Below the pieces are notes generated by a model. It saw only the letters and a list, made by a program, of their open reading frames with translations. It did no database searches and was not told where the DNA came from. From Christiangramia crocea (GTDB taxonomy: Bacteria; Bacteroidota; Bacteroidia; Flavobacteriales; Flavobacteriaceae): 64,000 nucleotides of DNA. Both the position numbers and the translations under genes were made by a program. The stretch is taken from contig NZ_JAJSON010000025.1 of assembly GCF_022410465.1 (NCBI RefSeq), positions 620,001 through 684,000 on the forward strand, in the 5' to 3' direction. Position 1 is the first letter of the stretch. Each line of letters starts with the position of its first letter. Shown one piece after another: positions 1 through 64,000 of the stretch.

Positions 1-746
1 TCAAGTTTATAAAGTCCATCAGATGTTCCTTCTCCAAGTCTTGATCCTACATACTGCCCATGAACGCCTGTTTCTGAAATCAAAACCCACCCATTTTTGG
101 CTAATTTGAACAGCGCAGGAAAGGTATATCCAACACCGTTAAGGGATGGTTTACTCATATCCCCATTCAAGCTATATTCTTCTTCATAACTTGGTTTGGT
201 TTGTTCCCAACCAGTCATCGGTAATGCCTGTGGAGTGATATATGTAGTCGCGTAATCCGGAAGATTGAACCCTGTGGTTTCCTCCTGAATGCGAATTTTT
301 GTCTGATTCTTTCCTCCAATCACCTTATAAGAAAAAGCGACATCCCTGTTACTAAGTCTGAAGATCACCTTCAAAGTGTCATTAGTCTGATTAGTAAAAG
401 TACTTATCAGTTGATTCGCGTTATATTCAACTTTGCTTACTTTAGCGCGATCCATTTCATAAGTTTCAGAGATCACAGACTGATCACTGGAAACAAATTT
501 CAGATCTTTTGAAAAATCTCCGATTGATGTTCTCATCCCCAGAGGCGAATTTTCAAGGAAGATCTCTTCATCCAAACTAATATTATAAAAGGCTTGTCCA
601 CTCGTGGTTAAATTAACTTCAAGCTTCAGCCTGTCATCCGGACTTTTAATTTCTAGAGATTCCTGTGAAAAAACTGAAAAAGAGAAAGAGGTGAATAGAA
701 TTATGAAGATTGTATAAAATTTCCTAATTGAGATATAACCTGTCAT
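1..746 (-). CDS. GH97 family glycoside hydrolase, N-terminal part (cut by window edge)
   Basis: The visible 248 codons start at an ATG (744-746) with a hydrophobic signal peptide ending near Phe-Ser-Gln-Glu. They continue into the beta-sandwich N-terminal domain typical of GH97, recognisable from SPDDRLKLEVNLTTSG and the later GWEQTKPSYEEEYSL. The catalytic barrel lies beyond the window edge. GH97 enzymes are alpha-glucosidases or alpha-galactosidases, and the N-terminal part does not tell which. The gene follows the arabinose operon on the same strand and is separated from the next intact gene by a decayed GH43 fragment. An alpha-galactosidase or an alpha-L-arabinopyranosidase-type activity would fit the neighbourhood, but that is inference. 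Confidence 0.8.
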   Translation of the reverse strand, partial: MTGYISIRKFYTIFIILFTSFSFSVFSQESLEIKSPDDRLKLEVNLTTSGQAFYNISLDEEIFLENSPLGMRTSIGDFSKDLKFVSSDQSVISETYEMDRAKVSKVEYNANQLISTFTNQTNDTLKVIFRLSNRDVAFSYKVIGGKNQTKIRIQEETTGFNLPDYATTYITPQALPMTGWEQTKPSYEEEYSLNGDMSKPSLNGVGYTFPALFKLAKNGWVLISETGVHGQYVGSRLGEGTSDGLYKL

Positions 747-808
747 TACTTTTTATTTTTAACAAATCAGTATTTAGTTGTAAATTTTTTCGGTTTTCCT
801 TTCCTATC

Positions 809-1066
809 CTATTCCTGAATTAAAGGATCTACTCCTTTAGAGGTCATAATAACCTTATCTAAGCTTCCGCCATTTTTATATTTTAAGGAATCTATACAAA
901 CAGATCTACTATAGCTGTTTCCACCATTTTGTAAACCTCCATTATGATATATGAAATATCACTGATCTTTTAACTTAACTATCGCCTGATGATTAGTGTT
1001 ACCATTTCCGGCGATTTCATTTAATATTCCTTTATATTCATACGGGCGTAGGTAAAATTTATATTC
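809..1066 (-). pseudogene. Decayed C-terminal fragment of a GH43 enzyme
   Basis: Reading the minus strand in one frame gives EYKGILNEIAGNGNTNHQAI, then a TGA stop (959-961), then YFIYHNGG and SRSVCIDSLKYKNGG, ending at a stop at 809-811. This matches the last ~75 residues of the intact GH43 gene at 13805-14794 (EYKGILNEVAGNSNTNHQAI, YFIYHNGS, RSVCIDQLFYNADG). Similarity starts near 1045, and the frame is closed by another stop at 1067-1069. The TGA sits where related GH43 proteins often carry Trp, so a single TGG to TGA change may explain it. The N-terminal three quarters of the gene are missing, so this is a remnant and not a recoded gene. Confidence 0.8.
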
Positions 1067-1126
1067 TCAAATCTCAGAATAACCCAAGCTTAGTATATCT
1101 CATAAGGGATTGAATAAATATGAATT

Positions 1127-2236
1127 CTACTCCAGATTCAAATCGTAACCCCAATGATCGGCCAGAACCCTTGTTTCTTTAGCGGTTAAAGAAATCACTG
1201 ATCCATGTTTTGGAGATGTAAAGTTGGTTGTCTTCATAACGCCCTTGTTGAAGTGTCCTAGGTCTTTAAAATTTTTAAAATCGGTCGTCTCAAGAAACCC
1301 AAAATTATGTGGGTTTACGCTAAAAACATCATACATTAAAACCCATTTATCAACTCCATTACGCTTCCACATGTTTGGTGCTTCGCAGGCTCCAGGCTCT
1401 TTATCGATCCATTCCGGATCATACTTATATCCTCTATTTATATGATCAGAAAACGCCATTTTGATGCCTCCTGGATTTTCCTGAGCAACATAAGTCATAC
1501 AATACCGTCTGTTGGGCATTTGAAGAATATCTGCATCCAGTACCTGAATTTCACTTTTTGGATAATCAAATAAAAGTTTTGGAAAGCTTATAAGTTGAGT
1601 AAAATCTTCATCGGCATATGCATAGTACATTTTAGTTTTGCCATGCCCAATCCGCATGGTAAAATAGACCATCATCTTGTCTTTTTCCGGATCATAAATA
1701 GATTGAGGAGCCCATGCACAGCCTATATCCTGTAATTCTTCAAAAGCTTCATCAAAAAGAAAATTACTATGTGTCCAATGAATAAGGTCATAAGATTTCA
1801 TCAAGACAAAGCCTCTGTTATTTCCCCAATCATATTTCTCCTGTGGCCTTTCCCATCTAGTCTCACGATATCCCAGATCCTTTGCGAACAGATGAAGATC
1901 TGTCATGGTAATATAAAAGGCTCCATCGGGACCCCTCGAAATGTGAGGATCTCTTATTCCTTTTTGTGAAGCAATTGTATCACCGCCTACTACCGGTTTA
2001 CCATTATTAATATCTGTGAATGTGTAGCCATCCTTACTAAGAGCCATATGCAAGCTATGGTCATCGTCCTTAAAGTAAACCAGCAAATATGCTTCAAAAT
2101 CCTGGCTTTCCTGGTTTTCTATTTCAGCAGAATTATTCCCTGGCTTTGCGGCTACCTTACAACTCTGAAATAAGAATATTCCCCCTATAAGAAGGAGTAA
2201 AAACCTTAACCATAGGCTTTTTTTGAATTTTTCCAT
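1127..2236 (-). CDS. GH43-like five-bladed propeller glycosidase, lipoprotein
   Basis: About 369 residues. The start is taken as the ATG at 2234-2236; the frame can be extended to a TTG at 2257, but the ATG directly precedes the basic and hydrophobic stretch ending in FLFQSC, a lipoprotein signal with lipobox Cys. The propeller has IRDPHI (candidate catalytic Asp) and GACEAPNMWK (candidate general acid Glu), with aromatic strands typical of GH43 (GFVLMKSYDLIHWTHS, WAPQSIYDPEKDKMMVYFT). GH43 proteins of this type are alpha-L-arabinofuranosidases or related exo-enzymes. It lies 48 bp after the transketolase gene and probably belongs to the arabinose operon. The exact subfamily and substrate are unknown; the sequence is clearly unlike the other GH43 proteins in the window. 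Confidence 0.75.
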   Translation of the reverse strand: MEKFKKSLWLRFLLLLIGGIFLFQSCKVAAKPGNNSAEIENQESQDFEAYLLVYFKDDDHSLHMALSKDGYTFTDINNGKPVVGGDTIASQKGIRDPHISRGPDGAFYITMTDLHLFAKDLGYRETRWERPQEKYDWGNNRGFVLMKSYDLIHWTHSNFLFDEAFEELQDIGCAWAPQSIYDPEKDKMMVYFTMRIGHGKTKMYYAYADEDFTQLISFPKLLFDYPKSEIQVLDADILQMPNRRYCMTYVAQENPGGIKMAFSDHINRGYKYDPEWIDKEPGACEAPNMWKRNGVDKWVLMYDVFSVNPHNFGFLETTDFKNFKDLGHFNKGVMKTTNFTSPKHGSVISLTAKETRVLADHWGYDLNLE

Positions 2237-2284
2237 TCGGATATTCTTATTTTCCAAGAAGTACGTGACTTTAAAGCATTTTAA

Positions 2285-3256
2285 TTACTCTTTCCTTTGG
2301 ATTACTATTTTAACGGCTTTAACTATCGCATCTGCATCCAATCCATATTTTGCAAATAGCTGTTCCGGAGTTCCGCTTTCCCCAAAGGTATCCTGGGTAG
2401 CCACAAATTCCTGAGGTGCCGGGTGATTCAAAGACAGAGTTCTTGCCACGCTTTCTCCCAGACCTCCAAGAAAATTATGTTCTTCCGCGCTTACCACGCA
2501 ACCTGTCTTTTTAACAGAGTCCAGAATTGCCTTTTCATCCAGAGGTTTAATCGTATGAATATTGATCACCTCAGCGGAAATCCCATTTTCAGACAGCTTT
2601 TCAGCGGCCTGTATGGCCTCCCAAACCAAATGACCAGTCACTACAATAGTGACATCGGTTCCCTCAAGCAGATGAACAGCTTTTCCTATTTCAAATTTCT
2701 GATCTTCGGGTGTGAAATTCGCGACCTTTGGTCTTCCGAATCGAAGATACACAGGCCCTTCATGCTCTGCAATAGCAATCGTTGCCGCCTTGGTCTGGTT
2801 ATAATCACAGGTGTTGATCACCGTCATTCCCGGAAGCATCTTCATTAACCCGATATCTTCAAGAATCTGGTGAGTGGCTCCATCTTCACCCAGGGTCACC
2901 CCCGAGTGAGAGGCACATATCTTCACATTTTTTCCCGAATAGGCAATACTCTGACGTATCTGGTCATAAACCCTTCCGGTAGCAAAATTAGCAAAGGTTC
3001 CGGCAAAAGGGATCTTACCTCCTATGGTAAGCCCGGCTGCCATTCCCATCATATTTGCTTCGGCAATTCCCACCTGGAAAAATCTTTCAGGATTTTCATC
3101 GATAAAATCCTGCATTTTCAGAGATCCCACAAGATCGGCACATAAGGCTACCACATTAGGATTACTTCTTCCCAGTTCAGTTAATCCGTCTCCAAAACCT
3201 GAACGTGTATCTATCTTACCAGTATCTGTGTATTTTTTTATTTCAATTTTTTCCAT
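2285..3256 (-). CDS. Transketolase, C-terminal subunit (pyrimidine-binding and C-terminal domains)
   Basis: A 323-residue protein matching the second half of transketolase. The pyrimidine-binding region carries TRSGFGDGLTELGRSNPNVV, ADLVGS, FFQVGIAEANMMGMAAGL and the conserved FATGRVYDQIRQSIAYS and SHSGVTLGEDGATHQ stretches; the C-terminal transketolase domain follows from about residue 190. Together with the upstream subunit it forms the thiamine-diphosphate enzyme that moves two-carbon ketol units between pentose, tetrose and hexose phosphates in the cytoplasm. Split transketolases are common in Bacteroidota, Firmicutes and archaea. The two genes are 2 bp apart and so very likely co-translated. 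In this operon it disposes of xylulose 5-phosphate made by AraD. Confidence 0.95.
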   Translation of the reverse strand: MEKIEIKKYTDTGKIDTRSGFGDGLTELGRSNPNVVALCADLVGSLKMQDFIDENPERFFQVGIAEANMMGMAAGLTIGGKIPFAGTFANFATGRVYDQIRQSIAYSGKNVKICASHSGVTLGEDGATHQILEDIGLMKMLPGMTVINTCDYNQTKAATIAIAEHEGPVYLRFGRPKVANFTPEDQKFEIGKAVHLLEGTDVTIVVTGHLVWEAIQAAEKLSENGISAEVINIHTIKPLDEKAILDSVKKTGCVVSAEEHNFLGGLGESVARTLSLNHPAPQEFVATQDTFGESGTPEQLFAKYGLDADAIVKAVKIVIQRKE

Positions 3257-3258
3257 GA

Positions 3259-4101
3259 CTAATAATCTCCTAAGGTTTCCGGGTTTTGAGCAAGTGCTTT
3301 TTCCAATTGTTCATCGTTCGGCGCTTTGCCATGCCAGGCATGGGTATGCATCATAAAGTCTACCCCGTGTCCCATTACGGTGTGCAGCAATACACAAACA
3401 GGTTTGCCTTTTCCGGTCCTGGATTTTGCTTTTCTAAGTCCTTCGGCGACCTGCTCAAGATCATTTCCGTCTTTGATTTCCAAAACATCCCAGCCAAAAG
3501 CCTCGAATTTGGCTCTTAGATTTCCCATAGGAAGCACATTGTCTGTACTTCCATCTATCTGCTGCCCGTTGTAGTCTATGGTAGAAATTATATTATCCAC
3601 CCCATTACCGGCAGCATACATAATAGCCTCCCAGTTCTGGCCTTCCTGAAGTTCTCCATCACCGTGAAGGGAAAATACAAGGTGCTTATCATTATTCAGT
3701 TTTTTTGCCTGGGCTGCTCCAAGAGCCACACTCATTCCCTGTCCTAATGAACCGGAGGCAATCCTTACTCCGGGCAAACCTTCATGTGTGGTAGGATGTC
3801 CCTGTAACCTCGAATCTATCAGTCTGAATGTATTCAGCTCTTTTACCGGGAAATAACCGGTACGTGCCAGAACGCTGTAAAAAACCGGTGAAATATGACC
3901 GTTGGAAAGAAAGAAAAGATCTTCGCCTATACCGTCCATATTAAAATCAGGATTATGTTCGAGTATCTCTTTGTAGAGCACCGTAAAGAACTCGGTACAG
4001 CCCAATGATCCTCCGGGGTGTCCCGAATTCACTTTATGAACCTGTCTTAAAATATCCCGTCTTACCTGTGTGGCAAAATCTTCTAATTCATTTACATCCA
4101 T
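3259..4101 (-). CDS. Transketolase, N-terminal subunit (thiamine-diphosphate binding)
   Basis: A 280-residue protein equal to the N-terminal transketolase domain. Visible motifs are NSGHPGGSLGCTEF (substrate and cofactor loop), the thiamine-diphosphate/Mg motif HGDGELQEGQNWEA, and HTVMGHGVDFM. It pairs with the adjacent C-terminal subunit to make the active heterotetramer. The start ATG is 2 bp downstream of the transaldolase stop, so araBDA-epimerase-symporter-tal-tkt looks like one tightly packed transcription unit. A housekeeping transketolase probably exists elsewhere in the genome; this copy appears dedicated to pentose use, which is inference from position. Confidence 0.95.
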   Translation of the reverse strand: MDVNELEDFATQVRRDILRQVHKVNSGHPGGSLGCTEFFTVLYKEILEHNPDFNMDGIGEDLFFLSNGHISPVFYSVLARTGYFPVKELNTFRLIDSRLQGHPTTHEGLPGVRIASGSLGQGMSVALGAAQAKKLNNDKHLVFSLHGDGELQEGQNWEAIMYAAGNGVDNIISTIDYNGQQIDGSTDNVLPMGNLRAKFEAFGWDVLEIKDGNDLEQVAEGLRKAKSRTGKGKPVCVLLHTVMGHGVDFMMHTHAWHGKAPNDEQLEKALAQNPETLGDY

Positions 4102-4103
4102 AG

Positions 4104-4760
4104 CTAGAGATTAAAAGATTTAGCATCCTGAAGGAATTTTTCAAGTCCACTATCGGTTAGCGGATGTTTTAATAATCCATCGATTGATGATAACGGTCCC
4201 GTCATTACATCGGCACCAAGCTTAGCACAATTAATTACATGCATGGTATGCCTTATAGATGCTGCAAGGATCTCTGTTTCAAAACCATAATTATCATAGA
4301 TCAACCTTATGTCTTCAATCAGCTGAAGCCCGTCAGTTGAAATATCGTCCAGTCTACCTAAGAATGGTGACACATAAGTTGCCCCGGCTTTGGCAGCAAG
4401 CAAGGCCTGACCAGCAGAAAACACCAGAGTACAGTTGGTTTTGATCCCTTTATCACTAAAGTATTTAAGAGCTTTAACTCCCTCTTTGATCATCGGAACC
4501 TTTACAACGATTTGCTCGTGCAATTCCGCAAGTTCTTCTCCTTCTCTTACAATTCCATCAAAATCGGTAGCGACAACTTCGGCTGATACATCACCATTTA
4601 CGATCGCACAGATATCCACATAATGTTTTAGAATATTGTCTTTACCGGTAATTCCCTCCTTCGCCATGAGCGAAGGGTTTGTCGTCACTCCGTCTAAAAC
4701 ACCCAGATCCTGGGCTTCTTTGATCTGATCAATATTTGCAGTGTCTATAAAAAATTTCAT
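4104..4760 (-). CDS. tal: Transaldolase, small TalC/Fsa type
   Basis: A 218-residue class I aldolase-fold protein. It opens with [20 protein letters not shown], followed by [14 protein letters not shown] and the Schiff-base lysine region IVVKVPMI, then [19 protein letters not shown] and [11 protein letters not shown]. The length and motifs match the small (about 220 residue) subfamily that includes bacterial transaldolase and fructose 6-phosphate aldolase; the context (directly next to transketolase in a pentose operon) favours transaldolase. It would convert sedoheptulose 7-phosphate and glyceraldehyde 3-phosphate to fructose 6-phosphate and erythrose 4-phosphate. It sits 2 bp from both neighbours. 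Confidence 0.92.
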
Positions 4761-4762
4761 AA

Positions 4763-6382
4763 TTATTCTCCGTTAAAAAATATCATTACTCCCGCTACTA
4801 TCGCTAGAATTATAATTGAAACCACAATATCCTTCCAGTTATAACTCGTTTTATTATTTCTCTTTTCTTCTTCTGAAATTGTCTGGAACGTAAGGTTTTC
4901 AATTTTTTCATCTGAAGGTGCAGGAGTAAGCAGACTTACCGCCACAATCAACACAATACAGAAAAGGAAAAACCAGGCTCCGAAAGAAAGGAAATTCATA
5001 TTTCCAAGCATATATAAGATTCCGTCCGGATCCAGAGAATCCTTTACAATTTCAAGAGTAATTCTAACCGCACCTACTACTAGGCCTACAACAAGTGTTG
5101 TTATAGCTCCCTGAGCATTGATCCTTTTATAAAATATTCCGAGAAGGAATACGGCCGTTATAGGTGGTGCAATATAAGACTGAACACTTTGCAGGTATTC
5201 ATATAAAACTCCGGAAATATTCGCCATGATTGGTATCCAGGCGATTCCTATAATTACAATAATTACTGTTGCGATCTGTCCTGTTTGCACAAGTTTCTTT
5301 TCCGGTGTATTAGGTCTTAATTTTTTATAGATATCTACGGTGAATAAAGTAGAGCATGAGTTAAATACGGAGGCTAATGAACTCATTAGAGCTGCAAGTA
5401 AACCTGCCGCTACAAGTCCGCGTAAACCGGATGGCAATAAATTACTCATCAATACAGGAAAGGCTTCATCTGGTGAATCCCAGTGCAGTTCTCCTCTCAT
5501 CTTAAGCGTAAGTGCAATAATACCCGGAATTAAAAAAAGAAATACAGGTAGCAATTTCAATAAGGCTCCAAAAATAGTACCTCTACGTCCTTCTTTAATA
5601 TTTCTTGCAGTGAGCGCCCTTTGTACAATATACTGATCTGTACACCAATACCAGACACCTACAATCGTACTTGTTATTAATAACGACGGCCATGGAAAGT
5701 CAGGATCGGTTGCTGGTCGCCACATATCAAAATATTCAGGTCCAACGGTCTGGGTCATACTTTCCCAGCCACCAACTTTATCAAGACCTATAAAGGTTAA
5801 TGCTGCTGCTCCAATAACCAGGATGATGGCCTGAAGGGTTTCAGTATATACTACTGCGCGCATTCCACCAAGAACAGTATAAAGTCCGGTTAAAATAACA
5901 GTTCCTAAAGCCCCTGTCCAGAAATCTATTCCCAGCAAAGCAGAAACAACCACACCACCGGCATAGATAGTTACCGAAATTTTGGTAAGAACATAAGCAA
6001 TGATCGAGAAAACCGAAAGTACCCATCTTGACCTGGCGTCAAATCTTTTTTCCAGGAATTCAGGCATAGTGAACACACCACTTCTTGCATAGAAGGGCAG
6101 AAAAACCCAACCCAGGATAAGTACTACCCACGCCTGAATTTCATAGATAAGCATGGGAAGTTTATCCCCTGCTCCGGCTCCGGCAAGTCCCACCACGTGC
6201 TCTGAACCGATATTGGAAGCAAAAATGGAAGCACCAACCACAAACCATCCAACATTTCTTCCCGCTAAAAAGTAATCTTCGGTATTCGATTGTTTCTTAT
6301 TGATCACCCAAACCGCAATTCCAAGGAGTATAGCGAAATATATGGATATAGTGATCCAGTCTAAAGTATCTAAAGTCTGCAT
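4763..6382 (-). CDS. Sodium/sugar symporter (SSS family), probable arabinose importer
   Basis: A 539-residue membrane protein of the solute:sodium symporter family. It has an N-terminal helix, then [20 protein letters not shown] and [16 protein letters not shown], the classic SGLT-type substrate and Na+ motifs, and about 14 hydrophobic segments ending with a short C-terminal anchor. It resembles SglT/vSGLT-type transporters for monosaccharides such as galactose and glucose. Located between the epimerase and transaldolase genes of the arabinose operon, it most likely carries L-arabinose across the inner membrane. Specificity is inferred from context only. Confidence 0.9.
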
Positions 6383-6383
6383 A

Positions 6384-7571
6384 TTATTTTACTGAAAATT
6401 TGTAAGAAGTTTGAGAAGCATATTTTTCTCCTGGTTCAAGTACTACAGAAGGAAAACCTTCCTGATTTGGAGAATCCGGATAATGCTGTGTTTCCAGACA
6501 AAAACCTGTTCTCTTTTCATAAGTCCCACCTCCTTTTGCCGGAAGTGTTCCATCAAGAAAATTACCAATGTAGAACTGAATTCCCGGCTCATTAGTGAAT
6601 ACTTCCATAAAACGACCACTACCAGGGTGATAAGCGGAAGCGGCAAATCTTACGCCACTATCCTGCTCATTCAAGACCCAGCAATGATCATAACCCAGTC
6701 CGCGTTTTAGCTGTTCATTGGTCCCCTCCTTATCCAGTTCTGCCCCTATTTTTTTTGGTTCCGTAAAATTGAATGGGGTTCCTTCTACCGGTTTTAATTC
6801 TCCGGTTGGAATCAGGGTTTCATCGACAGGCAGAAACTGATCGGCATTGATCTCAACTACATGGTCCAGAATCTTTTCACTGAAATCTCCAGAAAGGTTG
6901 AAATAGGAATGCTGTGTAAGATTCACTATAGTCTTTTTATCTGTGGTCGCCTCATAATCTATATCCAGGGTGTTATCTGAAGTAAGGGTGTAAGTAACCA
7001 CTGTTTCGAGATTACCCGGATAGCCACCTTCCATATCCTTGCTGGTATAAGAAAGCTTTAGGGAAACCGAATCTTCAGCTTCGGTAACTTCTGCATCCCA
7101 TACAACCTTGTCAAATCCTTTTTCCCCACCATGTAGATGATTTTCACCATCATTAGTTTCCAAAACATATTCAGTTCCGTCTAGCGAGAATTTACCTTTA
7201 GCGATTCGGTTTCCATAGCGGCCGATAATAGCGCCGAAATAAGGGTTCTTTTCCTCATACAGAGAAAGCGAATCCAAACCAAGGACAACATCTTCATATT
7301 CTCCTTCTTTATTGGGAACTTTTAAGGATGTAATGATACCACCATAAGTGATAACAGCCATTTCAAGTCCTTCATCGTTCGAAATTATATATTTCTCGAC
7401 GGCCTCTCCATTTGAAGTTTCTCCAAAGCTTTCTGTTTTAACACTAAATCCTTTTTCTTCCATTTTAGATTCTTCTTGTTCAGATTCATTTTCAGTAGCA
7501 TTCTTACATTGTATAAAAACAAGCAAAACTGCCAGGAAGGCTAATCTGAGAATTTTATTATAATTTTTCAT
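6384..7571 (-). CDS. galM: Aldose 1-epimerase (mutarotase), periplasmic lipoprotein
   Basis: About 395 residues. A TTG at 7577 in frame is possible, but the ATG at 7569-7571 begins MKNYNKILRLAFLAVLLVFI followed by QC, a lipoprotein signal. The mature protein is a GalM-like beta-sandwich: ENDGENHLHGGEKGFDK (catalytic and binding His), NLTQHSYFNLSG (conserved His), CLETQHYPDSPNQ and the C-terminal YKFSV. It interconverts alpha and beta anomers of aldoses. In the Bacteroidota arabinose operon this presumably readies arabinose for the neighbouring symporter or for AraA. The lipobox indicates a periplasmic location, unlike the cytoplasmic GalM of enterobacteria. Confidence 0.92.
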   Translation of the reverse strand: MKNYNKILRLAFLAVLLVFIQCKNATENESEQEESKMEEKGFSVKTESFGETSNGEAVEKYIISNDEGLEMAVITYGGIITSLKVPNKEGEYEDVVLGLDSLSLYEEKNPYFGAIIGRYGNRIAKGKFSLDGTEYVLETNDGENHLHGGEKGFDKVVWDAEVTEAEDSVSLKLSYTSKDMEGGYPGNLETVVTYTLTSDNTLDIDYEATTDKKTIVNLTQHSYFNLSGDFSEKILDHVVEINADQFLPVDETLIPTGELKPVEGTPFNFTEPKKIGAELDKEGTNEQLKRGLGYDHCWVLNEQDSGVRFAASAYHPGSGRFMEVFTNEPGIQFYIGNFLDGTLPAKGGGTYEKRTGFCLETQHYPDSPNQEGFPSVVLEPGEKYASQTSYKFSVK

Positions 7572-7592
7572 AATCAATTGGTTATAGTATTC

Positions 7593-9101
7593 TTACATTC
7601 CGTGCTGGAACAAGTGATAATAGGCTTCGTTAGCATTAAGAGTATCTTTGAATTGTCTTACCGTAGTCTTATCATCGATAACTAACAATTCGATTCCGGC
7701 TATATCTGCAAAATCCTCCAGGAATTCTGTAGATAAGGCCTGGGTATAAACCGTATGATGGGCTCCTCCGGCAAGGATCCATGATGTCACGGCCGTATCC
7801 ATATCTGGTTTGGGATCCCAAAGTACCCTGGCAACCGGTAGGTTAGGAAGGTCTGCTTCTGGCTCAACAGCTTCTACTTCGTTTACAATAAGTCTGAAAC
7901 GGTTACCCATATCAACCAACGAAGCATTCAAGGCTTCTCCTTCAGGTGAGTTGAATACCAGTCTCACCGGATCTTCTTTTCCACCAATTCCTAAAGGATG
8001 TACCTCACAAGATGGTTTGGCGTCTGCAATACTCGGACAGATCTCCAGCATGTGTGAACCTAATACATAAGATCGTTCAGCCTTAAAATGATTGGTGTAG
8101 TCTTCCATAAATGAAGTACCGCCTTCAAGTCCCTGAGCCATTACCTTCATCGCTCTTAATAAAGCTGCTGTTTTCCAGTCACCTTCGGCTCCAAAGCCAT
8201 AACCGTCAGCCATTAGCCGTTGTACTGCAAGTCCCGGTAATTGCTTGAGTTCCCCAAGGTTCTCAAAAGTATCAGTAAAGGCTTTAAATCCTCCTTCCTC
8301 TAAAAAGGCTCTAAGTCCCAGTTCAATCTTCGCTGCATCAACCAGGGATTGTCGCTTATCCCCTCCTTCCTTTAAGGAGTCTGTAAGCGTATAAGTCTCT
8401 TCATATTCTTTAAGCAGTGTATTTAGATCAGAATCGGAAACGGCATTAATATGTTTTACAACATCGGAAGAATCATAGCCGTTAACCTCTACGCCAAATT
8501 TGATCTGGGCGGCCACCTTATCTCCTTCGGTCACTGCAACCTGCCTCATATTGTCCCCAATACGGGCAACTTTCAGGTTTTGCAATTCGTCCCATCCCAT
8601 AGCTACACGTTGCCAGTTCCCAACTTTACGCTGAGTTGCTTCAGTCTTCCAGTGACCAACGACCACCTTACGCTTTTTACGCATTCTTGACATAATGAAT
8701 CCGAATTCACGATCTCCGTGCGCCGACTGATTCAAATTCATAAAATCCATATCTATCTTACTCCATGGGATCTCTGCATTAAATTGAGTATGGAAATGAC
8801 AGATCGGCTTTTTAAGAATACTTAATCCATTGATCCACATTTTGGCAGGAGAAAAGGTATGCATCCAGGTAATAATCCCTATACAATTCTGGTTATTATT
8901 TGCCTCCAGCATTACCTGGGTAATCTCATCCGGGGTCTTTACCGTGTTTTTATGAACCAGTTTTACCGGAACAAAAGCTGATTTGTTTAACCCCTTAACT
9001 ATTTCTGCAGAATTGGCCGCAACCTGTTTCAGGGTTTCTTCGCCGTATAAATGCTGGCTTCCGGTAATAAACCAAACTTCTTTATTTTTAAAATCTGTCA
9101 T
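7593..9101 (-). CDS. araA: L-arabinose isomerase
   Basis: A 502-residue protein, the normal length for AraA. It begins with [20 protein letters not shown] and contains [13 protein letters not shown], the segment [11 protein letters not shown], the metal and catalytic region [13 protein letters not shown] (Glu), [10 protein letters not shown] (His and Glu), and the C-terminal [13 protein letters not shown]. It converts L-arabinose to L-ribulose in the cytoplasm, using Mn2+. It is the third gene after the operon promoter (araB-araD-araA), with only 18 bp to araD. Confidence 0.98.
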
Positions 9102-9119
9102 TTTTAATTTTTTATATGG

Positions 9120-9821
9120 TTATTTCTGACCGTAATAGGCATCCTTACCATGCTTACGCTCGTAATGTTTTTTAATTAATGAATCTTTTAAACGGGGTGC
9201 ATCAGGGTTTATCTGAAGTGTTAAAAAGGCCATTTCAGCCACTGCTTCCAGAACTTTACTATGATATACAGCTTTTGCAGCATTCTTACCCCAGGTGAAA
9301 GGGCCGTGGTTTCCTAAAAGAACCATAGGTACTTCCTCATAGGAAATTCCTTTTTCTTTAAAACAGTCGAGGATCTGTATGCCGGTGTTGTGCTCATAAT
9401 TGCCTTCAATAAGATCATCTCGCATTGGGGCCGCACAGGGAATATCTTCGGTTAGGTGATCGGCATGGGTAGTTCCAAAAATCGGGATATCCTTCTGAGA
9501 CTGCGCCCATGCCACAGAGTAGGTAGCGTGGGTATGTGCTATTCCTCCAATATTTTCCCAGTTCTTATATAAAAAAGCATGGGTCTTGGTATCTGAGGAA
9601 GGCCTCATTTCACCTTCGATCACGTTATTCTCAAAATCCAGGATCACGATGTCTTCCGGCTTCAGGTCTTCATAAGGCACTCCGCTAGGTTTGATAGCGA
9701 AAACTTCTTTTTCACGATCCACCGCGCTTACATTTCCAAAGGTATAAATCACAAGACCAAGATCGTTTAACTGCATGTTGGCCTGGTAACACTCCTGTTT
9801 CAATTCTTTATACGAGCTCAT
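9120..9821 (-). CDS. araD: L-ribulose-5-phosphate 4-epimerase
   Basis: A 233-residue class II aldolase/adducin-family protein. It shows TFGNVSAVDREKEVFAIKPS near the N-terminus, MRPSSDTKTHAFLY, the zinc-binding histidines in GGIAHTHATYSVAWAQ, and LLGNHGPFTWG. It converts L-ribulose 5-phosphate to D-xylulose 5-phosphate, completing the AraA-AraB-AraD route. Its start codon lies inside the 3' end of araB (14-bp overlap), so translation of the two is probably coupled. It belongs to the AraD/SgbE/UlaF group; arabinose context decides the assignment. Confidence 0.97.
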   Translation of the reverse strand: MSSYKELKQECYQANMQLNDLGLVIYTFGNVSAVDREKEVFAIKPSGVPYEDLKPEDIVILDFENNVIEGEMRPSSDTKTHAFLYKNWENIGGIAHTHATYSVAWAQSQKDIPIFGTTHADHLTEDIPCAAPMRDDLIEGNYEHNTGIQILDCFKEKGISYEEVPMVLLGNHGPFTWGKNAAKAVYHSKVLEAVAEMAFLTLQINPDAPRLKDSLIKKHYERKHGKDAYYGQK

Positions 9822-11499
9822 TATTATTGATTTTATTGCTGATGTTCTTCTCTACAAAAGCAGCAAGTTCTTTATATTCTTCCAGATATTCCTGGTACGC
9901 TTCTATCTTTTCAGGTTTCGGATGGTACTCTGCCTCAAAAGGGCTTCCCAGTTTCTTACTGGCTTCAATCACATTGGGGAACAAGCCAGCGGCTACCGAG
10001 GCATAGATAGCGGCTCCAAGGGCCGGCGCCTCATCAGATTCCGCCACCTTTATCGGCATGTTCAGAACATTGGCAAGAGTTTGCATGATATAAGCCGATT
10101 TACGGGCCACTCCTCCAATGCCTATTACAGTATCTATTTTCACTCCTTCACTTTGAAAACGCTCCACGATCATTTTGGAACCAAAACAAATGGCATTCAC
10201 TAAAGCATTAAAGATATGAGGAGCTTTTGTTCCCAGGGAAAGATTGCTTATAGCACTCTTAAGTTCCTGGTTGGCATCAGGAGTTCGTCTTCCGTTAATC
10301 CAATCTAAAGCTATCGGAATACTTTCTGAAAGCTCCAGTTTTTCTGCCTGTTCCGATAATTTTGGTATAAAGTCATTATTAACTTCCTTCTGGAGTTTTC
10401 TCTTCTGATCTTCAGAAAGCACGTTGGAGGTATAAACCAGATTATCCAAAGGCCAGCTAAGCACATCCTTAAACCAGGCCAGCACATCTCCAAAAGCAGA
10501 CTGTCCCGCCTCAAGCCCTATCATACCCGGGATAACCGAACCGTCCACCTGTCCGCAGATACCTTTAACCGTATTATTCCCAATTTCAGAATCTTCAGAC
10601 ACGATAATATCACAGGTGGAAGTCCCCATTACCCGTACCAGAGCGTGTTTGTCTATCTGTGCGCCAACTGCTCCGGCATGTGCATCAAAGGTTCCCACAG
10701 CTACTACACAGTCTGTGGTAAGACCTAACTTATCGGCCCATTCTTTATTTAATGTTCCGGCAACCTCATCAGAAGTATAGGTCTCCCGGTAAAGCCTGGT
10801 TCTCAATTGGGCCAGATAGGGATCCAGTTTCCCAAGAAATTCTTCCGAAGGCAATCCGTCCCATTCCTCGTGCCACATAGCCTTATGCCCTGCGGCGCAA
10901 CGACTCCGTTTAAAACTCTCAAGATCGGAATCTACCAGCATATAGGTCATTAGATCGCAGTGCTCCATCCAGGAATAAGCTGCATTCTTTACAGCTTCAT
11001 CTTCCCTGGCTACATGCAGGATCTTGGCCCAGAACCATTCCGATGAATATATCCCTCCTTCATATTTGGTATAATCCAAACCTCCCCAGCTCCTGGCCAG
11101 TTCATTGATCTCATTGGCTTCCTTTATAGAAGTATGATCTTTCCAAAGTACCATCATTGCATTTGGATTCGCTTCAAATCCCTTTTCAAAGGCAAGAGGT
11201 TTTCCTTCTTTGGTCACAGGTACCGGAGAAGATCCGGTGGTATCTATACAGATACCTTTTACTTCTTCAGCCTTTACCTTTGACAAGGCAATTACTTCTA
11301 TTATCGTATTTTCAAGCCCCTCCACATGGTCCAGGGGATGCTGCCTGAACTGGTTTTGAGAAGGTTTGCAGTATAATTGCTTCTCCCATCTCTTATACCA
11401 ATGCACCGCAGAGGCTACTTCCTTTCCAGATTCGGTGTTCACCAGAACGGCGCGAACCGAATCTGAACCGTAATCCAAGCCAATTACATAATTACTCAT
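9808..11499 (-). CDS. araB: L-ribulokinase
   Basis: A 563-residue FGGY-family kinase of usual AraB length. The N-terminal phosphate loop is YVIGLDYGSDSVRAVLVNT; DTTGSSPVPV, MVLWKDHTS, GTFDAHAGAVGAQ and MGTSTCDIIVSE follow, and the C-terminal ATP site shows GIGGVARKSAYIMQTLANVL. It phosphorylates L-ribulose to L-ribulose 5-phosphate. It is the first gene of the arabinose operon: upstream lie a TAnnTTTG-type promoter element and a candidate AraR site, and its 3' end overlaps araD by 14 bp. Confidence 0.97.
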   Translation of the reverse strand: MSNYVIGLDYGSDSVRAVLVNTESGKEVASAVHWYKRWEKQLYCKPSQNQFRQHPLDHVEGLENTIIEVIALSKVKAEEVKGICIDTTGSSPVPVTKEGKPLAFEKGFEANPNAMMVLWKDHTSIKEANEINELARSWGGLDYTKYEGGIYSSEWFWAKILHVAREDEAVKNAAYSWMEHCDLMTYMLVDSDLESFKRSRCAAGHKAMWHEEWDGLPSEEFLGKLDPYLAQLRTRLYRETYTSDEVAGTLNKEWADKLGLTTDCVVAVGTFDAHAGAVGAQIDKHALVRVMGTSTCDIIVSEDSEIGNNTVKGICGQVDGSVIPGMIGLEAGQSAFGDVLAWFKDVLSWPLDNLVYTSNVLSEDQKRKLQKEVNNDFIPKLSEQAEKLELSESIPIALDWINGRRTPDANQELKSAISNLSLGTKAPHIFNALVNAICFGSKMIVERFQSEGVKIDTVIGIGGVARKSAYIMQTLANVLNMPIKVAESDEAPALGAAIYASVAAGLFPNVIEASKKLGSPFEAEYHPKPEKIEAYQEYLEEYKELAAFVEKNISNKINNNELV

Positions 11500-11516
11500 C
11501 TTTAAAACTTTGGATT

Positions 11517-11524
11517 CAAATATA
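11517..11524 (-). promoter_or_regulatory. Candidate -7 promoter element of araB operon
   Basis: The minus strand reads TATATTTG here, a match to the Bacteroidota housekeeping -7 consensus TAnnTTTG, 17 bp before the araB start codon. No TTG is found at the usual ~19-bp distance upstream, so the -33 element is weak or replaced by the overlapping regulator site. Confidence 0.5.
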
Positions 11525-11541
11525 TCAATTTCATTTAATAA

Positions 11542-11556
11542 TTGTAATTAAAACAC
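11542..11556. promoter_or_regulatory. Candidate AraR operator upstream of araB
   Basis: The plus strand reads TTGT-AATTAAA-ACAC followed by TT. It has the same layout (xTGT, seven A/T-rich bases, ACAx) and the same AAGTGT/ACACTT flank as the two sites between SusC and araR and the one at 54026. It sits 18 bp upstream of the putative -7 element, overlapping where -33 would be. Assignment to AraR is inference from the shared motif and the arabinose context. Confidence 0.5.
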
Positions 11557-11636
11557 TTATTAATTTTAGGATTTATCTAATTATTAGAAATGCAATCATA
11601 TTGCTTATTTGTAGTATATCCTTTTTTCACCTCTTT

Positions 11637-12740
11637 CTAGTAAAATTCAAAAATCGGTCTTCCGTTTTTATCAAACTTTACCTCCATCATTCTTGCATGA
11701 CGATTAGGATCGTATAAAGGATCTGCCTTAATTGCTTCTAACGGTCTTTTATCTGATTCAGGCACCATTTTTGGATCTCCAACTGCCTTTTCGTAATCTC
11801 TTGCATGATAAATCATTAATGGATCTCCGTCCTTATCGACGGTAAAGGAATTATGTCCCGGACCATATATACCCTTTTCTTCATTAGTTTTTAAAACAGG
11901 ATATCTTGACTTTTTCCAGGAATTTCTATCCAATAAATCAGCATTCGCATCGGCTTCCAACATTCCCATACTATAAGCAGGTCCAGTGGAACTGGCTGAA
12001 TAAGTAATGTAAATTTTGCCTTTATTTTTAATAACTGCAGCTCCTTCATTCACCCAAAAATCAATACGCTCCCAATCGTAATCTGGTGTGGTTAGCATAA
12101 ACTGGACTGTTTTTAACTTAATTGGCGATTCCATTTCAGCTAAATACAAATTAGAGGCAGCGAATTGTCCACCTGTTTTTTCTGCCCAAATGAAGTAGCG
12201 TTTTCCATTGTGTTCAAAGACAGTTCCGTCTAGAGAAAAATCGGTAAAGCTTTTGGGATCATCGTCTGCAGCTTGCATCATTCCAAGCTCAACCCACTCA
12301 TCCTTTAATGGATCCTGACCTTTTAATTCCAACACATAAGGTCTCAACTTCCATATATCGTCTTCTTCACTCGCTGCAAAATATACATACCACTTTCCAT
12401 CTAAATAATGAATTTCCGGTGCCCAAATGTGACGACTCATCGGTCCACTTTCGTGCTTTTTCCATACCGTAAAAGGCTCTGCATCTTGCAACCCCTCAAT
12501 GGTTTTTGCCCTTCTAATTTCTATAGCATCGTATGTTGGGACAGAACCTGTAAAATAATAGTAACCGTCTGTATGTTTGTAGACAAATGGATCTGCTCGT
12601 TGCATGACGATTGGTTCGTTGGATATCTTAATATTTTTATTCTCAGCCGTATGATCTTGCGCATTTACTTGCGAAAAATTTGTAACTCCCAACAAAGAAA
12701 AAGTTACAAGTACCAGGTTTATAAATGATTTTGTCGTCAT
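11637..12740 (-). CDS. GH43 exo-alpha-1,5-L-arabinofuranosidase-like (subfamily 26-type)
   Basis: A 367-residue secreted protein with signal peptide (hydrophobic stretch ending VNAQDH). The propeller begins with VMQRADPFVYKHTDGYYYFT (catalytic base Asp in ADPF), followed by HIWAPEIHYLDGKWYVYFAA, FSLDGTVFEHNGKRYFIWAE and VNEGAAVIKNKGKIYITYSA (Glu candidate acid), and ends with ARMMEVKFDKNGRPIF. This end and the IWAPEIH segment are typical of GH43 exo-arabinofuranosidases that trim arabinose from linear arabinan. It is the last gene of the SusCD-led arabinan operon, separated by a 73-bp gap from the preceding GH43 gene, so it could have an extra promoter. Substrate is inferred from family and context. 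Confidence 0.85.
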   Translation of the reverse strand: MTTKSFINLVLVTFSLLGVTNFSQVNAQDHTAENKNIKISNEPIVMQRADPFVYKHTDGYYYFTGSVPTYDAIEIRRAKTIEGLQDAEPFTVWKKHESGPMSRHIWAPEIHYLDGKWYVYFAASEEDDIWKLRPYVLELKGQDPLKDEWVELGMMQAADDDPKSFTDFSLDGTVFEHNGKRYFIWAEKTGGQFAASNLYLAEMESPIKLKTVQFMLTTPDYDWERIDFWVNEGAAVIKNKGKIYITYSASSTGPAYSMGMLEADANADLLDRNSWKKSRYPVLKTNEEKGIYGPGHNSFTVDKDGDPLMIYHARDYEKAVGDPKMVPESDKRPLEAIKADPLYDPNRHARMMEVKFDKNGRPIFEFY

Positions 12741-12813
12741 ATCAGTTCTTATTTTAATTATCCTTATTCTAAGGTCAGGTTTTTATATCTAATCATGGCA
12801 CCATTTTATTCCT

Positions 12814-13800
12814 TTAATTCATGGGCTGTACAGTAGGCCAGCCATTCACCCATTCAATTTCCTTAATTCCTAATTTGGGAGCTCCATCATCATTGGCATC
12901 GTAGGCATGGAAGAACATATAATCCTTTCCATCGAAGCTATAGACACTGTTATGACCTGCACCGTACCAGTTCTCATTTCCCTGAAGAATAAGAGTTCCT
13001 CCACCTTCGTTCAATGGCTTACCGGATTTGTCCACATAAGGGCCGGTAGCATTTTTCGATCTTCCTACCACTACCTTATAGGTACTGTTCTCTCCTCTGC
13101 AACAAAGATCCCATGAAAGAAACTGGTAATACCAGTCTCCCTTTTTAAAAATAAAAGGAGCTTCCAGAGCTGCATCTCCCGGATCCTTATTATCTAATTC
13201 AAAGGACCTTTCTCTCCTGGCAATCGTACGCCATTCTTCTGGTTTGGCGATCCCGGTAAGACTATCATTCAGCTTTACCATTTTCAAACCATTCCAGAAG
13301 GAGCCAAAAGACATCCACGGAGTACCGTTATCATCATAGATGATATTAGGATCAATAGCATTCCACATATCACGGTCCGGAACGGAACGAACAACAATGC
13401 CATGATCTACCCATTCATAATCTTCACTTTCAGGATCGAGGGTTTTATTAGTAGCTACTCCAATAGCCGAGGTATTCTTGGCAAATGAAGAAACCGAATA
13501 ATACAAATACCAGGTATCTCCTTTTTTAATAATATCGGGAGCCCAGATATGATTTCTGAAATCTGCCACCACAGAATCTGTCCATTCAGGTTTTTCGCTG
13601 AATACGGCTTCTCCTCTTTCCCAGTTTTGCAGGTCTTTCGAAGTATAAACTCCTATGCCTCTACCGGTATTGAACAAATAGTAGGTATCACCTTCTTTCG
13701 CGACTACAGGATCGTGGACCCGGATCTCCCGGGTATCCTGGGCAGATGCACTGAACCCTAATAATAAAGTAACCAGGAAAATTAAATTTAAATTTTTCAT
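12814..13800 (-). CDS. GH43 arabinan hydrolase (subfamily 5-like, endo- or exo-alpha-1,5-arabinanase)
   Basis: A 328-residue protein with signal peptide ending GFSASAQD. The GH43 triad is visible: VHDPVVAKEGDTYYLF (base Asp), WNAIDPNIIYDDNGTPWMSF (pKa-modulating Asp), and DAALEAPFIFKKGDWYYQF (general acid Glu). The motifs HIWAPDIIKKGDTWYLYYSV and WYGAGHNSVYSFDGKDYMFF match endo-alpha-1,5-L-arabinanases of the AbnA type. It lies 4 bp downstream of the neighbouring GH43 gene, in the same operon. It would cut linear alpha-1,5-arabino-oligosaccharides in the periplasm. Confidence 0.88.
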   Translation of the reverse strand: MKNLNLIFLVTLLLGFSASAQDTREIRVHDPVVAKEGDTYYLFNTGRGIGVYTSKDLQNWERGEAVFSEKPEWTDSVVADFRNHIWAPDIIKKGDTWYLYYSVSSFAKNTSAIGVATNKTLDPESEDYEWVDHGIVVRSVPDRDMWNAIDPNIIYDDNGTPWMSFGSFWNGLKMVKLNDSLTGIAKPEEWRTIARRERSFELDNKDPGDAALEAPFIFKKGDWYYQFLSWDLCCRGENSTYKVVVGRSKNATGPYVDKSGKPLNEGGGTLILQGNENWYGAGHNSVYSFDGKDYMFFHAYDANDDGAPKLGIKEIEWVNGWPTVQPMN

Positions 13801-13804
13801 ATCT

Positions 13805-14794
13805 CTATTCTTCTAGTTTTGAAATTCCTTCAGAAGTCATTTGAACCCTTTTCAAAGTGCCATCGGCATTGTAAAATAACTGATCAATACAAACTGAGCG
13901 CCTGTAACTTCCTCCTTTAGTGGGTTTGCTTCCATTGTGATAGATAAAATAATCTATTCCTTTGAATTCTATGATGGCCTGGTGATTGGTATTACTGTTG
14001 CCGGCTACTTCATTCAGGATCCCTTTATACTCCCAGGGCCCTTCAATAGATTTACTCATTGCATAAGCCGTTTTCTCCGGAAAGTCATAGGCATAGGAGA
14101 GGTAATACCAATCTCCCTTTTTATGAATATATGGTGCCTCTACAAAATGGGGCAAATCCACTGTTTGTATATCTCCATCCAGCTCAATCATGTTATCTTT
14201 TAATTTCACCCAGTACAATTGGGTGTTTCCCCAGTATAGATAGGCCTGTCCATTATCCTCGATCCAGACAGTAGGGTCTATATCATCCCAGCTAATGCCT
14301 GTATATTCCGTAGTCATATCATTAGTGATAAGAGCTTTTCCTATTGCATCTTTAAAAGGTCCTATAGGACTATCAGCCACAGCAACTCCAATGGCTTTAC
14401 CAGGGTGTGTATCATCATGATGTACCGTAACATACCAGTAAAATTTACCATCCTTTTCAATAACTTCAGCAGCCCAGGCATCATCTACTGCCCATTTAAA
14501 ATCCTTAGCTTTTAATGGTACCGGATGCTCTTCCCAGTTAACCATATCATCTGAAGAATAAACCAGCCATTCATTCAGATCATAGAAATTATAATCATCT
14601 GCAGGATCATCGTGACCTACATATAAATAGACTTTACCATCATGAATTATAGCTGCCGGATCGGCTGTATATTTATCTGTAATTATGGGATTATTGAAGT
14701 TTTCGTTAATAGAATCCGACTCATGCTGTGCATTTAAAGAAATTCCCCCAAGCAGGGCCATAGCTATTGCAAGAATTTTAAAGTTACTTTTCAT
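13805..14794 (-). CDS. GH43 alpha-L-arabinofuranosidase-like enzyme
   Basis: A 329-residue protein with signal peptide (ALLGGISLNAQH). Key parts: KYTADPAAIIHDGKVYLYVG (base Asp), WAVDDAWAAEVIEKDGKFYW, WDDIDPTVWIEDNGQAYLYW (second Asp) and LPHFVEAPYIHKKGDWYYLS (acid Glu). These fit exo-acting GH43 arabinofuranosidases or xylosidases. Its start overlaps the end of the GH127 gene by 11 bp, so the two are translationally coupled. A decayed copy of the same type of gene lies at 809-1066, which shows that this subfamily once had a second member in the region. Confidence 0.88.
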   Translation of the reverse strand: MKSNFKILAIAMALLGGISLNAQHESDSINENFNNPIITDKYTADPAAIIHDGKVYLYVGHDDPADDYNFYDLNEWLVYSSDDMVNWEEHPVPLKAKDFKWAVDDAWAAEVIEKDGKFYWYVTVHHDDTHPGKAIGVAVADSPIGPFKDAIGKALITNDMTTEYTGISWDDIDPTVWIEDNGQAYLYWGNTQLYWVKLKDNMIELDGDIQTVDLPHFVEAPYIHKKGDWYYLSYAYDFPEKTAYAMSKSIEGPWEYKGILNEVAGNSNTNHQAIIEFKGIDYFIYHNGSKPTKGGSYRRSVCIDQLFYNADGTLKRVQMTSEGISKLEE

Positions 14795-17198
14795 TCTGTT
14801 TATCGTTATTTTTCATTAATCTAATTCCGTATACACCAGCCGTACTTGAACCAGGCATTGCTTCAAATCTAAGAATAAGTACCCCCTCACTTTTCTTCAG
14901 GATACCCGGAGGAATGGTATAGTCTTTTTCAAAAAACCGGTTCCCTTCCAGACCGTTAAAACTTTCTTGAGCAATTAGCTTATCATTTACCAGAATCTTA
15001 AAATCCCTATTGCTATCTCCTCCAAAATAAGTGATTCTAAGCCTTCGCGCTTCCTCTTCCTTATCCACAAGTCGATAGCTAAACCAACCCTGGGCATCAC
15101 GCCAGTGACGATTTCGGTTTACCCCAATATTTGAATCTTCACTTTCAATAAAGTGATCGGCCTCCGGTTGCTGTTCTCCGGGAGCAACCATATCGATGGT
15201 AAGAGCGGCAAGAATTTTTTCTTCTTCCTCCAGTTGTCTCAATTTTTCATTTATTTCTTTAATTCCTTCTGTAGTTTCCAGTGGCAGGTATATAACATAC
15301 CTGGATTCATGTAGCTTATAAAAAGGAATAAACTTCAGATCTTTATACCTCTCAGGGTATAAGACTTCCGGAGCTGAAAAAGTCAAAGATTTACCAGGTA
15401 CTTTTTTAACCAGTTTTTCAATATTTTCGGTTTTGTCTGAAAGGAAATATGGCATTTGGGTAAGTGGAATAGATTTACCCGCCGCAATATGACCTCCTCT
15501 GCTGGCATCTGCAAAAAGTCCCTGTAGATCTTCTTCACCGGTTTTGGCAGCCAATACGATCGGGCCATATTTTAAAGATTTATAATCTGACCCATCCGGC
15601 AGTCTTTCAGAACTAAGTTGCATAGGCAGTTTTACCTCCACCCTGTCACCATCTTTCCACTTCCTTTCAATAGGAACATAATAACCAGGCTCAGTATCAA
15701 ATTTTAAGGCCTCTCCATTCACCTCTACTTCAAATTCACCGGCCGGAATCCAACGTGGATAACGCAATTTTAAGTTTAGCTTTTGTGGCCTTTTAGAATT
15801 TATAATAAATGAAGTGGATTCCTGCTCAGGAAAATGGGTTTGCTGGGTAAGGCTAATTCCCTTCTCTTTCCAGTTTAACTTTGAAGGAATAAACAGATTC
15901 ACATAAAGGTCGTTATTCTTATAAGCATAAATAAGCTCATTATACTTTCCATGATTTTCCAGACCAGAGCCCACACAACACCAGAAACTGGTTTCCGGTT
16001 GAGAATAGACCCTGTAGTGACCGGGACGCATCGGTGTAAAATATACAAACCCGCCCTTTTCAGGGTGTTGAGAGGAAAGAATATGGTTGTATAATCCCTG
16101 CTCATAATAATCAATATATTTCTCATCGGCTTCAGCCTGAAATAGTTTTTTACTTAGTTTAAGCATGTTATAGGTGTTACAGGTCTCGGGACCCTGTACA
16201 CTGGATATCATACTTGCAAAATCATTGGTGGGGTGAAAATGTTCACGTACACTGTTTCCGCCTATTGCCACAGTTCGCTTTTTTACCACATTCTCCCAGA
16301 AATATTTAGCAGCTTCATGAAAGTCCTTATTTTCATCAAGGGATGCTATGGTCTCAAAACCGACAACTTTAGGGATCTGCGTATTCGCATGCATTCCGTT
16401 AAGGACATCTTTTTGCTCTTCCAAAGGATGAAGTAAATATTCATGAGAAAACCTGTAGGCCAGATCCAGATACTTTTTATCTCCTGTGATTTGAGCCACA
16501 TCGGCAAAAACCTCATTAAGCCCTCCGTGTTCAGAGCGGAGCATATCCTGTATCTGCTCTTCCGAAAGATCTTCGGTAATATCAATCATCCAGTCGCTAT
16601 AATCAATAAGCATTTCCTTAGCAAGATCATTTCCAGTAAACAAATAAGCATCACGCAATCCTGCATAGGTTTTATGAATATTATAAAGAGGAACCCAGCG
16701 GTCGTTCAGGCTAAAGCTACCTGCATCTATATCTCCAGAAGCTATTTCCTCCCATAATTCGGTGCTACCGGGAACTCCGCCTATATATCCATTACCTATG
16801 GCGTCCTGGGCGAGCTTCAGCTCCCGTAGCATATAATCCAGTCTCTTCAGCACCTCCTTCTTCCCTGTTGAAGCATACATAAGCGATAAAGCAGTTAGGT
16901 AATGGCCCCCAATATGTCCGTCAAGACCGGTATTTTCCCAATTAGGATAGCTCTCGGCTTTAGGCTCCAGACCGGCTTCCTTTAAAAAAGGAGCCAGTAA
17001 TCTGTTAGGTTCAAGCTCCATGATGTAATCAAGGTCTACCTGCATGGCGTCCTGAAAAGGACTATCCAGTAACTTCACATCCTTATGCAGGAAAAATTCC
17101 AGTTTTTTCTTTTGGGCATTTGCATTGAATGCCGCAAGCAATATCAGGAGAGTTACTACTGAGATTCTTCGTTTTAATACTGAATTTCTACAATGCAT
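14784..17198 (-). CDS. GH127 beta-L-arabinofuranosidase
   Basis: An 804-residue secreted protein of the DUF1680/GH127 family. After the signal peptide (LLAAFNANAQKK) comes the (alpha/alpha)6 barrel: LEPNRLLAPFLKEAGL, GHIGGHYLTALSLMYA, REHFHP near residue 319 (acid/base Glu candidate), GPETCNTYNMLKL near 335 and SFWCCVGSGLENHGKY near 406. In characterised GH127 enzymes a zinc ion is held by Glu and Cys residues of exactly these ETC and CC motifs, and one Cys is the nucleophile. Such enzymes remove beta-1,2-linked L-arabinofuranose. A C-terminal beta region of about 100 residues (after residue ~680) may be a carbohydrate-binding domain. It is 5 bp after the GH43 gene upstream. Confidence 0.9.
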   Translation of the reverse strand: MHCRNSVLKRRISVVTLLILLAAFNANAQKKKLEFFLHKDVKLLDSPFQDAMQVDLDYIMELEPNRLLAPFLKEAGLEPKAESYPNWENTGLDGHIGGHYLTALSLMYASTGKKEVLKRLDYMLRELKLAQDAIGNGYIGGVPGSTELWEEIASGDIDAGSFSLNDRWVPLYNIHKTYAGLRDAYLFTGNDLAKEMLIDYSDWMIDITEDLSEEQIQDMLRSEHGGLNEVFADVAQITGDKKYLDLAYRFSHEYLLHPLEEQKDVLNGMHANTQIPKVVGFETIASLDENKDFHEAAKYFWENVVKKRTVAIGGNSVREHFHPTNDFASMISSVQGPETCNTYNMLKLSKKLFQAEADEKYIDYYEQGLYNHILSSQHPEKGGFVYFTPMRPGHYRVYSQPETSFWCCVGSGLENHGKYNELIYAYKNNDLYVNLFIPSKLNWKEKGISLTQQTHFPEQESTSFIINSKRPQKLNLKLRYPRWIPAGEFEVEVNGEALKFDTEPGYYVPIERKWKDGDRVEVKLPMQLSSERLPDGSDYKSLKYGPIVLAAKTGEEDLQGLFADASRGGHIAAGKSIPLTQMPYFLSDKTENIEKLVKKVPGKSLTFSAPEVLYPERYKDLKFIPFYKLHESRYVIYLPLETTEGIKEINEKLRQLEEEEKILAALTIDMVAPGEQQPEADHFIESEDSNIGVNRNRHWRDAQGWFSYRLVDKEEEARRLRITYFGGDSNRDFKILVNDKLIAQESFNGLEGNRFFEKDYTIPPGILKKSEGVLILRFEAMPGSSTAGVYGIRLMKNNDKQNEK

Positions 17199-17203
17199 TT
17201 ATA

Positions 17204-18736
17204 TCAGTTTATTTTTTTTGCCCAGATTGCGGTTCCATCGTTGTTCAGACCTGTGAATAAAATTGTCTTATCAACATTGTTTTCCCAGTCACGGCCCCAC
17301 TCCACGTAGAGTTTATCTGTGTATCCATTGCTGAATTCCATTGTTAACCATGGAGCCTCATAGCTCCAATGGTTGTCTGAATCTCCATTAATTGAACCAT
17401 CTGCATTCAGCTCAAGATTAATTGAAGTCTGAAAATCAGGAGAAGTTTGTTCTTCAGCATAGCCAGGTACTACCTGATAGCCTAATATGATCTGCTCATA
17501 AGAACCAACCAGGTCTTCTTCTGCAATTCCTTCCTGCTCCACAGCTGCATAACGTTCTGGAGAAACCACCGGCCATCCATCTTCTGTCCAGTGCATCTTT
17601 CTTACATGTAGCACCATAAAATAGCTATTCTCCCCAGGTCTTCCCTGGTGTGCCATATAATACTGACCTTTATCATCGCTAAAAACCGATGGGTGAGAAA
17701 CTCCCTGCCAACCTGAATGGCCATTAAACTGATATGGAGCCAGGATCATTGGAAGGTTATCCATTTCAGTATTAATATTATTTCCATTATAATCCAGGAA
17801 AGGTCCGTCAGGTGAATCACTCCTTCCAACTCTGACATTGTACTTTGTCTGAAGCCAGTCATATGCTATAAACATATAGTACTTATCCTGTTCTTCGTGA
17901 TAGATCACTTCAGGACCTTCAATATTTCCATTAACAATTCCCCCTGTAAATCCACGTTGAGCTATTCTTGTACCTTTGGTCCCGGGATTTTCCGGAAGTC
18001 CAGTAGAAGGATTCAGTTTAAAATAATAGATACCGTCCCATGCCGATCCATAATAGAACCAATGTTCATTGCCCGGAGTAACCACTACAGTAGGGTCTAT
18101 AGCATTTGTTTGCCTCGTATTGTCGGCCTGGGAAGTCACAACCAACCCCTGTTCTTCCCAGGGACCCAAAGGGGAATCTGATGTTGCCAATCCTATAACG
18201 CTTAACCTGGGTGTAGGACTGCTCAGGGAATAATACAGTCTGTATTCGTCCCCTACTTTCATCGCGTAAGGAGCCCATAAGGCATCGAAAGGATCTCCTC
18301 CCTTCGATTCTATGAACTCCCTCCCCCGTTGTGGTAAACCATCGAAAACCCATCCCACAAAACTCCATTCTACCAGATTCCTTGATTTTCTAATTTGAAT
18401 GCCAGGACGAATTTCAGAACCAAAGGAAACATCGGTACTGTAACTGTAATAGGTATCACCTTCCTTGATTATTGAAGGATCGTGAGAATTGTACAGCCCC
18501 CAGCTATAGACATTGTCGGCACCTGCCACATGATGATAGGTATCAGTGATCGCTGAAAAGTCTATGGAGTTATCAGGCGGTTCCGGATTTCCACCATCTT
18601 CACCCTGGTCAGGTAGACTCGGTCCGGGCGCATCATCTGTTCCCGGCTCCTCCTTGCTACAGGAAACTGTAACCAGCAAAATAAAGCAGGAAATTATTAT
18701 TCTACAGAACAATATGTTACAAAGTCTTACAGTCAT
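17204..18736 (-). CDS. GH43 endo-alpha-1,5-L-arabinanase-like surface lipoprotein (subfamily 4-type)
   Basis: A 510-residue protein. The signal peptide ends ILLVTVSCSKEEPG, a lipobox, followed by a Pro/Gly/Asp-rich linker (about residues 30-60) typical of outer-membrane-exposed lipoproteins of Bacteroidota. The catalytic domain has YNSHDPSIIKEGDTYYSYST (base Asp), NAIDPTVVVTPGNEHWFYYG (second Asp) and VNGNIEGPEVIYHEEQDKYY (acid Glu). A C-terminal beta domain of the endo-arabinanase type follows from about residue 400. It probably cuts branched or linear arabinan at the cell surface before SusC import. The start ATG overlaps the GH51 stop codon (TAATG). Confidence 0.87.
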   Translation of the reverse strand: MTVRLCNILFCRIIISCFILLVTVSCSKEEPGTDDAPGPSLPDQGEDGGNPEPPDNSIDFSAITDTYHHVAGADNVYSWGLYNSHDPSIIKEGDTYYSYSTDVSFGSEIRPGIQIRKSRNLVEWSFVGWVFDGLPQRGREFIESKGGDPFDALWAPYAMKVGDEYRLYYSLSSPTPRLSVIGLATSDSPLGPWEEQGLVVTSQADNTRQTNAIDPTVVVTPGNEHWFYYGSAWDGIYYFKLNPSTGLPENPGTKGTRIAQRGFTGGIVNGNIEGPEVIYHEEQDKYYMFIAYDWLQTKYNVRVGRSDSPDGPFLDYNGNNINTEMDNLPMILAPYQFNGHSGWQGVSHPSVFSDDKGQYYMAHQGRPGENSYFMVLHVRKMHWTEDGWPVVSPERYAAVEQEGIAEEDLVGSYEQIILGYQVVPGYAEEQTSPDFQTSINLELNADGSINGDSDNHWSYEAPWLTMEFSNGYTDKLYVEWGRDWENNVDKTILFTGLNNDGTAIWAKKIN

Positions 18737-20283
18737 TATTTTTCAGATAGCATCACTACCGAAAATGGTGGCAGGGTCACTTCGATAGTTCCATTTTTTA
18801 TCTTAAAATCTTTGAACTCCTTTGGTGTTATATTACCAGGATCGTCAAAGGTATTATGGTCCTGAAGATTTGCACTGCTTAGGATCTCTCCATCCATTTT
18901 CCCTGCTTCAAGATCTCCAAGGTTGATCTCCACTGTATTTGTTTTCTTAGAGTCAATGTTTACAAGAGAGATGTGAATTTTTCCCTCTTCAGATTTAGAA
19001 GCTGATACAGATATTGCCGGCAGGGATTTGCCGTTATAGGTATAATTCACTCCATTAAGTTCTACCGGAATCAGAGTCGCATCATGATGTACGGTATACA
19101 TTCTCATTACATGGTAGGTAGGTGTAAGCAACATTTTCTCTTCCTTGGTAAGAGCAACAGCTTGTAATACATTCACAGTTTGTGCAAGGTTTGCCATTTT
19201 AACCCTGTCTGCATGATTGTTAAAGATATTAAGAGTAGCTCCGGCAATCATGGCATCACGCATGGTATTTTGCTGATAAAGGAAGCCAGGATTCGTACCT
19301 TCTTCCACATTATACCAACCACCCCACTCGTCTACAACAAGAGCTACCTCGTGTTCCGGATCATATTTATCCATTATTTCCAGGTGCTTGTTGATAAGTT
19401 CTTCCATTCGGAGCGCTTTGGTCATGGTCTTAAAATACTGGTCTTCTGAAAATTCCACAGCCGGACCTTTATCATTCCATTCTATCACCGAATACGAATG
19501 TAATGCAACCCCTTCAATCAAATGTTTCGGTATGTCACGCATCAACACTTCGGTCCAGTGATAATCGTCCTCACTGGCACCGGAAGCAATTCTGAAAAGT
19601 CCGCCAGAATTATTCCAGTCGCCCATAAAAGTTGCATATTGCCGGTAAAGATTGGCATAGAATTCCGGAGTCATATTTCCTCCACAACCCCACATCTCAT
19701 TTCCAACACCCCAGTATTTCACATTCCAGGGTTTTTCACGGCCATTTTCTCTACGAAGCTTGGCCATTGGACTCACTCCATCATGGTTGACATATTGAAC
19801 CCAATCTGAAAGTTCTTTTACTTCACCACTACCAACATTTCCAGCCAGGTAGGGTTCAGCTCCAAGCTCCTCACAAAGATTCAGGAAATTGTGGGTTCCA
19901 AAGCTATTATCTTCAGTAACCCCTCCCCACCAGGTATTCACAATAGTGGGACGATCTTCCTGAGGACCAATTCCATCTTTCCAGTGATAAGTGTCAGCAA
20001 AACAGCCCCCTGGCCATCTTAAATTGGGAATTTGAATATCCTTTAATGCCTGAATAATATCATTACGAACTCCATCGGTATTTGGAATATCACTATCTGG
20101 CCCTACATATAATCCATCATAGATAGAACGTCCCAGATGCTCGGCAAAGTGGCCATAAATATGCCGGCTTATAACTACAGAGTCTTCAGGAGATTGAAGA
20201 CTCACCTGTGCATCCTGTGCAAGTACAGATAAGCTTGAACACATAAATAAGAAAATGGGAAAACTAAATTTAAACTTTTTCAT
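18736..20283 (-). CDS. GH51 alpha-L-arabinofuranosidase
   Basis: A 515-residue GH51 enzyme with signal peptide ([10 protein letters not shown]). It contains the family's [18 protein letters not shown] and [20 protein letters not shown] near the N-terminus, the acid/base Glu in [12 protein letters not shown] (about residue 196) and the nucleophile Glu in [10 protein letters not shown] (about 318). The C-terminal beta-sandwich ends [10 protein letters not shown]51 enzymes remove alpha-1,2/1,3/1,5-linked arabinofuranose from arabinan and arabinoxylan. The gene is the first enzyme after SusCD, and a strong RNA hairpin precedes it. Many GH51 enzymes are cytoplasmic, so the clear signal peptide points to a periplasmic form. 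Confidence 0.95.
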
Positions 20284-20302
20284 AATACATTCTTGTAAGA
20301 TA

Positions 20303-20342
20303 GAAGAATTCCGGTGGTTTAATTCAAACCACCGAATTCTTC
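20303..20342 (-). terminator. Strong hairpin between susD and GH51 gene
   Basis: An inverted repeat of 17 paired bases (arms GAAGAATTCCGGTGGTTT and AAACCACCGAATTCTTC with one bulged C and a 5-base loop). It has no run of T on the downstream side in the minus direction, so it is more likely a partial terminator or an mRNA-stabilising 3' end for the susCD part than a full stop. Confidence 0.65.
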
Positions 20343-20386
20343 AGTTAGCTAAAAACAACTAAAATTAATTATTAATTTAAGCACTA

Positions 20387-21940
20387 TTAATATCCAGGAT
20401 TTTGTTCAGTTCCAGGATTATTATCAACTTCGGTTTGAGGGATTGGGAAATACTCCCGGCCATCTGTATAGGTTTCAAATTCAGGATCTCTTTCCTGCAA
20501 CCAATCCAGCCTGGTATCTAGCCATCCCCATCTTCTTATATCATCAAATCGATGACCTTCAAGGGCTAATTCTAAAAATCTTTCATGTGCTATCTGCTCA
20601 AACATTTCCTCCTGGGTCATGTTAGGCTTGATCTCTCTAAGATCAGGCAGGTTCACACGATCCCTAACCATTTGAACATAATCGTAAGCAGCATCGGTTT
20701 CACCGGTCTCATTCAGGACTTCAGCATACATTAACAGAAGGTCTGCATATCTATAAATTCTTTCATTTATCCCCGATCGCCAGTCAAATTCATCCGTTCT
20801 ATCCCCGTAAGAATTCTGGTACTTATTTACGAAAAGTGCGTTAAGATCAGAAGGGTTATTTGCATAATAAGTGGCGAAATCTTTACCATATAAGGTATAA
20901 CCCTCAGGGTCATTCCATGCAATGGTGACATTTAAACGAGGATCATTTTCACCATTCAGCGTTTCTTCCTTCATGAATTCTTCAAAAAGAGTCTGAGTAG
21001 GCTGAACATCTGTCCATCCAAAGCCTCTTGGAGCATAAGTAATTGCTCTGGCCGAGGTCTTACCCCATCCCGAAGCAGGTGCTCCACCCCATCCAAGGTC
21101 TACTCCACCAGCTTCACGGCTAAACTGAACTTCAAAAATAGACTCTGAGTTATTCTCATTCTCTGTGGTAAAATTATCCTTATAATCTGGAACCAGTGAA
21201 TACACACCCAGGTCTATCACCCTTTTAAAATTTACTTTCGCTCCTTCATAATCCTGAGTGAACAACTGAGCCTTTGCCAGGTATGCAATCGCCGCTCCTT
21301 TTGTAGCTCTTCCAACCTGCCCGGCATCGGAACCGGAAACATCATTATAACTTACAGGTAACATCTCTATGGCTGTAGTAAAATCTTCTTTTACCTGAGC
21401 CCATCCCTCTTCCTGGGATTTCTGTTCATGATAAAGTTCAGTAGAAGTGGGAACCGGAACATTTTTGAACATATTCACAGCGTGGAAAAGATACAGACCT
21501 CTAAGGAAATACGCCTGACCCAGAATTCGCTCCTTCAAAGCTTCATCCTCCATTTCTATCATTGGTACATTTTCCAGCACCTGGTTTGCCCGGTAGATTC
21601 CCTGATAATAGGTTTCATAAGCCCAGCCATAGATCGACGGATCTGCAATACTGGAATTGAACCTACCAACATTATACATAGCACCCCATGGACTCTGACT
21701 TCTGGAATCATCTCCCTTAAGATCGAGTAGTAATGGAGTACTTCTCATGTAAGTACCATCGGTTAATAAACTTCCGTAAACTGCATTCACTCCCAGCAAT
21801 GCATCCTGATCATTTTTCCAGAACGATGCTGTTGTCTCGACATTTGGATCGGGTTGTACCAGATCCTCTTCTTTAACACATCCACCTAACAGGAAGAGCC
21901 CTGCCAAAAAGAGTGGGTAAAAAGATTTGATATTTTTCAT
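20387..21940 (-). CDS. susD: SusD/RagB family glycan-binding lipoprotein (arabinan locus)
   Basis: A 517-residue protein with lipoprotein signal LFLAGLFLLGGC and the SusD-type start CVKEEDLVQPDP. TPR-rich core motifs include ILGQAYFLRGLYLFHAVNMF, GRATKGAAIAYLAKAQLFTQ and YRYADLLLMYAEVLNETGE, and the end ERFLELALEGHRFDDIRRWG followed by NPGTEQNPGY is diagnostic. It caps the SusC transporter at the outer membrane and binds the oligosaccharide. It is 26 bp after its SusC gene, in an operon with arabinanases and arabinofuranosidases, so arabino-oligosaccharides are the likely ligand. Confidence 0.95.
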   Translation of the reverse strand: MKNIKSFYPLFLAGLFLLGGCVKEEDLVQPDPNVETTASFWKNDQDALLGVNAVYGSLLTDGTYMRSTPLLLDLKGDDSRSQSPWGAMYNVGRFNSSIADPSIYGWAYETYYQGIYRANQVLENVPMIEMEDEALKERILGQAYFLRGLYLFHAVNMFKNVPVPTSTELYHEQKSQEEGWAQVKEDFTTAIEMLPVSYNDVSGSDAGQVGRATKGAAIAYLAKAQLFTQDYEGAKVNFKRVIDLGVYSLVPDYKDNFTTENENNSESIFEVQFSREAGGVDLGWGGAPASGWGKTSARAITYAPRGFGWTDVQPTQTLFEEFMKEETLNGENDPRLNVTIAWNDPEGYTLYGKDFATYYANNPSDLNALFVNKYQNSYGDRTDEFDWRSGINERIYRYADLLLMYAEVLNETGETDAAYDYVQMVRDRVNLPDLREIKPNMTQEEMFEQIAHERFLELALEGHRFDDIRRWGWLDTRLDWLQERDPEFETYTDGREYFPIPQTEVDNNPGTEQNPGY

Positions 21941-21966
21941 TTCTTAATATTTTATGATGTTTTTGC

Positions 21967-24900
21967 TTAAAATTGAACTTCTACACCAAGAGCTACGGTA
22001 GTTGGATTTGGAAAACTTCCTCTGGCAAAACCTCTTGAGAATAACCCGTCACTTATAAAGTCCGGATCGTAACCTCTATAATCGCTAATAGTCCATAAAT
22101 TTTGTCCTGTAACATATACCCTTGCGCTGTTTATAAACAAATCTTCCACTAATGGTACTGAGTAACCGAGCTGAAGATTCTGTAGTTTTATGTAACTTCC
22201 ATCTTCAATAAACCTATCAGAAGGTCTATTATTACCATTCGGGTCACCAATAACAGGTCTGGGTACATTTGTATCGGTATTATCAGGTCTCCAGTAATCT
22301 ACCAAATCTATATGATGGTTAGTATACTGCCCAACCATTAGATTCTGATAAGTCGCATTGAAGACCTTATTTCCTGCGTTCCCTTGAAAGAAAAATGAAA
22401 AGTCAAAATTCTTATAAGTACTGCTAAAATTCAATCCATAACTAATTTTAGGTATAGTAACCCCTTGGAAAGTACGGTCATCGTCGGTGATAATTCCATC
22501 ACCATTTACATCCCTGAACTTCACATCCCCGGGAGCAGCTCCGGGCTGATCGGCATGAGCATCTATCTCTGCCTGATCCTGAAACAGACCTTCGGTTTCA
22601 AATGCATAAAGTTCACCTATTGACCTTCCGACCTCAGTCCTGGAAGCCGCCCCGCTAATTGGAATATCATCTGCACCAATCTTGAGGACTTCGTTATCTA
22701 GAGTACCTAGATTTGCTGAAATATTATATTGAAATTCACTTTCAGCATTGCTGTAACTAACTGCAAATTCAAGACCCGTGTTTTCTACAATAGCAGCATT
22801 GGTCGTAATACTTGCAGGAAAGGCACCTGTTGAAAATGGCAACGGAACATCTGCAAGAAGATCACTCGAACGTTTTTTGAACCATTCTGCAGTAAACTGT
22901 AGTTTATTGCTAAAAAGTCCCGCTTCAAGGGCAGCATTCCAGGTTTCAGTGTCTTCCCATTTTACATCCGGGTCTTTGATATCGATCGCAATAGTACCCG
23001 GAGCAAGGCTATTTCCGAAGGCGTAACTCGCAAAAGGATTCACCACGGCTGCGTAGTCATATGGACCAATCGTGTTGTTACCTAACTGCCCGTATCCACC
23101 ACGTAATTTTAGGGAATTCCACCATCCTGGTAATTCAAAGAAACTTTCATTATGCAATTTCCAGGCTCCTGAAACAGAGAAATAATCTCCTGTGTTATTC
23201 TCCTCTGCAAATAATGAAGATTTATCACGCCTAAAGTTTAAAGTTAACAGGTATCTGTCATCATAACCATAATTCAAACGACTTAAGTAAGACAGGGCGG
23301 TTACGGTATTTTCATACTCGGTTCCTGAGATCGCATCAGCAAATTGGATTTTGCTGATCTCATCTGGTTTAAACCCTACCCCTCTTCCTGTAGTAACCTC
23401 ATAATCACTTCGTTCCTGGATAACCCCAGCCAAAGCACTTATAGTGTGTTCATCAAAGGTCTTGTCGTAACTTAAAAGATTATCCACGATGGTTCTCAAA
23501 GTACTTCCGTTAGACACATCAAGCGCCGCCTCACTATTGGTAGTAATATAATACCAGCCCAGGTCACTTGGAGGATTAAAGAATTTATTGTAGGTGTCTA
23601 GCCTGTCTGCACTTGCACGGAATCTATAGGTTAAGCCATCTAAAATATCAAATTCACCATAAATATTCCCCAGGAACCTGTTTCTTTCACTAAGGTTGGT
23701 AATCAGATTCTGAAAACCAATTACGTTAAGAGTAATTGCCCGCTGGGTAAGATTATCTGCTCCACCGTATCCTCCCAGGCGATTTTCATCATAAACCGGC
23801 ATGGTTGGAATTGCCTGGAGGAGATCTATTACTGCTGTTTGTCCTGCCAGATATTCACTGAAATTATTTTTATCTGAACTGGTCACCGCAATCTTTCCGC
23901 CATATCTAAACCTGCCTTTCTCACCATTCAGGTCCAGTGTTGCTGAATATCTTTCATAATCCTGGGGAGTTTCGATATATCCTTTATTCTTGAAATAATC
24001 AAGATTCAGGTTGTAATTAATAGTTCCTGAGCCACCACTAAAACCAAGTGTATGATTTTCTACCATTCCAGTCTTATAAGCAACCTCCTGCCAATCAGTA
24101 TCAACATCATCAATATAGAATTCACTGTCAGGATCATTTCCAGGAACAACTTCAAGCCCCGCATTTATTTCGGCTGCACTTGTAATATCCTGATATTGCA
24201 CCCGGTTGGTAAGAGGAATAGTGTTTGGGACAGTTTGAATTCCAACCTGAGAACGGTATGTAATGTGATTTGTACCTTCTTTTCCTTTTTCAGTAGTGAT
24301 AATAACTACGCCATTAGCACCACGCTGACCATAAATAGCGGCTGCAGATGCATCCTTAAGAACCTGGATACTCTCAATATCGCCGGTAGGGAAATCGAAT
24401 GGAGAATCTACAATCACTCCATCCACAACAAATAGTGGATTATTATTATTGAAGGAGGTCACCCCTCTAATTTTAATGTTCACAAAACCTCCCGGTTCTC
24501 CGGAGGATTGAACAGTAACACCGGCAGCCTGTCCCTGAAGCAATTTTGCGACATCAGGCGAAATAACTTTCTTCGCTTCATCGGCATCTACTACACTGAC
24601 TGAGCCCGTAAGGTCTGATTTCTTTTGTGTACCATAACCTACCACAACTATATCATCAAGTTGATTCATGTCTGACGTCAAAGTAATATTTATAGTTTCT
24701 CTGCCATCCACTTCAACTTCTTGTGTAACGAAGCCGAGATAAGAAAAAACAAGAGTAGAATTAGAAGGAGCTTCAATAGAATATTCTCCATCCATATCTG
24801 TTACCACTCCGTTGGAAGTTCCTTCCTGAATAATATTTACGCCGGGTAATGGCTCTCCATTATCTTTAGCAGATACAGTTCCGGTAACGGTAATATTCTG

Positions 24901-24981
24901 TGCAACCACCGGAACGCTAAAAATAAGAGTTAAATAAAACAGAAAGCGAAATCGATTTCGCTTGAGTTGATATTTTCTCAT
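21967..24981 (-). CDS. susC: SusC/RagA family TonB-dependent transporter (arabinan locus)
   Basis: A 1004-residue outer-membrane transporter. After the signal peptide (FSVPVVAQN) comes a CarboxypepD_reg-like domain (TVTGTVSAKDNGEPLPGVNI), then the TonB box/plug region (DDIVVVGYGTQKKSDLTGSV, IRGVTSFNNNNPLFVVDGV, SIQVLKDASAAAIYGQRGAN) and a 22-strand barrel ending in VALGVEVQF. It imports arabinan fragments with SusD. The upstream region, shared with the divergent araR, holds a TATATTTG promoter element and two candidate AraR operators, so it is probably the AraR-controlled first gene of the arabinan operon. Confidence 0.96.
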   Translation of the reverse strand: MRKYQLKRNRFRFLFYLTLIFSVPVVAQNITVTGTVSAKDNGEPLPGVNIIQEGTSNGVVTDMDGEYSIEAPSNSTLVFSYLGFVTQEVEVDGRETINITLTSDMNQLDDIVVVGYGTQKKSDLTGSVSVVDADEAKKVISPDVAKLLQGQAAGVTVQSSGEPGGFVNIKIRGVTSFNNNNPLFVVDGVIVDSPFDFPTGDIESIQVLKDASAAAIYGQRGANGVVIITTEKGKEGTNHITYRSQVGIQTVPNTIPLTNRVQYQDITSAAEINAGLEVVPGNDPDSEFYIDDVDTDWQEVAYKTGMVENHTLGFSGGSGTINYNLNLDYFKNKGYIETPQDYERYSATLDLNGEKGRFRYGGKIAVTSSDKNNFSEYLAGQTAVIDLLQAIPTMPVYDENRLGGYGGADNLTQRAITLNVIGFQNLITNLSERNRFLGNIYGEFDILDGLTYRFRASADRLDTYNKFFNPPSDLGWYYITTNSEAALDVSNGSTLRTIVDNLLSYDKTFDEHTISALAGVIQERSDYEVTTGRGVGFKPDEISKIQFADAISGTEYENTVTALSYLSRLNYGYDDRYLLTLNFRRDKSSLFAEENNTGDYFSVSGAWKLHNESFFELPGWWNSLKLRGGYGQLGNNTIGPYDYAAVVNPFASYAFGNSLAPGTIAIDIKDPDVKWEDTETWNAALEAGLFSNKLQFTAEWFKKRSSDLLADVPLPFSTGAFPASITTNAAIVENTGLEFAVSYSNAESEFQYNISANLGTLDNEVLKIGADDIPISGAASRTEVGRSIGELYAFETEGLFQDQAEIDAHADQPGAAPGDVKFRDVNGDGIITDDDRTFQGVTIPKISYGLNFSSTYKNFDFSFFFQGNAGNKVFNATYQNLMVGQYTNHHIDLVDYWRPDNTDTNVPRPVIGDPNGNNRPSDRFIEDGSYIKLQNLQLGYSVPLVEDLFINSARVYVTGQNLWTISDYRGYDPDFISDGLFSRGFARGSFPNPTTVALGVEVQF

Positions 24982-24995
24982 AATTTATGTTTTAA

Positions 24996-25010
24996 GTGTG
25001 TATTAAACAT
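24996..25010. promoter_or_regulatory. Candidate AraR operator, site 1 (near susC start)
   Basis: The plus strand reads GTGT-GTATTAA-ACAT, preceded by AA. It lies 15 bp upstream of the susC start codon and on the transcribed side of the putative -7 element at 25024, so a bound protein would block the start of transcription. It matches the other three candidate sites with one mismatch in the last base. Confidence 0.5.
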
Positions 25011-25023
25011 TTACAAATGTTAT

Positions 25024-25031
25024 CAAATATA
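25024..25031 (-). promoter_or_regulatory. Candidate -7 promoter element of arabinan operon
   Basis: Minus strand TATATTTG, matching TAnnTTTG and identical to the octamer before araB. It lies between the two candidate AraR sites. No TTG stands at the normal spacing upstream. Confidence 0.5.
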
Positions 25032-25061
25032 TCCATAAAACCAAGAAAAAAAATATCAAAA

Positions 25062-25076
25062 GTGTATTTTTAACAC
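25062..25076. promoter_or_regulatory. Candidate AraR operator, site 2
   Basis: Plus strand GTGT-ATTTTTA-ACAC preceded by A: a clean pair of inverted GTGT/ACAC arms around seven A/T bases. It is 66 bp (six helical turns) from site 1 measured start to start, which would place both on the same face of the DNA, flanking the -7 element. Confidence 0.55.
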
Positions 25077-25167
25077 CTATATTTGAAAATATAATAACTT
25101 AGCGGAAGATTTATATATTAATGGTTGTCCAATAAGCTAGATTTTACAAAAATTTCTAAATTTGTCC

Positions 25168-25857
25168 ATGCTTAATACTTATTCAACAGAGGATAAAGTT
25201 CTCCTGGCCGTAGACTGTATAATCTTTGGCTTTGACAAGGAAGAATTAAAGATTTTATTAATCAAGAGGGATTTTGAACCTGAAAAGGGTAAATGGTCAT
25301 TAATGGGAGGTTTCTTAAAGCAAAACGAGAATCTAGATCAGGCGGCAGACAGAATCCTAAGTACTCTTACAGGAATCAATAATGTTTATATGGAGCAACT
25401 GCATTCCTACAGTAAAGTAGACAGGGATCCTGCAGAACGAACTATTTCCGTTGCTTACTATGCTCTGATAAACATCGAAGATCATAATGCAGAACTGATC
25501 GAAAAATACTCTGCAAAATGGTTCAGTATAAAAAAAGCTCCAGATCTTATTTTTGACCATAACATTATGGTTAAGCATGCCATAAGCAGGCTTCGTTATA
25601 AAACATCAAAAGAACCACTTGGTTTTGAGCTATTGCCCCCAAAATTCACTATGCGGCAATTGCAGAAATTATATGAGGCAATCCTGAACCAGAAACTTGA
25701 TAAACGTAACTTCATAAATAAAATCAATTCACTGGATATTCTTATTAAGCTTGATGAAAAAGATATGAATTCTTCCAGGAAAGGCTCTTTTTTATATATG
25801 TTTGATGAAGAAAAATATAAAAGAAAAAAAGCTGAAGGGTTTTCGTTTAAGGTTTAA
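25168..25857 (+). CDS. araR: Nudix-fold transcriptional regulator of arabinose use (AraR/NrtR type)
   Basis: A 229-residue protein. A TTG at 25162 is in frame, but the ATG at 25168 is the natural start. Residues ~12-135 form a Nudix domain (LAVDCIIFGFDKEELKILLI, GKWSLMGGFLKQNE), and residues ~150-229 form a winged helix-turn-helix (PPKFTMRQLQKLYEAILNQK, RNFINKINSLDI). The Nudix box is degenerate: after GX5E the expected REUXEE is RILSTL, so the catalytic glutamates are lost and the domain is a sensor. Proteins of this architecture in Bacteroidota repress arabinose and arabinan genes and are released by L-arabinose. The divergent position next to the arabinan operon supports that role here. 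Confidence 0.9.
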   Translation: MLNTYSTEDKVLLAVDCIIFGFDKEELKILLIKRDFEPEKGKWSLMGGFLKQNENLDQAADRILSTLTGINNVYMEQLHSYSKVDRDPAERTISVAYYALINIEDHNAELIEKYSAKWFSIKKAPDLIFDHNIMVKHAISRLRYKTSKEPLGFELLPPKFTMRQLQKLYEAILNQKLDKRNFINKINSLDILIKLDEKDMNSSRKGSFLYMFDEEKYKRKKAEGFSFKV

Positions 25858-25964
25858 ATTAAATTCTCTCCCAGTTGATTTTTTTCACCAGACACAAATT
25901 TTAAGAATACCACAAATTAGCTTCCTGTATATTTCTCAATCCTGTTGCCTATCATAAAACCTCA

Positions 25965-26957
25965 TTAATCATTATTATTACAGAATCCATCCATAATTTT
26001 CATAACCATTAGCCCCTCCTCAGCGCTACATGGATTAGGTCCATTATCCAGAAAATAATCTACAGTAGCTTCTATCATAGGTTGCTGGACATACTTCGGA
26101 TTTCTGAAATGGAAAAGATCATGACTACTATCAGATACTAACTCAAGCTTTTCCCCAAAAAAACTAAATTTCAGGTATCCCTTACTGCCGTATATCAAAC
26201 ACTCATCCTTACTTTCTTTTACTGACATATTAAAACTCCATATACCGCGAAAATGTATCCCGTTTTCAAACCGGATTAGTCCGTTTACATAGTCATCGGC
26301 CTCATAATTACTGGATTGGTTTCCCGAAATACCGCAATATGACCTGTAATTCCCAAAATATAATAACATCAGGTCCAACTGATGAGGTGCCAAATCATGA
26401 AAATAGCCTCCTCCCGATATTTCGGGTTTAATGCGCCAATCTTCGTTAGCTCCCATTGCGATTAGATCAGATTTCAGAGGCTGCAAAATCCTGATATCTG
26501 CAAATCGTATTTCTCCGATTGCCCCTGAATCGATAAGCTTTTTCACTTTCAAAAAAGCAGGCAGTCTTCTGCGGTAATGAGCAATTGTTAGTTTACATTC
26601 AGATGTATTTAATACCTTGATAATTTTTGACACCTCCTTTGATGATAAAGCCATTGGCTTTTCAAGGTATACATTTTTACCAGCTTCCAGGGCTTGAATG
26701 GCCAGTTCTGCGTGAGTCGATGGAGGAGTAGCGATATATACCGCACTTATTTCCCTGTCCTTTAGCAATGTTTCAACATTGTCAAAATGCTTTTCTGCTC
26801 CAAGAATTTTGGCAAATTTTTTCGCCTTTATTCCATCCCGGCTCATTACAGCTATAAGTTCAGATAAATTATTTTTATTAAACGCAGGGCCACTTTTCTT
26901 GCGAACCACATCCCCACAGCCAATGATACCCCATTTGATTTTTAGATCCTTATGCAT
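25965..26957 (-). CDS. Gfo/Idh/MocA family NAD(P)-dependent oxidoreductase
   Basis: A 330-residue cytoplasmic protein without signal peptide. The Rossmann motif is KWGIIGCGDVV (G-x-G-x-x), followed by VYIATPPSTHAELAIQALEA and the family's EKPMALSSKE (catalytic Lys), with a C-terminal beta-sheet domain containing GGGYFHDLAPHQLDLMLLYF (His pair). Family members oxidise or reduce sugars, inositols and sugar acids. The gene is alone, convergent with araR and downstream of the haloperoxidase-like gene, so its substrate cannot be told. A sugar released by one of the flanking loci (galactose, arabinose, glucuronate-derived) is possible. Confidence 0.9.
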   Translation of the reverse strand: MHKDLKIKWGIIGCGDVVRKKSGPAFNKNNLSELIAVMSRDGIKAKKFAKILGAEKHFDNVETLLKDREISAVYIATPPSTHAELAIQALEAGKNVYLEKPMALSSKEVSKIIKVLNTSECKLTIAHYRRRLPAFLKVKKLIDSGAIGEIRFADIRILQPLKSDLIAMGANEDWRIKPEISGGGYFHDLAPHQLDLMLLYFGNYRSYCGISGNQSSNYEADDYVNGLIRFENGIHFRGIWSFNMSVKESKDECLIYGSKGYLKFSFFGEKLELVSDSSHDLFHFRNPKYVQQPMIEATVDYFLDNGPNPCSAEEGLMVMKIMDGFCNNND

Positions 26958-27346
26958 GATTAATCACTTAGCCAGTTATTAAAGAAAGATTCCATTTTTC
27001 GAAATATATAAAACATCAAACTTTTAAATCCACACATATGCATAAATTAATTTTTTAATCAATATTAAGATTAATCTTACAAGAGAAATGTTTATTTCAA
27101 ACATATATTGTAATTTACATCATAAGAAATTATAAAGCACTTAACTAATATCCATCTTCCTGAAAAAATATAAAGTCATTTTGTATTGAGCTCCCTAATA
27201 AGGAAAAGACTCTTTTCCATATATGTTTATAAGGTATAGAATACACGAAAGGCTTTTCTTTTAAATTATTTAAAATGCCTCTAAACGGTGTCAGGTAAAA
27301 AGCCCCAGTAAAACATAACCTAAATCTCAGCACACAGCCTAAATTT
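26958..27346. other. 389-bp intergenic region, AT-rich
   Basis: No convincing gene. It must contain the promoter of the oxidoreductase gene (upstream of 26957, minus strand), but no clear TAnnTTTG was seen. A small hairpin (GGAAAAG-act-CTTTTCC, 27202-27218) about 130 bp after the stop of the preceding minus-strand gene could end that transcript. A 72-codon open frame crossing 27347 is out of frame with the real gene and has no support. Confidence 0.5.
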
Positions 27347-30300
27347 TCAATAATCAACGACAAGGATTTTTTTGGAGGTATTATTGATTCTGAGAATGTA
27401 AATACCCCGGGAAACAGATTTATTTAATTTCAATTTTGAAATATTCCCTGCCTCATTAAATTCAACTGAAGGAGTTTCTATAAATCTTCCGCTCAAATCA
27501 AACAAATAAAACTCATCTTTTAGTTTCGTATTTGATACAAATATTTCGGGAGAGGAAGACCTTACCGGATTTGGATAAACTATTAGTTTCTGAGGATATT
27601 CCTTGATGGGTTTTTCCAGACCTTCAAAATAAGTGATTGCATGATCATATGCTTTCTTTCCTATTTTTTCACCAATAATTCTTCCTAAAATATCATCTAT
27701 TGGAGGATGGATACCTCCCCATATTCTTGACAAACTACACTGATCGGAAGCATCCTGATAGGTTGCCCATTGCAAGGTAATATCAACCGACGGCCCTTCT
27801 TCAAAGACTAAGAATTCATTCTTTTTAGCTATAAACTCACCCATACCGCCAGGGAAATATTTGTCCCCTGTCAACAAAGTCAAAACTTCAGCTGCAGCTC
27901 TCGAAAAAGTTGAATGCCCCGAAACAAAACCTGCAAATGGCGGTGTTACAAAAGTAGGACGTTGATAGGGCCACCAGGTTTCCGCTAATATCCACCCAAC
28001 CCCTGCCACATCTACAGAAGGATCATCTATAAAATCGTGGCCTTTCCATGAATACAACTTTATTTTACCCAGGTTTTCATTATTTTCGCCTGCAAGTGGA
28101 TCCCCTTCTTCTATTATTTCAATTAATCCCTCTTTTAATGGGATTCCATTAGGGGCATAATTATCTCTGGATGGATTGGAGCTTTGTCCCTGAGCACACA
28201 TATAGCGTATAGCTGAAATAGGTCTTATATAATCATACCATCCTTTCAGGCTCCAGGATGCAACCGCAACATCGTGCATCGCTCCCCCAAGCAAAAAGTA
28301 AGCTTTGACATCCCATTCCAGATCATCCAGAACTGTCCCTTTCCCATTAATTTTTTTTTCTAATGCCTCATGATCGGTTACATAGTTGAGTATGGTGAAC
28401 CAGTGTCCCGGAGGGGTTTCGGAATCCGGTCCGTCTGCCCAGAACTCTGCTAAAACCCTTGTATAATCACCCCGGGGAACAATCTGCTCTTCATAGGCCT
28501 GCCCTGTATAAGGATTAATTCTGTGACCTTCTCCCAAGTCACCTCCGTCAATTTCATCATAGAAATTTTTATAATCTGAATACTGCTGAGGGAACTGATC
28601 AATTGAAATATTCCCCATAGATCCTGGAGAAATATCCCATAGAACTCCATCATACGGATCTAGATGAGATCCCCATTTGGAAACTAATGAAAACGCCCAT
28701 TTATAATCATCATCTTCAATTGATGGTGGAGCGTCAGTATCATAATAGACGTGATACTCGTTACCGGATCTGCTATGAATAGTTTTAGTGGCATCTTCAA
28801 GCGAAAAAGGTTCCACCCTCCCCCACTCTGCCCCCAGAAAGCCGGGAGTTTGTCCTTCTATAAGATGACCGCTCTGGTCAATAAAAGATTCGAAGGTTAA
28901 GGGTTGCCAGCGGTTAGGATTAATATCTTCTATGTTCTCCGGATGTGTAAGATCTAAAGGATCGTTCACAGGCTCATAAAAAATATTGTCATAATCATTT
29001 GTTTCGTTAGAGCCGTCCTGTAAACCATAGTTAATTATTTGCTTCGCTATATAGTTTCCCAGAGCTACAGGATCGCCGAACGTGTAATCTTCAGCCCTTA
29101 TTGAAGTATCATATCCTAGCTCATACATTGCCTCATCTAAAATTTCCTGGGCAACCAAAGAGTTAGGGGAATGCTTAAAACGATGAGACAGCAACCTGTA
29201 GGCTGCAAAGCTTATGGTTTGTTTTCTGGCTTCGGATTTATTCACAGTTGTTTCGAATCCTTTGAATTCACTTTCAAAACCATGAAGCATTTTCCCTGTT
29301 AAATAGGTAGAAGCTTTATCATTATAAATAGCCCAGGCGTCATACATGGCAATACTGGTATGAAACAAATTCCTGGCATGAACGGTTGGCCGGGCATAGT
29401 CCTGCCTGATTAACTCCAGGAGAACTTCGTTCCAGAACCGGGCAATGGAATGATTTATAATTTGAGACTCATCATCCTTTAAGCTAATACTTAATTCTAG
29501 CAATTCACTGGTGCAATTGGCATTAGATTCCTTAAGACTTATTTTGCCTGAGTTACCTGCGCCCCATTTTACTTTTAAATTGCCGGTTTCATCTGCTTCT
29601 ATTATCTCACCTCCTATTACCTCCCATTCTAAAGAAGAACCTTCTTTTAATTGATAGGAATATACCTCGATACTGTTCTTCACCGCTACATTACTCCCCA
29701 TGATATGGCCTGTTTCAAGATAAATGCAATTTCCTGTACTTTCTATAGCATAGGGATTGTAATTACAGGATTTGGGATCCATACAACCATAAATCTTTTT
29801 GCTTGGCTCTTCATTAATAATGGTAAAACCATTACCTTCAATAGCAGAAATAGTTTTATTTACCGGCAAGTCATCGTAGGTCTCAACCAACCCGGATGGC
29901 CACGTGATCTTCAGTTCCTGAATTTCAGCATCAGAACCTAAACCAAAATGTACAGGCCTCAAATTTTGTGAAAGAAATCCTTTTCCTGAATAATAGCGAT
30001 GCAAAGAACCATTTATCGTTTTAATAGAAACTTTAGTTCCTATCGCACCTCTGTTAGAATTCGTTCCTTCCAGTTTCACTTTAAACCAGTGAAGGTCACC
30101 TGAAGGGTTAGTAAAATCGGTTAGTGTATTTTCATAAAAATAGGAGGGTTCATCATTATTTGTTACAAAGATATCCAAGTCTCCATCTTTATCATAGTCA
30201 AATATTCCTGCTCCAACACTAATGGTAACTTCACCTAAATTAGTTTTTTGAGAACTATTAATAAACTGATTTTTGCCATTGGCAAATAAATTTTCAAAAT

Positions 30301-31372
30301 ATACATTAGTTCCCGAACCAGCATTTGGATAGTTAAAACCATTCACTACAAAAATATCTTCATCCCTGTCCAGGTCAAAATCAGAAAAGGTAACATCCCA
30401 TGCCCAGCCCGCATTATAAATTTTCAAATCCCTTCCACGATCTATATAAGTATTATCAGGAGTTTTGGTAAAAAGAGCATTATCTCCAATGGTGGTAATA
30501 TAGATATCAAAATTTCCATCATTATTGTAATCTCCAACGGCCATCCCCATATCACCTTTAGAATTGCCCAAACCATAGGAGGACGCACTTTCGGTAAAAC
30601 CGGTCCCACCATTATTTATATAAAGATCATTAGGACCAGGAACAAAATCATTGGCAACATATAGATCCATCCATCCATCCTTATTGAAGTCAAAAGGAAT
30701 GCTCTGGTAAGAATGTTTACTTTCTACTCCCTCAAAAATATGACTCACATTGGTGAAGGTTCCATTTCCATTATTCTTGTATAACCTATTGCCTTCACAA
30801 TCGCTATTCCAGTCTGAGATATAAATATCCAGAAAACCGTCCCTATTGTAGTCAAACCAGACGGCATCAGTATTGATACAATCATTATATTTTTTGAAAC
30901 CAGCTTCTTCGGTTACTTCTATAAAAGAACCATCGCCTTCATTATGAAAAAGCTGCATTTTGTTAGAGTGAGTCATGAAGAGGTCAGGAAAACCATCATT
31001 ATCATAATCCCCCCAAAAAGCGCCAAATTTGATTCCTGTTAATGCTACAGATACCTCCCCATTTTCAGTATACGGAAATAGATTAATTAAACCGGAACTA
31101 CTGGTAACATCGCTAAAAGTACCATCATTGTTGTTCCGAAATAATTTACTGTGGCTGGATGTTACTCTCTCGTTATCCTTATTCCGGGCAACGAGGAATA
31201 AATCAAGATCCCCATCCCTATCATAATCAGCTATAGCAACCGCATTATTTTTTTCAGCTGAAGTTAATCCGGCATAGGATTCTATCCTTTGGAAATCCTG
31301 AGCAGCAAGCTGAGAATAACAAAAGAATATTAAATAAAATGCACTAAGTATTACTTGCTTTTTTTTTCTCAC
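27347..31372 (-). CDS. FG-GAP/UnbV propeller fused to vanadium haloperoxidase-like domain, with type IX secretion tail
   Basis: A 1341-residue multidomain protein. After the signal peptide (CYSQLAAQDF), residues ~30-430 are FG-GAP/VCBS repeats with Ca-binding-like DYDRDGDLDLF, DYDNDGFPDLF and DFNKDGWMDLY motifs. An ASPIC/UnbV domain follows (~430-510: NRGAIGTKVSIKT, ITWPSGLVETYDDL), then a GCMDPKSCNYNPYA Cys motif and a PKD-like stretch. From ~630 to 1260 lies a vanadium-dependent haloperoxidase/PAP2-type domain whose whole signature is present: KGWYDYIRP (Kx6RP), FVSGHS (SGH) and SRIWGGIHPPID (SRx5Hx3D). A type A sorting domain (VYPNPVRSSSPEIF to the end) marks secretion by T9SS. Whether it oxidises halides or hydrolyses phosphate cannot be told. 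A terminator lies upstream, so it is probably its own transcription unit. Confidence 0.88.
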   Translation of the reverse strand: MRKKKQVILSAFYLIFFCYSQLAAQDFQRIESYAGLTSAEKNNAVAIADYDRDGDLDLFLVARNKDNERVTSSHSKLFRNNNDGTFSDVTSSSGLINLFPYTENGEVSVALTGIKFGAFWGDYDNDGFPDLFMTHSNKMQLFHNEGDGSFIEVTEEAGFKKYNDCINTDAVWFDYNRDGFLDIYISDWNSDCEGNRLYKNNGNGTFTNVSHIFEGVESKHSYQSIPFDFNKDGWMDLYVANDFVPGPNDLYINNGGTGFTESASSYGLGNSKGDMGMAVGDYNNDGNFDIYITTIGDNALFTKTPDNTYIDRGRDLKIYNAGWAWDVTFSDFDLDRDEDIFVVNGFNYPNAGSGTNVYFENLFANGKNQFINSSQKTNLGEVTISVGAGIFDYDKDGDLDIFVTNNDEPSYFYENTLTDFTNPSGDLHWFKVKLEGTNSNRGAIGTKVSIKTINGSLHRYYSGKGFLSQNLRPVHFGLGSDAEIQELKITWPSGLVETYDDLPVNKTISAIEGNGFTIINEEPSKKIYGCMDPKSCNYNPYAIESTGNCIYLETGHIMGSNVAVKNSIEVYSYQLKEGSSLEWEVIGGEIIEADETGNLKVKWGAGNSGKISLKESNANCTSELLELSISLKDDESQIINHSIARFWNEVLLELIRQDYARPTVHARNLFHTSIAMYDAWAIYNDKASTYLTGKMLHGFESEFKGFETTVNKSEARKQTISFAAYRLLSHRFKHSPNSLVAQEILDEAMYELGYDTSIRAEDYTFGDPVALGNYIAKQIINYGLQDGSNETNDYDNIFYEPVNDPLDLTHPENIEDINPNRWQPLTFESFIDQSGHLIEGQTPGFLGAEWGRVEPFSLEDATKTIHSRSGNEYHVYYDTDAPPSIEDDDYKWAFSLVSKWGSHLDPYDGVLWDISPGSMGNISIDQFPQQYSDYKNFYDEIDGGDLGEGHRINPYTGQAYEEQIVPRGDYTRVLAEFWADGPDSETPPGHWFTILNYVTDHEALEKKINGKGTVLDDLEWDVKAYFLLGGAMHDVAVASWSLKGWYDYIRPISAIRYMCAQGQSSNPSRDNYAPNGIPLKEGLIEIIEEGDPLAGENNENLGKIKLYSWKGHDFIDDPSVDVAGVGWILAETWWPYQRPTFVTPPFAGFVSGHSTFSRAAAEVLTLLTGDKYFPGGMGEFIAKKNEFLVFEEGPSVDITLQWATYQDASDQCSLSRIWGGIHPPIDDILGRIIGEKIGKKAYDHAITYFEGLEKPIKEYPQKLIVYPNPVRSSSPEIFVSNTKLKDEFYLFDLSGRFIETPSVEFNEAGNISKLKLNKSVSRGIYILRINNTSKKILVVDY

Positions 31373-31433
31373 AGCTTGATTAATAAGGAAGAGTATTTAT
31401 CTAATTCAATAAAAGAAAGCTTTAAGGATTAAA

Positions 31434-31468
31434 AACGGAAAGGAGTGGTATTTAACCTCCTTTCCGTT
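31434..31468 (-). terminator. Intrinsic terminator after second SusCD operon
   Basis: Inverted repeat AACGGAAAGGAG ... CTCCTTTCCGTT-type, closing on a short loop. On the minus strand it is followed by TTTTTAATCC. It lies 13 bp past the stop of the DUF4998 lipoprotein gene and separates that operon from the haloperoxidase-like gene. Confidence 0.75.
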
Positions 31469-31480
31469 CATTATCATTTT

Positions 31481-32689
31481 TTAATTTGCCACAATTATTT
31501 CCCAGGATAAAATATTTGAGAATTTGTTCCCAATCTGTGTGCTTATAAGCCCTACTGAAATTTCAGACATTTCTTCTTCTGTAGTAAATTCTACAGTATA
31601 TTCTGTAGTGCCCTCTAGGATGCGCTTATAGCCCATAATTTCAGAAGCTGTTGTAATGTTCTCTACGTCGGGCAATCCATCTCCTTTAGCAACAACAATA
31701 TATTTTCCACCTTCATCTTCAGGCAGATGATTATTGTTCATTAAAGAAACCTTTAGCTGGTAGGTAGCCGGTTCCTCCACCATTACAATTTGATATATTT
31801 TACCATTAATAATGTCAGGAGATCCCCAGCCAGATTCAAGATTGAAAATATTTCCATTCCATTCATCCCAGCCACCATAACCGTTATGGGTTTTGGCTGC
31901 ATCGTTCGTAATCCAAGGTTCTCCAAGAGTTCCCCATCTTCCATCGGCTTCAGCAGCAATAAAAGGAACCGCAGCATTTCCTAAAACCGGTGTAGGGATT
32001 GGTTTAATTTCCTCAAATTCGGTATAAAAGGTATCTATAGCTGTTTCGATAGGTAGAAAGGCCGTACGATAAGAAAAAGTAGATCCATTCTCATAATCGG
32101 ATATATCAAGAACAGAGTCGTCTATATCCAGGAATACCGAATTTTGAGTTCCAGCTGTTGTGGTATACTTCACTTCAGAACCTATCACTCCAGAACTGAG
32201 GTCCATAGCGGCAAAGTTAATGGCCAGATCATTCTCTATAAGGACACTTTTTTCAATAGGCCTGTTGAATAAGGTGGTAATATAACGATCTCCGTAAACT
32301 TCTGCGGTGACCGATTCCATAATGGATTTATGGCCCTGGTCATCAAAAGTTCTAAACTGAAAATTATATACATTTTCTTCCAGTCCATCAATTACTTTAG
32401 AAAACATATCGGTTCCCTGAGTTCTTTCAATAGGAACTACAACCGAATCTTTCTGCCCATTCCAGTAGACACGGACTTCGCTTACTTTTGGGTCGCCAAT
32501 AATAAGACCTTCAATTTTCACACGGTTTTTACCGGGAAAGACCTCTAATGAATCTACCTTAGCAAGGTATAAGGTTTCCCCATTTTCTACGTACTTTAAA
32601 TAGTCCTTATTATCTTCTGAACAGGACACGATTCCTATTATAGACAAGACAATTAAACAACTGGCTACTATATATTTAAAATTTCTCAT
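31481..32689 (-). CDS. DUF4998/DUF5013-type surface lipoprotein, candidate glycan-binding protein
   Basis: A 402-residue lipoprotein (IVLSIIGIVSCSEDNKD). Residues ~35-200 match DUF4998 (KVDSLEVFPGKNRVKIEGLI, SEVRVYWNGQKDSVVVPI, NFQFRTFDDQGHKSIMESV). The C-terminal ~150 residues resemble DUF5013, a jelly-roll-like domain (WGTLGEPWITND, GWGSPDIINGKIYQIV). Such proteins occur as the last member of SusC-SusD-lipoprotein sets and are thought to be surface glycan-binding proteins like SusE/F. The gene is 10 bp after the DUF4959 protein gene and just before a terminator. Ligand unknown. Confidence 0.8.
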   Translation of the reverse strand: MRNFKYIVASCLIVLSIIGIVSCSEDNKDYLKYVENGETLYLAKVDSLEVFPGKNRVKIEGLIIGDPKVSEVRVYWNGQKDSVVVPIERTQGTDMFSKVIDGLEENVYNFQFRTFDDQGHKSIMESVTAEVYGDRYITTLFNRPIEKSVLIENDLAINFAAMDLSSGVIGSEVKYTTTAGTQNSVFLDIDDSVLDISDYENGSTFSYRTAFLPIETAIDTFYTEFEEIKPIPTPVLGNAAVPFIAAEADGRWGTLGEPWITNDAAKTHNGYGGWDEWNGNIFNLESGWGSPDIINGKIYQIVMVEEPATYQLKVSLMNNNHLPEDEGGKYIVVAKGDGLPDVENITTASEIMGYKRILEGTTEYTVEFTTEEEMSEISVGLISTQIGNKFSNILSWEIIVAN

Positions 32690-32699
32690 AATCTTTAAT

Positions 32700-33920
32700 T
32701 TATTCTACAAAGTCTGGATTACCATAAACATGAATTTCCGAAATGGCCATAAATTCACCTCCGGCCCAGTTTTCCAGAGACTCGATTCTGAGGTATCTTA
32801 CGGCTGGCTTATTAATATCAATTTCATAATCAGCACCATCCCGGGCCGCTAAAAGGTCATCGTTATTTTCCTGGCCATATGGTAATCCGGAAGGTTTATT
32901 TACTTCATATTCCCCCATTAAGGTCCAGCTATCTAAATCGGGATTATTAGGATCATTAGATCCCCAGATCCTGAATTTCTTCATAGCTCCTAAATAGTAA
33001 TATAAACGCTGGCCCCCGATAGGTTCCGAAAATGCCCAGATGTGTAATCTACTTAATTTAGTTTTCTGACCAATATCAAAAGTTACCAAATGCGAATCCA
33101 GATTTAAATTTCTAGCGGTAAAATAAGATCCCCAATATTCGAGAAATTCATTGTCCCATAAATTAGTTACAGGGTAAGCATTATTTATAGTAACAGCATC
33201 ATTTGATAAACTAACGGCCCTATAGCTTGACTTAGGCATTAATTGCTCATAGAGTGGTGTGATCTCTGTGAATAAAGTATCGGTCACATTTAACCACCTG
33301 TCTCTCACAGCAATGGCAAATTCCTGTGTTATAGTATCAAAACCTCTTAAACTTTGAGAAATTTCACTGGTTTTTGTATAAATACTTGTTGGGAGAGGTT
33401 CCCAATCACCTACATCATTCCTTTGCATTATCAATACAGCAATTGATTCCTCTGTTGGATTTTGAGCACTAACTTTTAGCCCACCAAAGTCTGGATTTGC
33501 CTCCAAAGATTCAAAAACATCAAAAATTGGAGCCTTTTCTGGCGCTACGGTCACTGTAACTGGTTCAGATTCAACTTCACTTTTATTTACAGCTCTCACC
33601 GTCACTTCAATTTCAGATTCACCTTTAAAACCTTCCAGCACCATATTATTGCTATAGTATGAAGCCTTTTCTTCCATTTTAGTTCCATTCTCCAGGGTGT
33701 ACCGGGCAATAACATATAACAGATTCTCATCCTCTGGTAAATTATAGGTCAATCTTGCCTTACCGGGTAAATTTTCAACGGTTAGGTTCTCTACCGTCCC
33801 GGGAGGAGTGGTATCATTAGACAAAGGTGAAGGCCCATCATCTGTACTACAACTTATAATAGTTGTGGTGATTATTGGTAAAATAAAAACCAATAAAATT
33901 TGTTTAAGATTTATTTTCAT
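32700..33920 (-). CDS. DUF4959/DUF5126/DUF5000-type surface lipoprotein, candidate glycan-binding protein
   Basis: A 406-residue lipoprotein (TTTIISCSTDDGPSPLSND). It opens with a fibronectin-like DUF4959 domain (TPPGTVENLTVENLPGKARL), followed by a DUF5126-like domain (APIFDVFESLEANPDFGG) and a C-terminal discoidin-like DUF5000 domain (LWDNEFLEYWGSYFTARN, HIWAFSEPIGGQRLYYYLGA, VRYLRIESLENWAGGEFM). The C-terminal fold resembles F5/8 type C carbohydrate-binding modules. It lies 13 bp after the SusD gene. Together with the next gene it replaces SusE/F in this locus. Ligand unknown. Confidence 0.82.
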   Translation of the reverse strand: MKINLKQILLVFILPIITTTIISCSTDDGPSPLSNDTTPPGTVENLTVENLPGKARLTYNLPEDENLLYVIARYTLENGTKMEEKASYYSNNMVLEGFKGESEIEVTVRAVNKSEVESEPVTVTVAPEKAPIFDVFESLEANPDFGGLKVSAQNPTEESIAVLIMQRNDVGDWEPLPTSIYTKTSEISQSLRGFDTITQEFAIAVRDRWLNVTDTLFTEITPLYEQLMPKSSYRAVSLSNDAVTINNAYPVTNLWDNEFLEYWGSYFTARNLNLDSHLVTFDIGQKTKLSRLHIWAFSEPIGGQRLYYYLGAMKKFRIWGSNDPNNPDLDSWTLMGEYEVNKPSGLPYGQENNDDLLAARDGADYEIDINKPAVRYLRIESLENWAGGEFMAISEIHVYGNPDFVE

Positions 33921-33933
33921 AATGCTATATTTT

Positions 33934-35895
33934 TTACCAACCTGGGTTTTGAACCAGATTAGGGTTTTGAATTAAAGTCGTTTCATTAATTGGCCAGAAA
34001 TAATCCCTCGGGGCCACGAATCGCTGTTGGTACAAAGTATTAACCTGATAGTATGAACCTTCAGTGTCACCAAATACATTCCATCCTTTAACCGGTTCAT
34101 TATAATCACGAACGGCTTTTTTCCATCTCCTAACATCCCAGTAATTCTTACCTTCAAAAGCAAGCTCAATACTACGTTCCTTGTGTATGATCTCCCTCAT
34201 TCCTTCTTTTGTGGTGTATTTATTCGGGTTCACCGAATAGTTCTGCCAGGAAGTCGCTACACCTTCCAGCCCCGCACGCTCTCTTACGGCATCCACATAA
34301 TCCAAAACCTCACCTGTAGGTCCGGCCACTTCATTCAGAGCTTCGGCATACATAAGATATAAATCTGCCAGTCTTAATTCTGGCCAGGCATACTCCTTAT
34401 ATAAAGTACCACTAAAGTTCACCTCCCAGTTAACCAGTTTTTTGATATAATAACCTGTAACATTAAAATCAAAGGCATCTGAACTTCCAGCGTAATCTTT
34501 ATATTTAGCTTCAATATGATATTTGGTCTCTTCAGAACCACTATCATTTATATACCAGATGGCACCATCAAATCCAAGGTCTGCATAGAATCTTGGCTCT
34601 CGATCAAAATTAAGGATTGAGGTGCGATATCCTTCCTTGATATTAAGCCTGTCATCTGGACCGGCTTCCCTAATTCTGGTAATATCACTAAAGTTCAGGG
34701 TTCTGTCTTCCTCAATAGGTACGCCGTTTTCAGTATAAAAATTTGAAGCTGCTTCAATAGTAGCCCCAAAAACCTTCCTGGCCTGCCAGTGTGCTACTTC
34801 TCCTGTTAAAGGAGCCATAACCAGACGCTGTAATTCGTAGGTACGACTTCCAGCATTTGACCAGATTACTTCACGGTTCCACCGTTCTGTTACTGCCTGC
34901 CTTATATCAAGTTTAGTCTCCGTGGTTTCAGAAACATCAAAAGGAATGTCTTCTTTGTAGAAGATCGCATGCCCATTAGCTTCTGCTACCTCAATAGCCT
35001 CTTTAGCGGCATCGGCAGCTCTTTGCCACTTAGACTCATCGTAAGTGGTATCAAATAATGGAGTTCCATCATTATTTACCAGTCCAGACATATCAGAATT
35101 CCCATTAAATAAAGGGCTTGCTGCTGTTAGCAATAATTCAGCCTTTATACCAAGGGCTACAGGCCTGGTTACTCTTCCCAATTCATCCTGAAGGTTCATA
35201 ATTCTAGGAGGAAGATTTACTGCCGCTTCATCCAGTAACTTCACCAAATAATCCACAGTTTGATCTATAGGTTCCCGAGAAACCTGAAGTTCACTTTCCG
35301 GAGCATCGATAGCCACTACTTCACGCATAACCGGAATAGGACCGTACATACGCATCAAATAATAATGATAATAGGCTTTTAGAAATTTAGCCTCTGCTAT
35401 CCATCTTAAGCGTTCTGCCTGAGTAATGTCTGGAACCTGATTTTCATCTTCTAAGTTCTCAATAAAGATATTACAGTGCCTTATACCATCAAAAAGCGGG
35501 TACAAATCACCAGGGCCAGCGGCCTGATAGCGACCTTCCCAGGCATCCATGTAGGGATTTGAAACTCTTTGTAAGCCTCTTGCCACATCAAAAGCAAAAC
35601 TATTAATCGCCGCATCCTGTCCAGGAATCCAGGTTTCATCTCCAGCAAGCATCCCGATATTATAAACACCATCCCCATTCTTTGGAAGATAGGAATAACA
35701 GGTAAATAAATATTTTTCAGCCTCATTCCTAAGATTAAAAGCCTGATCTATGGTTTGGATATTATCTGGGACCACCTCCAGAAAGGATTCTTCACAAGAC
35801 CCCATACTTAGTGTTAAGACAGCCAGAAAGATCCAGCTAAAAGCTCGCTTAACACCAGTTAATTGTTTTTTCAAAATTTTATTTCTAATTCTCAT
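33934..35895 (-). CDS. SusD/RagB family lipoprotein (LacI-linked locus)
   Basis: A 653-residue SusD protein, longer than the arabinan-locus SusD. Signal peptide with lipobox VLTLSMGSCEESFLEVVPD; core RLRWIAEAKFLKAYYHYYLM and GRVTRPVALGIKAELLLTAA; end GKNYWDVRRWKKAVRDYNEP and PNLVQNPGW. It works with the SusC encoded 11 bp upstream. The extra length suggests additional surface loops for a larger or branched ligand. No glycoside hydrolase is in the operon to identify the ligand. Confidence 0.94.
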   Translation of the reverse strand: MRIRNKILKKQLTGVKRAFSWIFLAVLTLSMGSCEESFLEVVPDNIQTIDQAFNLRNEAEKYLFTCYSYLPKNGDGVYNIGMLAGDETWIPGQDAAINSFAFDVARGLQRVSNPYMDAWEGRYQAAGPGDLYPLFDGIRHCNIFIENLEDENQVPDITQAERLRWIAEAKFLKAYYHYYLMRMYGPIPVMREVVAIDAPESELQVSREPIDQTVDYLVKLLDEAAVNLPPRIMNLQDELGRVTRPVALGIKAELLLTAASPLFNGNSDMSGLVNNDGTPLFDTTYDESKWQRAADAAKEAIEVAEANGHAIFYKEDIPFDVSETTETKLDIRQAVTERWNREVIWSNAGSRTYELQRLVMAPLTGEVAHWQARKVFGATIEAASNFYTENGVPIEEDRTLNFSDITRIREAGPDDRLNIKEGYRTSILNFDREPRFYADLGFDGAIWYINDSGSEETKYHIEAKYKDYAGSSDAFDFNVTGYYIKKLVNWEVNFSGTLYKEYAWPELRLADLYLMYAEALNEVAGPTGEVLDYVDAVRERAGLEGVATSWQNYSVNPNKYTTKEGMREIIHKERSIELAFEGKNYWDVRRWKKAVRDYNEPVKGWNVFGDTEGSYYQVNTLYQQRFVAPRDYFWPINETTLIQNPNLVQNPGW

Positions 35896-35906
35896 AACTC
35901 TCTTGT

Positions 35907-38900
35907 TTAAAAATCAACTTTAACACCCAGGCTATATACAGATTGTATAGGATAGCCCAGACCATTACCCCCCATTTCAGGGTCCCACATATCAAAATTA
36001 CTCCAGACCGCAAGGTTATTACCAGAAAAATAAACTCTTAGATCCCTGATATCGAACTTGGAAAGGAATTTAGAAGGCAGGTTATATCCTGCTTCAACGG
36101 TTTTTAACCTTAGAAAAGAACCATCACGCATCCACCAGGATGAAGTCTGGTTATTATTTTCAATAAAAGTATCACTCAACCGTGGCCAGAATGAATATAG
36201 ATCCCGATTACTTTCTGACCAATGGTCTTCTGCAATTGCATTTAATAAACCGTTTTGAGCTGAACCAGTTATTACAAACGGCGATATATTCCACGGATTA
36301 ATAAAGAAAGAAGTTCTTCCTACACCCTGGAAAAATAAGCTCAGGTCAAAATCCTTAAATCCTATGGTACCTCCAAAACCATATACAATCTCTGGTATAG
36401 TTGGATAACCCAAAGGAACCATATCGTTTTCAGATATTACACCATCACCATTTACATCATGATATTTGATATCCCCTCCCGTATAATCTCCAAATTGTGT
36501 AGGTGCATTCAAGGTTTCTTCATGGTCTACAAATAAGCGCTCTGCGATGTAACCATAAGCCTGGTTAGTATTGGTCCCGATCCTGGAACGGTATGCCAGT
36601 TCCTCCGGATAATTCAACTCATCATACTGCAGGATTTCATTGGTTGCATAGGTGAAATTCCCTCTTAGCTGAGTATACCAGTCCTGATTGATCTGTTTGT
36701 TATAGGTTACCGTAGCATCAAGTCCACGGCTTTCGGCCTCCGCAAAATTAGTTGAAGGAGTAGCAGTAAGACCTAAAGTAGATCCTATATTTGATCTGGC
36801 CTGCAGGATATTATCCCTTCTTTGCCTGAACACATCTACAGTAAAATTCAAAGCATTGTATAATTCCAGGTCCAGTCCCAGATTAATCTGGGTAGATTCT
36901 TCCCACCCAATATTTTCGTTGGCGTAACGCTCAATAAACACCCCATTTCTATAATAACCAAAGGTTTCACCGAAAGCGACGCCATAATTTGGATCGTTCA
37001 GGTTGACATTAGAAAGATAGAAGAAACGGTCTGCCACATTACCTATCTGGTCATTACCAACTTTACCATAGGTACCGCGAAGTTTCAATTGTGAAACCAC
37101 ATCTTTTAGAGGCTCCCAGAACTTCTCATTCGCGATCGAATATCCAACACCTACCGATGGGAAAAATCCATATCTGTTCCCCAGGGCAAATCTTTCAGAA
37201 CCGTTGTACCCAAAATTGAATTCAAATAAATACCTTGTATCATAACCATAAGAGACACTACCGGAAATCCCATGGTTTCTATTAGGTAGAGAACTCTGAA
37301 CATTTCCGGCATTTCCGGTTTCAAAACTTTCCAAATAGTTGATCACCCTTGCCGATACCGCATGCACCTCATCAAAGGTTCTGTTATAACTAATTTCTGT
37401 TTCCAGGTGTGCGCGAGAATCCAAAAGCTTCGCACCTTCATTATAATTAAGGAATTCAGTTCCAGGTGTACCTATAGACCCCTGTCCTCCAGGATTAATT
37501 ACATCTAATACTAACTCACCTGTAACGGGGCTGATATTAGCATCATAATAGAACGGGTTATACTGCCTGGCAACCTCGTAATACGAATACCTTCTTAGAT
37601 ACCCCATAGCACGAGCCTTAAGCCCTTCAGTAATAAAATCAAAATCCTGTTTCAAGGCAATCTGGGCCTGTAGGGTAGACGCCTTATTTGTTTGATATCC
37701 ACGTACCATTTCTGCATATGGATTGATCAGAATATTGTCGCTGCCAAAACCTGTTGGAGCTCCTCCGAATAGCGGATGCTGAATATAAGGCAGATTCTCA
37801 GCCGGGTATACCGCCGGGAACTTAACAGGGTTAGACCATAAAGTTAAATTAAATATACGTTGCCCACCGTTTATTAAATTCCCATTCGCGTCTCTTCCGC
37901 CAACCGGACCATTATAGTCATCAAACTGTCCATATAATCTTACAATACCTGTTGTGGTAGGGGTAAGATCTATATCCAGGTTGGTCCTAACCGAATAATT
38001 TCTAAGTTTAATATTATTATTGAAATTGTTTATCCCTTCTACATTCAGTAAACCATTATCAATATTATAAGTTCCTGCAATATAGTACCTGGCCTTTTCG
38101 CCTCCACCAGAAGCACTTATATTATAGCCCTGATTTACGGTATAATCTTTTATTAGCTCATCTATCCAGTTGTTACTTGGATATAAATAAGGATCATCTC
38201 CTATAGATGTTCTATAGATTTTATTTTGATTATAAGGTAACTGTGCTTCAGGATTACGTGTAAGTGCCGCTTCATTCGCTAGTTGCATATAGGTAATATT
38301 ATCGGCAAAATTAAAATCCTGGGTATTGGTAGACACTCTTGTTTCACTTCTAAACTGGAATCGCGTTTTGCCTTCCTGTCCCATTTTAGTCTGGATCAAA
38401 ACCACACCATTTGCTCCGCGTGCCCCGTAAAGAGCAGCTGCAGCTGCATCCTTTAAGACCGAAAAGCTTTCAATATCATCCGGCTGAAGGCGGGCCATAT
38501 CCCTGGTAGTAGATTCGATACCATCAATTAGAATCAATGGATTTTGTTTACCAGATCCAAAAGTCCCCAAACCTCTAATAAAGAAATCGGAGTCGTCTGC
38601 TCCGGGCTCACCGCTACGTTGAAAAGCGACCATCCCGGCCACCCTACCAGCCATCATAGTGGTAAGGTTATTAGTAGGACCTTTTAATTCTGAAGGGTTC
38701 ACAGCAGTAACAGAGCTAACTAAGTTTGCCTTTTTCTGCACTCCCCCAAAACCCACAACAACGGTTTCGTCTAAGGCCTCAACATCAGGATTAAGAGTCA
38801 CATCAATTTGAGACCTGCCATCTACCTGAATTTCCTGAGAAGAAAAACCAAGATAGGTAAACTCCAAAACAGCATCAGACGAGCTAACACTTATTTGATA

Positions 38901-39101
38901 ATTACCATCAAAGTCGGTCGCAACTCCATTGGAAGTTCCTTTTTCAATCACATTCACTCCGGGAATAGGCATATTATTATCAGAAGCCGTAACCTTACCG
39001 CTCACAGTAACTTGTTGTGCCATTAAAATTCCGGAGGATAAAATTAGAAGCCCAAACAAATAAATGTTGAGGCTGTTTTTAGAAATTTTAAAAATTCGCA
39101 T
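35907..39101 (-). CDS. SusC/RagA family TonB-dependent transporter (LacI-linked locus)
   Basis: A 1064-residue outer-membrane transporter. Signal peptide (LSSGILMAQQ), CarboxypepD_reg-like domain (TVSGKVTASDNNMPIPGVNV), plug (DETVVVGFGGVQKKANLVSS, SFSVLKDAAAAALYGARGAN) and barrel ending YPIQSVYSLGVKVDF. It starts an operon SusC-SusD-DUF4959-DUF4998. A perfect LacI-type palindrome lies 38 bp before the start codon, and a LacI gene is divergent, so local LacI control is likely. Ligand unknown. Confidence 0.95.
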   Translation of the reverse strand: MRIFKISKNSLNIYLFGLLILSSGILMAQQVTVSGKVTASDNNMPIPGVNVIEKGTSNGVATDFDGNYQISVSSSDAVLEFTYLGFSSQEIQVDGRSQIDVTLNPDVEALDETVVVGFGGVQKKANLVSSVTAVNPSELKGPTNNLTTMMAGRVAGMVAFQRSGEPGADDSDFFIRGLGTFGSGKQNPLILIDGIESTTRDMARLQPDDIESFSVLKDAAAAALYGARGANGVVLIQTKMGQEGKTRFQFRSETRVSTNTQDFNFADNITYMQLANEAALTRNPEAQLPYNQNKIYRTSIGDDPYLYPSNNWIDELIKDYTVNQGYNISASGGGEKARYYIAGTYNIDNGLLNVEGINNFNNNIKLRNYSVRTNLDIDLTPTTTGIVRLYGQFDDYNGPVGGRDANGNLINGGQRIFNLTLWSNPVKFPAVYPAENLPYIQHPLFGGAPTGFGSDNILINPYAEMVRGYQTNKASTLQAQIALKQDFDFITEGLKARAMGYLRRYSYYEVARQYNPFYYDANISPVTGELVLDVINPGGQGSIGTPGTEFLNYNEGAKLLDSRAHLETEISYNRTFDEVHAVSARVINYLESFETGNAGNVQSSLPNRNHGISGSVSYGYDTRYLFEFNFGYNGSERFALGNRYGFFPSVGVGYSIANEKFWEPLKDVVSQLKLRGTYGKVGNDQIGNVADRFFYLSNVNLNDPNYGVAFGETFGYYRNGVFIERYANENIGWEESTQINLGLDLELYNALNFTVDVFRQRRDNILQARSNIGSTLGLTATPSTNFAEAESRGLDATVTYNKQINQDWYTQLRGNFTYATNEILQYDELNYPEELAYRSRIGTNTNQAYGYIAERLFVDHEETLNAPTQFGDYTGGDIKYHDVNGDGVISENDMVPLGYPTIPEIVYGFGGTIGFKDFDLSLFFQGVGRTSFFINPWNISPFVITGSAQNGLLNAIAEDHWSESNRDLYSFWPRLSDTFIENNNQTSSWWMRDGSFLRLKTVEAGYNLPSKFLSKFDIRDLRVYFSGNNLAVWSNFDMWDPEMGGNGLGYPIQSVYSLGVKVDF

Positions 39102-39138
39102 AATTGTTTTTCATATTAGTTTTAGTCAGTTAATGAAA

Positions 39139-39156
39139 AATGTAAACGTTTACATT
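39139..39156. promoter_or_regulatory. Perfect palindrome, candidate LacI-family operator
   Basis: AATGTAAACGTTTACATT, an 18-bp perfect palindrome with the central CG and AAACGTTT core usual for LacI/GalR-family operators. It is 38 bp upstream of the susC start and about 480 bp from the divergent LacI gene. Confidence 0.75.
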
Positions 39157-39637
39157 ATTGTAAAAAATTAATCGGATAATGGTGGATCCGAAGCAATAGT
39201 GTTAAGTTTTTGTTATTTATTTGGGGTTAAATCTATGCCTTACTTTATTCCTTTCCAAAAAAAAACTAAATTAAATGTTATTTTAACATTTATAGAGGGT
39301 TTTAATTTTCATTTTATGATCCATATCAAAAATTTATTATCAAATCCGAAACAGAAATATTATTTATACCCGGAAAACACACAATAGCAAAGGTGTAATT
39401 TAAATTTTGGATCTTTTTTCTTCCAGCAGATTACTAAAAAAATTCCGGCGGTAAATAAAAACAAGAAAAGGATTAAGAGGTGGTGCTATGGCTAATGACT
39501 TAAAATTTATTAAGTTATTTTTAACATTTAATATATTATTAAATTTATGAATTGCAATTTTAATCTCTCCTATTCCGTTTAATATGAATTATATTTCCCA
39601 CAATAAAGAAAATTCCTTCCAGAGCTACTAAAAGACA
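39157..39637. other. Intergenic region between SusC and LacI genes, AT-rich
   Basis: Around 480 bp with long A/T runs. It presumably carries the LacI-gene promoter, but no canonical TTG-N19-TAnnTTTG was found. A half-site like the AraR candidate (GTGTAATTTAAATTT, 39393-39407) lacks the second arm. A 62-codon frame starting at a GTG (39199) has no recognisable protein character. Confidence 0.5.
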
Positions 39638-40669
39638 ATGAAAACCAAAAAAAATAGTACTATTCATGATATATCTAAAAAGCTAAACCTTAGTATAGCA
39701 ACGGTCTCAAGAGCACTGAATAACAGTTCCAAAGTAAAGCCCCGTACAAAGGCTAAGATTTTAGCAGCCGCCTCCGAATTAAATTACCAGCAAAACCATG
39801 TGGCTCTTGCTCTGAAAAGTGGCCAAAGTAAAATTGTAGGGGTTGTTGTGCCCTTTCTTAACCATAATTTCTTCTCATCAGTAATTGGAAGCATAGAAAA
39901 TACATTGAGTAAGGAAAACTATCATGTTGCAATATACCAGACACACGAAAGTTACGAAACAGAAGTAAAACATATAAAGGCCCTGCTGAATGCGCAGGTA
40001 GATGGTATATTTTTATCTGCTTCCAAAGAAACAAAAGATTATGGCCATATAAATGAAGTCTTGGAAAGGAATAAACCTTTGATCTTTTTTGATCGAAAAC
40101 TGAATGTTCCTGGAACCAGTTCAGTTGTTATTGATGATTTTAAAGCTGCTTATGAGGCAACTACTCATTTAATTAAACAGGGAGCTAAAAAAATCGCTCA
40201 TTTTGCAGGAGACTTCCAGTTAGAGATATATCAAAATAGGTTTAATGGATTTATTGAAGCCTTGAAAGATAATCACCTAGATTTTGACAAAAGGTTTTTT
40301 TACCGAACTGATCAAAATGTTGAAGGTGGGATAAAAGGTATGAAAAGCATATGGCAATATAAAGACAAACCTGATGCTATATTTTCTTCGAATGATTTTG
40401 CCGTTGGTGGAGCCATTCAGGTAATTCGTGAATACGGGTTGTCTATCCCAAAGGATCTTTTAATTGCAGGATTTAGCAACGAACCTTTTACCCAGTTTAT
40501 GGAGACCCCTATAAGTACTGTAGACCAGGCCCCTCTGAAAATGGGTGAGACTGCTGCAGAAATTTTCCTGAAAAAAATCAGAAAAGAAGAAAATCTCACC
40601 AAGGAAAATTCGATCATTCTTAATCCCACCTTTTTCCCAAGAGCATCTTCACTTAAAAACAGATCATGA
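39638..40669 (+). CDS. LacI/GalR family transcriptional regulator
   Basis: A 343-residue regulator. The N-terminal HTH is typical (STIHDISKKLNLSIATVSRA, LNNSSKVKPRTKAKI) with the hinge AASELNYQQNHVALALKSGQ. The periplasmic-binding-protein-like sensor domain follows (KIVGVVVPFLNHNFFSSVIG, FFDRKLNVPGTSSVVIDDF, FSSNDFAVGGAIQVIREYGL). It likely represses or activates the divergent SusCD operon through the palindrome at 39139. Its effector is probably a monosaccharide or a sugar phosphate. It ends 35 bp from the convergent HTCS gene. Confidence 0.93.
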   Translation: MKTKKNSTIHDISKKLNLSIATVSRALNNSSKVKPRTKAKILAAASELNYQQNHVALALKSGQSKIVGVVVPFLNHNFFSSVIGSIENTLSKENYHVAIYQTHESYETEVKHIKALLNAQVDGIFLSASKETKDYGHINEVLERNKPLIFFDRKLNVPGTSSVVIDDFKAAYEATTHLIKQGAKKIAHFAGDFQLEIYQNRFNGFIEALKDNHLDFDKRFFYRTDQNVEGGIKGMKSIWQYKDKPDAIFSSNDFAVGGAIQVIREYGLSIPKDLLIAGFSNEPFTQFMETPISTVDQAPLKMGETAAEIFLKKIRKEENLTKENSIILNPTFFPRASSLKNRS

Positions 40670-40703
40670 TTCACAAAAAAGAGCCTTAAAAAATTATGAC
40701 ACT

Positions 40704-43700
40704 TCAAGATTTAAATTCTCTTGGAGTCTTACCATATTTTTCTTTAAAGATTTTTCTGAAGTATTTAATATTATTAAAACCAACTTCATAGGAGGCCTGA
40801 GAAACAGAGAAATTTTCATTTTTAATAAGTTTCGCTGCCTTTTCAATCTTCAGGTTTCTGATATACTCATTTATATTCAAACCTGTAATTGCCCTAAGTT
40901 TCCTGTACAAGGAGGTCCTGCTCATCCCTATATCCTGAGATATCATCTCTACATTATCCGTACCCTCACTAATATGTGTTAGTATTATATAATTGAGTTC
41001 GGTAAGAAATTCCTTCTCCTTATTTAATAAAGTGGAATGTTTATCTTCTTCTTTGCTTACTTTCCCCGTTCCAGTTCCACCTTTAAAATAATCCTGCAAT
41101 CTTTGCCTGCTCACCAGTAAATTTTCAACCCTGGTCTTTAGAAGTTTTGGATTAAAAGGTTTTACAATATAATCGTCTGCACCCTTTTCATACCCATTAG
41201 TGATACTTTCAACATTTCCTTTAGCCGTGAGAAGTATAACAGGAATATGGCTGGTGGAATGCTGCTGCTTTAATTCAGAACATAAATCTATCCCGTTTTT
41301 TTCAGGCATCATAACATCTGAAATTATAAGATCGGGAACATATTTGGAAGCCTTTATAATCCCTTCCTTGCCATTCATTGAATGAAGCACATCATATTCT
41401 TCCTTAAAAATCCCGTTCAGGAAATTTAAAATCTCTTCATTATCATCAATGATCAGAATAAGTTGTCGGTTCTCTTGTGAGTTAAGACTGGCTATTTGCG
41501 TCTGAGTTTTGTTATTATCAAAAACGGCTGTTAGTTTTGTCATAACTTTCTCTTCTACCTCATTAAATTCCTCAGAAATTTCTTTGATTTCAACTTCGGG
41601 AATCGTTAGAGTAAAAACCGTTTTCTCTTGTGGTCTACTTTCGGCTTCAATAGTGCCTGCATGTAATTCAGCAAAGCGTTTGGATAAAGCCAATCCAATT
41701 CCCGTCCCTTTTTTACGAATATTAGAATTAGAACGGTAATACCAATCGAAAATATGTGATAGCTCTCTGGCATCAATCCCTGTTCCTGTATCACTTACGA
41801 TAATCTGAAATTTTCGGTCATCACAGATCAATTCTACTTTAACTTCACCACCTTTCTGGCAGTATTTTATGGCATTTGAAAGTAAATTGTTAACTATAAC
41901 TTCTACTTTTTCGATATCTATATAGAACATTTTTTTATCTGCTGGAAGTAAATATTCAAGTGATATATTTTTTTCTTTCGCAAGGGGAAGATAATTTTCG
42001 ATCCATCTCTTTAAATTACCCGAAAGATCATTTTCCCTTTTGTTCAGCTGGCTCAGGCCTTCTTCAGCTTTCCTAAATTCCAGTAATTTATTAATGGAGC
42101 GATGCAACCTTTTAGCATTTCTCTGAATAAACAATAGGTCATTTTTCAATTTTTTATTCTGATTTTCGGATAAAAGATTTTCAACGGGAGCAAGAATCAA
42201 TGTTAAAGGAGTTTTTAATTCATGAGAAAAAGCCGTAAAAAATCGAAACCGCTCCTCGTTCAGATCCTGTTCTAGCTGACGCTCTTTTTTCTCAAATAAA
42301 AGTGAATTTTTAAGATATACTCGTTCTGAATAATACCTGAAACTGATCCATATAAGTATAACTCCAGCGATTATGTAAAGTATGTAAGCAGGGATAGTTT
42401 TCCAAAAGGGAGGGAAAATCGTTATTTTAAGTTCTTTATTATTCTCAGTATCGAAACCCGAGTTAGTCTTCACCTTAAGTGTATACTCCCCGGGGGGGAC
42501 ACTCGTAAAATTGGCAATTCCAGCATCCTGTTCAATCCAGTAATCATTATAGTTTTCGAGTTTATAAGAATAAGTCAAATTCCGGGCTTCGGGATATTTC
42601 AAGGCTGCGAATTCAACCGAAAAGGAGTTCTGATAATGTTTTAACCTTATTTCATCCTGATATAGAATCGTTTCCCTAAGTATAGAATTATCCTCACTAG
42701 CATTCACATTAACAAGTTCATTCAGAACTTTTAACCCCTTAAAAAACAAATAGTAGTCTTGCTCTAAAGTTCTGAAATGATCCGGGTCTAAAATGTTCAA
42801 GCCATTATTTCCCCCAAAAAAGAGATTGCCGGATGTATTTTTTAATGCAACACCAATATTGAACTCTCCTGACTGAATGTTATTTAGAGTAGAAACATCC
42901 AGTATTGCATTTGTTTTAACATTGTAACGGTTTATACCTTTATAGGTCCCCATCCAGACATAGGTTTCATCTTCTTGTATAAGACTGTTCACAGAATTAT
43001 TACTTAAACCCTCTGCTTCGGTAAAACTCAGTATTTTTTCCGTTTCCGGATTAAACCTGAGCAAACCTCCATATCTGGTTCCGGCAAGCACTTCACCATT
43101 TTGCAACACTAACACTGAAAATATTACATCGCTGTTAAGTCCCTCGGTGTTATCCTGATTATAATACTGAGAATTACCGGCATCAGGATTATACCTTATC
43201 AGTCCCGATCCAAAGCTGCCAAGCCATAGATTCCCATTCTTATCTTCGTCTATGGAACGGATATCAATTTTACCTAATTCTTCAATATATTCAAACTTAT
43301 CCTGGCTTTCCAAATACCTGAATAATCCTCCACGATTCGTACCAACCCAGATCGTTCCCTTCCCCGATTCGAAGACATCACGCACATCACTGCCTTTCCC
43401 GACAGGTCCCTGAAGATAGTGCCTGGAATTACCAGTCTTTGGATCCAATCTGTTTAGCCCCCCCTGATAGGTTCCTACCCAAACACGATTTTTACTATCT
43501 TCAAGGATAGATAGAATATAATTATTACTTAAACTTCTACTATCCAATTCATTATGACTGTAATTACGGATATGACCTGTTTGGGGGTCATATAAATCAA
43601 GTCCGCCTCCATCAGTGCCTATCCAGACTTTGTTATTCTTACTCTTTGCCAGAGCTCCTATCCGGTCATGACTTATAGATTCTTTATCTCTGTTATGGAC

Positions 43701-44789
43701 TAAAAGTCTTACCGGTTCCCCCTGAGGGTTCACATAATTTATTCCGGTGGGTGTACCAATCCACATATTATGGTTTCTGTCCATAGTAATAACAGAAACT
43801 GTTCTGTTAAAGACACTACTTCCATCACTTTCCGGCAAATACCACCTAATCCTTAAATTAGTGTTATTATCAAACAAAGAAGATTTCTCCAGTATATTAA
43901 GCCCTCCATTTCTCGTACCGATCCACATATTCCCTTTCCTGTCTTCTTCAAAACATAAGACATCGTCGTCACTTAAACCGTCAGGACCAGATATTGCCCT
44001 GTTTACACGAATTGTATCATTTCCTTTGGTTATGATCTGAAGGCCATTTCTCGTACCAATCCACAAATTCCCGTCAATATCTTCATACAAACTATTAATA
44101 ACAGCCGGTAAATTAGAATTAGCCTCAGAAAAAAGATGAGTAATTTCGGCATTTTGAAGATTGATCTTATTAAGCCCGTTATCATAGGTCCCAATCCACA
44201 AAAGACTATCATGTTGCAACTCCATGGAGGAAATCTCATCAGAAGTTAAGTTAATATTTCTACCAAATTTTTCCTGAAGTGTTTTCAGATCCCAGTTATC
44301 GTCGGCAAACTGAATTCCTCCACGGTAAGTTCCAATCACCGGGTGACCATCCGGTCCCATAGTTGTAGAACTTACACTGTTATTAATTAATCCGTCTTCA
44401 GTATCTATAAGTTTAAAACTATCCTTTTTAAAATTATAAATTACCAGGCCTGCATCTGTTGCGATCAACAATTCATGACTTTTGTGCATTTTCAATTGCT
44501 GAACATAATTATTGGCAAGACTAACAGAAGGAGATCCGAGATGTTTTTTGAACTGGACGAAATTATTCCCATCGTAACGATTTAAACCATCTATGGTAGC
44601 AATCCAGATAAACCCAAGGGAATCCTGCTTTATATCGTTTATGAAGTTATGTGATAATCCTGAAGAAACATCCAGGAGATGAAATTGCAGACTATCCTCG
44701 ATTGATTTATTTTTTATCAATTGAGTTTGTCCAGCTATAAAATTAATTTTCAAAATTAATAGAATAATAAATACGTAACGAATCTTCAT
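40704..44789 (-). CDS. Hybrid two-component system sensor/regulator (HTCS)
   Basis: About 1361 residues from the ATG at 44787-44789 (MKIRYVFIILLILKINFIAG); the longer frame to 44834 would put an odd leader before the signal peptide. A periplasmic 14-blade Reg_prop sensor (repeats such as GFIWIATIDGLNRYDG and GNLWIGTRNGLQIIT) leads into a Y_Y_Y domain (SYKLENYNDYWIEQD), a membrane helix (YILYIIAGVILIWISF), a HisKA with FSHELKTPL (His near 855), HATPase (NLLSNAIKYC, DTGTGIDARE), a receiver (Asp in LIISDVMMPEKNG, near 1157) and a C-terminal AraC HTH (IGMSRTSLYRKLRAITG). It senses an oligosaccharide in the periplasm and should activate the divergent SusC operon. Confidence 0.95.
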   Translation of the reverse strand: MKIRYVFIILLILKINFIAGQTQLIKNKSIEDSLQFHLLDVSSGLSHNFINDIKQDSLGFIWIATIDGLNRYDGNNFVQFKKHLGSPSVSLANNYVQQLKMHKSHELLIATDAGLVIYNFKKDSFKLIDTEDGLINNSVSSTTMGPDGHPVIGTYRGGIQFADDNWDLKTLQEKFGRNINLTSDEISSMELQHDSLLWIGTYDNGLNKINLQNAEITHLFSEANSNLPAVINSLYEDIDGNLWIGTRNGLQIITKGNDTIRVNRAISGPDGLSDDDVLCFEEDRKGNMWIGTRNGGLNILEKSSLFDNNTNLRIRWYLPESDGSSVFNRTVSVITMDRNHNMWIGTPTGINYVNPQGEPVRLLVHNRDKESISHDRIGALAKSKNNKVWIGTDGGGLDLYDPQTGHIRNYSHNELDSRSLSNNYILSILEDSKNRVWVGTYQGGLNRLDPKTGNSRHYLQGPVGKGSDVRDVFESGKGTIWVGTNRGGLFRYLESQDKFEYIEELGKIDIRSIDEDKNGNLWLGSFGSGLIRYNPDAGNSQYYNQDNTEGLNSDVIFSVLVLQNGEVLAGTRYGGLLRFNPETEKILSFTEAEGLSNNSVNSLIQEDETYVWMGTYKGINRYNVKTNAILDVSTLNNIQSGEFNIGVALKNTSGNLFFGGNNGLNILDPDHFRTLEQDYYLFFKGLKVLNELVNVNASEDNSILRETILYQDEIRLKHYQNSFSVEFAALKYPEARNLTYSYKLENYNDYWIEQDAGIANFTSVPPGEYTLKVKTNSGFDTENNKELKITIFPPFWKTIPAYILYIIAGVILIWISFRYYSERVYLKNSLLFEKKERQLEQDLNEERFRFFTAFSHELKTPLTLILAPVENLLSENQNKKLKNDLLFIQRNAKRLHRSINKLLEFRKAEEGLSQLNKRENDLSGNLKRWIENYLPLAKEKNISLEYLLPADKKMFYIDIEKVEVIVNNLLSNAIKYCQKGGEVKVELICDDRKFQIIVSDTGTGIDARELSHIFDWYYRSNSNIRKKGTGIGLALSKRFAELHAGTIEAESRPQEKTVFTLTIPEVEIKEISEEFNEVEEKVMTKLTAVFDNNKTQTQIASLNSQENRQLILIIDDNEEILNFLNGIFKEEYDVLHSMNGKEGIIKASKYVPDLIISDVMMPEKNGIDLCSELKQQHSTSHIPVILLTAKGNVESITNGYEKGADDYIVKPFNPKLLKTRVENLLVSRQRLQDYFKGGTGTGKVSKEEDKHSTLLNKEKEFLTELNYIILTHISEGTDNVEMISQDIGMSRTSLYRKLRAITGLNINEYIRNLKIEKAAKLIKNENFSVSQASYEVGFNNIKYFRKIFKEKYGKTPREFKS

Positions 44790-44862
44790 TTCTGGATTTA
44801 AGATTTTACTAAAAATATAAATTAATATCCCCAAAATTCAGGAAAAAATAAGCATTGCACGA

Positions 44863-44894
44863 TATACCCCCTTTTTTTTGACAGTATACCCCCC
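44863..44894. promoter_or_regulatory. Direct repeat TATACCCCC, candidate HTCS binding site
   Basis: TATACCCCC at 44863-44871 and TATACCCCCC at 44885-44894, 22 bp apart start to start (about two helical turns), in the gap between the HTCS and SusC genes. AraC-type proteins often bind direct repeats two turns apart. No other C-rich run like this was noticed in the intergenic regions. Confidence 0.5.
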
Positions 44895-45018
44895 ACCCTT
44901 TAATCAGCAAATCATGAAAATTGTAAGTGGATTTTTAGGAAACTCATTATACTAAATCGTTTTCTAAAATCAGATTGACATTTTATTAATCATCCGACTA
45001 ATTAAAAGCTAAAAAAGT

Positions 45019-48000
45019 ATGTCGAAAATTTTATTTAAACCTGAAAACTGCCGGAAATATATTTCTGCTTTTTTCATTATGTTCACTACATTCCTTTTTG
45101 CTCAGGAACAGGAAATTACTGGAACTGTTTCTGATGATAATGGGTTACCTCTACCAGGTGCCACAGTACTCATCAAAGGTACATCAAACGGTACAACTAC
45201 CGATATGGATGGGAATTTTTCGCTTGAAGTAACTAATCCTGAAGATAAGACACTTGTTATCTCATTTATTAGTTATGTGTCTCAGGAAATTCCAATTAAT
45301 AATCAGACATCATTTCAGATCATCCTTGAATCTGACCAGCAAGCGCTAAATGAAGTTGTGGTGGTGGGATATGGTGGAAAAAAAAGGGCAACCTTAACCG
45401 GTTCAATTTCTGAAGTGGAAGGAGAATCTTTGGCGGAAAGTCCACAGCCTAACCTTTCAAACTCGTTTGCCGGCCGGATGTCTGGTGTAATTACAACTAA
45501 CCGTGCGGGGGAGCCAGGATACGATGACTCTTCTATTTTAATTAGAGGCCTTGCCACTACTGGTAATAATGATGTACTTGTTGTTGTTGATGGTGTCCCT
45601 GGCCAGGTGGGAGGCTTGTCAAGGTTGTCTCCTGAGGACATCGAAAGCGTTACGGTTCTAAAAGATGCATCGGCAGCCATTTATGGTAGCCGGGCTGCTA
45701 ACGGTGTAATTCTTATTACCACCAAAAGGGGTAGAAATAATTCAAAGCCACAGATTTCCTATAAATTCGATATAGGGTTTTCCTCTCCTACCAGACTGCC
45801 AGACATGGCAGATGCCTCCACTTATGCACAAATAAGAAACGAAATCGCCTATTATAATAATCCTGATGGAGGTTTAAATCAAATTTATGATGATAGCGAA
45901 ATTGAATTATTCAGAAACGGATCAGATCCGATAAATTATCCTAATACCGACTGGGCTGAGGCAACACTACAGGATGTAGCAATTCAAACACAGCATCACT
46001 TAAATATTAGAGGAGGTGGAGAAAACACCAATTACTTCTTCTCTCTTGGAAAGACTTCCCAGGAGGGACTATATAAGAATGGAGCTACACAGTATGACCA
46101 GTATAATGTTCGTTCAAACATAGATGTAGACTTAAGCGACCGCTTAAATGTTGGATTATCTTTATCTGGAAGAAAAGAAGATCGTCAATTCCCAACGGAA
46201 GGAGCTGGATTTATTTTTAGATCTATTTATAGAGCCTACCCAACAATTCCAGCTTACTATCCTAATGGAAACCCTTCTACAGGAATTGAAAATGCCAACC
46301 CGGCTGTTTTAGCAACAGACCTTGGAGGCATTAATGATAACCCCAGGTATGTTTTCAATGGTATTCTAAGAGCGGAATATGAGCTTCCATTTCTGAAAGG
46401 CTTGTCTGTAGATGGTTTCTTTTCGGTTGATGAACTTTCAAATCGTGTGAGAAATTTCAGAACGCCATATACACTTTACAACTACAATCGTCAAAATGAT
46501 GTTTATGAGCAGGTTATTGCAGGAGGTGGTCCAGATATGCAAGCTTCTTTAGATGAGGAGCAATACAATGAATCTCAAACCGTTGCAAACATTAAACTGA
46601 ATTATCAAAACGAATTCAACGGGCATAATATCGATGCTTTTGTAGGTTACGAACAAAGTGAAACCAATTCTCATACGCTTGGGGCCAACAGGATTCATTT
46701 CCCAACAACACAAACTCCTGAACTTTCCCAGGGAGGACCGGCGGCGACCGATAGAAATAACTATGGATATAGTTTCAATTTCACTCGCCAAAGTTTCCTG
46801 AGCCGAATCGCTTATGATTATGAAGAAAAATATCTGGCAGAATTCCAGATGAGAGCAGACGGTTCATCAAATTTCCCGGATGGTAAAAGATTTGGATATT
46901 TCCCCTCTATTTCTGCTGGATATAGAATTACTGAAGAGGAATGGTTTAATATAGAGTTCTTTGATGATCTTAAATTTCGTGCTTCTTATGGTCAGTTAGG
47001 TAATGATAATGTTGGCCAATTTCAATATTATGACAATTATTCATTCAACAACCGTTATATAATTGGAAATGAAGTGGTAACCGGTATTGATCTTACAAGA
47101 CTGGCAAACCCTAATATTACCTGGGAGGTCGCAAAAAAGACTGATATAGCCATTAATGCCAACTGGCTAGAGCATTTTAGCACAGAACTGGTTTATTTTA
47201 GACAAAACAGAACCGATATTCTTATTAACAGAAATGCTTCAATTCCTGAGGTAACAGGTATTGTTAACCCCTATGATGCGCAGACACTTGTTCCGGCAGA
47301 AAATATCGGAGCTGTAGACAGTCATGGTTTTGAAGCTAGCCTGGGATATCAACATAATAGTGATGATGATTTTGATTTCAATATCATGGGTAACTTCACA
47401 TATGCGAAGAACGAAATCCAGTTTATAGATGAGGCCGCAGGAATCCCCGATTATCAAAGACAAACAGGAAGACCTATGAATACTTACTTATTATATAAGA
47501 CCCTAGGCATTTTCCAAAGTCAGGAAGAAATTGACAATACCCCCTCTGTTCCAGGTGCAAAACCTGGAGATCTGATCTTTGAAGATTTAAACGGCGATGG
47601 AGAGATCACTGCTGATGATCAATATCGAACCAAATACGGGAATATTCCGAGAATGACATTTGGCCTTACCTTCGATGCCACTTATAAGAATTTTGACCTG
47701 TCAGCCGTAATTTCAGGGCAGGGCCAGGTAAGACAATATGTCTTGCCAGAATCCGGAACAATTGGTAACTTTTATAGCAGTTGGGCCGATAACCGCTGGA
47801 GCCCGAACAATACGGATGGTACTTACCCCAGAGTTAGCGAAAGATCTTCTTCTGCAGTTAGTGGAGGCCTTTACAGAAACGATTTCTGGTTAGATAATAA
47901 TGCTTTTGTGAGGTTAAAAAGTTTGCAGGTAGGATACACCCTTCCCAAAGACTGGATGGAAAGGTTATCCTTATCAAATGCTAGAGTTTATGCTAGTGGA

Positions 48001-48117
48001 TTTAACCTTTTAACCCTTACCGAAGTGGAAGATTATGATCCGGAAGGTTTTAGTGAAAGCGGACAGTTCTATCCACAACAGAAAATTATAAACCTAGGAT
48101 TAAACGTTCAATTCTAA
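45019..48117 (+). CDS. SusC/RagA family TonB-dependent transporter (arabinogalactan-type locus)
   Basis: A 1032-residue outer-membrane transporter. Signal peptide (MFTTFLFAQEQE), CarboxypepD_reg-like domain (ITGTVSDDNGLPLPGATVLI), plug (LNEVVVVGYGGKKRATLTGS, SVTVLKDASAAIYGSRAANG) and barrel ending IINLGLNVQF. It is the first gene of the HTCS-linked operon, divergent from the regulator. With the SusD 9 bp downstream, it should import fragments made by the surface enzymes of this operon. Confidence 0.96.
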   Translation: MSKILFKPENCRKYISAFFIMFTTFLFAQEQEITGTVSDDNGLPLPGATVLIKGTSNGTTTDMDGNFSLEVTNPEDKTLVISFISYVSQEIPINNQTSFQIILESDQQALNEVVVVGYGGKKRATLTGSISEVEGESLAESPQPNLSNSFAGRMSGVITTNRAGEPGYDDSSILIRGLATTGNNDVLVVVDGVPGQVGGLSRLSPEDIESVTVLKDASAAIYGSRAANGVILITTKRGRNNSKPQISYKFDIGFSSPTRLPDMADASTYAQIRNEIAYYNNPDGGLNQIYDDSEIELFRNGSDPINYPNTDWAEATLQDVAIQTQHHLNIRGGGENTNYFFSLGKTSQEGLYKNGATQYDQYNVRSNIDVDLSDRLNVGLSLSGRKEDRQFPTEGAGFIFRSIYRAYPTIPAYYPNGNPSTGIENANPAVLATDLGGINDNPRYVFNGILRAEYELPFLKGLSVDGFFSVDELSNRVRNFRTPYTLYNYNRQNDVYEQVIAGGGPDMQASLDEEQYNESQTVANIKLNYQNEFNGHNIDAFVGYEQSETNSHTLGANRIHFPTTQTPELSQGGPAATDRNNYGYSFNFTRQSFLSRIAYDYEEKYLAEFQMRADGSSNFPDGKRFGYFPSISAGYRITEEEWFNIEFFDDLKFRASYGQLGNDNVGQFQYYDNYSFNNRYIIGNEVVTGIDLTRLANPNITWEVAKKTDIAINANWLEHFSTELVYFRQNRTDILINRNASIPEVTGIVNPYDAQTLVPAENIGAVDSHGFEASLGYQHNSDDDFDFNIMGNFTYAKNEIQFIDEAAGIPDYQRQTGRPMNTYLLYKTLGIFQSQEEIDNTPSVPGAKPGDLIFEDLNGDGEITADDQYRTKYGNIPRMTFGLTFDATYKNFDLSAVISGQGQVRQYVLPESGTIGNFYSSWADNRWSPNNTDGTYPRVSERSSSAVSGGLYRNDFWLDNNAFVRLKSLQVGYTLPKDWMERLSLSNARVYASGFNLLTLTEVEDYDPEGFSESGQFYPQQKIINLGLNVQF

Positions 48118-48126
48118 AAATATACT

Positions 48127-49818
48127 ATGAAAAATATATTCAACATTAAATTAATATATGCCGCTCTTATTAGCAGTATATTATTAACAGGATGCGAAAA
48201 GGATTTTTTGGAAATAACACCAACAGATCGTGTTTCGGATGCTGCGATCCTCTCAGACTCTACCCTATTTGAAGCATTTGTGATAAATAGATACCTAGGG
48301 GTTCGCCTTACCAATAAAGAAGGTGACGGAAGTTTACCCGGATTTGGCCGGGGATTCGAATATGCCATGTGGAGTTCCCTTACCGATGAATCCATCTATA
48401 ACAATGATGATAATACCTGGTTAATACAGCAGGGACAATTATCTCCCGAAAATACCGGAATAGCCGGTACCTTTTGGGGACGTAGTTATAGGAGCATTAG
48501 GGAAATAAACTACGCTTTGGCTAATATTGATGATTTACAAATGAGTCAATCTCACAAGAATCTTCTTAAAGCTGAATTACATTTTATACGTGCTTACCGC
48601 TACCATGATCTTATCAGAAATTATGGTCGCGTAGTCCTGGTTGGGGATAGAGTAGCTGAACTGGGAGATGATTTTTCAGATCCGTCATTATTCGAGAGAA
48701 GTTCCATACAGGAAGGAATTGACTATGCAATAAGTGAATTGAATCTCGCTATTGAAGGATTACCGGTTAACAACAACGCTAACTGGCAGGAAGGTCGTGC
48801 CACAAAAGGTGCTGCCATGGGTCTAAAATCAAGATTACTGCTGTATGCTGCCAGCCCTCTTTATACAGAAGGTTCTACAGATACACAGAAGTGGGCTGAA
48901 GCTGCTCAGGCTGCTAAAGAAGTTATGGATCTTGGAGTTTACAATCTTTATCCGGATTACAGTGAACTTTTCCTAACCCCGGGATCAAATAGTGAAATAA
49001 TCTTTGCAAGATATTATAACCTTAACCAGTTACATACTCACCTGGAGATTGCCAACGGACCCAATGGTTATGGCGGATGGGGTGGAAATGTACCATTACA
49101 GAATCTTGTAGACGATTATGAAATGGAAGATGGTAGTGAATTTAGCTGGAATGACCCTGAAGAAGCTAAAAACCCGTACGAAAACCGTGACCCAAGATTC
49201 TATGAGACCATATTATATAATGGTGCGGAGTACAGAGGAAGAGAAGTTGAAACCTTCGTACCAGGGGGACTGGACAGCCAGGATGGTCCTGCTAACTGGA
49301 ACACTAGTAAAAGTGGATATTATCTTAGAAAATTTATTGATGAAGATTTACCAATCCAGAATCCATGGGGAGCTGCAGGAATACAAAACTGGATCTATAT
49401 AAGATATGCTGAAATTTTACTGAATTATGCTGAAGCTAAGAATGAAGCCGGCGGGCCGGATGAATCGGTTTATGCAGCAATCGACGCAATAAGGGAAAGA
49501 GCAGGCATGCCTCCTCTTCCTGAAGGTCTTTCTCAATCAGAAATGAGAGAAAGAATACGTCATGAAAGAAGAATTGAATTAGCCTTTGAAGAACATCGCT
49601 TTTATGACGTTAGACGTTGGTTGATTGCCAACGAGACAGCAAATGAACCAGCTAAGGGAATTACCATTACCAAAGATGATAATGGAGATCTTTCCTATGA
49701 AATCAAAACAGCTCTTGAGGGACGTAGTTTTAAAGAGAAGCATTACTGGTTACCAATTCCACGTGCCGAGATTTTAGCTTCAGATAACCAGCTTGAGCAA
49801 AATCCAGGATATAACTAA
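48127..49818 (+). CDS. SusD/RagB family glycan-binding lipoprotein (arabinogalactan-type locus)
   Basis: A 563-residue SusD protein. Lipobox LISSILLTGCEKDFLEITPT; core motifs LLKAELHFIRAYRYHDLIRN, GRATKGAAMGLKSRLLLYAA and IRYAEILLNYAEAKNEAGGP; end HRFYDVRRWLIANETANEPA and QLEQNPGYN. It pairs with the SusC gene 9 bp upstream. A strong hairpin follows it, separating susCD from the enzyme genes. Confidence 0.95.
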   Translation: MKNIFNIKLIYAALISSILLTGCEKDFLEITPTDRVSDAAILSDSTLFEAFVINRYLGVRLTNKEGDGSLPGFGRGFEYAMWSSLTDESIYNNDDNTWLIQQGQLSPENTGIAGTFWGRSYRSIREINYALANIDDLQMSQSHKNLLKAELHFIRAYRYHDLIRNYGRVVLVGDRVAELGDDFSDPSLFERSSIQEGIDYAISELNLAIEGLPVNNNANWQEGRATKGAAMGLKSRLLLYAASPLYTEGSTDTQKWAEAAQAAKEVMDLGVYNLYPDYSELFLTPGSNSEIIFARYYNLNQLHTHLEIANGPNGYGGWGGNVPLQNLVDDYEMEDGSEFSWNDPEEAKNPYENRDPRFYETILYNGAEYRGREVETFVPGGLDSQDGPANWNTSKSGYYLRKFIDEDLPIQNPWGAAGIQNWIYIRYAEILLNYAEAKNEAGGPDESVYAAIDAIRERAGMPPLPEGLSQSEMRERIRHERRIELAFEEHRFYDVRRWLIANETANEPAKGITITKDDNGDLSYEIKTALEGRSFKEKHYWLPIPRAEILASDNQLEQNPGYN

Positions 49819-49849
49819 AATTTAATTTTTGTTTCAGTAGTTAGTTTTT

Positions 49850-49888
49850 ATCGGCTGTATCCGGACCTTCAGGTCGGATACAGTCGAT
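49850..49888 (+). terminator. Strong hairpin between susD and GH30 gene
   Basis: Stem ATCGGCTGTATCCGGACC / GGTCGGATACAGTCGAT (one G-T pair, one bulged G), loop TTCA, followed by TTTATAAATTTTT. It may be a partial terminator or a 3'-end stabiliser giving more SusCD than enzyme mRNA. It is placed exactly like the hairpin after the arabinan-locus susD. Confidence 0.7.
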
Positions 49889-49947
49889 TTATAAATTTTT
49901 AAGTAGAAGACAGGCCTACTAACCTAGTACAACTCTTAATCTTTAAA

Positions 49948-51531
49948 ATGAAAATTAAAAGACATTTTTTTATACAAGGACTAATACTAAATTTCTCCTT
50001 CCTTATATTATTTGCCAGCTGTGTATCCTGCCAGGAGAATGAAGATCTGAATGAATCAATACCTCCTCCTGAGAAGGAAGATGGGAGAATAAGTTTAATT
50101 ATTGACCCAAGCCTAACCTATCAAACCATAGATAATTTTGGAGCAAGTGATGCCTGGTCCACCCAATTTGTTGGAAGATGGCCAGAAGCCAAGAAAAATG
50201 CCATGGCTGATCTTCTATTCAGCTCAGAAAATGATGAACAGGGCAATCCTCTAGGTATTGGCCTTTCATTATGGCGATTCAACCTGGGAGCGGGAAGTGC
50301 TGCACAGGGATCTTCCAGTGGTATCTCAGACTCCTGGAGAAGAGGTGAGTCGTTTGTGGTGCCGCAAACCGGGGAATATAACTGGTCAAAAATGGCCGGA
50401 CAGGTTTGGTTTGCCAATGCAGCTAAATCTCTTGGGGTTGAAAAACTACTTGTTTTCACCAATAGCCCCCCCGTTACAATTACCAGAAATGGCAAAGCCT
50501 TTACCAGTGATCCAAATCTTTCCAATTTAGCTCCGGAAAATTATGATGATTTTGCCATTTATCTGGCTAATGTAGTTGAAGGAATGGCAGAAATGGGTTT
50601 GGAAGTTGATTATATAAGCCCTGTTAATGAACCCCAATGGGACTGGACAGGAGGCCAGGAAGGAACTCCTTTCTGGAATAATGAAATTGCGGGAATTGTA
50701 AGGGCTATTAGCTCAGAGTTCACCGAAAGGAATCTGACTCAAAAAATAGATCTACCCGAGGCAGGACAGATTAATTACCTGTATGAAACAGGAAATAAAC
50801 CGGGACGATCAGATCAGATTGACGATTTTTTTAATACTTCTTCAGAAAACTATATTGGTGATCAGGACTTAGTGAGCAAGGTTATTTCCGGTCATAGCTA
50901 CTTCACTACTTCCCCCTATTCCAATATGGTTTCCATGCGCAAAAATCTTGATTCCAAGCTTGAAAGTATCCCGAATCTAAAATATTGGATGTCTGAATAC
51001 TGTATTTTAGGTGATAATGCGGGTGAAATTGAAGGAAATGGTAGGGATTTAGGAATAAACCCGGCTTTATATATTGCCCGTGTTATCCATAGTGACCTAA
51101 CTGTTTCTAATGCATCTGCATGGCACTGGTGGCTGGCAATTTCGCCTTATAATTATAAGGATGGGCTGATCTATGTAGACAAAAATGAACAAAACGGAAA
51201 TTTTTATGAAAGCAAAATGTTATGGGCTCTTGGAAATTATAGCCGCTTTATAAGACCAGGATTTCGAAGGATCAAAATAAGTTCTTCTAACTCTAATAAG
51301 GATTTCCTATATTCTGCCTACAAAAATCCTGAAACAGGAGAAAAAATAGTTGTTATTGTTAATTCCAAATACGAAGACATTTCTATCGATCTGGAAGCAA
51401 AAGGCAATGAAATTAAGGATTTAACTGCTTATGTAACTTCTCCTGTAAAAAACCTGGAAAAAATGAACCTTCAATTAAACGATTCGTATAAGATTCCAAA
51501 AAGATCCATAACCACATTGATCTTCAACTAA
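49948..51531 (+). CDS. GH30 glycoside hydrolase, probable endo-beta-1,6-galactanase
   Basis: A 527-residue lipoprotein (ILFASCVSCQENEDLNE). The (beta/alpha)8 barrel of GH30 starts with YQTIDNFGASDAWSTQFVGR and IGLSLWRFNLGAGSAAQGSS. The acid/base Glu is in VDYISPVNEPQWDWTGG (about residue 228) and the nucleophile Glu in YWMSEYCILGDN (about 350). The short all-beta side domain at the end (FIRPGFRRIKISSSNS) is the GH30 type. The WSTQF and NEPQWDW context resembles subfamily 5 enzymes that cut beta-1,6-galactan side chains of arabinogalactan. Other GH30 activities (beta-1,6-glucanase, xylanase) cannot be excluded, but the neighbours favour galactanase. Confidence 0.85.
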   Translation: MKIKRHFFIQGLILNFSFLILFASCVSCQENEDLNESIPPPEKEDGRISLIIDPSLTYQTIDNFGASDAWSTQFVGRWPEAKKNAMADLLFSSENDEQGNPLGIGLSLWRFNLGAGSAAQGSSSGISDSWRRGESFVVPQTGEYNWSKMAGQVWFANAAKSLGVEKLLVFTNSPPVTITRNGKAFTSDPNLSNLAPENYDDFAIYLANVVEGMAEMGLEVDYISPVNEPQWDWTGGQEGTPFWNNEIAGIVRAISSEFTERNLTQKIDLPEAGQINYLYETGNKPGRSDQIDDFFNTSSENYIGDQDLVSKVISGHSYFTTSPYSNMVSMRKNLDSKLESIPNLKYWMSEYCILGDNAGEIEGNGRDLGINPALYIARVIHSDLTVSNASAWHWWLAISPYNYKDGLIYVDKNEQNGNFYESKMLWALGNYSRFIRPGFRRIKISSSNSNKDFLYSAYKNPETGEKIVVIVNSKYEDISIDLEAKGNEIKDLTAYVTSPVKNLEKMNLQLNDSYKIPKRSITTLIFN

Positions 51532-51538
51532 CTAAATT

Positions 51539-53953
51539 ATGAACAGGATAAATTATAAACATCTATTAGCCTTATTGATATTATTGATTCTTAATACTGA
51601 ATTATCAGCACAACAAGCTGGAAAAGAACTTTTCAATGAAGGCTGGAGTTTTAAGAAAGGTGACAGCACTGAGGTATTTTCCAATTCTGACTGGAGAAGC
51701 GTACAACTGCCACACGACTGGAGTATTGAAGGTCCATTCAATTCAAGATGGGCCAGTGGTACCGGATTTCTTCCAGGTGGAATTGGCTGGTATAAGAAGA
51801 GTTTTGATATAGCCGATTATAGCCCGGAAAAAACATATTCTATCTACTTTGATGGTGTTTATAAGAACTCTGAGGTCTGGATCAACGGACATTATCTTGG
51901 GAAAAGACCAAACGGGTTTATCCCTTTTCAGTATGAGCTTACCCCCTACCTTAAGGCAAATGATAATCAAATAATTGTTAAAGCAGATCACACCCAACAT
52001 GCAGATTCCAGATATTATACAGGATCTGGAATTTATCGAAATGTATATCTACTGAAACAAAACCCAGTACATTTCGCACAATGGGGTGTTTTCTTTACTA
52101 CCCCTGAAATTTCTGAAAACAGCTCAAAAGCTAAGGTTTCAGTAGAAGTTAGAAACAAAACCAAGGATACCGTTCAGACGATCATTCATGCAGAATTATT
52201 TGATAAACAGGGCAATGTTGTGGCTACTAAAGATAAACCGCTTTGGCTAAGACCCGGAAAACAGAATTATGTAGAATTGAATTTCTATGTTTCTGATCCA
52301 AAACTCTGGTCCCCGGAAAATCCAAATCTCTATGATCTAAAAGTCAGTATTCAAAAAGCCGATCACTCGGTTGTCGATGTCTGGGAGCAAAAAGTCGGAT
52401 TTAGAACTTTTAGATTTGACGCAGACAAGGGCTTTTTTCTCAATGGAGAGAATATGCTAATAAAGGGAGTTTGCATTCACCACGATGCCGGAGCTTTAGG
52501 TGCGGCTGTACCAAAAGAGGTATGGAGGGAAAGATTTGAAACCATTAAGGAACTAGGTGCCAATGCAATCAGGATGAGCCATTATCCTCATCAGGATTAT
52601 ATCTATGACCTGGCTGATGAAATGGGATTCCTGGTTCAGGATGAAGCTTTTGACGAGTGGGAGTTCGGAAAGAATAAATGGATCACTGGCTGGAATGTGG
52701 GAACTCCTGGCAATGATGGTTCTCATGAAGAGTTTGCAGAATGGGGAACACAGGATGTTCAGGATATGATTAGACGTAATAGAAACCATGTTTCTATCAT
52801 CATGTGGAGTATTGGAAATGAAGTAGATTATCCCAATGATCCTTATAGCCATCCAGTACTGGACGAAGGTCGAAATCCGCAGATCTATGGGAAAGGCTAT
52901 CAGCCCCAAAATCCCCCAGTTGAACAGTTAGGAAAACTGGCCAATGAATTAGTGAAAGCTGCCAAAATGTTCGATACTACAAGAGTGGTAACTGCTGCGC
53001 TCGCAGGAGTTACCATGTCTAATTATACTATCTATCCTGAAGTTCTGGATATTGTTGGCTACAATTATCAGGAATTCAGGTATGAAGAAGACCATAAAGC
53101 TTTTCCCGATAGAGTGATCTACGGGAGTGAAAACGGAGATGCACTTGATGCATGGTTGGCGGTGAAAGAAAATGATTATATCTCTTCACAATTCCTGTGG
53201 ACCGCATTCGACTTTATGGGCGAAGCAAGGGAATGGCCAAACAGAAGTAGTGGCGCGGGAATCATAGACCTGGCGGGAAAACCAAAACCCGATTTTTATT
53301 TTAGAAAAAGTCTCTGGAGTGAAGAACCAATGATTTTTTTAGGAATAACCGATAGTAAAAGCAATGTTCTGGGAAGAAGAAACATCGAAGAGTCCTGGAC
53401 CGGCAATAATGGAGAATCCAAATGGGTAACCGTTTATACAAATACTGAAGAAGCCGAATTATTTCTGAATGATAGATCTTTAGGCAGACAAAAAGCAACT
53501 TATTCGAACGAAAAAATGATCGCCTGGGAAGTTCCTTTTGAAAAAGGAGAACTAAAAGCAATAGGGTATATTAATGGAAAAAAAGTGGCCGAATACAACG
53601 TAGAGACCTTTGGTAAAGCCTCTAAAATTCAAACCTTAATTAATAAGGATTCTTTCTCAAAAAAAGGCGACATCATTCTTCTTGATCTTCTACTGATGGA
53701 CAATCAGGGAAATCAAATAACCGATCAGGACCAGATAATTGATTTTGAAATCAATGGACCCGGAAAAATTCTTGGCCTTGAAAGCGGTGACCGTAACAGT
53801 CATGAAAATTATCAGGCATCCCAAAGAAAAACATACCGGGGTAAACTAAGGGCTTATATCCAGATAACAGATGATTCAGATCAAAATCTGGAAATAAGCA
53901 TAATAAGTGAAGATTTTGGTAAGGAAAGAGTGAAAGTCAAAAAAATAATATAA
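51539..53953 (+). CDS. GH2 beta-galactosidase-like glycosidase
   Basis: An 804-residue GH2 enzyme with signal peptide (LNTELSAQQA). Sugar-binding domain (VQLPHDWSIEGPFNSRWASG, GIGWYKKSFDI), immunoglobulin-like middle domain, then the barrel (GVCIHHDAGALGAAVP) with acid/base Glu in IIMWSIGNEVDYPN (~428) and nucleophile Glu in VIYGSENGDALD (~530). C-terminal DUF4982-like and Ig-like domains follow. This domain order is seen in beta-galactosidases of Bacteroidota polysaccharide loci. It is only 7 bp after the GH30 gene. Beta-glucuronidase or other GH2 activities are possible but less likely. Confidence 0.85.
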   Translation: MNRINYKHLLALLILLILNTELSAQQAGKELFNEGWSFKKGDSTEVFSNSDWRSVQLPHDWSIEGPFNSRWASGTGFLPGGIGWYKKSFDIADYSPEKTYSIYFDGVYKNSEVWINGHYLGKRPNGFIPFQYELTPYLKANDNQIIVKADHTQHADSRYYTGSGIYRNVYLLKQNPVHFAQWGVFFTTPEISENSSKAKVSVEVRNKTKDTVQTIIHAELFDKQGNVVATKDKPLWLRPGKQNYVELNFYVSDPKLWSPENPNLYDLKVSIQKADHSVVDVWEQKVGFRTFRFDADKGFFLNGENMLIKGVCIHHDAGALGAAVPKEVWRERFETIKELGANAIRMSHYPHQDYIYDLADEMGFLVQDEAFDEWEFGKNKWITGWNVGTPGNDGSHEEFAEWGTQDVQDMIRRNRNHVSIIMWSIGNEVDYPNDPYSHPVLDEGRNPQIYGKGYQPQNPPVEQLGKLANELVKAAKMFDTTRVVTAALAGVTMSNYTIYPEVLDIVGYNYQEFRYEEDHKAFPDRVIYGSENGDALDAWLAVKENDYISSQFLWTAFDFMGEAREWPNRSSGAGIIDLAGKPKPDFYFRKSLWSEEPMIFLGITDSKSNVLGRRNIEESWTGNNGESKWVTVYTNTEEAELFLNDRSLGRQKATYSNEKMIAWEVPFEKGELKAIGYINGKKVAEYNVETFGKASKIQTLINKDSFSKKGDIILLDLLLMDNQGNQITDQDQIIDFEINGPGKILGLESGDRNSHENYQASQRKTYRGKLRAYIQITDDSDQNLEISIISEDFGKERVKVKKII

Positions 53954-54025
53954 ACAGGACAAAATAGAAGTTCCTTTTTGGAGGATTTCAATAAAAAAAT
54001 AAAATTTCATTATCATAAATTTTAA

Positions 54026-54040
54026 GTGTAATTTAAACAC
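54026..54040. promoter_or_regulatory. Candidate AraR operator before the LacZ-like GH2 gene
   Basis: Plus strand GTGT-AATTTAA-ACAC preceded by AA: intact inverted arms, as in the susC/araR gap. It lies 45 bp before the GH2 start, inside the HTCS-type operon, and in the largest gap (132 bp) between its enzyme genes. Confidence 0.5.
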
Positions 54041-54061
54041 CTGAATTTGTTTTGTGAATAA

Positions 54062-57193
<3,132 letters not shown>

Positions 57194-57206
57194 AATTGAA
57201 ATACTC

Positions 57207-58205
57207 ATGCAATTAAAATTCATATTATGCATACTGATCTTACTGCCCTTGGCCAGTCTTGCCCAGGAAAAAAAACTTAGAAAACAGATACCCCTGGATT
57301 CGATAAGACTAAGCGATCCTTTTATCCTGGCAGATGAGAACACCTCTACCTATTTTATGACCGGCTCTGGTGGCAAAATGTGGAAAAGTAAAGATTTAGC
57401 ATTCTGGACCGGTCCGTTTGATGTGGTAAAGCATGATCCTGATTCCTGGATGGGAAAAAACCCGATGATATGGGCGGCAGAACTACACAAATACAAGGGG
57501 AAATATTACTATTTTGCCACTTTCACCAATAGGGATATAAAGATCGATACGGTTAAAGGAAATGTTATTGAGCGCCGCGCAAGCCATGTGCTAGTAAGTG
57601 ACAAACCAGACGGCCCATATGTTCCCATGAAAGATGATACATATTTACCTCCAGATAAACCGACTTTAGACGGGACATTATGGGTAGACCAACAGGATAC
57701 TCCTTATATGATCTATTGTCATGAATGGTTGCAGAACTGGGATGGAACCATGGAGAAAATTGAATTGAAACCAGATCTAAGTGGCTCTCTTGGTAAAGGT
57801 GAAATTCTTTTCAGGGCCAGCGACTCCCCATGGAGCAAGGAAAAGAATGATGAAGGTAAAACCATTCCCAATAAAGTGACCGATGGCCCATTCATTTTTA
57901 GAACTCAAACCGGAAAATTAGGCATGCTATGGACAAGTTGGGTGCACGATGATTATACACAAGGTGTTGCTTACTCTGAGAGCGGAACCATAGACGGTCC
58001 ATGGATTCAGGAAGAAGAGCCTATTACCCCGCCCAATTATGGTCACGGAATGCTGTTCACTAATTTCGATGGACAGTTATTAATGTCTTTACATAGCCAC
58101 CGTGTAGGAGAAAACGGAAGGTATATACGCCATCCAAAACTCTTTAAAGTTGATATATCAGGAGATAAACTGGTTGTTGGCGAAAGCTATGATCCTGGTG
58201 AATAG
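57207..58205 (+). CDS. GH43 exo-glycosidase, probable alpha-L-arabinofuranosidase
   Basis: A 332-residue secreted protein (LPLASLAQEKK). GH43 motifs: SIRLSDPFILADENTSTYFM (base Asp), IWAAELHKYKGKYYYFATFT, LDGTLWVDQQDTPYMIYCHE (Asp) and VTDGPFIFRTQTGKLGMLWT. The expected acidic residue before GPFIF is Asp-Gly here, whereas many GH43 proteins have Glu-Gly or Glu-Ala, so the general acid needs checking; the neighbouring Glu in WAAELH is not the usual acid. An exo-arabinofuranosidase or exo-beta-galactanase role would fit the operon. It lies 14 bp after the GH2 gene. Confidence 0.8.
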   Translation: MQLKFILCILILLPLASLAQEKKLRKQIPLDSIRLSDPFILADENTSTYFMTGSGGKMWKSKDLAFWTGPFDVVKHDPDSWMGKNPMIWAAELHKYKGKYYYFATFTNRDIKIDTVKGNVIERRASHVLVSDKPDGPYVPMKDDTYLPPDKPTLDGTLWVDQQDTPYMIYCHEWLQNWDGTMEKIELKPDLSGSLGKGEILFRASDSPWSKEKNDEGKTIPNKVTDGPFIFRTQTGKLGMLWTSWVHDDYTQGVAYSESGTIDGPWIQEEEPITPPNYGHGMLFTNFDGQLLMSLHSHRVGENGRYIRHPKLFKVDISGDKLVVGESYDPGE

Positions 58206-58243
58206 GGTTACCCCCATTAAACCATCAAAATCGACATTTTGAT

Positions 58244-59533
58244 TTGAAAAAATTACTTTTATTAACCGTTTGTCTAATATTAACTTCCTGTTCCGGAATA
58301 AAGACAACCACTTCCGAAGTTGGAAAGGGATGGGCAAAGAATTCAGTGAATACGGTAATTTTCAGAAAGAATGCGATTATCTCCAATAAAAACTATCAGT
58401 TTACTGCATACTATGATAACAGTAGCAATCTGATCCTTGCGAAAAGGAGGTTAGATAAAAGTACCTGGGAAGTACATAAGACCAGGTATAAAGGAAATAG
58501 CAAGGATGCACATAATGCAATTAGTATCGCCCTGGACGGAGACGGTTATCTGCATGTGAGCTGGGACCATCATGATACTAACTTACGCTATGCGATTAGT
58601 AAAAAACCTTCGGGTCTCGAACTGGGAAATGAGCTTAAAATGACAGGAAAGCTGGAAGAAAAAGTTTCCTATCCGCAATTCTATAAGCTGCCCAACGGCA
58701 ATCTTTTATTTATGTATCGCTCCGGGCAGTCTGGAAGAGGAAGCCTCGTTTTAAACCGTTTCAACAACAAAACCAAAACATGGGAGCAGATTCACGAAAA
58801 CCTTATTAATGGTGAGGAGCAGCGTAACGCCTATTGGCAGGCTACTGTAGATAGAGATGGAAATATTCATCTTTCCTGGGTATGGAGAGAATCCTGGGAT
58901 GTAGCCACCAATCATGATCTTGCTTACGCAGTTTCTAAAGATAACGGCCAGACGTGGGAAAGGTCTGACGGAGAAAAATATGAGCTCCCCATTACCGCGG
59001 CTACGGCAGAGTATGCCTGGAAGATACCTCAGAATAGCAATCTGATCAATCAAACATCTATGACTACTGATCGTGATGGAAACCCCTATATAGCCAGTTA
59101 CTGGAATGAAGGAGGAAAGACACAATATCATTTAGTCTATCTGGAAAATGGAGAATGGAAAAAGGAAAATACAGGTTTTAGAAAAACCAGTTTCGATCTT
59201 AGCGGAGGAGGAACCAAAAAAATCCCCATTTCCCGACCTGAAATTATGGTGAATTCAGGTAAGGCTTATCTGTTATTCCGCGATGCTGAAAGAGATAATA
59301 AAATTTCCCTTGCCTATAAAAACATCAGCAAAGGAGAATCATGGAAAATTAAAGACCTTACCTCCTATTCTGTAGGCGAATGGGAACCTAATTATGATCT
59401 GGAATTATTCAGCTTAAAAAAAGAACTTCACATATTTGTCCAAAACGTCAGCCAGATGGATAGTGAAGGTTTATCAACACAAGAACCTACACCAGTAAAA
59501 ATACTGAAAGTTAAAAGTCTACCTAAAAAATAA
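58244..59533 (+). CDS. BNR_4 propeller enzyme, rhamnosidase/lyase-like (GH145/PL27-type)
   Basis: A 429-residue lipoprotein starting at TTG (58244); no ATG lies upstream in frame, and the TTG gives a clean lipoprotein signal ending LTSCSGIKTTTS. Seven-bladed propeller motifs of BNR_4: AHNAISIALDGDGYLHVSWD, HHDTNLRYAIS, VSYPQFYKLPNGNLLFMYRS and ATVDRDGNIHLSWVWRES. Proteins of this fold include the GH145 alpha-L-rhamnosidases and PL27 rhamnose-glucuronate lyases that attack arabinogalactan-protein caps, and ulvan lyases (PL24/25). The AGP-like neighbours, including a beta-glucuronidase 5 bp downstream, point to removal of a rhamnose cap on glucuronate. Function is inference. Confidence 0.75.
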   Translation: MKKLLLLTVCLILTSCSGIKTTTSEVGKGWAKNSVNTVIFRKNAIISNKNYQFTAYYDNSSNLILAKRRLDKSTWEVHKTRYKGNSKDAHNAISIALDGDGYLHVSWDHHDTNLRYAISKKPSGLELGNELKMTGKLEEKVSYPQFYKLPNGNLLFMYRSGQSGRGSLVLNRFNNKTKTWEQIHENLINGEEQRNAYWQATVDRDGNIHLSWVWRESWDVATNHDLAYAVSKDNGQTWERSDGEKYELPITAATAEYAWKIPQNSNLINQTSMTTDRDGNPYIASYWNEGGKTQYHLVYLENGEWKKENTGFRKTSFDLSGGGTKKIPISRPEIMVNSGKAYLLFRDAERDNKISLAYKNISKGESWKIKDLTSYSVGEWEPNYDLELFSLKKELHIFVQNVSQMDSEGLSTQEPTPVKILKVKSLPKK

Positions 59534-59537
59534 TAAC

Positions 59538-61403
59538 ATGAAAACTGTATCTCAATTTCTCGCTTTCACTTTCCTGATCTTTTTTTCAATGTTAATGAAT
59601 GCACAGGAAAATCTTATCACAAATACACATAACCGTGAAAGCATATCCCTGAATGGCACCTGGAATTATATCATAGATACTTATGAAACCGGATTCTATA
59701 ATTACCGCTGGAAAGAGAAAAATGAGAATGATCCTGAAGCCTACTGGAATAAACCCGTAGTAAATAATCCTTCAGATCGCAGAGAACATGGTTATACAGA
59801 TGCCAATACTCTGCAGGTTCCCGGCGATTGGAACTCCCAGGACAATATCTTTAAATATTATGAAGGAACCGTATGGTATCAGCGAGAATTCGATGCGCCA
59901 AATCTGGAAGAGAATCAAAGGACCTTTCTTTATTTCGGTGCTGTGAATTATGAAGCCCATGTATACCTAAATGGGAAAAAACTGGGTATGCACAAGGGAG
60001 GTTTCACTCCTTTTAATTTTGAAATTCCGCAGGATTTACTTCAGGAAAAAGATAATTTCCTTGTAGTAAAAGTTGATAATAAAAGGCACCCCGATGAGAT
60101 CCCTACTGTTAATACCGACTGGTGGAATTACGGTGGAATCACAAGAGATGTAAAATTACTGGTGATGCCTGAAAATTTTATTCAGCAATATGCAGTCCAG
60201 CTTGAACAGGACCAGGACATCAGTTCAGCCAAAAGAAAAAAGAAATTTAATATTGAAGGCAGTCTAAAACTTAATAAAGAAGCTCACGCAGAAGAAATTA
60301 CAGTAGAAATCCCTGAACTTAAGGTAAAAGAGAAACTTATTGCAAATGGTGATCAGCTTGATTTCAATTTTACTGTAAAAAAACTGGAATTATGGTCTAC
60401 AGAAAACCCAAAACTCTATGAGGTTATTTTCAACTTTAAAGGTGAAATACTTAATGATAAGATCGGTTTCCGAAAAATTGAAGTTTCTGGTAAGGATATT
60501 CTATTAAACGGTAAAAAGGTCTTTTTACGTGGTATTTGTCTTCATGAAGAAATTCCTCTCGAAGCCAGACGAGCCAAAAATATTGCGGACGCAAAAAAGC
60601 TTTTTGGCTGGGCACAGGACCTGAATGCCAATATGGTCAGGCTTGCCCATTATCCCCACAACGAATATATGACCCGTATGGCAGATTCGCTGGGAGTAAT
60701 GGTTTGGTCTGAGATTCCGGTTTACTGGACCATCAATTTTAAGAGTGATTCTGTTTATAATAAGGCAGAAAAACAACTTAAGGAAATGATCATCAGGGAT
60801 CGCAATAAGGCTTCGGTGATCATCTGGTCTGTTGGGAACGAAACCCCTGTAAGTGAAAGTCGGACAAATTTTATGAGGAAATTGGTTGAAACTACAAAGT
60901 CCATGGATGATTCCAGACTTGTTTCTGCAGCCCTGGAAGTTGGTTATAACCGTAATAAAAATTATATCGATGATCCTTTGGGAGAATTTACTGATGTTAT
61001 ATCTGTAAATGAATACCTGGGGTGGTACGGCGACCTTCCCGGCTCCAAGGCACAATCTAACTGGGATCTCGCCTATAACAAACCTCTTTTAATTAGCGAA
61101 ACAGGTGCTGGTGCAAAAGGTGGATATCAGGGAAAGAAAGAACAAAGATGGACTGAGGATTTTCAAAAATGGTACTATGAAGAGACCATCAAAATGATGA
61201 AACGAATGCCTGAAAATTATAGCGGCATGATGCCCTGGATCCTTTCAGATTTTCGTTCACCAAGAAGAAATCACCCGAAATTTCAGGATGGTTGGAATAG
61301 AAAAGGCCTTATAGATAATCATGGAAATAAGAAGAAGGCCTTTTACGTTCTTAAAAAATATTACGAAGACAAAGAACAGGAATTTGAGAACCCAGAAAAA
61401 TAA
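59538..61403 (+). CDS. GH2 beta-glucuronidase-like glycosidase
   Basis: A 621-residue GH2 enzyme with signal peptide (SMLMNAQENL). Sugar-binding domain (SISLNGTWNYIIDTYETGFY, LQVPGDWNSQD), barrel with CLHEEIPLEARRAKN, acid/base Glu in VIIWSVGNETPVSESR (~435), GUS-type NEYLGWYGDLP, and nucleophile Glu in LLISETGAGAKGG (~520). Near the end WNRKGLIDNHG carries an N-x-K motif, the pair that binds the glucuronate carboxylate in bacterial beta-glucuronidases. The length is also typical of GUS. It would remove terminal beta-glucuronic acid from arabinogalactan. It follows the BNR_4 gene by 4 bp. Confidence 0.88.
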   Translation: MKTVSQFLAFTFLIFFSMLMNAQENLITNTHNRESISLNGTWNYIIDTYETGFYNYRWKEKNENDPEAYWNKPVVNNPSDRREHGYTDANTLQVPGDWNSQDNIFKYYEGTVWYQREFDAPNLEENQRTFLYFGAVNYEAHVYLNGKKLGMHKGGFTPFNFEIPQDLLQEKDNFLVVKVDNKRHPDEIPTVNTDWWNYGGITRDVKLLVMPENFIQQYAVQLEQDQDISSAKRKKKFNIEGSLKLNKEAHAEEITVEIPELKVKEKLIANGDQLDFNFTVKKLELWSTENPKLYEVIFNFKGEILNDKIGFRKIEVSGKDILLNGKKVFLRGICLHEEIPLEARRAKNIADAKKLFGWAQDLNANMVRLAHYPHNEYMTRMADSLGVMVWSEIPVYWTINFKSDSVYNKAEKQLKEMIIRDRNKASVIIWSVGNETPVSESRTNFMRKLVETTKSMDDSRLVSAALEVGYNRNKNYIDDPLGEFTDVISVNEYLGWYGDLPGSKAQSNWDLAYNKPLLISETGAGAKGGYQGKKEQRWTEDFQKWYYEETIKMMKRMPENYSGMMPWILSDFRSPRRNHPKFQDGWNRKGLIDNHGNKKKAFYVLKKYYEDKEQEFENPEK

Positions 61404-61416
61404 AATATTTAGTGTT

Positions 61417-62292
61417 TTGAAAAATATTTCAGGGCTGTATCCGGTTTTGATTATTCTGATTTCATTGTTTTCCTGTAAGGCCCCAGAATACCTTCCGGAC
61501 AGTTCAGAACCAGCACAAGAAAAAAATGGATTCGAACTGGTATGGGCAGAAGAATTTAATGAAGGTAACAAACCAATTCCTAAAAGCTGGTCTTATGAGT
61601 ATGGATTTATTAGAAATGAAGAACTTCAGTGGTACCAGGATGATAATGCCAGAATTAAGAATGGTGTTCTGATCATTGAAGGAAAACGGGAGGAAATTAA
61701 AAACCCCAATTATGATAAGGGTAGTAGTGACTGGCGTAAAAACAGGAAATATGCCAATTATAGCTCTTCAAGCATTAATACCCGTGGAAAGAAAGAATTT
61801 CAATATGGTATCATTGAGGTTCGCGCCCGCATAAATACAGCAAGAGGAAACTGGCCTGCGATCTGGACGCTTGGCGTAGAAAAACCATGGCCTGCTAATG
61901 GTGAGGTAGATATCATGGAATATTATATGGTGAATAATGAACCTCATATCCTTGCCAACGCTGCCTGGAAAGGTTCTGAGGAGTATGTGAATTGGGACAG
62001 TGAGAAAATCCCTTTCGGCCACTTTTTGGACAAAGATCCTAAATGGACTGAAAAGTTTCATATCTGGAAAATGCAATGGACAGAAGAGTATATTCGTCTT
62101 TACCTTGATGATGAACTCCTGAATGAAATTGACCTAGGTAAAACCACGAATCCGGACGGTTTTAATCCTTTTCATCAACCCCATTATATTTTACTCAACT
62201 TAGCCCTGGGGTCGAACGGTGGAAATCCCTCAACAACAGAATTCCCCCAGTATTATGAGGTTGATTATGTTAGAGTTTATCAGAAGAAGTAA
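61417..62292 (+). CDS. GH16 endo-beta-galactanase/glucanase-like lipoprotein
   Basis: About 292 residues. The frame opens at 61321 inside the GH2 gene, but the TTG at 61417, 13 bp after the GH2 stop, gives a compact lipoprotein signal (NISGLYPVLIILISLFSC) and is preferred. Features: ELVWAEEFNEGNKPIPKSWS, ELQWYQDDNARIKNGVLIIE, and the GH16 catalytic motif GEVDIMEYY (E-x-D-x-x-E, residues ~163-168) preceded by WPAIWTLG. Subfamily 3-like, a broad group including laminarinases and beta-1,3-galactanases. In this context an endo-beta-1,3-galactanase at the cell surface is most likely, but laminarinase activity is not excluded. Confidence 0.85.
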   Translation: MKNISGLYPVLIILISLFSCKAPEYLPDSSEPAQEKNGFELVWAEEFNEGNKPIPKSWSYEYGFIRNEELQWYQDDNARIKNGVLIIEGKREEIKNPNYDKGSSDWRKNRKYANYSSSSINTRGKKEFQYGIIEVRARINTARGNWPAIWTLGVEKPWPANGEVDIMEYYMVNNEPHILANAAWKGSEEYVNWDSEKIPFGHFLDKDPKWTEKFHIWKMQWTEEYIRLYLDDELLNEIDLGKTTNPDGFNPFHQPHYILLNLALGSNGGNPSTTEFPQYYEVDYVRVYQKK

Positions 62293-62326
62293 AAGTTCAA
62301 TAATCTGGATTAAGCAAGCAAACCGT

Positions 62327-63466
62327 ATGAATAAAACAATATTAAACACTTTATTTTTTATCAGCCTTGGTTTTATCTCAGGACAGGCACAACATAACTC
62401 CGAAAGATATTCAGCTTTTCGTCCTGGTGATATTTGGAAAGATACTGATGGTACTCATATCAATGCACATGGAGGCGGACTCTATTTTGAAGACGGAATC
62501 TATTATTGGTATGGTGAACATAAAGGAGATGACAGTAAAGCTCATGTAGGGATTAATGTTTACTCTTCCCGGGATCTTTATAATTGGATAAAGGAAGGTG
62601 TGGCTCTTTCTGTCGAAAATGATTCGAATTCTGAAATTACGGCAGGAAGCGTTATGGAACGTCCCAAAGTGATTTACAACAAAAAAACGGGGAAATATGT
62701 TCTATGGTTTCACCTGGAATTAAAGGATCAGGGATATAGTGCTGCCAGAACTGGAGTGGCTGTAAGCGACACTCCTACCGGTCCTTTTAAATATATAAGA
62801 TCTTACCGCCCCAATGCCGGAAAATGGCCATTAAACTTTAAAGAAGAATGGAAAACCATCCCGAAAGGTGGAGATCCTGAAGAATGGTGGACCCCACAGT
62901 GGCATAAAGCCCTAAATGAAGGAATGTTTGTTAGGCGGGATTTCAAAGAAGGGCAAATGTCCAGAGACATGAGCGTATATGTTGACCAAGATGGGACGGC
63001 CTACCATATACATTCTTCCGAAGAAAATCAGACCTTGCATATTTCTGAACTTACCGAAGACTATTTAGGCTTCACCGGAAAGTGGGTACGAGTACAACCG
63101 GGAGGACAAAATGAAGCTCCAGCAGTCTTCGAGAAAGACGGTACTTACTATATGATTACTTCAGGGCTTACAGGCTGGGACCCCAATCCTGCTCGATCCT
63201 TTAAAGCAAGCTCTTTAATGGGACCCTGGAAGGCTCTTGGAAACCCAGCAAGAGGTGTGGATGCTGATAAAACTTTCCATTCACAAAGTACTTTTATCCT
63301 TCCTGTACAGGGAAAGGAAAATGCTTTTATTTTTATGGCAGACCGCTGGAAACCTGAAAATCATATAGATGGTCGGTATATCTGGTTGCCTATTGAATGG
63401 GAAGATGATGAACCGGTAATCATGTGGGAAGATGAATGGCGTTTGTCATTTTTTGATAAACAATAA
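62327..63466 (+). CDS. GH43 exo-beta-1,3-galactanase-like (subfamily 24-type)
   Basis: About 379 residues from the ATG at 62327, which begins a signal peptide (LFFISLGFISGQAQHN); a longer frame to 62219 overlaps GH16 and has no signal. The N-terminal DTDGTHINAHGGGLYFEDGI and YYWYGEHKGDDSKAH are hallmarks of subfamily 24, whose members release galactose from beta-1,3-galactan and bypass beta-1,6 side chains. ERPKVIYNKKTGKYVLWFH carries the candidate acid Glu. As in characterised members the usual GH43 base Asp after the start of blade 1 is absent (His-Gly-Gly instead). It closely follows the GH16 gene. Confidence 0.87.
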   Translation: MNKTILNTLFFISLGFISGQAQHNSERYSAFRPGDIWKDTDGTHINAHGGGLYFEDGIYYWYGEHKGDDSKAHVGINVYSSRDLYNWIKEGVALSVENDSNSEITAGSVMERPKVIYNKKTGKYVLWFHLELKDQGYSAARTGVAVSDTPTGPFKYIRSYRPNAGKWPLNFKEEWKTIPKGGDPEEWWTPQWHKALNEGMFVRRDFKEGQMSRDMSVYVDQDGTAYHIHSSEENQTLHISELTEDYLGFTGKWVRVQPGGQNEAPAVFEKDGTYYMITSGLTGWDPNPARSFKASSLMGPWKALGNPARGVDADKTFHSQSTFILPVQGKENAFIFMADRWKPENHIDGRYIWLPIEWEDDEPVIMWEDEWRLSFFDKQ

Positions 63467-63555
63467 TTTCTACAATTGCCAGAATAGCTGATCGGAAATA
63501 ATTGGACGGACCATCTCATCCCGAATAAAATTACATCAAGATAAATCTAAATATT

Positions 63556-64000
63556 ATGAAAATTAAATTCATTATTCTATCTCTACTACTCTTCGGAAGT
63601 GCACTTAAGGCACAGAATAGTAATTTAGAAGAAAGGAAGCCCACCGAGATAAGGGAATATTACATTTCTTCTCTCGTAAGAATCGCCGACCCTGTATTGG
63701 TGGCATTAAGTAAAAATGAATTAAAAAAGCGCATGCCTGTAGAAAAGTCTCCGGGTGCCTGGGACGATCGAACACATGTAACTTACCTTGAGGCCTTCGG
63801 GCGACTTCTTTCAGGAATGGCTCCCTGGCTGGAGTTAGGCCCGGACGAAACGGAAGAAGGTGAATTAAGGGAAAAATATATTCAGTTAGCACGCAAAGGC
63901 ATTCATAATGCCACAGATCCTGAATCTCCAGATTTCATGAATTTCACCAATGACCGTCAACCCCTGGTAGATGCTGCGTTTTTGGCACAGGCCCTTTTAA
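63556..64000 (+). CDS. DUF2264 (GH154-like) protein, N-terminal part (cut by window end)
   Basis: 148 visible codons from the ATG at 63556. Signal peptide ends FGSALKAQNS. The sequence PGAWDDRTHVTYLEAFGRLL, SGMAPWLELGPDE and FTNDRQPLVDAAFLAQALL is typical of DUF2264 (PF10022), a family that contains GH154, reported as beta-glucuronidases acting on arabinogalactan. The rest of the (alpha/alpha) barrel and the catalytic residues are outside the window. It follows the GH43 gene by 89 bp. A further glucuronidase would agree with the GH2 and BNR_4 enzymes of the locus. Confidence 0.8.
   Translation, partial: MKIKFIILSLLLFGSALKAQNSNLEERKPTEIREYYISSLVRIADPVLVALSKNELKKRMPVEKSPGAWDDRTHVTYLEAFGRLLSGMAPWLELGPDETEEGELREKYIQLARKGIHNATDPESPDFMNFTNDRQPLVDAAFLAQALL

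What the first reader, a model, noticed from the sequence alone, without database searches (positions are those of the whole stretch)
27347..31372. FG-GAP/UnbV propeller fused to a vanadium haloperoxidase-like domain with T9SS tail
One secreted 1341-residue protein joins calcium-binding propeller repeats, an ASPIC/UnbV domain, a Cys motif, a PAP2/haloperoxidase domain with the complete Kx6RP, SGH and SRx5Hx3D signature, and a type A sorting tail. A secreted halide oxidase or phosphatase on the cell surface beside glycan loci is unusual; it could attack, defend against or modify algal or plant material.
Basis: partly seen in the sequence, partly recalled or inferred. Interest (0 to 1): 0.65.

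Follow-up and report, generated by a model that had tools for sequence, protein, structure and literature searches.

The report
Surface haloperoxidase fused to UnbV propeller
A bacterium related to the Flavobacteriaceae encodes a large secreted protein that joins a propeller-shaped module to what looks like an intact vanadium haloperoxidase; the fusion is real but common in relatives, and it points to a partnership between these two kinds of protein in nutrient-uptake gene clusters.

Summary
One 1341-residue ORF holds an FG-GAP propeller with UnbV (fold of CRTAC1), a Cys motif, a whole bacterial vanadium-haloperoxidase (VHPO) domain and a type A T9SS tail. The VHPO model matches NapH1, XhnO11 and the Zobellia iodoperoxidase along its length (Z 27-30), against about 12 over the core for acid phosphatases. 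Signature residues, plus Trp at K-3 and Phe at SGH-5, are invariant in 110 of 110 aligned rows.

It is not rare: 66 of 79 fetched homologous loci hold the same fusion, and 76 fused rows form one side of one branch of a tree. The window is an L-arabinose/arabinan region; the protein's own clade mostly lies near SusCD or glycosidase genes (8 of 9 rows with full flanks), unfused relatives do not (1 of 24).

The surprise is nearby in the genome: two close relatives of the Zobellia iodoperoxidase end SusC-SusD-UnbV gene runs, and 18 of 20 sampled iodoperoxidase loci have UnbV genes beside them. The fusion repeats in one chain a pairing that exists as neighbouring genes. My literature searches found no description. 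Activity, halide and role are untested, and a terminator-like hairpin separates the gene from the SusCD genes.

The parts
27347..31372 (-). whole fusion gene, 1341 aa, GTG start
31298..31372 (-). probable signal peptide, about residues 1-25
   Evidence: read by eye from the translation; no predictor run
30125..31297 (-). FG-GAP beta-propeller, about residues 26-416
   Evidence: Pfam FG-GAP_3; model of residues 22-629 matches CRTAC1, Z 40.6
29849..30046 (-). UnbV/ASPIC domain, residues 443-508
29720..29788 (-). Cys motif, residues 529-551 (C530, C536, C549)
   Evidence: sequence; the three Cys invariant in alignment A2
29504..29710 (-). weak PKD-like stretch, residues 555-623
   Evidence: E 0.038, under the Pfam cut-off
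27620..29464 (-). vanadium haloperoxidase domain, about residues 637-1251
28220..28246 (-). Kx6RP motif, K1043 to P1051 (W1040 three residues before K)
27914..27937 (-). F1146 to H1153, with SGH
   Evidence: the loop just before SGH has low model confidence
27692..27730 (-). SRx5Hx3D motif, S1215 to D1227
27362..27580 (-). T9SS type A sorting tail, residues 1265-1337
   Evidence: TIGR04183 34.8 bits, cut-off 23
31415..31485 (-). terminator-like hairpin with U-run between the upstream gene and the fusion gene
   Evidence: -21.6 kcal/mol, z -4.89, 0 of 200 shuffles as low
31481..32689 (-). upstream neighbour: DUF4998/DUF5013 protein
32700..33920 (-). upstream neighbour: DUF4959/DUF5126/DUF5000 protein
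33934..35895 (-). upstream neighbour: SusD
35907..39101 (-). upstream neighbour: SusC-type TonB-dependent receptor

Best explanation
The gene encodes a cell-surface vanadium-dependent haloperoxidase. It is exported by Sec and the type IX system (inferred from signal peptide and sorting tail). The C-terminal half binds vanadate through H1222, with K1043, R1050, S1151, G1152 and R1216 around the oxyanion and H1153 as acid/base, and uses H2O2 to oxidise iodide or bromide (inferred by homology; roles of the residues recalled from the family). The CRTAC1-like propeller/UnbV half is a docking module that holds the enzyme at the glycan-uptake machinery or on a glycan (inferred). The likely purpose is to use up H2O2 and make short-lived halogen oxidants where pentose glycans are bound and taken up. 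Shown here: anatomy, predicted fold, residue conservation, one change between fused and unfused, repeated pairing of UnbV with VHPO genes. Not shown: activity, halide, binding partner, transcription, role.
For: Fold: Z 29.7 to NapH1 over 436 residues, 29.4 XhnO11, 27.4 Zobellia iodoperoxidase, about 22 fungal chloroperoxidase; acid phosphatases 11-12 over about 200 residues (model pLDDT 88.9, pTM 0.91). All signature residues, W1040 and F1146 invariant in 110 of 110 rows. The five solved bacterial homologues aligned all have W at K-3; the Zobellia enzyme also has PPF before SGH. PorV and 12 sorting tails over cut-off in the genome. Two iodoperoxidase relatives (3.5e-130 and 8.6e-192 to 4cit) end SusC-SusD-UnbV runs in the same genome, and UnbV genes lie beside 18 of 20 sampled iodoperoxidase genes, against 3 of 31 for unfused relatives of this VHPO. 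Arabinan/arabinose surroundings; SusCD or GH markers within 7 kb in 8 of 9 fully flanked rows of its clade.
Against: No activity data. NapH3, which shares the fold and the W, catalyses a rearrangement, not halogenation (title), and fungal apo-chloroperoxidase can dephosphorylate (title of 3bb0). The loop with F1146 has mean pLDDT about 60. A terminator-like hairpin separates the gene from SusCD. Only 16 of 54 fully flanked fused rows outside its clade have SusCD/GH markers, and in Winogradskyella and kin the gene lies among housekeeping genes. In the same genus the one other genome searched has no close copy (G266). Sequence does not tell the halide (PMC13198595, passages).
Confidence: 0.6

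Rival explanations
1. A VHPO-fold enzyme with other, substrate-specific chemistry (as NapH3, which rearranges an alpha-hydroxyketone), acting on one small molecule or sugar bound by the propeller half.
For: NapH3 and XhnO11 are among the nearest folds (Z 28.8 and 29.4). The unfused relatives often sit beside kynurenine-type catabolic genes, which hints at small-molecule chemistry (Pfam checked in L147; others by eye).
Against: The vanadate-site residues, H1153 included, are invariant in 110 of 110 rows; in the alignment XhnO11 has Ser at the His place of SGH, whereas this protein keeps His.
Confidence: 0.2
2. A surface phosphatase of the PAP2 superfamily: the same oxyanion pocket holds phosphate and the protein frees phosphate from glycans or other esters.
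For: The three motifs are those shared by acid phosphatases and VHPOs (PMC4859513, passages); fungal apo-chloroperoxidase dephosphorylates (titles).
Against: The extra N-terminal helical bundle is that of VHPOs; acid phosphatases align over about 200 residues only, Z about 12. Two short PAP2 proteins of this genome lack the W and F (N/N and S/Y), while this protein and a 505-residue VHPO-like paralogue have them (4 of the 8 PAP2 loci fitted the strict pattern).
Confidence: 0.1
3. A binding or structural surface protein in which the VHPO half no longer acts as an enzyme.
For: Large UnbV proteins without any enzyme domain occur beside SusCD in the same genome.
Against: Invariant active-site residues in 110 of 110 rows.
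Confidence: 0.04

Closest known systems
Bacterial vanadium chloroperoxidase NapH1 (3w35/3w36), with XhnO11 (9l8x) and NapH3 (8cxl)
   Same: Full-length fold of the VHPO domain (Z 28.8-29.7), DUF6851/VCPO_2nd regions, W at K-3
   Different: Sequence identity about 21-25% in the structural alignment; those are stand-alone; this one is fused to propeller/UnbV and has a T9SS tail
Zobellia galactanivorans vanadium iodoperoxidase (4cit/4usz)
   Same: Fold (Z 27.4), W at K-3, PPF before SGH; its closest relatives in this genome are encoded next to UnbV genes
   Different: Shorter, stand-alone, only 21-22% identical in the structural alignment
CRTAC1 (9etn) and bacterial FG-GAP/UnbV (CRTAC1-family) proteins
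   Same: N-terminal half: propeller plus UnbV, Z 40.6 over 455 residues
   Different: No enzyme domain in CRTAC1 itself; here followed by a Cys motif and a VHPO
Class A acid phosphatases / PAP2 superfamily
   Same: Core bundle and the three motifs, Z 11-12
   Different: About 200 aligned residues only; PAP2 model below its cut-off

Membership tests
Vanadium-dependent haloperoxidase | VHPO fold with N-terminal and C-terminal helical bundles | tested here: met
   Z 22-30 to five kinds of solved VHPO over 385-438 residues
Vanadium-dependent haloperoxidase | K, R, S-G-H, R, H vanadate-site residues in order | tested here: met
   invariant in 110 of 110 rows
Vanadium-dependent haloperoxidase | these residues together in one pocket | not testable with these tools
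Vanadium-dependent haloperoxidase | vanadate-dependent halide oxidation by H2O2 | not testable with these tools
   needs protein
Acid phosphatase / PAP2 | single core bundle with PAP2 profile over cut-off | tested here: not met
   17.9 bits against 27.2; two-bundle VHPO match is much stronger
Acid phosphatase / PAP2 | phosphomonoesterase activity | not testable with these tools
   needs protein
CRTAC1/UnbV proteins | FG-GAP propeller followed by UnbV_ASPIC | tested here: met
T9SS type A cargo | C-terminal type A sorting domain | tested here: met
   TIGR04183 34.8 bits, cut-off 23
T9SS type A cargo | T9SS in the same genome | tested here: met
   PorV, 2 matches over cut-off; 12 tails over cut-off; other T9SS parts not searched
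Polysaccharide utilisation locus member | steady neighbourhood and co-transcription with SusCD | tested here: inconclusive
   8 of 9 in the window's clade, 16 of 54 other fused rows with full 7 kb flanks; hairpin before the gene

The most novel reading that the evidence does not exclude
UnbV propeller plus vanadium haloperoxidase is a general two-part surface module of Bacteroidota SusCD uptake systems. It occurs as neighbouring genes (SusC-SusD-UnbV-iodoperoxidase) and, from one fusion event, as a single chain. Halogen and peroxide chemistry would then be a built-in part of pentose-glycan uptake and not a separate defence.
Probability: 0.3. Interest if true: 0.75.

Novelty: new variant of a known kind. 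Interest (0 to 1): 0.5.

Why it matters
Iodoperoxidases of marine Flavobacteria have a solved structure, but the passages I saw give no settled physiological role. Their pairing with UnbV and SusCD genes, and the fusion of such a pair in one chain, suggest where these enzymes work and with which partners. If true it would tie iodine and bromine chemistry to glycan feeding by common bacteria and make that testable by gene removal.

Tried and rejected
Phosphatase reading: kept as a rival but weakened. 'Last gene of the SusCD operon': first assumed from the 108-base gap; the hairpin there argues against plain co-transcription, so it is not claimed. Of seven other gaps folded, four (L129, L093, L053, L131) show a like hairpin, and L128 and the two gaps of L116 do not (only energies, no shuffles, for these seven). 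'Unusual protein': rejected. Halide from sequence: dropped. Direction of change (fusion or fission): not claimed, since the root rests on one very long outgroup branch and the tree was a quick one with SH-aLRT only. Low-Z rows to effectors and the many propellers were treated as common arrangements.

Literature: no held paper has 'haloperoxidase' with 'UnbV' or 'vanadium-dependent haloperoxidase' with 'Bacteroidetes' and 'FG-GAP'. Searches listed 2, 12, 3 and 1 papers; of these I saw passages of PMC9296495 and PMC5064120, the rest only as listings. One search counted 396 papers with three of four terms and listed ten, all with 0 occurrences of the haloperoxidase term. Most subscription journals are not held; Fournier 2014 is not held and was seen only as a citation.

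Limits of the samples: one search kept the best 80 of 290 loci, which favours close relatives. L142-L161 are 20 stretches that I chose for frames of about 720-770 aa, L128-L136 nine that I chose as copies in four genomes with strong matches (L136 repeats L049). So proportions of fused and unfused are not frequencies in nature. Rows under 450 residues and identical rows were dropped before the tree. Markers came from the window's own proteins, which favours contexts like the window's. The 20 iodoperoxidase stretches are 20 of the 61 matches outside the own genome, taken at roughly even steps; L175 and L179 are short.
Full report
Observation. The ORF at 27347-31372 on the minus strand encodes 1341 residues from a GTG start. 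Pfam and NCBIfam find seven FG-GAP_3 stretches, UnbV_ASPIC at 443-508, DUF6851 and VCPO_2nd in the C-terminal half, and the type A sorting tail at 1265-1337; the PAP2 model alone stays under its cut-off. By sequence the best solved relative of the first half is CRTAC1, and of the second half several vanadium haloperoxidases. The signature is complete: K1043-x6-R1050-P1051, S1151-G1152-H1153, S1215-R1216-x5-H1222-x3-D1226.

Structure. With an alignment of 79 rows the VHPO domain was predicted at pLDDT 88.9, pTM 0.91; the loop just before SGH has a block mean of about 60. The closest solved chains are NapH1 (Z 29.7, 436 residues, 2.6 A), XhnO11 (29.4), NapH3 (28.8), the Zobellia iodoperoxidase (27.4) and the fungal chloroperoxidase (about 22). 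Class A acid phosphatases come at 11-12 over about 200 residues, algal and cyanobacterial bromoperoxidases at 9-11. The N-terminal part (45 rows, pLDDT 92.0) matches CRTAC1 at Z 40.6 over 455 residues; the next propellers are at 30.6 and less.

Active site. On 110 rows (76 fused, 31 unfused, 3 with other extensions) the vanadate-site residues are invariant, and so are W1040 at K-3 and F1146 at SGH-5. The K-3 place bears on halogen specificity in the A. marina enzyme (PMC11871015, passages), and the Phe is the suspected halide acceptor in fungal enzymes (PMC10427571, passages); that F1146 is its equivalent is my reading of the motif spacing. The five solved bacterial homologues all have W at K-3, NapH3 among them, so W does not by itself mean halogenation. 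In the genome itself, of eight PAP2 loci four fit a strict signature pattern: two short ones have N/N and S/Y at these places, a 505-residue paralogue and this protein have W/F. This favours a haloperoxidase over a phosphatase but proves no activity.

Distribution. 122 of 299 family genomes match the domain at 1e-10, 84 of them (own genome included, my count) at 1e-100 or better. In the class 30 of 295 match the profile at 1e-60. That the family is Flavobacteriaceae is inferred: one of its members (G115) has a contig of the same length, 1,402,262 bases, as one of Aestuariibaculum suncheonense. Of 79 loci fetched from named records 66 hold the fusion. In a quick tree of 110 rows plus an outgroup the 76 fused rows form one side of a branch (SH-aLRT 98; one change; 0 of 500 shuffles as low). 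Fused rows come mainly from Flavobacteriaceae, with Reichenbachiellaceae, Prolixibacteraceae, Roseivirgaceae and others. Some unfused rows bear KSB1, Nitrospirota and Pseudomonadales names; these are MAG contigs and may be mis-binned.

Neighbourhood. The window is an L-arabinose/arabinan region: AraA, an aldolase-II protein, an FGGY kinase, several GH43, GH127, an AraR-like regulator, SusCD pairs, and a GH30/GH2/GH43 locus with a hybrid sensor. The fusion gene follows SusC-SusD-DUF5000-DUF4998. The same order precedes it in L129 and L093; in Wenyingzhuangia (L053) it stands after two GH43 genes and before GH127. SusCD or GH markers lie within 7 kb in 11 of 14 other rows of the window's clade (8 of 9 with full flanks), 17 of 61 other fused rows (16 of 54), 1 of 31 unfused rows (1 of 24) and 0 of 3 others. 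Against a plain operon: a hairpin with a U-run, -21.6 kcal/mol, z -4.89, lies before the gene, with like hairpins at four of seven other gaps folded. In Winogradskyella, Psychroserpens and others the fused gene sits in a repeated housekeeping neighbourhood (16-18 loci share the flanking clusters; Pfam of L082). So the glycan context belongs to its branch, not to the whole family.

The pairing. Two other VHPOs of this genome, 441 and 460 residues, are close relatives of the solved Zobellia iodoperoxidase (3.5e-130 and 8.6e-192). They end runs SusC-SusD-UnbV x2 and SusC-SusD-UnbV x3 (Pfam of four of the five UnbV proteins). 60 of 149 family genomes have such an iodoperoxidase at 1e-60. In 20 stretches sampled from them an UnbV gene lies within six genes upstream or two downstream in 18, directly upstream on the same strand in 15; L174 and L178 have none; SusC or SusD shows in that same short span in 10. 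The same UnbV test gives 3 of 31 for unfused relatives of the window's VHPO, 1 of 75 for fused ones and 0 of 3 for others. One unfused relative, L116, stands as SusC-SusD-UnbV-VHPO with 34 bases between the last two genes. A fusion of two proteins that elsewhere are encoded side by side is a classic sign of a functional link; note that the fused VHPO and the iodoperoxidases are different subfamilies. Four of the sampled runs (L165-L168) carry ORFs of 494 and 441 aa; in L165 these are an FGGY kinase and a xylose-isomerase-like protein, and a 550-aa ORF in L167 is an SSF symporter.

How it may work. Signal peptide and sorting tail, in a genome with PorV and 12 tails over cut-off, imply export to the surface. 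The propeller/UnbV half would position the enzyme; the VHPO half would use H2O2 and halide. Zobellia raises one iodoperoxidase on a brown alga, which its authors discuss with algal halogen defence (PMC9296495, passages). I take peroxide consumption and local halogen oxidants at the feeding surface as the best reading: 0.6 for the enzyme class and placement, clearly less for the role.

Verdict. The UnbV-VHPO-SusCD pairing, which my searches did not find described, is what deserves follow-up.

Noticed in passing
L137:8334-19901, L138:5108-19901 (own genome), L162-L181: Iodoperoxidase genes (Zobellia type) end SusC-SusD-UnbV runs in this genome; UnbV genes lie beside 18 of 20 sampled relatives.
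   Followed up: partly
L147:2239-8878; by eye also L125, L145, L149-L152, L155: Unfused relatives of the VHPO (about 730 aa) stand beside kynureninase, an FAD monooxygenase, an aldehyde dehydrogenase and an amidohydrolase, a kynurenine-type cluster (Pfam in L147; others by N-terminal letters).
   Followed up: partly
L165-L168: Some SusC-SusD-UnbV-iodoperoxidase runs include xylose-isomerase-like, FGGY kinase and SSF symporter genes (checked in L165 and L167), a second link to pentose use.
   Followed up: partly
L049, L051, L052, L054, L056: A protein of about 670 aa lies just upstream of the fusion gene in five loci of the window's clade; DUF2264 in L049.
   Followed up: partly
L054:8066-16142, L131:6939-14993: Two fusion genes stand in tandem; those of L131 have equal match scores.
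   Followed up: no
L111:5849-13096, L113:552-4295: VHPO domains with other long C-terminal extensions and no propeller found by my markers.
   Followed up: no
window 31415-31485 (-): Strong terminator-like hairpin before the fusion gene, with like hairpins at the same place in L129, L093, L053 and L131.
   Followed up: partly
L138:4181-5101, L172:16843-17751, L165:2079-2972: A membrane-anchored protein of about 300 aa without a firm Pfam family often follows the iodoperoxidase gene.
   Followed up: no
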